Shown here: piece after piece, positions 1 through 37,142 of the stretch | Layout of the letters: every line of letters begins with the position of its first letter | Position numbering within the stretch: position 1 is the stretch's first letter | NCBI GenBank assembly: GCA_030689605.1 | Contig: JAUYFT010000014.1 | Coordinates: 1-37,142 of the forward strand | Length of the DNA: 37,142 bases | From: a bacterium | Lineage (GTDB): Bacteria > Patescibacteriota > Patescibacteriia > PEXW01 | Direction of reading: 5' to 3' | Position numbers and translations under genes: made by a program | The notes under the pieces: generated by a model | Told to the model about the DNA's origin: nothing | The model's database searches: none | The model's input: the letters and a program-made list of their open reading frames with translations, nothing else

Positions 1-173
1 TCTTTAAACAGTCCACTTTTGATTTTTAAATGACACGACCGAATTAAAGGTTGACGCCGGATGTCGGACACAGTACAGTAGAAGTGTTATCAGGAACCCA
101 TGTTCTTTAACGCCGGTTCTATCCCGACGGCAAAACCGAACCTATCGATCGCCTCCTTTCCATGTTTTCGACC

Positions 174-208
174 GCCCCGGCTGCAGCTCACACAGCCGGG
201 GCATTTTT
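174..208 (+). terminator. Rho-independent terminator of an upstream transcript
   Basis: CCCCGGCTG...cAGCCGGGG stem followed by CATTTTTCATT. Confidence 0.75.
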
Positions 209-238
209 CATTCCTCGTTGACAATTCCCGCCGAAAGG

Positions 239-267
239 TTGACAGGAAACACCAATCCCGCTATAGT
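239..267 (+). promoter_or_regulatory. Sigma70-type promoter of the rpsO operon
   Basis: TTGACA - 17 nt - TATAGT. Confidence 0.75.
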
Positions 268-292
268 CTCTGCGTCTCAATATTCACTGGTA

Positions 293-342
293 CGGTGACA
301 TCGGCTCCCCCTCGACTTTCGCTCGGGATGGCTAGGTCACCG
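293..342 (+). promoter_or_regulatory. rpsO 5' leader hairpin (candidate S15 autoregulatory element)
   Basis: CGGTGAC (293-299) pairs perfectly with GTCACCG (336-342); lies between the promoter and the rpsO ATG. Confidence 0.45.
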
Positions 343-357
343 CGAAAGGACCACGCT

Positions 358-657
358 ATGCTCGACAAGACAGCCAAGGATAGGATCATCAAGAAGTACA
401 AGACGCACGAAGGGGACACGGGCTCGCCCGAGGTCCAGATTGCCATACTCTCGCACGAGATCACCCAGCTGACAGACCACCTGAAAACCCACAAAAAGGA
501 CTTTAGCTCGCGCCGCGGCTTGCTGAAAAAAGTCGGCCAGCGCCGCCGCCTCATGGTCTACCTCCAGCGCGAGGACAACACCCGCTTCGAAGAGCTCGCC
601 AAAAAGCTGAAGCTCAAGGCGCAAACCTACGTTATTCCCACTGCCCCCGCCGAATAA
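358..657 (+). CDS. rpsO: 30S ribosomal protein S15
   Basis: [56 protein letters not shown]...; ATG at 358, internal to the ORF called from 100. Confidence 0.97.
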
Positions 658-1196
658 TGATTTCCACCGCAGACCAACGCATCGGCGTCTTCGTAGACCT
701 CTCCAACCTCTACCACTCGGCACGACGGCTCCACGGTTGTCGGCCCAACTTCGGCACCATCCTGGAGAAGGGCGTGGCGGGTCGGAACATGATCCGCGCC
801 TTCGCCTATGGCATCACCAACCAGACGCCGGAAGAGGAGAAGTTCTTTGAGTCGCTCACCAAAGTTGGGTACGAGCTGCGGATGAAGGAACTGCAAACCT
901 TCTCCGATGGCACCAAGAAAGGCGACTGGGACGTCGGCATTGCGGTAGATGCGCTCCGCTTCTCTAAAAAACTCGACGTGGTCATTCTGATTACCGGCGA
1001 CGGTGACTTCGTGCCCCTCGTGCAGGCTCTGCAGCATGAAGGCGTCCGCGTGGAGGGCATGGCCTTCGGCCTTGCGACCTCAATCAAACTTAAGGAAGCC
1101 GTGGATCAATTCACTGACCTATCCTTAGACAAACGCTCGTTCCTGATTCCCAGCAAGCTCGCCCGCGAAGGCCGCCTACGCCTGCTGCGTCGCTAA
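657..1196 (+). CDS. NYN domain (LabA/DUF88-like) putative RNase
   Basis: GVFVDLSNLYHSARR...GDWDVGIAVDALRF...VILITGDGDFVPLVQAL...G; start overlaps the rpsO stop (TAATG). Confidence 0.88.
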   Translation: MISTADQRIGVFVDLSNLYHSARRLHGCRPNFGTILEKGVAGRNMIRAFAYGITNQTPEEEKFFESLTKVGYELRMKELQTFSDGTKKGDWDVGIAVDALRFSKKLDVVILITGDGDFVPLVQALQHEGVRVEGMAFGLATSIKLKEAVDQFTDLSLDKRSFLIPSKLAREGRLRLLRR

Positions 1197-1246
1197 CAAT
1201 ACTCATTCGTTTTCTCTCTTAACCTAAGGCTCTTGCTCGCGTTCGT

Positions 1247-1332
1247 AGTTTGAAGTCAGCAGCGTACGTGCCAGCCACGCGCTCTCCTGACTGCAAACTG
1301 TGGGTGCGGCGGAGCCAAAAGAAAGGTCCGCC
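1247..1332 (+). promoter_or_regulatory. Structured pnp 5' leader
   Basis: AGTTTGaAGTCAG (1247-1259) pairs with CTGACTgCAAACT (1287-1299); second stem GGCGGA (1308-1313)/TCCGCC (1327-1332) encloses the SD-like AAAGG. Confidence 0.5.
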
Positions 1333-1335
1333 CCT

Positions 1336-3666
1336 ATGGCAGACATCAAGACATTCACCGCCGAAATCGGCGGCAAGACCCTAAGCATCCAGACGGGCAA
1401 GTACGCCGGCCTGGCGAACGCCGCGTGCACCGTCCAGTACGGTGACACCGTCGTGCTCGCCACCGTGGTGCGCGCAAGCTCCGTGCGCGAGGGCATCGAC
1501 TACTTCCCGCTCATGGTGGACTACGAGGAACGCCTCTACGCCGCCGGGAAAATTAAAGGCTCGCGCTTCATCAAGCGTGAAGGCCGCCCGACCGATGAGG
1601 CCATCCTCACCGGCCGCGTCATTGACCGTTCGGTACGCCCGCTCTTCGACCAGCGCATGCGCAACGACGTGCAGGTTTCCGTACTCGTCCTCTCCGTGGA
1701 CCAGGAGAACGACCCGGACATGCCAGCGCTCATCGGCGCTGCCACTGTCCTCTCTATGTCCGAAATTCCGTGGAACGGACCCTTAGCCGGCGTCCGCGTT
1801 GGCCAGATCAACGGCGAGTGGGTCTTAAACCCCTCTTACGAAGCGCGTGACAAATCTGACCTGGATCTGGTACTCGCCGCGAGCAAAGAGAAAGCCGTGA
1901 TGATTGAAGCCGGCGCCAAGCAGGTGGACGAAGCAACCGTCGCCGGCGCGGTGGAGTTCGGCATGAAGCACAACCGCAAGATCATCGAACTCATCGAGCA
2001 GGTGGTGGCCGCCGTCGGCAAGCCGAAAAACGTCATTGCCACCGAAGGCGCAGACGCCGAGGCCAAGCAAAAGTTGCACGCCAAGGTGGAGGCATTCTTT
2101 ACCCCAGAGCGAAAGCAGGGTCTCTTCGCCGACCCGACCAAGCAAGCACAGAGCACAGCCATTAAGAATCTTACGACTGAGCTCGACGTCATGCTGAAGG
2201 CTGACAACGAGGTGAGCAAGGACGAGCGCGCCACAGGGGTTGGCATGCTGGATGAATTCATCAGCGAAGCCGCCATGGCTTTGGTGCTGGAAACCGGTAA
2301 GCGCGTGGACGGCCGGCGCGTGGATGAACTTCGTTCACTCTCCGCTGAAGTTGCATTACTCCCGCGCACGCACGGCACGGGTGTCTTCCAGCGCGGTGAG
2401 ACGCAAGTCATGTCTATTGTCACGCTCGGTTCGCCAGGCGACGAGCAGACCCTGGATGGCATGGAAGAGACCGGCAAGAAGCGCTACATGCACCACTACA
2501 ACTTCCCGTCCTACTCTGTGGGTGAAGTGAAGCCGAACCGCGGCCCGGGTCGACGCGAAATTGGCCACGGCGCCCTCGCCGAAAAGGCGATCATGCCCTT
2601 GCTGCCAGATAAGGAAACTTTCCCCTACACCATCCGTGTGGTGAGCGAAGTACTCTCCAGCAACGGTTCTACCTCACAGGCCTCGGTGTGCGGCTCATCC
2701 CTGGCGCTCATGGATGCGGGCGTGCCAATTAGCGCGCCAGTCGCGGGTATTGCTATGGGTTTGATTGTCGACCCGAAGGACAACAGCAAGTACAAAGTCA
2801 TCACTGACATCCAGGGTATTGAAGACCACGCCGGTGGCATGGACTTCAAAGTCGCTGGCACGACCAAAGGCATTACCGCCATTCAGGTGGACATAAAAGT
2901 GGATGGCCTAACCATGGACATGGTGAAGGAAGCCCTCACCGGCGCGCAGAAAGCACGTCTGCAGATCCTGGATGTCATGGCCAAGGCAATCGCCGAGCCG
3001 CGCAAGGAGCTATCGCCGTACGCCCCACGCATCACCAGCATCCGCATCAACCCCGAGCTCATCCGCGACGTCATTGGCAAGGGTGGCGAGACCATCAACA
3101 AGATCATTGACGAGTGTGGCGGCGCTGACGTGACCAAGATTGATATTGATGATGACGGCTTGATCTTCATCACCTCCACGAACTCGGAGATGGCAACCAA
3201 GGCCGAGGAGTGGATCAAGAACATCACCCGCGAAGTCGTGGTAGGTGAAATCTTCGAAGGCACGGTTACGCAGATTATGAAGGATCGCAACAGTGGCGGC
3301 GAGATTGGCGCCATCGTGGAATTCGCGCCTGGCAAAGACGGTATGGTTCACATTTCGGAGTTCGCCTCGGCCCGCATCCGCGCCGTCTCGGACATCGTCC
3401 AAGTCGGCCAGAAGCTGAAGGTGAAGGTGATGGAAGTAGACAAGGAGCGCGGCCGCATCAGCCTGTCGGTGAAAGCCTTAGGCGCCGAAAGCGACCTGGT
3501 CATTCCAGAGTCAGCCTTTGACACCGGTGGCCAAGGTGGCTTCAATGGATCTGGCGGCCGAGACCACCACGGTCCACGCGGCTTCAACGGTCCCCGAGGT
3601 GGTGGCGACTCGCCTCGCTCCGGCTCCGGCGCAGCGGGCAACGGCCACTTCCGCCGGAGAGAGTAA
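1336..3666 (+). CDS. pnp: Polyribonucleotide nucleotidyltransferase (PNPase)
   Basis: Two RNase PH domains, KH (IRDVIGKGGETINKI) and S1 domain, Gly-rich tail; start MADIKTFTAEIGGK at 1336. Confidence 0.97.
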   Translation: MADIKTFTAEIGGKTLSIQTGKYAGLANAACTVQYGDTVVLATVVRASSVREGIDYFPLMVDYEERLYAAGKIKGSRFIKREGRPTDEAILTGRVIDRSVRPLFDQRMRNDVQVSVLVLSVDQENDPDMPALIGAATVLSMSEIPWNGPLAGVRVGQINGEWVLNPSYEARDKSDLDLVLAASKEKAVMIEAGAKQVDEATVAGAVEFGMKHNRKIIELIEQVVAAVGKPKNVIATEGADAEAKQKLHAKVEAFFTPERKQGLFADPTKQAQSTAIKNLTTELDVMLKADNEVSKDERATGVGMLDEFISEAAMALVLETGKRVDGRRVDELRSLSAEVALLPRTHGTGVFQRGETQVMSIVTLGSPGDEQTLDGMEETGKKRYMHHYNFPSYSVGEVKPNRGPGRREIGHGALAEKAIMPLLPDKETFPYTIRVVSEVLSSNGSTSQASVCGSSLALMDAGVPISAPVAGIAMGLIVDPKDNSKYKVITDIQGIEDHAGGMDFKVAGTTKGITAIQVDIKVDGLTMDMVKEALTGAQKARLQILDVMAKAIAEPRKELSPYAPRITSIRINPELIRDVIGKGGETINKIIDECGGADVTKIDIDDDGLIFITSTNSEMATKAEEWIKNITREVVVGEIFEGTVTQIMKDRNSGGEIGAIVEFAPGKDGMVHISEFASARIRAVSDIVQVGQKLKVKVMEVDKERGRISLSVKALGAESDLVIPESAFDTGGQGGFNGSGGRDHHGPRGFNGPRGGGDSPRSGSGAAGNGHFRRRE

Positions 3667-3692
3667 TCACGAATAATTAAAATTGAAATGGG

Positions 3693-3725
3693 TAGGCGAG
3701 GTCACTTGACCTCGCCTATTTGTTT
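3693..3725 (+). terminator. Rho-independent terminator after pnp
   Basis: TAGGCGAGGTCA-CT-TGACCTCGCCTA followed by TTTGTTT. Confidence 0.85.
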
Positions 3726-3731
3726 CGTGGT

Positions 3732-3790
3732 TAGCCCGTAGCTCTCGCTGCGGGCTTCGACCTGAACCACGAGCAAGGGCTCGTGGCTAC
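3732..3790. repeat. Dispersed double-hairpin element, copy A1
   Basis: TAG-CCCGTAGC(TCTC)GCTGCGGG-...-CCACGAGC(AAGG)GCTCGTGG-CTAC; near-identical to 6331-6390. Confidence 0.9.
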
Positions 3791-3859
3791 ACCCCAAATT
3801 TTCCATTTGACGACCCCCCCCTCATAGACTAGGCTTTACCTATCGAAGTTTCGTCACTA

Positions 3860-4345
3860 ATGTACGCCAATATGGAAAATGAGATGGGTATGGAAAATGC
3901 TTCAAAATTCTCTGCCTCCCAAGAAACAACTGAAGCAATGGCAAAGGAAATGTTAGTTCATAAATTTGTAGAAAAATTAGAATCCAAAAAAGATTCACAG
4001 GCGATTATGGCTGAGATAATTCAGTCAACTCCAGAGCAAGTGCAAGTAACCAATACAGATGGTGTTGAAGAAACGTACGAAGCAGACTTGGAAAAACTTG
4101 GTGACATCCTTCAACAATCAAGCGATTCTCCTGAAACCCAACGTGCCATAACATTACTTGAGAATGCACTCAATGAACGCTTAGAAGTATGGTCCGCGAC
4201 AATTGACGAGGATCCATCTGCAACCCGACCAACTAAAATTGAGCACACATTTCCAGAACTCCAGTTACTTATGGAACGTGCAGGGCACGGGCAGACAACG
4301 CAAGAGAAAATTACTGCCTTTGTTGAGAAGTACGCAGAAAAGTAG
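3860..4345 (+). CDS. Hypothetical protein in a locally AT-richer segment
   Basis: 161-aa ORF; no family recognised; own downstream terminator. Confidence 0.6.
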   Translation: MYANMENEMGMENASKFSASQETTEAMAKEMLVHKFVEKLESKKDSQAIMAEIIQSTPEQVQVTNTDGVEETYEADLEKLGDILQQSSDSPETQRAITLLENALNERLEVWSATIDEDPSATRPTKIEHTFPELQLLMERAGHGQTTQEKITAFVEKYAEK

Positions 4346-4361
4346 ACCGCTATGCGCAGTC

Positions 4362-4392
4362 AAGCCGCTCGGAATTTCCCGGGCGGCTTTTA
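4362..4392 (+). terminator. Rho-independent terminator
   Basis: AAGCCGCtCGG...CCgGGCGGCTT followed by TTAG. Confidence 0.7.
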
Positions 4393-4432
4393 GGTTGTAA
4401 GGTTTTCCATTTTCTGGTGTAGTATAAAAGTA

Positions 4433-4993
4433 ATGGATAGCCAATCCGATGAACAACTCGCTGCCGCTGCGCAGACGGGCAACGTACAGGCATTCGGCGA
4501 GCTCGTGCAGCGGTACGAGGCGGCGATGCAACGGTACGCCCGCCGCTTCCTCTTCACCGTTACCGATACGGATGACGTGGTGCAGGATATTTTTCTAAAG
4601 GCCTTCCAGAACTTGCAGAGCTTTGACGCTCACCGAAGGTTCTCCCCCTGGCTTTACCGCATCGCGCATAATCACTTCCTCAATGTCATCCGCAAACGCA
4701 GCCATGAACCCGTGCCATTCTTCGATCCAGACACATTACTCCCTCATCCGGTGGCACCCGACAACCCCCAACGAGACCAGCAGGATGCCGAACTCCAGCA
4801 CGCAATTACCACCTGCTTGGATAAACTCTCGCCGGTACTACGAGAAGTAGTCGTCCTCGCCCTTATCGAAGATCTGCCGCACGCCGACATTGCGGATATT
4901 CTCCACGTACCGATTGGAACGGTTGATGTCCGCCTCTCGCGCGCAAAAGTAAAACTCCGTCACCTTTGCCACCATCTCGCCGAACACCTATGA
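4433..4993 (+). CDS. RNA polymerase sigma-70 family, ECF-type sigma factor
   Basis: Region 2 (FGELVQRYEAAMQRYARRFLF...DDVVQDIFLKAFQNLQSF...WLYRIAHN) and region 4 (LDKLSPVLREVVVLALIEDLPHADIADILHVPIGTVDVRLSRAKVKL). Confidence 0.93.
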   Translation: MDSQSDEQLAAAAQTGNVQAFGELVQRYEAAMQRYARRFLFTVTDTDDVVQDIFLKAFQNLQSFDAHRRFSPWLYRIAHNHFLNVIRKRSHEPVPFFDPDTLLPHPVAPDNPQRDQQDAELQHAITTCLDKLSPVLREVVVLALIEDLPHADIADILHVPIGTVDVRLSRAKVKLRHLCHHLAEHL

Positions 4994-5715
4994 ATCCCGC
5001 TGACCTCCGCAAACATATCGAATCAGCCATCAACACTGGACGCGTGCACATGCGCCCACGCTGGCACTTTGTCCTCCGCGCAATCATCCGTGTGGCTGCG
5101 GTAACTCTCACTGGCCTCGTCGTGCTTTTTTTGGTGAGCTTCGTACTCTTCACCTTGCGCGCCAGTGGTGTGGGGGTGCTTACGGGTTTTGGTTGGCGAG
5201 GCATGATTGCCTACGTCACCTCGTTGCCGTGGCTTATCATCGTCATTACCCTGAGCCTCTTGGTTCTGTTAGAAATTGGCATTCGTCGCTTCGGCATAGG
5301 GTACCGTCGTCCCATTGCGTACACGCTCCTGGGTATCCTCTTCGCTCTCGCTGTCGGTGGGGTAATACTGGCGCGAACAAATTTGCACACCCGCTGGGAC
5401 ACGGCCGCCACTGACCAACGCTTACCAGTGGTCGGCGGGCTTTACCGCGGCTTCGGACCGCGCGCCCAACACGCTGTTACTCAAGGGGTAATTCTAGAGA
5501 CAACGATGAGTGGTTTCACCTTGCAAGCAGACAGCGGTGAGACCTATATGGTGACCGTTGAAAAAAGTGCACGCATACCAACACCAGAAGCAATTACTCC
5601 CGGTGCCCGCGTCATGGTGGGTGGTGATGTGAAAAATTCCACGATCAATGCTTTTGGGGTTCGGCCTGCCACCGATGACTGGCAGCCAGGCCGTGGGTTC
5701 CGGCGCGGTCAGTAG
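4990..5715 (+). CDS. Membrane protein coupled to the ECF sigma factor (candidate anti-sigma or sensor)
   Basis: ATGA overlap with the sigma gene; about three TM helices then a C-terminal beta-rich domain. Confidence 0.6.
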   Translation: MNPADLRKHIESAINTGRVHMRPRWHFVLRAIIRVAAVTLTGLVVLFLVSFVLFTLRASGVGVLTGFGWRGMIAYVTSLPWLIIVITLSLLVLLEIGIRRFGIGYRRPIAYTLLGILFALAVGGVILARTNLHTRWDTAATDQRLPVVGGLYRGFGPRAQHAVTQGVILETTMSGFTLQADSGETYMVTVEKSARIPTPEAITPGARVMVGGDVKNSTINAFGVRPATDDWQPGRGFRRGQ

Positions 5716-5768
5716 CAGTAAAGCCGCCCACCCTGCCGCAATGTAAGGTTTGGTTGGTTGGCGTTGTA

Positions 5769-5809
5769 GTACATAGTGCAGGGCGATTCGAAAGCGCCCA
5801 CTAATGTAC
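5769..5809 (+). promoter_or_regulatory. Hairpin immediately 5' of the RBS of the secreted protein gene
   Basis: GTACAT/ATGTAC, AGT/ACT and GGGCG/CGCCC nested stem; AAGGAGG RBS at about 5811. Confidence 0.45.
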
Positions 5810-5825
5810 GAAGGAGGTGAAGTAT

Positions 5826-6248
5826 ATGAAGAAATCCTACATCATAACAGCGGCCATCGTCGGCCTCGGGCTCGTGAGCGCTGGCACGGTGCTGGCTGCT
5901 GGTCCGCTGAACGGCACCGGTCGGCAGACGATGCTCGATGCGAAAGCCAAGGTTATGAACATGACTGCAACACAGCTCCAAACTGAGCTGCAAGCTGGCA
6001 AGACGATGGCCGACGTAGCCAAAAGCAAGAACGTCACGCTCGACCAGCTCAAAACGGCAACAATGACAGCACAGGAGGCGAGGCTCAATGCTCTGGTGAA
6101 AGCCGGGACTATGACCCAAGCTCAAGCTGACGAGCGCATGGCACAGATCAAAGACCGCCAGGCAGACTGCGACGGTACAGGCGCAAACCGCCAAGCCGGA
6201 AATCGCGGAGCAGGCCGAGGTATGGGCATGCGGTTACACGCGAAATAA
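5826..6248 (+). CDS. Small secreted helix-rich protein (DUF2680-like)
   Basis: Signal peptide MKKSYIITAAIVGLGLVSAGTVLAA; LDQLKTATMTAQEARLNALVKAGTMTQAQADERMAQIKDR; RBS AAGGAGG. Confidence 0.65.
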   Translation: MKKSYIITAAIVGLGLVSAGTVLAAGPLNGTGRQTMLDAKAKVMNMTATQLQTELQAGKTMADVAKSKNVTLDQLKTATMTAQEARLNALVKAGTMTQAQADERMAQIKDRQADCDGTGANRQAGNRGAGRGMGMRLHAK

Positions 6249-6260
6249 TTGCTCAACCCA

Positions 6261-6293
6261 AAAAGCCGTGGGAACCCCTGCGGCTTTTGGTTA
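6261..6293 (+). terminator. Rho-independent terminator
   Basis: AAAAGCCG...CGGCTTTTGGTT. Confidence 0.65.
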
Positions 6294-6330
6294 TTCCCAA
6301 GTCCCTGGTGTGGGCGGCTCCCATTATCGA

Positions 6331-6390
6331 GTAGCCCGTAGCTCTCGCTGCGGGCTTCGGCCTGAACCACGAGCAAGGGCTCGTGGCTAC
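6331..6390. repeat. Dispersed double-hairpin element, copy A2
   Basis: GTAG-CCCGTAGC(TCTC)GCTGCGGG-...-CCACGAGC(AAGG)GCTCGTGG-CTAC; near-identical to 3732-3790. Confidence 0.9.
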
Positions 6391-6450
6391 ACATAAAACA
6401 TAATACACAGAGTTCCTAGCGACTTCAGTCGCGTGGTTTGGAAAGGCCAC

Positions 6451-6494
6451 CGGACTTGCGCCAAAGGCGCATCCGCCTCCGGCGGAGAAGTCCG
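6451..6494. repeat. Double-hairpin element, different stem sequences
   Basis: Outer CGGACTT/AAGTCCG encloses GCGCC-AAA-GGCGC and TCCGCC-TCC-GGCGGA. Confidence 0.75.
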
Positions 6495-6578
6495 TTTGAA
6501 TGATGAAAAAAAACTCTTGCGCCTGCAGCTCCATGCCGTACAATAAAAGTTGCTCAATTCTTCCTAACCGACAACGAA

Positions 6579-6971
6579 ATGGAAAGTGTCGCCGACCTGC
6601 AGCAGCGCTACGAGACCACCGACGCCTGGGGCCTCGCCACGCAGCTCGACCTGCACACCTGCAACCCAGCCACCCTCCGTGACGCCGAAAAAATCAAACA
6701 GTTCGTTCGTGAACTCTGCGACCTCATTGGCATGAAACGCTTCGGCGATACCGTCGTTGTTGACTTTGGTGAGGACGAACGCGTCGCCGGCTTCTCTATG
6801 ACCCAGCTCATCGAGACGTCGCTTATCTCCGGCCACTTCGCCAACCAGAGCAACAATATCTACCTAGATATCTTCAGCTGCAAGTTCTACGACCCCAACG
6901 TGATGGCCGATTTCGCCAAGACCTTCTTCGAGGCCCAGGACTTCAACATCGCCTGGGTGCTACGGAAGTAG
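6579..6971 (+). CDS. SpeD/AdoMet-decarboxylase-like pyruvoyl enzyme
   Basis: SLISGHFANQSNNIYLDIFSC matches the Ser, His(+5), Cys(+20) spacing of the SpeD catalytic block; size and fold order fit. Confidence 0.72.
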   Translation: MESVADLQQRYETTDAWGLATQLDLHTCNPATLRDAEKIKQFVRELCDLIGMKRFGDTVVVDFGEDERVAGFSMTQLIETSLISGHFANQSNNIYLDIFSCKFYDPNVMADFAKTFFEAQDFNIAWVLRK

Positions 6972-7010
6972 AGAGTTTTCCACAGTCCCACTGCCGCTCG
7001 GATTTCTATA

Positions 7011-7111
7011 TGTCATTGCGAGCCCCGCACCAGCGGGGCGTGGCAATCTTGCAGGTTCAGCATGATTGCCGCGTCACCCCTCGAGGGTACTCGGGGTTCC
7101 TCGCAATGACA
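7011..7111. repeat. MITE-like palindromic element, copy 1
   Basis: TGTCATTGCGAG...CTCGCAATGACA terminal inverted repeats; internal GCCCCGC-ACCA-GCGGGGC and GGCAATC...GATTGCC. Confidence 0.85.
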
Positions 7112-7133
7112 GTGAACATGCTATCCTTTTCTC

Positions 7134-7544
7134 ATGATCGCCCACCACTGGCACCATCTCCAACCTGGCCAGAACTTCGCTGGTACGCTGCTCATCATCA
7201 CCGGCCTCTTCCGTTGCTGGGTTGTGGTCATTATTATGACCTTCGCGGCAACGCGCTATGGCTTGTCTGAACAGCTCATCGGCGTAAGCGCCGTCAGCGC
7301 GCTGGCAGTCATACTCGATTTCTTCTTCACGGCGCGGCAATTCATTGGTTGGGACAAGCACCCAGCACTCCAGTTCACAACATACGCGTTGAAGATTACA
7401 CTCATCCTCATCGCTGTCAGCTACGCCGCAAGCATTTGGTACGCCCGCCACGTGTGGTCGTACTCTGCCTTCGGCCTCTTCGTCGCTGGAGTGTTCGTTC
7501 TCGATTTTCTACTCCTTCACACTCAAACAAAAACGCGCCTTTAA
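7134..7544 (+). CDS. Small integral membrane protein
   Basis: 136 aa with about four hydrophobic helices; TGCTATCCT-N6-ATG promoter. Confidence 0.6.
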   Translation: MIAHHWHHLQPGQNFAGTLLIITGLFRCWVVVIIMTFAATRYGLSEQLIGVSAVSALAVILDFFFTARQFIGWDKHPALQFTTYALKITLILIAVSYAASIWYARHVWSYSAFGLFVAGVFVLDFLLLHTQTKTRL

Positions 7545-7553
7545 TTTTTTCGT

Positions 7554-8114
7554 ATGGTCATCACCATCAATGGCGCACCCGGATCTGGAAAATCGACCGT
7601 CACGGACCGTTTGGCGAAGCTTCTGCATTACAAGACAATAGACATCGGTCAGCTCCGCCGTAAAGCCGCGCAGCAGAAGGGCATGTCCCTCCACGAATTC
7701 AATGCCTGGTCAGAGGCGCATCCTAGTGCCGGCGACAGAGCTTTCGACCGGCAGCTCGTCACCACAGTTCGCCGTCAACCGCGCGTCGTCATCAGCAGCC
7801 GAACCGCCTGGCACTTCTTCCCGGACTCATTCAAGGTCATGCTTACGGTGGACCCACACGTTGGCGCTAAGCGAACGCTGGAGAACCGCCGCGAACGGCA
7901 GAGCGAACTCGGTACGCACCGATCAATTACCTCAGTAATGCGCCTGCACGCCAAGCGCGTCCGCTCTGACCGCAAGCGGTACCGTGCACTCTACGGCGTG
8001 GACTTCCTCCAGAAGCGACAGTACGACATCGTACTCGACACCAGCCGTATCCCTATCCCGACAGTCATCCGGAAGGTAACAACTGCTTTTAGATCCTGGA
8101 AGAAAGCGCGATAG
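7554..8114 (+). CDS. Cytidylate-kinase-like P-loop nucleotide kinase
   Basis: MVITINGAPGSGKSTVTDRLAKLLHYKTIDIGQLRR; later RHRSITSVMRLHAKRVRSDRKRYRALYGVDF, like CMP kinase. Confidence 0.75.
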   Translation: MVITINGAPGSGKSTVTDRLAKLLHYKTIDIGQLRRKAAQQKGMSLHEFNAWSEAHPSAGDRAFDRQLVTTVRRQPRVVISSRTAWHFFPDSFKVMLTVDPHVGAKRTLENRRERQSELGTHRSITSVMRLHAKRVRSDRKRYRALYGVDFLQKRQYDIVLDTSRIPIPTVIRKVTTAFRSWKKAR

Positions 8115-8147
8115 GAGTTTTTGGCTAACCTTAGCCATGCCAGTTTG

Positions 8148-8176
8148 TTGACAAGAGGTCAAATTCCTGCTATACT
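8148..8176 (+). promoter_or_regulatory. Consensus sigma70-type promoter of the ncRNA candidate
   Basis: TTGACA - 17 nt - TATACT. Confidence 0.8.
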
Positions 8177-8182
8177 CCTTGC

Positions 8183-8608
8183 AGAAAGATACAAAGCTCT
8201 TTGATTTCCATTGACTACTGCACTTGGGCAAACCAAGGAGCGAGAAGTACGACAGCTGGCAACACCGAAAACGCGTTGTGTGGCTTCTGTTCTACTACTC
8301 GTCATAGCCGTCCACACGGCTGACTGAAAAGAAAAACTAGGAGAATATAAAAATTCCCTAGCATAAAAGGTTAACTCTTACGCTTTCGGGCCAGGGGTAT
8401 AACCACAAGAGTGGTAGTCACTATTCATCGAAAAATGTGGAAAACGATGAATGCAAAGTTTAGCGAGGTTCATGGCATGCGCTGCCCGGTTGACGATTTC
8501 TCACGCTGAGGAGTCGCGAACCGGGTGGCACACGTCTACTCACTAAACTATTTAAGGGCTCAGCCTCTTAATCTCTATGATATACAGGCCTCGAGCCCTT
8601 TTATTTTT
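8183..8608 (+). ncRNA. Structured noncoding RNA candidate, unassigned family
   Basis: No long ORF; near-consensus promoter; stems ATTCATCG/CGATGAAT, CTAGG/CCTAG, GTTTAG/CTAAAC, GCTGCCCGGTT/AACCGGGTGGC; ends in GGGCTC...GAGCCCTTTTATTTTT. Confidence 0.65.
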
Positions 8609-8642
8609 GTGTAAAAAAGCGTGGATAGAGTATACTGGCTGC

Positions 8643-9389
8643 ATGCCAAGAGCTCTTCCGACCAACCACTATGAAGCGAAGCTCCGGAAATCCGGGCATC
8701 GGCTCATTGCGGGCGTGGATGAAGCCGGGAAGGGCAGCTGGGCTGGACCGCTTGTGACCGCCGCGGTGATTTTGGATGAGACGGATATTCCAGCAGAACT
8801 CTACGATTCAAAAATGCTGACCCCGGCGCAGCGCGAGCGGGCGTTCGTATGCATCACGAAGAAGGCGCTCGCCTGGACAGCGCACGTCGTGCCGGTTGCG
8901 GAGATAGACAAACACGGCGTGCACAAGGCAAACCTGGCAGCGCTGAAGAGGGCAGTTGAGAAGCTCCACATCTCTCCGGATGCGGTTCTGGTGGATGCGT
9001 TCAAAATTGACCTGGGCGTAACGCCGGTCGTGAACATCATAGACGGCGATGCACTCGAACGGAGCATCAGCGCTGCTTCGATTATTGCCAAAGTGGTTCG
9101 AGATCAAATTATGAGCTCGGAGATGAATCGGCTATATCCAAAGTTCCACTTTCACGTTCACAAGGGTTATGGCACGCCCCTTCACCAAAAACTCTTGAGG
9201 CTGCACGGACCCACACCGGAACATCGTACAAGTTTTCAACCGGTAAAGGATGCGCTAGCAAAAAAATCTCTAACTAAGAAACGTACAGCCGCAAAATCTC
9301 GGACAAAGACTATAAAAAAGAGTATAAAGAAGAAGGTAGCACGCACGCCAAAACTGGCAATAAAGCGCACGGCGCGCAAAAGACGATAG
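8643..9389 (+). CDS. rnhB: Ribonuclease HII with a Lys/Arg-rich C-terminal tail
   Basis: LIAGVDEAGKGSWAGPLVTAAVIL...DSKMLTPAQRE...SIIAKVVRDQIM; start MPRALPTNHYEAKLRKSGH at 8643. Confidence 0.93.
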   Translation: MPRALPTNHYEAKLRKSGHRLIAGVDEAGKGSWAGPLVTAAVILDETDIPAELYDSKMLTPAQRERAFVCITKKALAWTAHVVPVAEIDKHGVHKANLAALKRAVEKLHISPDAVLVDAFKIDLGVTPVVNIIDGDALERSISAASIIAKVVRDQIMSSEMNRLYPKFHFHVHKGYGTPLHQKLLRLHGPTPEHRTSFQPVKDALAKKSLTKKRTAAKSRTKTIKKSIKKKVARTPKLAIKRTARKRR

Positions 9390-9394
9390 ATCTT

Positions 9395-9949
9395 ATGGCA
9401 AAAATTCCTTCCGGCACAACTCTTTTTCACACCGAACACATCTTGCGCCGCATGGGCGTTGGGCCAGGCATGGTTGTGGCCGATCTCGGCTGTGGTGGCT
9501 CGGGCTACTTCGTGCTGCAAGCGGCGAAGATGGTAGGTAGCAAGGGGACGGTGTTCGGCATAGACGTGTTGAAGTCCGCGCTCTCCAACCTCGTGAGCCG
9601 CGCGCGCCTGGCTGACCTGGCGAACATCGTGCCGGTATGGTCAAACCTGGAAGTGTACCGAGGTGCTCGCCTCGTCCGCGATGAAGTCGTCGACGTCAGC
9701 CTCCTCATCAACCTGCTCTTCCAGTCGCACCGCCATCCAGACATTCTGCGCGAGACCTACCGCATGCTCAAAAACGGCGGCCGGCTACTCATCATCGATT
9801 GGAAAATCACGGGTATGCGAATGGGGCCACGCCGCGAGCAGATCGTCCACGCTTCGGACATTCGACGCTCCGCGGAAGATGCCGGGTTCCTCTTTGTGGA
9901 GGAAATGACCCCTGGACCGTACCACTTCGGCCTGATTTTTAAGAAATAA
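9395..9949 (+). CDS. Class I SAM-dependent methyltransferase
   Basis: GMVVADLGCGGSGYFVLQAAKMVG...GTVFGIDVLKSAL...LKNGGRLLIIDWK. Confidence 0.88.
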   Translation: MAKIPSGTTLFHTEHILRRMGVGPGMVVADLGCGGSGYFVLQAAKMVGSKGTVFGIDVLKSALSNLVSRARLADLANIVPVWSNLEVYRGARLVRDEVVDVSLLINLLFQSHRHPDILRETYRMLKNGGRLLIIDWKITGMRMGPRREQIVHASDIRRSAEDAGFLFVEEMTPGPYHFGLIFKK

Positions 9950-10290
9950 TGGGCATAACCCAAGAACGCGGCAAACGCGGCGAGGACTTCGCGGCTAGCT
10001 TTTTGCTCAAGAACGGCTTTCGCATTGTTGAGCGCAACGTGCGAACACCCTTCGGCGAAATTGACCTGGTATGCAATGATGCCACAACCACGGTCTTCGT
10101 CGAAGTAAAATACCGAGCTTCCACAGCCTTTGGCCAACCCGAAGAAGTGGTGGTGGGCAAAAAGCTGATGCGCATGCGCCATGCCGCCGAATGGTACGTC
10201 ACCCAACATAAACTCCAGGGCGCTTACCGCCTGGATGTGGTTGGCATCACCGGCGACCCACCCCGCTGCACACACCTGGTAGATGTGTAA
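9949..10290 (+). CDS. YraN family (UPF0102) endonuclease-like protein
   Basis: GKRGEDFAASFLLKNGFRIVERNVRTPFGEIDLVCNDATTTVFVEVKYR; TAATG overlap. Confidence 0.92.
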   Translation: MGITQERGKRGEDFAASFLLKNGFRIVERNVRTPFGEIDLVCNDATTTVFVEVKYRASTAFGQPEEVVVGKKLMRMRHAAEWYVTQHKLQGAYRLDVVGITGDPPRCTHLVDV

Positions 10291-10302
10291 GGGGACAAAA
10301 CC

Positions 10303-10330
10303 TTGACGCCGAAGCTATTCCCTGTATACT
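10303..10330 (+). promoter_or_regulatory. nusA promoter
   Basis: TTGACG - 16 nt - TATACT. Confidence 0.6.
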
Positions 10331-10339
10331 TCCCCTTAG

Positions 10340-10369
10340 ACAGCCCCTTGATGAGGCTGTTTCTTATTT
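10340..10369 (+). terminator. Terminator-like hairpin in the nusA leader (candidate attenuator)
   Basis: ACAGCCccttgatgaGGCTGT followed by TTCTTATTT, just downstream of the promoter. Confidence 0.5.
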
Positions 10370-10433
10370 ACCCACCTTCGTTCCGCTGTAGCGGAACTTC
10401 GGCGGGCAAGCCCACAACTAACCAACCATATTA

Positions 10434-11855
10434 ATGGCTGCCAACCCAGTTATCGACGCAATGAAGCAGATCGCGGATGAGAAACGGATCCCGATGGATT
10501 CGGTCATTCACACCGTGGAAGCCGCACTTGCCGTGGCGTATCGCAAAGATTTTGGCGAGAAAGACCAGAACATCAAGGTTGACTTCAGCCTGGAAGACGG
10601 GTCGAGTCGGATTTTCGATGAGAAGACGGTTGTCGAAGATGCCAAGAAGGCCACCACCGAAGCCTACGATGCCGAACGAAAGGCAAAAATTGAAGCCGAG
10701 GAAGCTGACCGAGCCGCAAAAGTTGCCGCCGGGGAAACTGTGGCACGGAGTGAAGAAGAAGCACATGCCTTGAAGAAGGCCGAAGCAGCGGAGGAAGCCA
10801 CGACCGAAACGCAGCCGGAGGAGCCGGTGTTTGAACGTTTCGACCCGAAGACCGAGATTACCAAGACCGATGCGAAGACCCTGAAGAAAGGTGCAGCTGT
10901 TGGTGACGTCATCCGCACCGAGCTCTTCCCGCCCTCCACATATGGCCGCATGGCTGCCCAAACGGCCAAACAGGTTATCATCCAGCAGCTCCGTGAGGCT
11001 GAACGTGAAATTATCTTCAAGGAATTCAAGGATAAAGAGGGCGAACTCTTCAACGCCACGGTTCAGCGGCAGGAAGGCCGCTTGGTCATGTTCGACATTG
11101 GTCACGCTATGGGCATTATGCCACCCAGCGAGCAGCTGCCGACCGAACAGTACCGCGCGGGCGCCCGCATCAAGGTCTACATTGTGTCCGTGAACTCCAC
11201 GACGAAAGGCCCGGAGATAATTGTGTCCCGCACTCACCCCGAAATTGTCCGCAAGCTCTTCGCTTTCGAAGTGCCAGAAATTCAGAACGCCACCGTCGAA
11301 ATTAAAGCGGTTGCCCGCGAAGCGGGATTCCGCTCGAAGATTGCCGTGGCTAGCCTGCAGCCGAACATCGACCCGATTGGCTCGTGCGTGGGCCAACGTG
11401 GTAGCCGCGTGCAGACTGTCATCAACGAACTTGGTGGCGAGAAGATTGATATCATCGAATGGTCTGATGATAATATTACCTTCATCGGCAATGCCCTGTC
11501 GCCGGCGAAAGTCATTTCAATTACTCTCGACGACGATTCACACACCGCAAAAGTTGAAGTGAAAGAAGACCAGCTCTCCCTGGCTATTGGCAAATCTGGC
11601 CAGAACGTCCGCCTCGCCGCCAAACTCACGGGCTGGCGCATCGACATCGTCGGTGAGGGTGGCGCCCCGCGCCGCAGCAAGGAAGAAGCAGAGGCTGCGA
11701 AAGCTGCTGCTGCGGAAGCCGCAACTGAAGCACCGACGGAAACTGCTCCTGCCGAAACTCCAGCCGCTCCCGCCACAGAGACCGAATCAACAGCGGAAGC
11801 GCCTACTCCAGAAGAAGCAAAGCCGAAAACGCCAACGGAAAAAACTGATGCTTAA
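10434..11855 (+). CDS. nusA: Transcription termination/antitermination factor NusA
   Basis: MAANPVIDAMKQIADEKRIPMDSVIHTVEAALAVAYRKDFG; S1 domain, KH domains (DPIGSCVGQRGSRVQTVINELGGEKIDIIEW), AIGKSGQNVRLAAKLTGWRIDI. Confidence 0.96.
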   Translation: MAANPVIDAMKQIADEKRIPMDSVIHTVEAALAVAYRKDFGEKDQNIKVDFSLEDGSSRIFDEKTVVEDAKKATTEAYDAERKAKIEAEEADRAAKVAAGETVARSEEEAHALKKAEAAEEATTETQPEEPVFERFDPKTEITKTDAKTLKKGAAVGDVIRTELFPPSTYGRMAAQTAKQVIIQQLREAEREIIFKEFKDKEGELFNATVQRQEGRLVMFDIGHAMGIMPPSEQLPTEQYRAGARIKVYIVSVNSTTKGPEIIVSRTHPEIVRKLFAFEVPEIQNATVEIKAVAREAGFRSKIAVASLQPNIDPIGSCVGQRGSRVQTVINELGGEKIDIIEWSDDNITFIGNALSPAKVISITLDDDSHTAKVEVKEDQLSLAIGKSGQNVRLAAKLTGWRIDIVGEGGAPRRSKEEAEAAKAAAAEAATEAPTETAPAETPAAPATETESTAEAPTPEEAKPKTPTEKTDA

Positions 11856-11965
11856 TTTACTACCAGCCTACCCCCTCTCTCGGCCTTCGGCCACTCTCTC
11901 CCCCGCCCGCCATGCTTCGCAGGCGAAGCGGGCGCGGCCAAGGTGAGAGAGAAATGTACACATAC

Positions 11966-12045
11966 CCCATTCGTATTTCGTATATTTCCGCCAAAGGCGG
12001 ACCCGCCTCTGGCGGGCGTTGACCTCGTTCGTAATTCGTAATTTT
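11966..12045. repeat. ATTCGTA-type repeat with a nested double hairpin
   Basis: CCCCATTCGTATTTCGTATATT, then CCGCC-AAA-GGCGG and CCCGCC-TCT-GGCGGG, then GTTCGTAATTCGTAATTTTATG. Confidence 0.7.
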
Positions 12046-14058
12046 ATGGAAATGACGCAGACCTTAAGCTTCGCCCTCGGCGCAGCCATCCTCGCCATCC
12101 TCGCTGGCCTCTGGCTGGCGAAGTGGATTCTCGGCCTCCCGCAGGGAACAGACAAAATGAAAGAAATTGCGAGCGCAATCCAGCAGGGTGCGCGGGCGTA
12201 CCTCAATCGGCAAACACAGACCGTCGCCTGGGTCGCTGCCGCACTCTTCGTCATCCTTGGCTTGTTTGTAAACTGGACCACAGCCATTGGCTTCCTCGTC
12301 GGCGCTGTGCTCTCGGCTCTCGCGGGGTACGTGGGCATGTACATTGCCGTACGCGCCAATGTCCGCACTGCCGAAGCCGCCAAGTCGGGCATGCAGCCAG
12401 CCTTAAAAGTGGCTGTCCGCGGTGGTGCCGTCACGGGCTTGCTCGTGGTCGGCCTGGCTTTGCTCGGTGTAACCGTCTTCTACTGGATCACCAAGGACGT
12501 GAAAGCCCTGATTGGTCTGGGCTTTGGTGGCTCACTTATTTCCGTCTTTGCCCGGCTCGGTGGCGGTATCTTTACGAAAGCCGCGGACGTTGGCGCAGAC
12601 CTGGTAGGCAAAGTTGAAGCGGGTATCCCGGAAGATGACCCCCGCAACCCTGCCGTCATTGCGGACAACGTGGGTGATAACGTGGGCGATGATGCCGGCA
12701 TGGCCGCCGACCTCTTCGAGACCTACGCCGTGACCGCCATTGCGGCCATGCTCTTAGGCTCATTACTCTTCAAAGGCATGGACGCACCGTTGATGTACCC
12801 GCTCGCGCTGGGCGCAATCTCTATTATCGCTTCCATCCTGGGCACGTTCTTCATCCGCCTGGGCGCCAAACAGAACATCATGGGCGCGCTGTACAAAGGC
12901 CTCATTGCCGCCGGCGTGATTGCCGCCATATTCTTCTACCCCATCACGCAGTGGCTCATGAAGGATAACGGCCAGTACACCGTTATGGAACTGTACCTGG
13001 CAAGCCTCATCGGCCTCGGCGTCACCGCGCTCATTGTGGTTATTACCGAATACTTTACGTCAACCAAATACCGCCCCGTCCGCTCCATTGCCGAAGCGTC
13101 CCGCACCGGCCATGGCACGAACATCATCACCGGTCTGGCTGTGGGCATGAAAGCAACAGTACTCCCGGTCATCGCCATCGCCGCTGGCATCTGGGGTTCG
13201 TACGAGCTTGCAGGATTGTACGGCGTAGCGATTGCCGCCATGGCTATGCTTTCTTTGACTGGCATCATCGTAACCATCGACGCCTTTGGCCCGATTACGG
13301 ATAACGCTGGTGGTATTGCCGAAATGGCCAACCTACCGCAAGAAGTTCGCGACGTCACTGATCCGCTCGATGCTGTAGGTAACACCACGAAAGCCGTGAC
13401 CAAAGGGTACGCTATTGGATCGGCCGGTCTCGCCGCTATCGTACTCTTCGCCGCCTACGTGCAGGAGTTCGCGGACCGCGGCTACAACCTGCAGTTCGAC
13501 TTAAGCGATGTGAATGTAATCATCGGCCTGTTTATTGGCGGCATGCTGCCATTCTTCTTCGGTGCGCGCGCCATGGAAGCCGTGGGTAAAGTTGCGGGCT
13601 ACGTCGTGGAAGAAGTCCGCCGCCAGTTCCGGGAAATGCCCGGCATCATGCAAGGCACCCAGAAACCCGACTACAGCCGAGCGGTTGATATTGTCACCCG
13701 CGGCGCCATCCGCGCCATGTTCGTGCCGGCACTTATTCCAGTCCTCGCCCCAATCGTCGTCGGCCTCATCCTGGGCCCAGTCGCCGTGGGCGGCATGCTC
13801 GTGGGTGCAATCGTCACTGGCTTGTTCGTCGCCATCTCCATGACCAGCGGCGGCGCCGCCTGGGATAACGCCAAGAAGTTCATCGAAGCGGGTAACTTCG
13901 GTGGCAAAGGCTCGGAAGCGCACAAAGCAGCCGTCACGGGTGATACCGTCGGCGACCCGTACAAGGATACTGCCGGCCCAGCCATCAACCCGATGATTAA
14001 GATTATCAACATCGTGGCCTTGCTCATCGTCGGCCTGCTGATTAACTGGAAGCTCTAA
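12046..14058 (+). CDS. hppA: Membrane-bound H+-translocating pyrophosphatase, K+-independent type by motif
   Basis: [63 protein letters not shown]. Confidence 0.96.
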
Positions 14059-14079
14059 TCTCTGATAAGCGAGTGGCGT

Positions 14080-14700
14080 ATGGCTTTTGACCTCCGTACC
14101 CTCCTGTCACCACTCTTCCGCTGGCGTGCAACGTCAGCGGAGGGTTTGGAAAATCTGCCAAAGTCTGGTGCAGCAATCCTCGTCGCGAACCATGTTGGCT
14201 TGCAGGATCCGCAAGCGCTCATTGGCGTTGTCTTAGCGCACAGCCACCGCATGCCATACATCTTGGCGAAGTGGAAAATTTTTGCTAACCCACTCGTCCG
14301 GTACATTGCGAACACCATTCCGCTCTACGACGACCGCAGCCAGACCATCGCCGAGGTCACGGCACTCTTGCAGCGCGGCGAGCTGGTGTGCTTCTACCCC
14401 GAAGCGGGAGTGAATACGCAGCAGACGATTGGAAAAGTGAAGACCGGTGCAGCCCGTCTGGCACTCGCCTCCCGCGCACCGGTTATTCCCATTGGCCTAC
14501 GTAGAACATCGCCCGTGCCACAATCCTCGGCCGACCACCGCCACGACATACTCTTCGGTCGGGTGCAGATTATCATTGGCAAACCCATTGACCTCTCGAC
14601 TTGGTACGGCCTCACGGTGGACCGACCGTTGCTCGACAAAGTAACAGGAGTCATCATGACTCGCGTCGCCGAACTCGCCGGTAAGACCTACACCGGATGA
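14080..14700 (+). CDS. PlsC-like 1-acylglycerol-3-phosphate acyltransferase
   Basis: VANHVGLQDPQ (HX4D), FYPEAGVN. Confidence 0.88.
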   Translation: MAFDLRTLLSPLFRWRATSAEGLENLPKSGAAILVANHVGLQDPQALIGVVLAHSHRMPYILAKWKIFANPLVRYIANTIPLYDDRSQTIAEVTALLQRGELVCFYPEAGVNTQQTIGKVKTGAARLALASRAPVIPIGLRRTSPVPQSSADHRHDILFGRVQIIIGKPIDLSTWYGLTVDRPLLDKVTGVIMTRVAELAGKTYTG

Positions 14701-15332
14701 AGCGCTACGCCGGCCTTCACTGGTTAGTCCCCTTTTTCACTCGACGTTTTCATACAATCGAAGGCCTGGAGCATCTGCCAAAAATCGGTTCGTACATCCT
14801 TGCCACCAACCATATTGGCTCACCCGACCCCATGTTCATCATGGCGGTCGTCTACCGACACACCCGCCAGCCCGTAATTTTCGTGGTATACGACAAACTC
14901 ACCCAGGTATTCGGCAAAAAATTCGGCTACCGGTGGCTGGGCATGATAGGAAAAAATGAATACCGACCGAGTGAGTGCTTGCCCCAACTGCGCCGGGAGC
15001 TAGAAGCAGGTAACCCGGTCGGGATTTTTCCGGAAGGTATGCGTAATGCCGCACCGTTCGTTCTGCCGGGCAAAACTGGCGTGGCTCGTTTGGCTCATTG
15101 GACTGGCGTACCGGTGATCCCTTGCGGTTTCCAGGGTCCGTTCACCTGGACTGTTGGCCAAGCTATCCGCGCTTCGCTCTCGCCTCGTCGCAATATGGCT
15201 CTCCGCATCGGCACCCCGCTCACTTTCCCCAAGCTTGCGGAAAACCAGATAACCAAAGACTTGCTGACCAACACCACCCGCACCATCATGACCCGGATTG
15301 GCAAGCTTGCCAGCCGACCGTCGCCCTACTAG
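14697..15332 (+). CDS. PlsC-like acyltransferase, second paralogue
   Basis: TNHIGSPDP (HX4D), IFPEGMRN; ATGA overlap with the upstream gene. Confidence 0.9.
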   Translation: MKRYAGLHWLVPFFTRRFHTIEGLEHLPKIGSYILATNHIGSPDPMFIMAVVYRHTRQPVIFVVYDKLTQVFGKKFGYRWLGMIGKNEYRPSECLPQLRRELEAGNPVGIFPEGMRNAAPFVLPGKTGVARLAHWTGVPVIPCGFQGPFTWTVGQAIRASLSPRRNMALRIGTPLTFPKLAENQITKDLLTNTTRTIMTRIGKLASRPSPY

Positions 15333-15341
15333 ACTGCCTTT

Positions 15342-16793
15342 ATGGACTGGTCTACTGTCTCCCACCTCACCCACGACGAAATCACCAGCCTGCAGACCAA
15401 GCGCCTACGGCACTTTTTCCACCACGAGCTGCCCTACAGCCCATACTTTAGGGCGCTATTCGAGAAGCACAACCTGAAGTTCACGGACATCAGCACAATC
15501 GACGACCTGCAGAAAGTACCCTTCTCCTCGAAAGTTGACCTCGCCCCCACACCAGAAGACCCAGCGAAATCCCGCGCCTTCATCCTGCAGCCCGACGAGC
15601 ACCTGCTAAAAAAATACGCAGCGAAAAGCAAGCTCATTGGCATCCTGCTGCAGAAACTCGCCGGCCAAGACGTGAAGAAAAAACTAGAGTGGGAATACAA
15701 GCCCATCCACCTGCACTTCACCACTGGCCGCACTGCCTTGCCCACCGCGGTCGGCTACAGCCAGCGGGATCTAGACGTGCTCAAGGAAACCGCCAGCCGG
15801 CTCTTCCTCACCATGGGCATCCCCGGCAACGCTGTGGTGGTGAATGTCTTCCCGTACGCACCGCACCTAGCCTTCTGGCTGGCCTTCTTCGCCACCTCGA
15901 GCCTGGGGCTTACCACCTTACAGAGTGGCGGCGGCAAAGTGATGGGCACGCAGAAAATCATCGACGCTATCGAACGCCTGAAAGCAACCGTGGTTACCGC
16001 TATCCCGGGCTACTTCTACCATAGCCTGCGCGAAGCAGTGGCGCAGAAGAAGAACTGGTCGAGCCTGCAGTTCGTCGTCTTCGGCGGCGAGCGGGTGAGC
16101 GAAGGTCTGCGCGCGAAGGTGAAGGATCTGTTGAAGGAAGTCGGCGCCATGGATGTGAAGATCATTGCGACGTACGCCCTGACTGAAGGCAAGACCGCCT
16201 GGACGCAGTGCAGCGAAGAGACCGGCTACCATACCTACCCGGACATGGAAATATTCGAAGTAGTGGATGACAAGGGCAATCGCGTCCCCGACGGTCAACC
16301 TGGCGAGCTTGTATACACCAGCCTCAACTGGCGTGGCACGGTCATGGTTCGCTACCGCACGGGGGACATCATCCAAGGCATGAGTTACGACCAATGCCCA
16401 CACTGCGGCCGTACCGTCGCCCGCATCAGCAAGGACATCAAGCGGAAATCAGACATTAAGGAGTTCAACCTGACCAAGGTGAAGGGTGAATTAGTGGATC
16501 TTAACGCTTTCTTCCCTTTGCTCTCGGGCAGCCCAGAGGTGGAGGAGTGGCAGCTGCAAATTGCCAAGGTGAACAACGACCCCTACGAAGTTGATGAGCT
16601 CGTACTATACGTGGCACCTAAGCCTAACGTCACGTTCATGCAGCTGGAACACGCCCTAAACCGCAAGATCATGGCCGAGACCGGCGTGACTGCCCGCTTG
16701 GTGGAGAAACCGCTGGCTGAAGTACTCCAAATGATCGGCATGGAAACCGAGCCCAAAGAGAAGCGGGTGGTGGACGTAAGGCCGAAGGGGTAG
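15342..16793 (+). CDS. Phenylacetate-CoA-ligase-like (PaaK family) adenylate-forming enzyme
   Basis: LHFTTGRTALPTAVGYSQRDLD...VFGGERVSEGLR...TYALTEGKTAWTQC...GELVYTSLNWRGTVMVRYRTGDI. Confidence 0.85.
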   Translation: MDWSTVSHLTHDEITSLQTKRLRHFFHHELPYSPYFRALFEKHNLKFTDISTIDDLQKVPFSSKVDLAPTPEDPAKSRAFILQPDEHLLKKYAAKSKLIGILLQKLAGQDVKKKLEWEYKPIHLHFTTGRTALPTAVGYSQRDLDVLKETASRLFLTMGIPGNAVVVNVFPYAPHLAFWLAFFATSSLGLTTLQSGGGKVMGTQKIIDAIERLKATVVTAIPGYFYHSLREAVAQKKNWSSLQFVVFGGERVSEGLRAKVKDLLKEVGAMDVKIIATYALTEGKTAWTQCSEETGYHTYPDMEIFEVVDDKGNRVPDGQPGELVYTSLNWRGTVMVRYRTGDIIQGMSYDQCPHCGRTVARISKDIKRKSDIKEFNLTKVKGELVDLNAFFPLLSGSPEVEEWQLQIAKVNNDPYEVDELVLYVAPKPNVTFMQLEHALNRKIMAETGVTARLVEKPLAEVLQMIGMETEPKEKRVVDVRPKG

Positions 16794-16830
16794 GAGAGAG
16801 CCATAGAGCTGTAAGCCGTAGAGCTATAGG

Positions 16831-16883
16831 GGAGTAGAGGCTTTAGCCTCTCGCGCTTACCCAGAGACTCAAGTCTCTACTCC
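16831..16883. repeat. Double-hairpin element
   Basis: Outer GGAGT/ACTCC encloses AGAGGC-TTTA-GCCTCT and AGAGAC-TCAA-GTCTCT. Confidence 0.85.
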
Positions 16884-16927
16884 GCTTAAATATAATTACG
16901 AGGTCACCGACCGTGGCAATCTTGCTA

Positions 16928-16955
16928 TTGACACAATGAGCAAAATCTGTATACT
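16928..16955 (+). promoter_or_regulatory. Sigma70-type promoter
   Basis: TTGACA - 16 nt - TATACT. Confidence 0.7.
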
Positions 16956-16999
16956 TATTTGTCAAACTTAAAAAACCAATCAAAAACAGAGGAGGCTAA

Positions 17000-17356
17000 A
17001 TGCCGCTAGTATTGTTGAAAAGGAATCACCCCGACATCCCGGACTTAGAAGTGTATGCCGTCGCACAGCGCCTGAAGTGGCTTGTCGCGAAGCACCTTAG
17101 CGCTCCAGCTGATGGGGGAGAGCTACGCCCGGACGAAGTCGAGGTGGACGTTCACGAAAGAAACCACCTGGACATCGCCGGCAAGGACATTCAAATTGTC
17201 GTGTTCGCTCACGACTACCCCTCACGTAAGCAGAATCTTGAGCAACGCAAGGATCTGATGTTAGAAGACTTAAAGGGGTTCATCAACTCTAAGTACTCCG
17301 TCTTCCTCTGGATCCTGCTCTGTCCGTCTGCATACGGCGAATTCGCTGCCAGATAA
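17000..17356 (+). CDS. Small protein, possible tautomerase/CHMI-like fold
   Basis: Starts M-P; RBS GAGGAGG; C-terminal ...IQIVVFAHDYPSRKQNLEQRKDLMLEDLKGFI resembles tautomerase-superfamily strand-helix pattern. Confidence 0.6.
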   Translation: MPLVLLKRNHPDIPDLEVYAVAQRLKWLVAKHLSAPADGGELRPDEVEVDVHERNHLDIAGKDIQIVVFAHDYPSRKQNLEQRKDLMLEDLKGFINSKYSVFLWILLCPSAYGEFAAR

Positions 17357-17369
17357 ACATTGTAACTTG

Positions 17370-17398
17370 AAGCCCTGCACCACTGCGGGGCTTTTTTC
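17370..17398 (+). terminator. Rho-independent terminator
   Basis: AAGCCCtGCaccactGCgGGGCTTTTTT. Confidence 0.85.
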
Positions 17399-17402
17399 GT
17401 TT

Positions 17403-17561
17403 TGTCATTGCGAGGAACCCCGAGTATGTCGAGGGGTGACGTGGCAATCCCGCTGTATCAAAGAGGGAACTTGAATAATACTGGTCTCGAAGTTCATCGG
17501 GATTGCCCGCCTTGCCGGCGAGGCAGGCCGCGCCCCCGTAAGACTCGGGCTCGCAATGACA
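17403..17561. repeat. MITE-like palindromic element, copy 2
   Basis: TGTCATTGCGAG...CTCGCAATGACA ends; core GGCAATCCCG...CGGGATTGCC. Confidence 0.9.
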
Positions 17562-17573
17562 ATGTGGGATGAC

Positions 17574-17611
17574 CTAAGGCTTTACGGCCTACAGCTTTTC
17601 GGCTACCTTAA
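17574..17611. repeat. Small double-hairpin element upstream of tig
   Basis: Outer TAAGG/CCTTA with GGCtttacgGCC and AGCttttcgGCT. Confidence 0.45.
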
Positions 17612-17637
17612 CTCTCTCACCCTAGCATTTTTAACGT

Positions 17638-18927
17638 ATGCAGGTTACCGCCACCAAGCAACCCAAGGGCCTCGTCAAGCTCACCATCGAGCTTCCGGCT
17701 GCGGACTTTACTCCATTCATCACCCGCGCCGTACAGTCACTCGCCAGCCAAACGAAGATCGCCGGCTTCCGCCCCGGCATGGCCCCCCGCGACATCGTCG
17801 AGAAGAAGGTCGGCCATGACGCGCTCATGCAGGAAGCTGCTGGCCTGGCCGTACAAAACTCTTATGCCAAAGCCGTAGCCGAACAGAAACTGCGCACGAT
17901 TGGTGGGCCGAACATCAGCGTGGAGAAGCTGGCTGAAGGCAACCCCTTCATCTTCTCGGCCGAAGTTCCAGTCCTGCCCGAAATCAAGGTGGGTGATATT
18001 GCCACTATCAAGGTCGAGCGGAAGCCGGTGGAAGTGACGAATGAGCAAATTGAGAAGACCTTAAAGAGCCTGCAGCTGACACACGCTTCGCACGCGGCGG
18101 CCAAACGGCCAGCCAAGCACGGCGACCGCGTGGACGTGGACTTTGATGTTGCCCTCGGTAATGTCCCACTAGAGAACGGCAAAGGCACCAACCAGACCAT
18201 GACCATTGGCGAGCAAATGTTTATCCCCGGTTTTGAGGAACAACTTATTGGTTTAGAAGCTGACCAAGAAAAAACTTTCAAGCTCACCTTCCCCAAGGAG
18301 TACGGCAAGAAAGACCTCCAGGGCAAGGAAGCCGAGTTCAAAGTGAAGCTGCGCACGGTGTACGATACGAGCATGCCTTTGCTTGACGATGCCTTTGCGA
18401 AGAAGCTCGGCGACTTCGAGAGCATGGAGAAACTGCGGGAGAAGGTAAAAGAGAACTTACACGAGGAATCTGCTGACCGCGAACGCCAGCGCTACGAGCA
18501 AGCAATTTTGGAAGAGCTCTTGAAGAAGAGCACTATTGATGACGTGCCAACAATCCTCGTAGAGTCGGAGCAGGACAAAATGGTGCACGAGCTCCAGCAC
18601 GCCATTGAACATGATGGCGGAAAATTTGAGGACTATCTCTCCTCCTTGAAGAAGACACGGGATGACTTGAAGAAGGAGTTCGTGAAGCGCGCCGAAGACC
18701 GAGTGAAAGTAGCGCTCCTCCTACGGCACATTGCGGACGACCATAGCCTTGTCGCCAGCACGACAGAGGTGGAAGGCGAAATCAGCGCCGAGAAACTCCG
18801 CCTCGGCAGTAACCCCGAACTGCTCAAGCAGGTGGATTCTGAAGACTACAAGAACTACTTGAAGATGGTACTCACCAACCGCAAGACCATTGCCTGGATT
18901 TTGGAGAAGCTCGAGGGTTCTATGTAA
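17638..18927 (+). CDS. tig: Trigger factor
   Basis: VKLTIELPAADFTPFITRAVQSLASQTKIAGFRPGMAPRDIVEKKVG; FKBP-like domain (AKHGDRVDVDFDV...FIPGFEEQLIGLEADQEKTFKLTFPKEYG). Confidence 0.95.
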   Translation: MQVTATKQPKGLVKLTIELPAADFTPFITRAVQSLASQTKIAGFRPGMAPRDIVEKKVGHDALMQEAAGLAVQNSYAKAVAEQKLRTIGGPNISVEKLAEGNPFIFSAEVPVLPEIKVGDIATIKVERKPVEVTNEQIEKTLKSLQLTHASHAAAKRPAKHGDRVDVDFDVALGNVPLENGKGTNQTMTIGEQMFIPGFEEQLIGLEADQEKTFKLTFPKEYGKKDLQGKEAEFKVKLRTVYDTSMPLLDDAFAKKLGDFESMEKLREKVKENLHEESADRERQRYEQAILEELLKKSTIDDVPTILVESEQDKMVHELQHAIEHDGGKFEDYLSSLKKTRDDLKKEFVKRAEDRVKVALLLRHIADDHSLVASTTEVEGEISAEKLRLGSNPELLKQVDSEDYKNYLKMVLTNRKTIAWILEKLEGSM

Positions 18928-19044
18928 ACCCCTCCCAAACCCTCCCCTCCGAGAGGGGAGGAGTTTATAGAATATCCCCTCCTCTCGGAGGAGGGGTGCC
19001 CGAAGCCCCGCACCTTAAAGTGCGAGGGCAAGGGCGGGGTGGTG
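18927..19044. repeat. Cluster of three GC-rich hairpins
   Basis: CCTCCCCTC-CGA-GAGGGGAGG; CCCCTCCTC-TCG-GAGGAGGGG; GCCCgaagCCCcGCACcttaaaGTGCgaGGGcaaGGGC. Confidence 0.8.
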
Positions 19045-19078
19045 TAAAAAAAGCGTGTCTGAATTATTCAGTCACGCT
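19045..19078 (-). terminator. Rho-independent terminator of the small minus-strand ORF
   Basis: Minus strand: AGCGTGaCTGAAT.ATTCAGaCACGCT followed by TTTTTT; overlaps the stop codon. Confidence 0.75.
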
Positions 19079-19217
19079 CTTCGGGAATGGGCTTGCGGTG
19101 CTTCGGCTTTCGCTTGTAGTCCTTGCCGTGCGGCATGGCTTTAGGCGGTTTCTGCGGCACCGGGATTCGGCCTACAGGGACAATCCCTTTCTGGCGAATC
19201 TTTTGGGTTCTACTCAC
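19068..19217 (-). CDS. 49-aa highly basic protein, unknown function
   Basis: GTG start with GGAGG RBS: MSRTQKIRQKGIVPVGRIPVPQKPPKAMPHGKDYKRKPKHRKPIPEERD; own promoter and terminator. Confidence 0.65.
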   Translation of the reverse strand: MSRTQKIRQKGIVPVGRIPVPQKPPKAMPHGKDYKRKPKHRKPIPEERD

Positions 19218-19243
19218 GGGTTCCTCCTTTGTTTGAACACTGG

Positions 19244-19280
19244 AGTATAGCGGAAATGTGACGTATGTCAATGCTATACT
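19244..19280. promoter_or_regulatory. Overlapping divergent promoters
   Basis: Minus strand TTGACA (19271-19266) - 16 nt - TATACT (19249-19244); plus strand TGCTATACT (-10 at 19275-19280). Confidence 0.65.
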
Positions 19281-19286
19281 TCCCCC

Positions 19287-20126
19287 ATGCTCATCGGCCA
19301 CCACGTCTCCGCCGCGGGCGGCGTGCCGAACGCCCCGAAGAACGCGCACGACCTGAAGTGCGAGGTTTTCCAATTCTTCACGCGCTCTCCCCAGGGTGGA
19401 GCGGCGCCGACGCTCACACCAGACATTGTTGCGGCATTCAAAGCCGGCAATGAAAAGTACGGTATTCCGCGCACATACGTCCACACCCCGTACTTCATAA
19501 ACTTTGCGTCGGCTATTCCGCGCCTGCGAAAGGGGTCTATAGAAATTGTCCGGGACGAATTGGAACGTTCCTCACTGCTTGGCGTCACCGCGGTGATGAC
19601 CCATCTAGGCTCGGCAAAAGATATGCCCGAAGCCAAAGCCACCAAGCTCGTCGCTGATGCGATCAAGGAAATCCTCAAAGGCTACACGGGTTTAACACTC
19701 TTCCTGCTCGAAAACTCTGCCGGCGCTGGGGCAGTGGTGGGGGATACGCTCGAGGAGCTGGCCACGTTCATCAAAGCCGTTCCGGCAGCGCAACGGAAAA
19801 AAATTGGCGTATGCTTGGACACCTGCCACGCCTTTGCCAGCGGGTACGATCTACGGACGAAACCCGCGGTTGAGGCCTTCCTGAAAAAGTTCAACAAGCT
19901 TATCGGCCTCTCATACCTCAAACTTATCCACGCGAACGACAGCATGACAGATTTCGGCGCCCACCGCGATAGGCACGAGCACATTGGCAAAGGGAAAATC
20001 GGTCTGGCGGGTTTCAAAGCGCTCTGCAGCCACCCGAAGCTGAAAAACATCGACATGGTGCTGGAAACCCACCACGACGGCAAGCACATTGCGGACATTG
20101 CCTTGCTGAAGAAGCTCCGACCATGA
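19287..20126 (+). CDS. nfo: Endonuclease IV (AP endonuclease)
   Basis: MLIGHHVSAAGGVPNAPKNAHDLKCEVFQFFTRSPQ...GVCLDTCHAFASGYDLR...HANDSMTDFGAHRDRHEHIGKGKIG. Confidence 0.95.
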   Translation: MLIGHHVSAAGGVPNAPKNAHDLKCEVFQFFTRSPQGGAAPTLTPDIVAAFKAGNEKYGIPRTYVHTPYFINFASAIPRLRKGSIEIVRDELERSSLLGVTAVMTHLGSAKDMPEAKATKLVADAIKEILKGYTGLTLFLLENSAGAGAVVGDTLEELATFIKAVPAAQRKKIGVCLDTCHAFASGYDLRTKPAVEAFLKKFNKLIGLSYLKLIHANDSMTDFGAHRDRHEHIGKGKIGLAGFKALCSHPKLKNIDMVLETHHDGKHIADIALLKKLRP

Positions 20127-20785
20127 AACTCTCGCCGCGCTTCGAGAAAATCTACCGCAAACTACCCCGCGCTGCATGGCTGCTCATCGGGACGCTTGTG
20201 CTCTTCATGCTGCTCTCCGGCTTCACCAATCTCAACGTTTTCTTGGGCCGGGTGTGGCTCGAACACCAGCCGCTCAAACCTGCGGACGCACTCATCATTC
20301 TCGGCGGCGGCATCAATGAGGAAACCGGCGTCCTCTCGTTCAAAACCGAAGAGCGCGTGCGGACCGGCGCACAGCTCTTCCTGGAAAAGAAGATTGCACC
20401 TGTGGTTGTCGTCACCGGTGGGAAGGTTGGCAGCAACCCATTTGCCGAAGCACCGGCAATGGCCAAGCTCCTACAGCAGCTCGGCGTCGTCGAGAACAAC
20501 ATCATCCAAGAGGACAAAGCCCAGAACACGCTCGAGAATGCCGCAAACGTCGTCGCGATTGGCCGTAAATTAGGTTGGAAGTCCATCATTGTACTCACCA
20601 GCGACTTCCACACTAGCCGGGCGTGTACTTTTTTCCGCAATGCCGGTGCACCACCCGTCACCTGCCGAGCAGCTGACCGGAGCACCGTGTCTCAAAGCTC
20701 ACCCATTCGACGACTGCAGAGTATGAAGGGTGTCCTGCGCGAGTATGCGGCAAATCTATTTTACTGGCTCACTGGTAAACTATAG
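20123..20785 (+). CDS. YdcF/SanA/ElyC-like DUF218 membrane protein
   Basis: N-terminal TM; ADALIILGGGINEETGVLSFKTEERVRTGAQLF...VVVTGGK...NTLENAANV...IIVLTSDFHTSRA. Confidence 0.88.
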   Translation: MKLSPRFEKIYRKLPRAAWLLIGTLVLFMLLSGFTNLNVFLGRVWLEHQPLKPADALIILGGGINEETGVLSFKTEERVRTGAQLFLEKKIAPVVVVTGGKVGSNPFAEAPAMAKLLQQLGVVENNIIQEDKAQNTLENAANVVAIGRKLGWKSIIVLTSDFHTSRACTFFRNAGAPPVTCRAADRSTVSQSSPIRRLQSMKGVLREYAANLFYWLTGKL

Positions 20786-20917
20786 ATTACGAATTACGAA
20801 AAGGGATACGAATATACGAAATACGAATCCGCAATTCCTAGCCTCATTCCTGATATCACACGCCCCCATTCGTATTTCGTACATTCGTAGCATTCTCATT
20901 CGTATTTCGTAATCTTA
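20783..20917. repeat. Long imperfect inverted repeat built from TTCGTA/TACGAA units
   Basis: Left arm AGATTACGAATTACGAA...TACGAAATACGAAT; right arm ATTCGTATTTCGTACATTCGTA...ATTCGTATTTCGTAATCTTA. Confidence 0.8.
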
Positions 20918-20919
20918 CT

Positions 20920-21684
20920 ATGCAACCAATCACTATTGCCAAACACGCGGCTGACCAAACCGGCAAACTCCTGCTCAAACGGTTCCAGAACCTCCACCGC
21001 CGCGACGTTGATGCCAAGTCAGCCCATGAGCTTGTCACGTCGGCAGACCGAGCCGCGAACCTCCTCATCCAGCGCACGTTGCGCAAGGCCTTCCCAGCTA
21101 TTGGCGTGCTTTCCGAAGAAGGCCACAACCGACCGGGGAAACTCCGCTGGGTCATTGACCCGCTAGATGGCACGACGAATTTCGTCCTCCACGTACCGTT
21201 CTTCGGTGTATCTATAGCCCTCATGGAAGGGGACACATCGCTCTTCGGCATCATCACTTGCCCGCCCACGGGCGAGACGTTTATTGGCGCGCACGGCCAG
21301 GGCGCGACGAAGAATAGTAAACCCCTCCACCGCCACCCCAGCCGACCCTTGAGCCAGGCGATCATCGGCTACGGCTATAGCCACTCGATTGGTTCGCTCC
21401 ACGCTTCGCTGGTCATCGCCGAAAAGCTCAGCCACAAGCTTCGGGCCGTGCGCCACGCTGGCTCAACCGCGCTTGACCTCGCCTACCTCGCCGCCGGACG
21501 ACTCGACGCAGTCATCATCGCCGGACCAATAAACCTCTGGGACGTTGCCGCTGGCGTGGTCATTGCGAGAGAAGCGGGATGTGCAATCCAGAACGAAAAA
21601 GGAAACGAGTGGACGCCAAAGAGCCGGGACCTGTACGCCGGGCCGCTGCCGCTCCTCGCCCACCTCCGCAAGGTCGCACACTAA
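20920..21684 (+). CDS. Inositol-1-monophosphatase family protein
   Basis: GVLSEEGHNRPGKLRWVIDPLDGTTNFVLHVPFFGVSIAL...GPINLWDVAAGVVIAREAG. Confidence 0.93.
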   Translation: MQPITIAKHAADQTGKLLLKRFQNLHRRDVDAKSAHELVTSADRAANLLIQRTLRKAFPAIGVLSEEGHNRPGKLRWVIDPLDGTTNFVLHVPFFGVSIALMEGDTSLFGIITCPPTGETFIGAHGQGATKNSKPLHRHPSRPLSQAIIGYGYSHSIGSLHASLVIAEKLSHKLRAVRHAGSTALDLAYLAAGRLDAVIIAGPINLWDVAAGVVIAREAGCAIQNEKGNEWTPKSRDLYAGPLPLLAHLRKVAH

Positions 21685-21733
21685 CGAAACTGCCCCGCCA
21701 GCTGGCAGGGCAGCAAAACTGTTGGCTGGTGAA

Positions 21734-22192
21734 CTACCGAGTCACCGAAATTGTCGCACCCTGCTCAGCGTCTGGGGCACACACGGTAATGCGGTTGGTC
21801 GTTGCATTCTTGTACACCTCGTACCCGGCGCCGTTAGTCGAGACGCCAACGGGATCGGTGGGGATAGCAACAAGGTACTTGGCGTTGGTCGTGAGCACGC
21901 CGAGGTCGGTGAGGCCAGTGCAGGTGCCGCCAGTCTTACAGACTTCCTGCGTAGCTACGCCGCACGCTACGCCGTTCGTGATTGTTGCTGGTGCAACGCC
22001 GTTGCTATCAATGACGTACTGGTAGACGGCATTCAGAATGGTGTTCACGTCCGCGCTTCGCTGCGCGTTCTTCGTGTCACCCAACTGCTTGTTCGGGTTG
22101 ATGGCGAGGATAACAATGCCGGCGAGGATGCCGATGGCTGCCACGACCAGCAGGATTTCGATAAGAGTAAACCCCTGTTTTCGATTGCGCAT
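21734..22192 (-). CDS. Type IV pilin / GspG-like major pilin
   Basis: MRNRKQGFTLIEILLVVAAIGILAGIVILAINPNKQLGDTKNAQRSADVNTILNAVYQY. Confidence 0.92.
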   Translation of the reverse strand: MRNRKQGFTLIEILLVVAAIGILAGIVILAINPNKQLGDTKNAQRSADVNTILNAVYQYVIDSNGVAPATITNGVACGVATQEVCKTGGTCTGLTDLGVLTTNAKYLVAIPTDPVGVSTNGAGYEVYKNATTNRITVCAPDAEQGATISVTR

Positions 22193-22241
22193 AAGCGTGT
22201 CGGTTAGTGTTAGAGCTAAATGTAGTATGACCGAATATGGC

Positions 22242-22634
22242 TTAGTTCGCAACTTCCTGCCAGCTGGTAAGCGTCACCGGGCTCACCGTCGCAACGACAA
22301 TAGTGACGTGCCGCACAATTGTACCAACCGTGCCCAAAGCCGTAACACTCCGCGTGGTTCCGCCGGTATTCGTCACGGTAAACGAGCAGGTGCCAGAGCC
22401 AAAGGTTAGTGGGGTTGTCCCTGTAAACGCTGGAGTAAGCCGGATAGTGCTCAAGGCTGCTTCCCCACATGCGTCAGCCAGTCCCCGCGCTTGCACCGAC
22501 TGCTCTGTGGCGAAGCTGGTGCGCGAGCTCCCCAACCCCAGCTGGATGAGGGATATAACTACAGCCACACCGACCGCCCCCAGGATGAGGACACTGATGA
22601 GTGTAACGAAGCCTTGGGTTTTAGGGGCGGACAT
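22242..22634 (-). CDS. PilX-like minor pilin or pilus assembly protein
   Basis: MSAPKTQGFVTLISVLILGAVGVAVVISLIQLGLGSSRTSFATEQSVQARGLADACGEAAL. Confidence 0.7.
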   Translation of the reverse strand: MSAPKTQGFVTLISVLILGAVGVAVVISLIQLGLGSSRTSFATEQSVQARGLADACGEAALSTIRLTPAFTGTTPLTFGSGTCSFTVTNTGGTTRSVTALGTVGTIVRHVTIVVATVSPVTLTSWQEVAN

Positions 22635-23136
22635 GGGCAGAGGTCGTGAAGGTCTTGGCAAAGTCATACTCATTGCGGCCGCTGTTGTTCACCGCCGTAA
22701 GCGTGAATTGGACGCGTAAATCGTGTGAAGACGCACTGCGACTAAGGTTCGTGAAGGTGAGTGCTGAGGCGATCACCCGACCATTCGTGAGCACGACGGC
22801 TGTGCCAGCACCCTCAGTTATGCGGAGCGCACCAGCAGTAAGGGCGAACACCGTCGGGCTGTTCCCAGTTGGCGTGACTACAAGCGTCGTACTTGCCCCG
22901 CTCGCGCCTTGCACCGGTGCGGTAATGTCCGTGGCATTACGGATAACTTGGGTAATGCGCTGCATGGCTTGTTGGCCCTGCTGCTCCACCTCGTTAATGA
23001 CCTGGTTCTTCACCCGCACCTGCAAGGTCATGAATAGGAACACGGAAATCGTACCAACCATAATTGTGGTCAGTGCCACGTAGAGGAGAAGCTCGACGAG
23101 GGTGAAGCCGCGAACCTGGCGAGAAGAGCGCCTCAT
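22621..23136 (-). CDS. PilW/GspJ-like minor prepilin
   Basis: RGFTLVELLLYVALTTIMVGTISVFLFMTLQVRVKNQVINEVEQQGQQAMQRITQVIRNA. Confidence 0.85.
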   Translation of the reverse strand: MRRSSRQVRGFTLVELLLYVALTTIMVGTISVFLFMTLQVRVKNQVINEVEQQGQQAMQRITQVIRNATDITAPVQGASGASTTLVVTPTGNSPTVFALTAGALRITEGAGTAVVLTNGRVIASALTFTNLSRSASSHDLRVQFTLTAVNNSGRNEYDFAKTFTTSAHVRP

Positions 23137-24530
23137 GGTTGAACGACAGTAAATTCTTGGGCGTTTGCTGCACCCACGGCGTACGCACGGTCTGTTGCAC
23201 CGTCGTATGCGATACCGTTGAGAACACCCAAGGTATTGTAGGTACCGACGAGTACCGGGGTTGCAGGAACTGACACATCCACGACCTGAAACTCTGCAGT
23301 CGCGGAGGCAGTCGCAATGAACACGTGCGTATTCCCATTGCCAAGAATCAAACTGATGTCATTCACCACACCGCCCGCACTAAAGGATCCCAACAAGACC
23401 GGAGCCAGCGGGGTTGTGGTGTTGACAACGTGCAGAACATTCCCTTGCCCCACGAAGAGACGATTGGTAAGGCCAGCCAGGGTAAGCGCGTTGCTCGTCC
23501 CGGCGAAGTTGATGTTGGCAACCTGCACCGGCGCGGCTGGGTTGGCGACGTTAACAACTTGGAGCTCTTGCGTGTTGCTGTTCGAGACAACGTACGCGGC
23601 CGTACCCTGGACGTACACCTCATTACTTGTGTCCGAAAGCTGCGCGGTGCCAAGGAGTACAGGCGCGGCTGGGTTAGCGACGTTCACGATTACGAACTCG
23701 GGATCGGCCGCCAGGAATGTCCGGACGAGGTAGACCGTCGTGCCGAGCATGAATACCCCATTCGCATCAGAATTGCCAGAGGCATTGTAGCTCCCCACCT
23801 GCACTGGCGCGGCCGGGTTGGTGACGTTTATGACCTTAAGTTCCTGCGCGTTGTCGGAGGAGGCAATGTAGGCGTAGTTCCCACTCACAACGATATTCCT
23901 GGGAATACCAGCGAGCGCCAATGACCCCACGAGAGTAGGGCTAGCTGGATTGGTAATGTTGATAACCGCGAAATCAGGCGTTCCATCGTTGCGCACGACA
24001 TAGGCGTAGTTACTCTGAATAGCAATTTTCAACCCATCCTGTAGTCCAGCCAGATTAAGATTTCCGGCAAGGGTATTGGGGTTTGCCCATGACGCTGCTA
24101 CGGCCGCGGCCCAATTCGTCAAACGAGTGGCAGCGCTCGCCGTACCCGTGCGCTGGGCGTTCTGCTGCCAGTTTACGGTGCTGGTGAGCTCCTTCGTGTT
24201 CGCGTCAACTGTGCTCACTGTCACCGAACGGGTAAATTGACCGGCAACGTCCTGGGTTCCACTGTACGTCCACACGTTGCCGCTTACTGCCAGGCCGTGG
24301 CTGCCGTCCACGAGGTTGGTGAACGCACCATCCCGAATGCTCCGGCTCGCTTCCAGGCCTTCGTCTGCCAGCTGGCCGGCTCGGATCCGGGTGCCGGCGA
24401 GTGCCGAGCTATCCTGGCCGTAGATAAACGCCCCCACAAGCGCGGTGATGAGCAGTGAAAAAATCGATGCGGCGAGGAGCACCTCAACCACAGAGAAGCC
24501 TGGTCTAGTAGAGGACGGTGCCTTGTGCAT
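23133..24530 (-). CDS. PilV-like prepilin fused to an LVIVD-repeat beta-propeller
   Basis: PGFSVVEVLLAASIFSLLITALVGAFI followed by about seven repeats of the form F.V[IV]N[IV][TA]NPA[AS]P.[LQ]VG. Confidence 0.85.
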   Translation of the reverse strand: MHKAPSSTRPGFSVVEVLLAASIFSLLITALVGAFIYGQDSSALAGTRIRAGQLADEGLEASRSIRDGAFTNLVDGSHGLAVSGNVWTYSGTQDVAGQFTRSVTVSTVDANTKELTSTVNWQQNAQRTGTASAATRLTNWAAAVAASWANPNTLAGNLNLAGLQDGLKIAIQSNYAYVVRNDGTPDFAVINITNPASPTLVGSLALAGIPRNIVVSGNYAYIASSDNAQELKVINVTNPAAPVQVGSYNASGNSDANGVFMLGTTVYLVRTFLAADPEFVIVNVANPAAPVLLGTAQLSDTSNEVYVQGTAAYVVSNSNTQELQVVNVANPAAPVQVANINFAGTSNALTLAGLTNRLFVGQGNVLHVVNTTTPLAPVLLGSFSAGGVVNDISLILGNGNTHVFIATASATAEFQVVDVSVPATPVLVGTYNTLGVLNGIAYDGATDRAYAVGAANAQEFTVVQP

Positions 24531-24939
24531 TGAGGGTGAGGGTCCGCGTACCGTTCGGACCGGTGAGGGTGAGCGAGCCTGTAGTCTGCGGCAAACCGGT
24601 AAGCTTGGCAAAAATTACTTCCTGAAAACCACTTGGGGTAATCGCTAGTGACGTTGCGCTCACTTCATCGAACAAGGTATTGCGGCTGGCATACGCAGCG
24701 CCTTGAAAGATAGTGATCGAGCCGACGTCCACGCGCACGCCCCATGTCGTGTCAGCATCTGCCGCACGGCTCAAGGCCTGCGCGCGACGGTACGCCGTGG
24801 CCATGGTTGTAGCCGCGACGTCTAGGTCATTACGACTCTGGAGCTGCTGAAAAACGACCGCGCCAATGCCTGCGATGAGCCCAATGAGCGCCACCGAGAG
24901 GAGCACTTCGATGAGGGTAAACCCCGCACCACTTTTCAT
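24505..24939 (-). CDS. GspH/FimT-like minor prepilin
   Basis: MKSGAGFTLIEVLLSVALIGLIAGIGAVVFQQLQSRNDLDVAATTMATAYRRAQALSRA. Confidence 0.87.
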   Translation of the reverse strand: MKSGAGFTLIEVLLSVALIGLIAGIGAVVFQQLQSRNDLDVAATTMATAYRRAQALSRAADADTTWGVRVDVGSITIFQGAAYASRNTLFDEVSATSLAITPSGFQEVIFAKLTGLPQTTGSLTLTGPNGTRTLTLNAQGTVLY

Positions 24940-25023
24940 CGTAGTATTACGTTCTAACTGTTGCCCGATTCGTCGGTAGTACATTGCAAAGTGGTGCGGG
25001 GTGAAACCTGACCGACGCATGAC

Positions 25024-26079
25024 CTACGGGTTGAACTGCCCGACGAGGCTGTAGATGGGCAGGATGATAGCGACAGCTACGGCGAGCACGCCCAGCCAAA
25101 CAATGACGAGCAGGATTGGCTCGAGGATGGAGGCGAGGTTTTTCGTACTCTGGTCGGTCTTCTGCTCGTAGATGGCGGAGATACGCAGGAGCATTTCGGC
25201 AAGGTTGCCCGACTGCTCACCAGTGGCAACGAGCTCTTGGATAGGAATAGGAATGAGCCGATTACTCTTGGGGTATGCGCGGAGGCTGGCGTGGAATGAG
25301 TCGCCGTCTTCGATGTCACGACGGAGCTTGGCGTACAGCTTCTTGTACTGTGTAATTGCCGAGGACTGCTCGAGTGACTCCACAGCCTCAATGACCGGCA
25401 AGCCAGCCTGCAAGAGCGTGCCAAGGACGAAGCCGAAACGCGTGAGCTCAACCTCGAGCACAACGTTCCGTATCGCTGGAATTTTCAAGGCGAACCCTTG
25501 CAGCGCTGCCCGGCTCCCTGGCCGCCGGAAAGCGACGACGACCGCGCCACCAATGATGATGATAGCCGCTGGCACCGCAATGGCACCCCAGTGCTGCAGG
25601 AAGATACCGAAGTTGATGAGGAAAATTGTGATTGCTGGCAGGTGGACGTTGAGCGAGCTGAAGACCGTACTCAAGCGCGGCAGAATGAACCACGCTACGC
25701 CCAAACCAACTACCAGCGTTAGGCCGAGGACAAATGCTGGGTACACCATGGCCGACCGGACTTTCGACGTGAGCACGCGATCCTTCTCCTGCTGCTTGGC
25801 GATGAGCGTAAGATTTTCGGCTAAACGTCCAGAATCTTCCCCCAACCGCACCAAGTACGTGGCACGCTTTGGCAAGATCTTCGCCGCATCGAGCGTGCGC
25901 CAAATTGCCGCACCGTTGCTCAGCTCTTCGCGGATCGTCGCCAACGTCTTCTTCATTACTACCGAGCGAACCTGCGTCTCAATCGCGGAAACCGCAGACA
26001 GCACATCCATGCCTGCTCCCAAGAGGACGGCGAGATTCTCTACCACGTACGCACGTTCTTTCGCGCCTCCAATTTGCAT
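25024..26079 (-). CDS. pilC: Type IV pilus inner-membrane platform protein PilC/GspF
   Basis: ENLAVLLGAGMDVLSAVSAIE...LIAKQQEKDRVLTSKVRSAMVYPAFVL...VLGTLLQAGLPVIEAVESL...VATGEQSGNLAEMLLRIS. Confidence 0.95.
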   Translation of the reverse strand: MQIGGAKERAYVVENLAVLLGAGMDVLSAVSAIETQVRSVVMKKTLATIREELSNGAAIWRTLDAAKILPKRATYLVRLGEDSGRLAENLTLIAKQQEKDRVLTSKVRSAMVYPAFVLGLTLVVGLGVAWFILPRLSTVFSSLNVHLPAITIFLINFGIFLQHWGAIAVPAAIIIIGGAVVVAFRRPGSRAALQGFALKIPAIRNVVLEVELTRFGFVLGTLLQAGLPVIEAVESLEQSSAITQYKKLYAKLRRDIEDGDSFHASLRAYPKSNRLIPIPIQELVATGEQSGNLAEMLLRISAIYEQKTDQSTKNLASILEPILLVIVWLGVLAVAVAIILPIYSLVGQFNP

Positions 26080-26090
26080 GGTTGGTGTCG

Positions 26091-27749
26091 TTACTGTGCC
26101 GGGGTTGCGACGCGGAGCAGCTCCTCGAGCGTCGTTACCCCATTGAGTACTTTCTCAATACCGTCTTCGAATAGGGAACGAGCACCGAGCTTCTTGGCAG
26201 TGCGCCAGATGTCACTACTCGAGGGTTGGGTGGGGATACGCTCTTTGAGCTCATTCGTCACATGAATGAACTCAAAAATACCTGTTCGCCCTTTATACCC
26301 AGTGCCCCCGCATTCCGCGCAACCCTTTGCATGGTAGAGCAATGTACGCCCATGAAACCAGTGTTTCGCCGCAGGCAAGCGCTTCTCCAGGTCAGCCAGA
26401 CTGGTCGGCTCGCTGAACCGACATGCTTCGCAGAGCTTGCGCACCAGTCGTTGCGCAACGAGGAGTTCGAGGGTGGATGCGAGGAGGAACGGCTCAACGC
26501 CCATTTCCATGAGCCGGGGGATTGCCGTGGCGGCATCGTTGGCGTGAAAGGTGGAGAGGAGGAGGTGGCCAGTGAGCGCCGCGTTCACGCTGATGTCTGC
26601 CGTCTCCTGGTCACGAATTTCACCAACCATAATCACGTCGGGGTCTTGCCGGGCGATGGAACGTAGGCCTGTGGCAAAGGTGAGGTTCGTGTCCGCATTC
26701 ACTTGAATCTGGTTGAGCCCCAACACCTTGTACTCCACCGGGTCTTCAATGGTCGCAATGTTCACCTCGGGTCGGTTGAGCATACGCAATATGCCGTAGA
26801 GCGTCGTGGTCTTGCCCGAGCCAGTTGGCCCGCAAACAATAATCATGCCGAACGGTTTCTCGATGGCGTCATAGACTTTGCCCAGGTCATGCGACGCGAC
26901 GCCGAGATCGGTGAGAGTGAAGTTCTTCACATACTCACCGAGCAGACGGAGAACGATCTTCTCGCCGTCCAAAGTCGGCGCTATCGAAACGCGTAAATCT
27001 ACCAGGCGGCCACCGTGCTCCACGCGCATGGCGCCATCCTGCGTGGCGTAGTGTTCGTCTATACGGAGGTGCGACTGCACCTTCACCCGGTTGAGGAGGT
27101 TCTCGTAGTAGATTTTCGGGATGCGACCGGCCTCGTGCAGCACGCCGTCAATGCGGAAGCGGATGACGACCTCTTTATCCTGCGCGTCGAAGTGGACGTC
27201 CGAGGCACGGGCATTGAGCGCATCGCCGAGAATGGCATCGAAAAGTTCAGGGGCGATTCGGTGCTTGCCCGCCAGAATTTCGGCGAAGCGCGTCGTAAGC
27301 GGCTTCCGATAATGTCGCAGTGCCGCGTCGACGTCGTCAGGTAAACCGTAGGCAATAGTGACGTCCTTCACGCCGAGCGCGTTCTGGATGGACGTTGCCA
27401 AGTCAGGTCGCTTGGGGTTATCTGTGGCAACCGTCACCTTCCCTTTCGCCTCCTTGAAGAGCACGACGCGAGACGCACTACCAATGCGTTCAGGAATGCG
27501 CAGCACCTGTTCGCGGGATGGCGGGTAGGTATTGAGGTCTGCGTACGTCACGCTGAAGTGCTCGGCCATAGCTTGGCCTAAGGTGTCGTTGGAGATTATG
27601 TTTTCCTGCAGCAGAAAATCAACCATCGAGGTATGGTTGTCCTTGCTGTACTGCTCAGCGCGTTGCAGATCCTCGACGTTGACGTAGTTCCCAGCGAGGA
27701 GTGCCTTCTTTACCTGTGCATTCTCAAGCCGCGATGCTTGGGTTTCCAT
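26091..27749 (-). CDS. pilB: Type IV pilus assembly ATPase PilB/GspE
   Basis: ASDVHFDAQDKEVVIRFRIDGVLHE...IIVCGPTGSGKTTTLYGIL...IATIEDPVEY...ATGLRSIARQDPDVIMVGEIRDQETADISVNAALTGHLLLSTFHAND; CxxC zinc motifs. Confidence 0.96.
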   Translation of the reverse strand: METQASRLENAQVKKALLAGNYVNVEDLQRAEQYSKDNHTSMVDFLLQENIISNDTLGQAMAEHFSVTYADLNTYPPSREQVLRIPERIGSASRVVLFKEAKGKVTVATDNPKRPDLATSIQNALGVKDVTIAYGLPDDVDAALRHYRKPLTTRFAEILAGKHRIAPELFDAILGDALNARASDVHFDAQDKEVVIRFRIDGVLHEAGRIPKIYYENLLNRVKVQSHLRIDEHYATQDGAMRVEHGGRLVDLRVSIAPTLDGEKIVLRLLGEYVKNFTLTDLGVASHDLGKVYDAIEKPFGMIIVCGPTGSGKTTTLYGILRMLNRPEVNIATIEDPVEYKVLGLNQIQVNADTNLTFATGLRSIARQDPDVIMVGEIRDQETADISVNAALTGHLLLSTFHANDAATAIPRLMEMGVEPFLLASTLELLVAQRLVRKLCEACRFSEPTSLADLEKRLPAAKHWFHGRTLLYHAKGCAECGGTGYKGRTGIFEFIHVTNELKERIPTQPSSSDIWRTAKKLGARSLFEDGIEKVLNGVTTLEELLRVATPAQ

Positions 27750-27835
27750 GCTGTAAGTGTACCAAAAAAACACATTTCTAGGAAAAAAGCAACTTGTCGT
27801 TATGAGGGTCGTTCGCTATGCTGGGTTTGCTCTAC

Positions 27836-27909
27836 GCGGGTATCGTATAATGGTAATACCACAGCTTTCCAAGCTGTTGCCGGGAGTTCGATTCTCCCTA
27901 CCCGCTCCA
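27836..27909 (+). tRNA. tRNA-Gly(TCC), CCA encoded
   Basis: GCGGGTA acceptor pairs with TACCCGC; anticodon loop CTTTCCAA; T arm GGGAGTTCGATTCTCCC. Confidence 0.95.
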
Positions 27910-27913
27910 GCTC

Positions 27914-28028
27914 GTTTCGTACTCCGCCCTGCGTGAGCGCACCTACGTTTGCTCACTTCGGACTCCGTACGAATCCTCGCTATACCCCACAACTGCGTGC
28001 TCACTTCGTTGCGCGCCACAGTTGCGGG
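27914..28028. repeat. Two large hairpins downstream of tRNA-Gly
   Basis: TTCGTACTCCG...GTGAGC...GCTCAC...CGGACTCCGTACGAA, then CCCCaCAACTG...CAGTTGcGGGG; both include GCTCACTTCG. Confidence 0.65.
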
Positions 28029-28165
28029 GACCCCGATTTACTATAACTCTTTCTTCCAGAGGTACTTCTCTAAATCCACCCACCGCGCACCAGTCGCTAC
28101 GCTCCGGTACACGGCAAGCCACTTCATTTGCAGACTGATGCGCGCCCTGAACCCGAGCCCGATCT

Positions 28166-28504
28166 TCATAGAGGGCGAGAGGTTCGGGGCTTCCATAAGT
28201 ACTTGCTTAAATCTACAAACCAAAGCTCTTCTTTTTTTGTAACCTCCACTCCTTCCTTCTGTAACTTCCACGCCTGCTCATTGGCGGTGTGTTCAAGGCA
28301 GGTTGTGGAAATATAGCCAAGCCGATTTATAACGCGCTGCCACGGCACGGTCTGATCCGGCTTGGCATCCAACGAGTGAAGTGCCCAGCCCACGGCCTGC
28401 GCCGCGCGTGGACTCCCAACCAAAGCCGCAATCTGGCCGTAGGTAGCCATCCGACCCTTGGGAATCTTCCGCACTATGGCAAAAACGCGCTGGTTAAACG
28501 TCAT
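28166..28504 (-). CDS. Alkyltransferase-like (ATL, MGMT-family) DNA-binding protein
   Basis: MTFNQRVFAIVRKIPKGRMATYGQIAALVGSPRAAQAVGWALHSLD...VPWQRVINRLGYIS; Trp of PWQRV replaces the PCHRV alkyl-acceptor Cys. Confidence 0.92.
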   Translation of the reverse strand: MTFNQRVFAIVRKIPKGRMATYGQIAALVGSPRAAQAVGWALHSLDAKPDQTVPWQRVINRLGYISTTCLEHTANEQAWKLQKEGVEVTKKEELWFVDLSKYLWKPRTSRPL

Positions 28505-29502
28505 AATACCTGTTTATCATCGAGCAGCTCCCGCAGAAAGCGAAAGAGGTGTTTGAGCCGCCCCCGACGCTCGGCAAATGAGAGATCGAGCGATTCAACA
28601 TCAGCGAGGATTATTCCGAGCGTGCGCTCAACGAGACTCGCATGCAGGAGCGCATCTACACGTGTATACCCGAGTCGTACGGCAATTGGCCGAATGAGCG
28701 TAAACCACTCCTGAATCGGCTTCTTCCACTGGCTGTATGGCAGTCTCCAGTTCCCGGGCAGCATCCAGTCGGCCCAGATAATGAACGCTAGCTCGTAGCC
28801 TTCGGGGTACATGCGCGTGTGGGCAAAGTCGGTGAGCGCATACGTGCCATCCTCGCACTGGAAAATTTCTTTCGGCTTCACGTGTCCATGGCACCAGAGC
28901 ATCTTTCGAGTTTTAAATTCTTTGCGCAAGAGCACAAGCGCCGCCTCATAGAGTGGCGCAAATTCTTTACCAGAAAGCGCCTGCTGCCGCAGCGGCCTGG
29001 CAATCTCCGTATCCACCGCAAGCTGCAGCCACCGGCTAATGCGCACTGTGTGGTACTCGTGCGCGGGGAGCTGCTCCAGCAAGGTCAGCGGCCGGTGCGG
29101 CTTCGTCGGGAAACTCTTGCGGTATGCCATGAACACGCGTAAGAATTCTTCCCGGTCAGCAGGTGAGAGCGGTGAGTGGAGGAAGTGCCCTGAGTGTGCG
29201 AGCTCCTCCATGATGAGCCAACCGCGCGAAGGGGACACGATCCCTGACGCGTAGAGCTTTGGCGCACGGAGTATGGCATTCCGCTTTGACCGGTGGAATG
29301 CCGCAAGCGCTCGCGGCTCGTCCGTCGGCTGGGGTTCGTCATACAGCTTCAGCACTGCGGGCTTGCCGCGGTACGTGCCAGTGTAGATTGCATTCCTATA
29401 CTGCCGACCGTAGTGGCGTGCAGAGTAGAGGAGTGGGCCAAGCCGAAAACCCGTCGCTGCAGCAACGCGTCTCGCTTCCTGGGCAAAAGGATTGTGTGGC
29501 AT
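28501..29502 (-). CDS. Aminoglycoside-phosphotransferase/protein-kinase-like fold
   Basis: AVLKLYDEPQPTDEPRALAAF...WLIMEEL...MLWCHGHVKPKEIFQCEDGTYALTDFAHTRMYPEGYELAFIIW; ATGA overlap with the ATL gene. Confidence 0.72.
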   Translation of the reverse strand: MPHNPFAQEARRVAAATGFRLGPLLYSARHYGRQYRNAIYTGTYRGKPAVLKLYDEPQPTDEPRALAAFHRSKRNAILRAPKLYASGIVSPSRGWLIMEELAHSGHFLHSPLSPADREEFLRVFMAYRKSFPTKPHRPLTLLEQLPAHEYHTVRISRWLQLAVDTEIARPLRQQALSGKEFAPLYEAALVLLRKEFKTRKMLWCHGHVKPKEIFQCEDGTYALTDFAHTRMYPEGYELAFIIWADWMLPGNWRLPYSQWKKPIQEWFTLIRPIAVRLGYTRVDALLHASLVERTLGIILADVESLDLSFAERRGRLKHLFRFLRELLDDKQVL

Positions 29503-29564
29503 GTGACCAGTATACCAGGTTGGCGTTTTTCTCTCTGGCAGCACGGTGGTGGTACACTGTAAGC

Positions 29565-31391
29565 ATGACCGAAAAGCAACAGGCACAACTCGCGCTCAGC
29601 ATTCGCCGCTGGATACTGCAGATGACGACAGCGGCTGGCACTGGCCATGCCACGTCATCGCTCTCCGCGACTGACCTCATGGCTGCCCTATTTTTTGGTG
29701 GTTTCTTTCGCGCTGACGTACACAAACCGCAAAACCCAAATAACGACCGGATCATTTTCTCCAAAGGCCACGCCGCACCACTACTCTACGCGCTCTACGC
29801 TGCCGCAGGAGTTATTCCAGAACGCGAACTCCTCATGCTGCGAAAGTTCAGCAGCCGGTTAGAAGGTCATCCCATTCCATCGTCTTTCCCATACGCTGAA
29901 GCAGCAACAGGCTCGCTCGGCCAAGGGCTCTCAGTTGGGCTGGGTATGGCGTTGGCTGCCCGAATAGACAAGCTGCCGTACCGCACATTCGTCCTGCTTG
30001 GTGATAGCGAACTCGCCGAAGGGCAAATCTGGGAAGCCGCACAACTGGCGAGCCACTACAAACTCAACAATCTCATCACCATCGCCGACATCAACCGTCT
30101 AGGCCAACGTGGCGCCACCATGCTCGGCTGGAATGTGCAGGCGTACGCTAAGCGCTTCGCTGCTTTTGGTTGGCGGACGTTTATTGTCGATGGTCATAAT
30201 CTCGATGCTATTGCGGCAATCTATCGCCGAGCCCTTACCTCGAGTAATCGTCCGACAATTATCCTGGCCAAAACGGTGAAAGGAAAAGGCGTGAGCTTTT
30301 TGGAAAACAAGAATGGCTGGCACGGCAAAGCCCTTACCAAAGTCCAGCTCGCCCAGGCATTAGCAGAACTCGGCGAGGTGCAACGTGTGCGCGGTTTTTT
30401 GGCAAAACCACTAACCCGCAAACCCGCTACCCAACCAACCCGCTACCCAGCCAAACCACTCCACTACACGCGCGGCACTCTTGTTGCTACACGCGCGGCG
30501 TACGGCTCTGCCCTTGCTCGCATCGCCCCCGCGTACCCAGAGCTCATCGTTCTGGACGCCGAGACGAGCAACTCCACCATGGCAGACACATTTTCGAAGG
30601 CGCAACCCAAACGCTTCTACGAAATGTTTATTGCCGAGCAGAACATGGTGAGTACGGCACTCGGCCTGGCGCGGCGTGGCAAAATTCCTTTTGCGTCGAC
30701 GTTTGCCGCTTTCCTCACGCGTGCCCACGATCAAATACGCATGGCTGCCTTGAGCGACGCGCACATTGTACTCGGTGGCTCCCACGCTGGTGTTTCCATT
30801 GGCCAGGACGGCGCTTCACAAATGGGCGTGGAAGATATTGCTATGTTCCGCTCGACGTTCAGTAGCACAATCCTGTACCCCAGCGATGCCGTGTCCACCG
30901 AAAAGCTCGTCGAGCAGGCGGCCAAAGCCAAAGGTATTGTGTACATTCGTACCACGCGCGGCAAAACTCCGGTGCTCTACAATAATACCGAATCTTTCCC
31001 CATTGGCGGCAGTAAGACACTCGCCGAAAGCCGCAAAGACAAAGCCACAATCATCGCAGCTGGCATTACCGTCCACGAAGCCGCCAAAGCCTACAACGAA
31101 CTTTTGAAACGCAAGATCAACGTCCGCGTGATTGACCTGTACAGCATCAAGCCAATTGATCGAGTAGCCATCTTGCGCGCCGCCCGCCAAACCAAGCACC
31201 TCATCGTTGTGGAAGACCATGTTGCCGAAGGCGGGGTTGCTGATGCGGTGCGGGAAGTGATCGGTACCTCAGCAAAAGTCACTTCATTGGCTGTTCGAAA
31301 AATTCCCCGCAGCGGCAAACCCGAGCAGCTCCTGGCCTACGAGGGGATTGATGCCAAAGCGATTGTGCGGGCAGTAAAACAATTGAAATAA
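29565..31391 (+). CDS. tkt: Transketolase, full-length single chain
   Basis: GTGHATSSLSATDLMAALFF...GSLGQGLSVGLGMALA...LGDSELAEGQIWEAAQLASHYKLNNLITIADINRLGQRG; C-terminal ...FYEMFIAEQNMVSTALGLAR. Confidence 0.94.
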   Translation: MTEKQQAQLALSIRRWILQMTTAAGTGHATSSLSATDLMAALFFGGFFRADVHKPQNPNNDRIIFSKGHAAPLLYALYAAAGVIPERELLMLRKFSSRLEGHPIPSSFPYAEAATGSLGQGLSVGLGMALAARIDKLPYRTFVLLGDSELAEGQIWEAAQLASHYKLNNLITIADINRLGQRGATMLGWNVQAYAKRFAAFGWRTFIVDGHNLDAIAAIYRRALTSSNRPTIILAKTVKGKGVSFLENKNGWHGKALTKVQLAQALAELGEVQRVRGFLAKPLTRKPATQPTRYPAKPLHYTRGTLVATRAAYGSALARIAPAYPELIVLDAETSNSTMADTFSKAQPKRFYEMFIAEQNMVSTALGLARRGKIPFASTFAAFLTRAHDQIRMAALSDAHIVLGGSHAGVSIGQDGASQMGVEDIAMFRSTFSSTILYPSDAVSTEKLVEQAAKAKGIVYIRTTRGKTPVLYNNTESFPIGGSKTLAESRKDKATIIAAGITVHEAAKAYNELLKRKINVRVIDLYSIKPIDRVAILRAARQTKHLIVVEDHVAEGGVADAVREVIGTSAKVTSLAVRKIPRSGKPEQLLAYEGIDAKAIVRAVKQLK

Positions 31392-31409
31392 TCATCGCGT
31401 GATAATTCT

Positions 31410-32030
31410 ATGACAGCTAAAATACTTCTTCTCGTAGTTTTATTTATTGTTCCCGTTATCTTGCTGTACTTCAAAGTAATTCCTTTTCGGTACAAAATTC
31501 ATACACTAACGCTTGTTGCTCTAATAATTGGGGTAATAATTTTTGCTGATAAGTGGAGCGCGAGTAAACTCGGTTTGGACGCTGAAGGAGTGTCGAACTA
31601 CTGGATGCCTTACGTCTTGTTTACAATTGCCCTAACGGCAGTGGTATTCGTTTTCGTAAAAATACTAGGAAAGAAAAGTAAAACTGAATGGCAGCGCGAC
31701 ACGCACTTTCTTTATGGTTTTATTCTTGTGAGCGTACTCCAGGAAATTGTTTTTCGTGGATTTCTCATACCCGAACTGCAATCATTAATAAATCCTACGC
31801 TTATTATTATTCTGGTGAATGCGCTCCTTTTTGCTTTCATGCATGTAATCTACGCCCATAATAAGGCGGAACTCATCGGTATATTCCTTGGTGGCGTTGG
31901 TTTTGCCACAATGTACGTCTATTTTCCTAGCCTTATACTTGTGATACTTTCTCACGCCGTACTGAACTTTATTGTGGTGTACTATAGGTTTTTCTCCGAG
32001 GAGAGACTCCCACGAGTATACGGTCGGTGA
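31410..32030 (+). CDS. CPBP (CAAX protease/bacteriocin-processing) family membrane metalloprotease
   Basis: SVLQEIVFRGFLIPEL, LFAFMHVIYA, LSHAVLNF motifs in a multi-TM protein. Confidence 0.82.
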   Translation: MTAKILLLVVLFIVPVILLYFKVIPFRYKIHTLTLVALIIGVIIFADKWSASKLGLDAEGVSNYWMPYVLFTIALTAVVFVFVKILGKKSKTEWQRDTHFLYGFILVSVLQEIVFRGFLIPELQSLINPTLIIILVNALLFAFMHVIYAHNKAELIGIFLGGVGFATMYVYFPSLILVILSHAVLNFIVVYYRFFSEERLPRVYGR

Positions 32031-32072
32031 TAAATAACATATAATTTATTCGAACCTAAACAAGGAGCTTAC

Positions 32073-32354
32073 GTGAGTGAAATAGTACAGCTTACAGAAG
32101 AACAACAAGAGTTTGTTGATAAGATTGCCCAAAGCCTAGGTGCAAAAAACGCAGATGATCTTGCGAGAATGCTGGAGTGGGCCGAAGGTGGTAAAGCCTT
32201 CGAAGATGCTCAAGCAATGGCGGACCATTTTGGATTTAAAAGTATCTACACATACTTTTCGAGCCCAGATAATGACCGACGCTACCTAGAGATAGAAATG
32301 GCGCTCTTTGAAGAAAAACGAAGACTTGAATTGCAAAATACACGCTCTACATAA
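32073..32354 (+). CDS. Hypothetical 93-aa protein
   Basis: GTG start with AAGGAG RBS; acidic helical sequence; terminator follows. Confidence 0.6.
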   Translation: MSEIVQLTEEQQEFVDKIAQSLGAKNADDLARMLEWAEGGKAFEDAQAMADHFGFKSIYTYFSSPDNDRRYLEIEMALFEEKRRLELQNTRST

Positions 32355-32368
32355 GCGTGTATTTTTAT
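32337..32368 (+). terminator. Rho-independent terminator
   Basis: ATACACGCTctacataAGCGTGTATTTTTATTT. Confidence 0.85.
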
Positions 32369-32370
32369 TT

Positions 32371-32485
32371 GTCCATCCTGGGCGAAGCCCGCTCCGACTC
32401 TTGGAGCGAGGCGAACGAAGGATCATGCTGTGGTCGGCAAGATTCTTCGTCATCCCTCCGCTCGCCGGGACTCCTCAGAATGACA
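32371..32485. repeat. MITE-like element of the TCATCCTGAGCGAAG...CTCAGAATGACA type
   Basis: GTCCATCCTGGGCGAAGC; CGCTCCgactctTGGAGCG hairpin; CGAAGGATC...GATTCTTCG; ends CTCAGAATGACA. Confidence 0.75.
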
Positions 32486-32511
32486 ATGAAAAAAATTATC
32501 GCTTCAAGAAA

Positions 32512-32615
32512 TCCTTCAGCAATCCCGTTGTATCAAAGGGATACCAGAAAGTAAAGTTGGACTCGAGGTTCAACGGGATTGCCGCGCCCTCGCAAGGCTC
32601 GGGCTCGCAATGACA
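32512..32615. repeat. MITE-like element, copy 3 (left end missing)
   Basis: Core GCAATCCCGTTGTATCAAAGGG...CTCGAGGTTCAACGGGATTGCC and right end GGCTCGGGCTCGCAATGACA, homologous to copy 2. Confidence 0.85.
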
Positions 32616-32617
32616 AT

Positions 32618-33193
32618 TTAACGCCGAGAAAAATCTTTCACTAGTGCTGCCGACTCACGCGGGCTTTTTATGTATTTGCCGCCTCTCTGCCGACTAATTT
32701 CGTAAATCGAAATAGCAGTCATGACCGACACGTTCAAACTCTCTACAAAACCTCGCATTGGGAGCAGGAGCAGCCGATCACAGGCTGCAACAGCTTGCTC
32801 GGACAGCCCTGCATGCTCGTTGCCTACCCATAATGCAATTTTCTTTGCCGTGAGCTTGGCTTTAGTAAAGTCCTCGGCGCCTTTGCGGAGCACAGTCCCC
32901 ACGGATTCATACTTCAACCGCTTTAGCGCGGCTTTGCATTCGGCAACAGTTTTGAAAATTCTAAACGTCAGCCATTTATTCGCCGAGGAGCTACTGGACT
33001 TGCCCACGCGCTTTGGGTTGTACGCTTTCTCCTTGTTGAAAATGAACCACACATCTTGCACGCCGAGCGCGTCACACGTACGCAGAATCGCCGCGGCATT
33101 GTGCGGGTCGTGAATGTCCTCGAGCACGACGATGAAGCCTGCTTGGCGCTGGCTGGCGACTTGTTGTAGCTTCTTTTGACGTGCCGTCTGCAT
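32618..33193 (-). CDS. TrmH/SpoU family RNA 2'-O-methyltransferase
   Basis: VVLEDIHDPHNAAAILRTCDALGV...ALWVGNEHAGLSEQAVAACDRLLLLPMRGFVESLNVSVMTAISIYEI. Confidence 0.94.
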   Translation of the reverse strand: MQTARQKKLQQVASQRQAGFIVVLEDIHDPHNAAAILRTCDALGVQDVWFIFNKEKAYNPKRVGKSSSSSANKWLTFRIFKTVAECKAALKRLKYESVGTVLRKGAEDFTKAKLTAKKIALWVGNEHAGLSEQAVAACDRLLLLPMRGFVESLNVSVMTAISIYEISRQRGGKYIKSPRESAALVKDFSRR

Positions 33194-33209
33194 ACCTAAA
33201 TATTACCAT

Positions 33210-33268
33210 GGGTAGCCGTGAGCCCTCGCTCACGGCCAAACGGCGAAAGCGAGAGCTTCCGCCTACCC
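33210..33268. repeat. Double-hairpin element
   Basis: GGGTA-GCCGTGAGC(CCTC)GCTCACGGC-...-GGCGAAAGC(GAGA)GCTTCCGCC-TACCC. Confidence 0.88.
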
Positions 33269-33514
33269 TCTATTTTTTGGCCCGCCCACAAACGTAAATC
33301 TTTTTACGCGCTTGCCTTTCACACGCAAGTACCCTTCGAACATCTTCCTAGGCCGAACCCAGAGCGACCGGGTATCGTACCGCGCCCGGTACATGACGAG
33401 TGGTTCAAAGGTTTCGGAGTGACGAGCCACGCCTAAGACGTCATATTCTTTTCCTTTATAGTGACGGTACACGCCGAGGTGGATTTTTAGGGACTGGAGC
33501 TTGGGTAGCCGCAT
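33263..33514 (-). CDS. DUF1653 family protein
   Basis: LGVYRHYKGKEYDVLGVARHSETFEPLVMYRARYDTRSLWVRPRKMFEGYL. Confidence 0.9.
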   Translation of the reverse strand: MRLPKLQSLKIHLGVYRHYKGKEYDVLGVARHSETFEPLVMYRARYDTRSLWVRPRKMFEGYLRVKGKRVKRFTFVGGPKNRG

Positions 33515-33530
33515 GTTTGCATTCTACCAT

Positions 33531-33593
33531 GGGGTACCCGCGAGCCTCGCTCGCAGTTAACCAACGGCTAAAGCGAGGGCTTTCGCCTAACCT
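33531..33593. repeat. Double-hairpin element
   Basis: GGGGTACCC-GCGAGC(CTC)GCTCGC-...-GGCTAAAGC(GAGG)GCTTTCGCC-TAACCT. Confidence 0.82.
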
Positions 33594-33604
33594 ATAAACC
33601 ACGC

Positions 33605-34321
33605 CTACTCCAGCACCAGATCCAAATATCCATTTTTCGCCGGCCTCACCTGCGCAGGCACAGTACCTTTCCAGATATCGTAGCCATCGTGGTACTCCAG
33701 CTGCGTCAGGCTAAAGCCTGGAATAGAGGCCATACGGCTATTCACTTTCTTCACTACCCAGTCCTCAAATTGCTGCACGTACTTTACTGGCACGCTAAAG
33801 CGACCGAGTTTGGCACTGGTAATATCCAGGCTCACACTCTTCTCACTAGTGCGGTTGATCATGACCTTGGCGTACAGCGGGGCTTTCACGTACTGCTGTA
33901 CCATGCCCGAGATTTCTACGCCGCCCTCAATCATACGGACTTGCACGTCGGTGACGGCTGGATTCGTTCCCTGCATTTTATTGAGCCATGACGTTACCTC
34001 CTCCGAGGTGTTCTGCGTGTCTACCGGAACCGAACCACTAAAAATCTCTGATGAGTTACTACTGTAGTCTACTTTCGCTCCCTCGATGACCAGCGGCACT
34101 TTCTGCTGGATTGACACATACGCTTCTTCACTCACCTTCACACCTAAATCTTTAGGCTTGTTTGCACCCATAATGGCAGATGCAACAGGAATATTGCAAA
34201 TCCCAGTCCAGGCAATGGCGAGCACGATGACCACGACAATACCAAGGAGCCACCAGTACCACGTGTGGCGCTTCTTCTTTATAGGAACTTTTTCATTTAC
34301 TGGCTGCGGTTGGGTATCCAT
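33605..34321 (-). CDS. Membrane-anchored extracytoplasmic protein (DUF2140/YpmS-like)
   Basis: Single N-terminal TM after a KKKR stretch; long beta-rich ectodomain. Confidence 0.55.
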   Translation of the reverse strand: MDTQPQPVNEKVPIKKKRHTWYWWLLGIVVVIVLAIAWTGICNIPVASAIMGANKPKDLGVKVSEEAYVSIQQKVPLVIEGAKVDYSSNSSEIFSGSVPVDTQNTSEEVTSWLNKMQGTNPAVTDVQVRMIEGGVEISGMVQQYVKAPLYAKVMINRTSEKSVSLDITSAKLGRFSVPVKYVQQFEDWVVKKVNSRMASIPGFSLTQLEYHDGYDIWKGTVPAQVRPAKNGYLDLVLE

Positions 34322-34325
34322 AAAT

Positions 34326-34775
34326 TTACTGACTTAGGACGGGTGAGGTATGAGGCGTTCGACGTTGGAGGATGTTCAAACCAAGGATGCACACGTAGAA
34401 GATGAACCCATACACACACGCCGGTAGGCTAGAAGCTTTGAGCCAGGAAATTTCGTACAGCGAGAGGCCGAAAGCGAACAACGTGCCCACGACGCTGAGC
34501 CAAAGAATGGTCGCCTGGACGTTCCGATTCTCCCGTGCAATTGCAATGAGTGCAAGCACGAAAACCACGAAGAACATGGCAAACCCGTATACGCAGTTTG
34601 GCAAACCGAGGATCATCACCGGCCCCGAGGCGCTAGCACTGCAGCTTATAGCCGCCTTCTCGCAACCCGAACCCCACAGATTCACGTAACTCAAGTAGCC
34701 CGAGAGGCTAGCACCAGCTGCAGCTAAAACTGCTACCAGGCTGTAGGCAAACGGACGGCGCATAAACACATGCAA
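34326..34775 (-). CDS. Vitamin K epoxide reductase-like membrane protein
   Basis: GASLSGYLSYVNLWGSGCEKAAISC...MILGLPNCVYGFAMFF...SSLPACVYGFIFYVCILG; four TM helices. Confidence 0.72.
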   Translation of the reverse strand: MHVFMRRPFAYSLVAVLAAAGASLSGYLSYVNLWGSGCEKAAISCSASASGPVMILGLPNCVYGFAMFFVVFVLALIAIARENRNVQATILWLSVVGTLFAFGLSLYEISWLKASSLPACVYGFIFYVCILGLNILQRRTPHTSPVLSQ

Positions 34776-34795
34776 ATGAAGGCGAGTTTATGCCT

Positions 34796-36580
34796 CTATT
34801 GTCCTACAGGTTCAGAAAAAATCAAGCCCCCCCGCGCTTCTGTCGAGCCACTCTGCTGCCGCCACAAAGCTGCGTAGAGTCCGCCAGCTTTCAGTAAGGC
34901 GGCATGACCACCGTGCTCCACCACCTTGCCGCGTTCCAGCACGTAAATGACATCCGCGTGCGCGATGGTCGAAAGCCGGTGAGCAATGAGCACGGTCATG
35001 AGCTGCGGCTTCTTGGCGGTAATGTCCTTTATAGTCTCGGTTATGGATTGCTCGGTGATGCTGTCCAAGCTGCTCGTGGCTTCGTCAAAAATTACGAGGT
35101 CAGGTTCACGGAGCAAGGCGCGAGCTATTGCTAAGCGCTGGCGTTCACCACCCGAGAGTTTAAGGCCGCCTTCGCCGATGCGCGTATCCAATCCTTGGGC
35201 GGAACGCTGCATGATAGATGCTGCTGCGGCTGCTTCGAGTGTGGCCATGCACTCTCCATCAGTCGCTTGAGGCCGGACAAACAAAAGATTCTCGCGGATT
35301 GTTCCAGCAAATAACTGGGTCTCCTGCGCCACCAAGCCAATGCGCTGCCGGAACTGCTGGTAGTCCATGGCCTGGCTATCTACATCGTTGAAGAGTAACT
35401 TACCATGGGTTGGCCGGTACAATCCCGCCAGGAGTTTGACGAGCGTAGTCTTCCCCGACCCCGAAGGGCCCACAAACGCGATGGTCTGACCCGAGCGCAA
35501 GGCAACGTCCACGTGCTCCACCGCTTGGTGGACTGCAGATGCATAGCGGAAGCCAACATCCTGAAAAGTGATGCCGGTGAGCTTGCCCACGACGAGCGGA
35601 TTTTTGGGTTGCTCATCCGCTGGCTGCTTAAGCACTTCTTCCAGCTGATCCATGCTGGCGCGCGCCTCTTGGTACTGCCGCGCTACCGTGCCAAGCTCCG
35701 AGAGCGGGGAGAAGATGAAGAAGGAGTAGATGAACAAGCTGAAGTATTCACCCATGGTAATCTGCCGCTCGAAGATCAGGTAGAACATCAGAATGAGCAA
35801 TGCTGACCGTAGCGCGTTGATGAGCGTGCCCTGGATGAAACTGAACTTACGGATAATGACAATCTTCTTGAGCTCTAGCTGCAAAATTTTGTCGTTTGTT
35901 GAATTCAAACGGTCAATTTCCTGTTGCTCCAAACCTAAGCTCTTAACCAGCTCCACATTGCGCAATGTTTCGATGGTGGAACCGGAGAGTGAGGCAGTCT
36001 CGGCAACGATGACTTTCTGAGCGGCTTTAATCTTGCTGCTGATGAGAAACGTGACATAGCCCAGTGCCGGGATCATGAGCGTGTACACCAAGCCAATGCT
36101 CCACTGCACGGTGTAAGCATAGGTGAGCACGAAAATAATGCCCACGAGCGAGAAGAACAAAATACCAATAGCGCTCACGATGAGTGCCTGAACGTCCGTG
36201 CGCGCCTTCTGCAACTTTTGCAGCAGCTCACCCGACCGCTGATCTTCAAAGGCTTGGTAGGGGAGGGAGAACGAGTGTTGGACACTGTGGGCGTACAACC
36301 GAGCGCCCATGCGCTGCACTATGACGTTGACGAAGTAGTCTTGGAAATTCTTGGCAATGCGGGAAACCAAGGCCGTGCCCATGGAGAGCAGGACGAGAAT
36401 GACGACGCCCTGCACGAACTCCATGCGGGAGAGCTCGTCAATACGGTTGGCGTACCGGTCCACCATGACGCGCAAAATCTGCGGGTCAAGCAGCGAAAAA
36501 ATCTGGTTGACCGCAGCCAGCGCCAGGGCACCAATAAGGAGCTTCTTGTACTGCTTGAGGTACTTCCAGAGGAGACGCAT
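34796..36580 (-). CDS. ABC transporter, fused permease and ATP-binding protein (exporter type)
   Basis: N-terminal TM domain; IAFVGPSGSGKTTLVKLLAGLYRP (Walker A), LSGGERQRLAIARALLREPDLVIFDEATSSLD. Confidence 0.94.
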   Translation of the reverse strand: MRLLWKYLKQYKKLLIGALALAAVNQIFSLLDPQILRVMVDRYANRIDELSRMEFVQGVVILVLLSMGTALVSRIAKNFQDYFVNVIVQRMGARLYAHSVQHSFSLPYQAFEDQRSGELLQKLQKARTDVQALIVSAIGILFFSLVGIIFVLTYAYTVQWSIGLVYTLMIPALGYVTFLISSKIKAAQKVIVAETASLSGSTIETLRNVELVKSLGLEQQEIDRLNSTNDKILQLELKKIVIIRKFSFIQGTLINALRSALLILMFYLIFERQITMGEYFSLFIYSFFIFSPLSELGTVARQYQEARASMDQLEEVLKQPADEQPKNPLVVGKLTGITFQDVGFRYASAVHQAVEHVDVALRSGQTIAFVGPSGSGKTTLVKLLAGLYRPTHGKLLFNDVDSQAMDYQQFRQRIGLVAQETQLFAGTIRENLLFVRPQATDGECMATLEAAAAASIMQRSAQGLDTRIGEGGLKLSGGERQRLAIARALLREPDLVIFDEATSSLDSITEQSITETIKDITAKKPQLMTVLIAHRLSTIAHADVIYVLERGKVVEHGGHAALLKAGGLYAALWRQQSGSTEARGGLIFSEPVGQ

Positions 36581-36664
36581 AGTGGGGTGGACAAAAGGGA
36601 CGGGTGGGAAACTCCCACCCATCCAGGAGGATATCAGGATTACCGCCTTACCACCAGGTGACTA

Positions 36665-36898
36665 TTAGGATTGCGGCGCCGCGACCTGTACACTACGCGC
36701 TGCCCGCCGGGCGAGGGCGCGTTGCCACTGGCGCCAAAAAAAAGCGACTATCGCGGTGACACCGAAACCAATCCAAAGCCACTGTAGCGGTGTGCCCCGG
36801 ACGTCAGTGCCGAGCATCCAAGAATGAACCCAGATGGCGCCGAAGGTCACGTAGTTGAGATAGTAGACCCACTGCCCAAACCCCATTCCGCCAGACAC
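36665..36898 (-). CDS. Small membrane protein, hypothetical
   Basis: 77 aa with two hydrophobic segments. Confidence 0.5.
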   Translation of the reverse strand: MSGGMGFGQWVYYLNYVTFGAIWVHSWMLGTDVRGTPLQWLWIGFGVTAIVAFFWRQWQRALARRAARSVQVAAPQS

Positions 36899-36921
36899 CT
36901 CAAAGCGGGTGCTTGCTTGAT

Positions 36922-37142
36922 TTACGCGTGCCGCAGATTGTAGAGACCTACCACCGTCTTGAAGATATCATTGTAATCGGAGAGGGTGCTCCTGAATCGG
37001 TGGCGAGAATACGGAACTGTTTCAAGGATGCGAACACATGCTCAACCAGAATACGTACTCTCGCATGTTTTAGATTCTCGCCGTGCTGTTGCTTGGTCAG
37101 GGGATGATGTTTCGATGATTTGTGGGGGACATGCAGCCCTGT
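36922..37142 (-). mobile_element. C-terminal part of an IS transposase (IS5-like DDE), cut by the window edge and frameshifted
   Basis: Minus strand: GLHVPHKSSKHHPLTKQQHGENLKHARVRILVEHVFASLKQFRIL, then in another frame RHRFRSTLSDYNDIFKTVVGLYNLRHA*. Confidence 0.75.

Follow-up and report, generated by a model that had tools for sequence, protein, structure and literature searches.

A probably trans-acting structured RNA of an uncatalogued family in CPR bacteria

What is encoded between positions 8183 and 8608 of the window (the whole stretch of DNA that was analysed, 37,142 nucleotides)? The first-pass annotation of this DNA described the interval as a structured RNA of unknown family with its own promoter and terminator. 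We found that the promoter, the fold, the terminator and the negative results with Rfam models supported this description. We are almost certain that there is an RNA family here, and the RNA probably acts in trans. The full reading, that 8183-8608 is a standalone, trans-acting structured RNA of an uncatalogued family that is present in one copy per genome in many CPR lineages, is in our judgment likely.

Extent, transcription signals and fold

The RNA gene and its parts are as follows. R2 and R3 are covariance models described below.

8148-8176, plus strand: promoter TTGACA-17-TATACT with an extended -10; 11 of 12 consensus positions match and the TG is present
8183-8608, plus strand: RNA gene, ~425 nt, its start placed from the -10 and its end at the T-tract
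8196-8202, plus strand: 5' element GCTCTTT, boxA-like, with a putative role; invariant across four close relatives
8213-8226, plus strand: strand a (GACTACTGCACTTG), lineage-specific; its partner in the minimum-energy fold is 8406-8419
8240-8249, plus strand: strand b (GCGAGAAGTA), lineage-specific; its partner in the minimum-energy fold is strand c
8251-8292, plus strand: 5' hairpin (P0/P2), from the fold and RNAalifold
8291-8303, plus strand: strand c (TCTACTACTCGTC), the 5' strand of the class-wide helix P1, from the R2 and R3 alignments and P1 covariation
8304-8324, plus strand: hairpin P3, whose loop TCCACA (8311-8316) kisses P6
8325-8336, plus strand: A-rich single strand (TGAAAAGAAAAA), with the family-wide conserved form GAAAAACAAAAACAAAA
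8337-8361, plus strand: hairpin P4, in the close family only
8365-8404, plus strand: helix P5 (AAAAGG...ACC), where conservation is highest
8406-8419, plus strand: strand d (CAAGAGTGGTAGTC), the 3' strand of P1, from the alignment and P1 covariation
8423-8452, plus strand: hairpin P6, whose loop TGTGGA (8436-8441) pairs with the P3 loop; covarying
8458-8548, plus strand: long hairpin P7, with many double-sided changes in four relatives
8554-8608, plus strand: P8, bipartite intrinsic terminator GGGCTC...GAGCCC-TTTT, from the fold and four-sequence RNAalifold; most family members are alike

The near-consensus promoter and the terminator ending at ~8608, both claimed in the first-pass annotation, were present. 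The same kinds of signals flank the RNA across the family. The promoter spacer was 17 bp in 45 of 48 family members, and the promoter score was at least 11.5 (of 12.5) in 34 of the 48, compared to none of 480 shuffles. The median length of the RNA was ~398 nt, and the 3' end was mostly a bipartite terminator.

The RNA strand from 8183 to 8608 folds at -155 kcal/mol, compared to a mean of -109.5 for shuffled sequences (z = -7.88). None of 100 shuffles was as stable. Three close relatives had z values of -6.2, -8.6 and -7.3, and one architecture was common to all four. RNAalifold on the four close sequences gave 109 pairs, 28 of which had changes on both sides.

All of the stems proposed in the first-pass annotation were found where it had placed them: CTAGG/CCTAG is hairpin P4, ATTCATCG/CGATGAAT is hairpin P6, and GTTTAG/CTAAAC around GCTGCCCGGTT/AACCGGGTGGC is P7. 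It had missed P1 (8291-8303 with 8406-8419), the pairing of the P3 and P6 loops, and a distribution that extends far past close relatives. The anatomy common to the family is, from 5' to 3', the promoter, P1, hairpin P3, the A-rich strand, P5, hairpin P6, the long hairpin P7 and the terminator.

Distribution and covariation

A DNA search of 96 relatives matched only genomes of the same genus or family (G001, G002 and G003). We also scanned with covariance models, covering the class (apparently ABY1, to judge from named records and GTDB) and a phylum-wide sample of CPR (Patescibacteria). Model R1 described the P1-P5 core, R2 was rebuilt, and R3 was made from 31 members. Starting from four relatives, we obtained matches in 16 of 384 class genomes with R1 (E ≤ 0.1, with weak matches in other families), in 61 of 384 with R2 (E ≤ 0.05) and in 114 of 384 with R3 (E ≤ 0.01); these E-values are rough, coming from a short calibration. 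Every positive genome had one match, never two. The prevalence is a lower bound, since the scans scored few candidates per genome. Universality is unproven, as detection also grew with each model round.

Outside the class, R3 matched 27 of 384 genomes of the phylum-wide sample, and three of these matches read as false, lying inside genes. At least a dozen genuine-looking members came from the same phylum outside the class. Within the class, 18 of 20 weaker matches looked genuine on reading; genuine and false matches were told apart by reading, without a blind rule. Four model matches were rejected as lying in genes or apparently in genes (L029, L083, L090 and L092), and two others (L124 and L129) had no promoter and no convincing core. 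Distant members, when read, were intergenic, with a promoter upstream and, at the 3' end, a long hairpin followed by a terminator, and shared the core 'GAAAAACAAAAAC...AAAAAGG[P5]ACCACAAGAACGGTAGA'. The motif occurs in records named Ca. Parcubacteria SURF_31, Ca. Kerfeldbacteria, Ca. Jacksonbacteria and Ca. Falkowbacteria.

The first-pass annotation had named the lack of both a transcript and conservation in relatives as a result that would count against it. Conservation was clear and was accompanied by covariation. The class-wide P1 consists of strand c (UYUACUGUUCGUA) and strand d and encloses P3, the A-rich strand and P5. Over 31 members, 87.8% of cells were paired, compared to 72.1 ± 0.9 in shuffled controls, in an alignment that was fitted to the model and so favours it somewhat. 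In the same alignment, double-sided changes occurred in 24 of 27 pairs (15.6 shuffled), the covariation score was 0.497 (0.208 shuffled), and controls in which the structure was slid along the alignment had at most 54% of cells paired. For P1, 12 of 13 pairs had double-sided changes over the 31 members. For P5, 94.9% of cells were paired, and in its lower helix 9 of 11 pairs had double-sided changes.

Pairing between the P3 and P6 loops

Reading members side by side, we noticed that the loops of P3 and P6 are complementary. In the source genome UCCACA (8311-8316) can pair with UGUGGA (8436-8441). Elsewhere the pairs have other sequences: CCGAC/GUCGG, CCUGAC/GUCAGG, UUUCGAC/GUCGAAA, GCUCAC/GUGAGC, CCAUGA/UCAUGG, UCUAGUC/GACUAGA, UCUAAUC/GAUUAGA, UCUAACC/GGUUAGA and GUUCAC/GUGAAC. 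A complement of at least 5 bp was present in 52 of 65 members overall: 26 of 35 from the class, 11 of 13 from outside the class and 15 of the 17 weaker matches. With partners mismatched, at least 5 bp was reached in 13%, 8% and 21% of cases, respectively, and in each of the three sets none of 50,000 permutations equalled the observed pairing sum. P6 was in no model, and P3 was unpaired in R2 and R3. Thus, the kissing signal is independent of the search. In two families, f55 and f140, the pairing was missing or very short.

The loops could also kiss between molecules, in which case the RNA would be a natural homo-oligomer that builds a multimer as GOLLD, ROOL and OLE do. There is precedent in these other large bacterial RNAs, for which RNA-only homo-oligomers are established (PMC12286853), and loops whose complementarity to each other is kept by covariation in a single-copy RNA are compatible with such an assembly but do not prove it. 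However, the P3 and P6 hairpins lie close together (in the source genome only 3 nt separate the end of P1 from P6), making intramolecular pairing simpler, and we consider the homo-oligomer unlikely.

Neighbouring genes, known RNAs and possible roles

The next alternative is that the region is a long cis-acting leader, working as a riboswitch or attenuator and using its 3' terminator to regulate the gene that follows. In favour of this, an intrinsic terminator closes the RNA. Also, a dksA/traR zinc-finger gene (directly downstream at five of the loci read) or lspA (at two) comes next in several lineages, which belong to two or more classes; one or the other was seen in a number of families, two of which are outside the class. 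But the downstream gene is not of one constant class, being rnhB in the source genome and yet another gene in family f55. In addition, rnhB has a TATACT of its own (8631-8636) after the terminator and just 5' of its ATG (8643), which is conserved in G001 and G002, and we saw no strand that would compete with P8 as an anti-terminator. The differing downstream genes and the TATACT of rnhB favour a standalone transcript, and we regard a cis-acting leader as quite improbable. Because the neighbours vary, the RNA is probably a trans-acting housekeeping RNA.

The first-pass annotation had suggested looking for homologues upstream of rnhB. These exist, with covariation, in the close family. The element of G001 and G002 has a CMP-kinase-like gene on one side and rnhB on the other; the G003 contig shows the kinase side and stops at the other. 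Beyond the close family the link to rnhB does not hold. The position of the TATACT, a few bases before the ATG, suggests that the rnhB mRNA may be leaderless or nearly so. The upstream ORF of ~400 aa was considered and dropped; it is not one family, its product being the C-terminus of a DinG helicase, RecA or a polynucleotide-phosphorylase-like protein, or belonging to no known family.

Could the RNA be a strongly diverged form of a known housekeeping RNA (SRP RNA, 6S RNA, tmRNA or RNase P RNA)? It is single copy, with a strong promoter and wide conservation, and 6S and SRP RNAs were not otherwise found in the genomes tested. However, all Rfam models failed at the element. Scans with Rfam 15 gave no gathering-score match at the element in the window, at the locus or at the distant member loci scanned, and between 8050 and 8700, allowing E up to 10, nothing was better than E = 1.7, which is chance level. 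This includes an antisense near-match to NsiR1 (E 1.7), which we rejected. A significant Rfam match was the other result that the first-pass annotation had named as counting against an unknown family.

RNase P RNA and tmRNA are accounted for by separate loci, and we rejected both identities. The annotation had asked whether their genes occur elsewhere: RNase P RNA (RF00010) is on contig C18 of the same genome (207 bits), with no match at the element, and tmRNA (RF00023) scored above its cut-off at other loci in the sister genomes G001-G003. At the element there was no RF00023 match, and no tRNA-like ends or tag ORF were seen. ARAGORN found only a tRNA-Gly in the window. The RNA resembles tmRNA in its length of ~400 nt and its multiple helices.

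The SRP RNA identity was rejected as well. Like SRP RNA, this would be a structured housekeeping RNA, and the genomes tested that have it are without SRP RNA, but the element has neither the domain IV motif nor a model match. SRP RNA (RF00169) was found in none of 21 genomes with a model that was positive in 13 of 14 controls, and its partner protein is missing, as the Ffh M domain (PF02978) was found in 0 of 7 genomes compared to 14 of 14 controls. Loss of SRP has been published for Parcubacteria (PMC4508563). Across the group examined here, SRP seems to be lost, in agreement with that report.

For 6S RNA (RF00013), there were no matches in 7 genomes, with a model that itself was positive in only 6 of 14 controls. 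Both RNAs are single copy and would act in trans, but where 6S RNA forms a single long hairpin opened by a central bubble, this RNA has a multi-helix, pseudoknotted core. Taken together, the earlier remark that the region carries no RNase P, tmRNA or SRP signature was borne out by the models, and a diverged known RNA is very improbable. The first-pass annotation had left two branches, a divergent housekeeping RNA or a new class. The known housekeeping RNAs are excluded, and therefore the new class remains.

We found no match for this RNA in the open-access literature. OLE, ROOL and GOLLD are like it in being large, highly structured, single-locus bacterial noncoding RNAs that came from comparative genomics and have loop-loop contacts. 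They are longer. The RNA described here differs from them in having no Rfam model match, another architecture and a home in CPR bacteria.

That the region is a small-protein messenger whose untranslated regions are structured is strongly disfavoured and hardly credible: a 24-codon ORF starting from the ATG at 8473, inside P7, can be seen by eye, but the longest ORFs in family members are not above chance (median 35.5 aa, compared to 34 in shuffled sequence), in keeping with the earlier observation that there is no long ORF, and indels and compensatory base changes dominate.

For the preferred reading, a standalone RNA acting in trans, we picture the following. A strong sigma70-type promoter would yield an RNA of ~400 nt that ends at the intrinsic terminator. 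P1, as its covariation indicates, would close a core holding P3, the A-rich strand and P5. Kissing of the P3 and P6 loops, along with the A-rich strand, may lock this core into a compact fold, which might serve as an RNA-protein scaffold. The product would be an abundant housekeeping RNA, perhaps working on the transcription or translation machinery in a 6S-like kind of role. A role in transcription or translation is a guess, and a doubtful one; the boxA-like element, and dksA as a neighbour, hint at it weakly, and the likeness to 6S RNA in this respect is equally a guess. A further reading, somewhat short of an even chance, is that this is an ancestral, near-universal, CPR-specific housekeeping RNA, retained as a single copy by cells from which SRP has disappeared, whose function resembles that of no known bacterial RNA and which is possibly a natural multimer.

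CPR bacteria make up a very large, mostly uncultured share of bacterial diversity and have minimal genomes. An RNA of 400 nt that is conserved despite such genome reduction is likely to be important to the cell. It would join the few noncoding RNAs that are widespread in bacteria, could serve to mark CPR genomes, and would present a well-defined object (promoter, core and kissing loop) in the search for its partner and function.

The 5' element, GCUCUUU or GUUCUUU just 3' of the start in many members, resembles boxA of rRNA leaders. It matched at 9 or more of 11 positions in 17 of 48 members (3.1 expected), and its family-wide score was 396, where the best shuffle reached 363. In the same genomes, most rRNA leaders had no match to it. 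We keep the label boxA-like and withhold a boxA identity because an obvious equivalent was seen in just one rRNA leader (L099, in genome G163) among those read. The 16S leaders in these genomes are mostly without an obvious canonical boxA. RNAalifold suggested that GCUCUUU pairs with strand d, and we dropped this pairing, which showed no covariation across distant members.

The source lineage may have an additional feature. Its minimum-energy fold contains the pairs a-d and b-c, and forcing the class-wide c-d pairing (P1) costs 5 kcal/mol. It is possible that strands a and b (8213-8249) displace P1, giving a predicted two-state fold or switch in this lineage.
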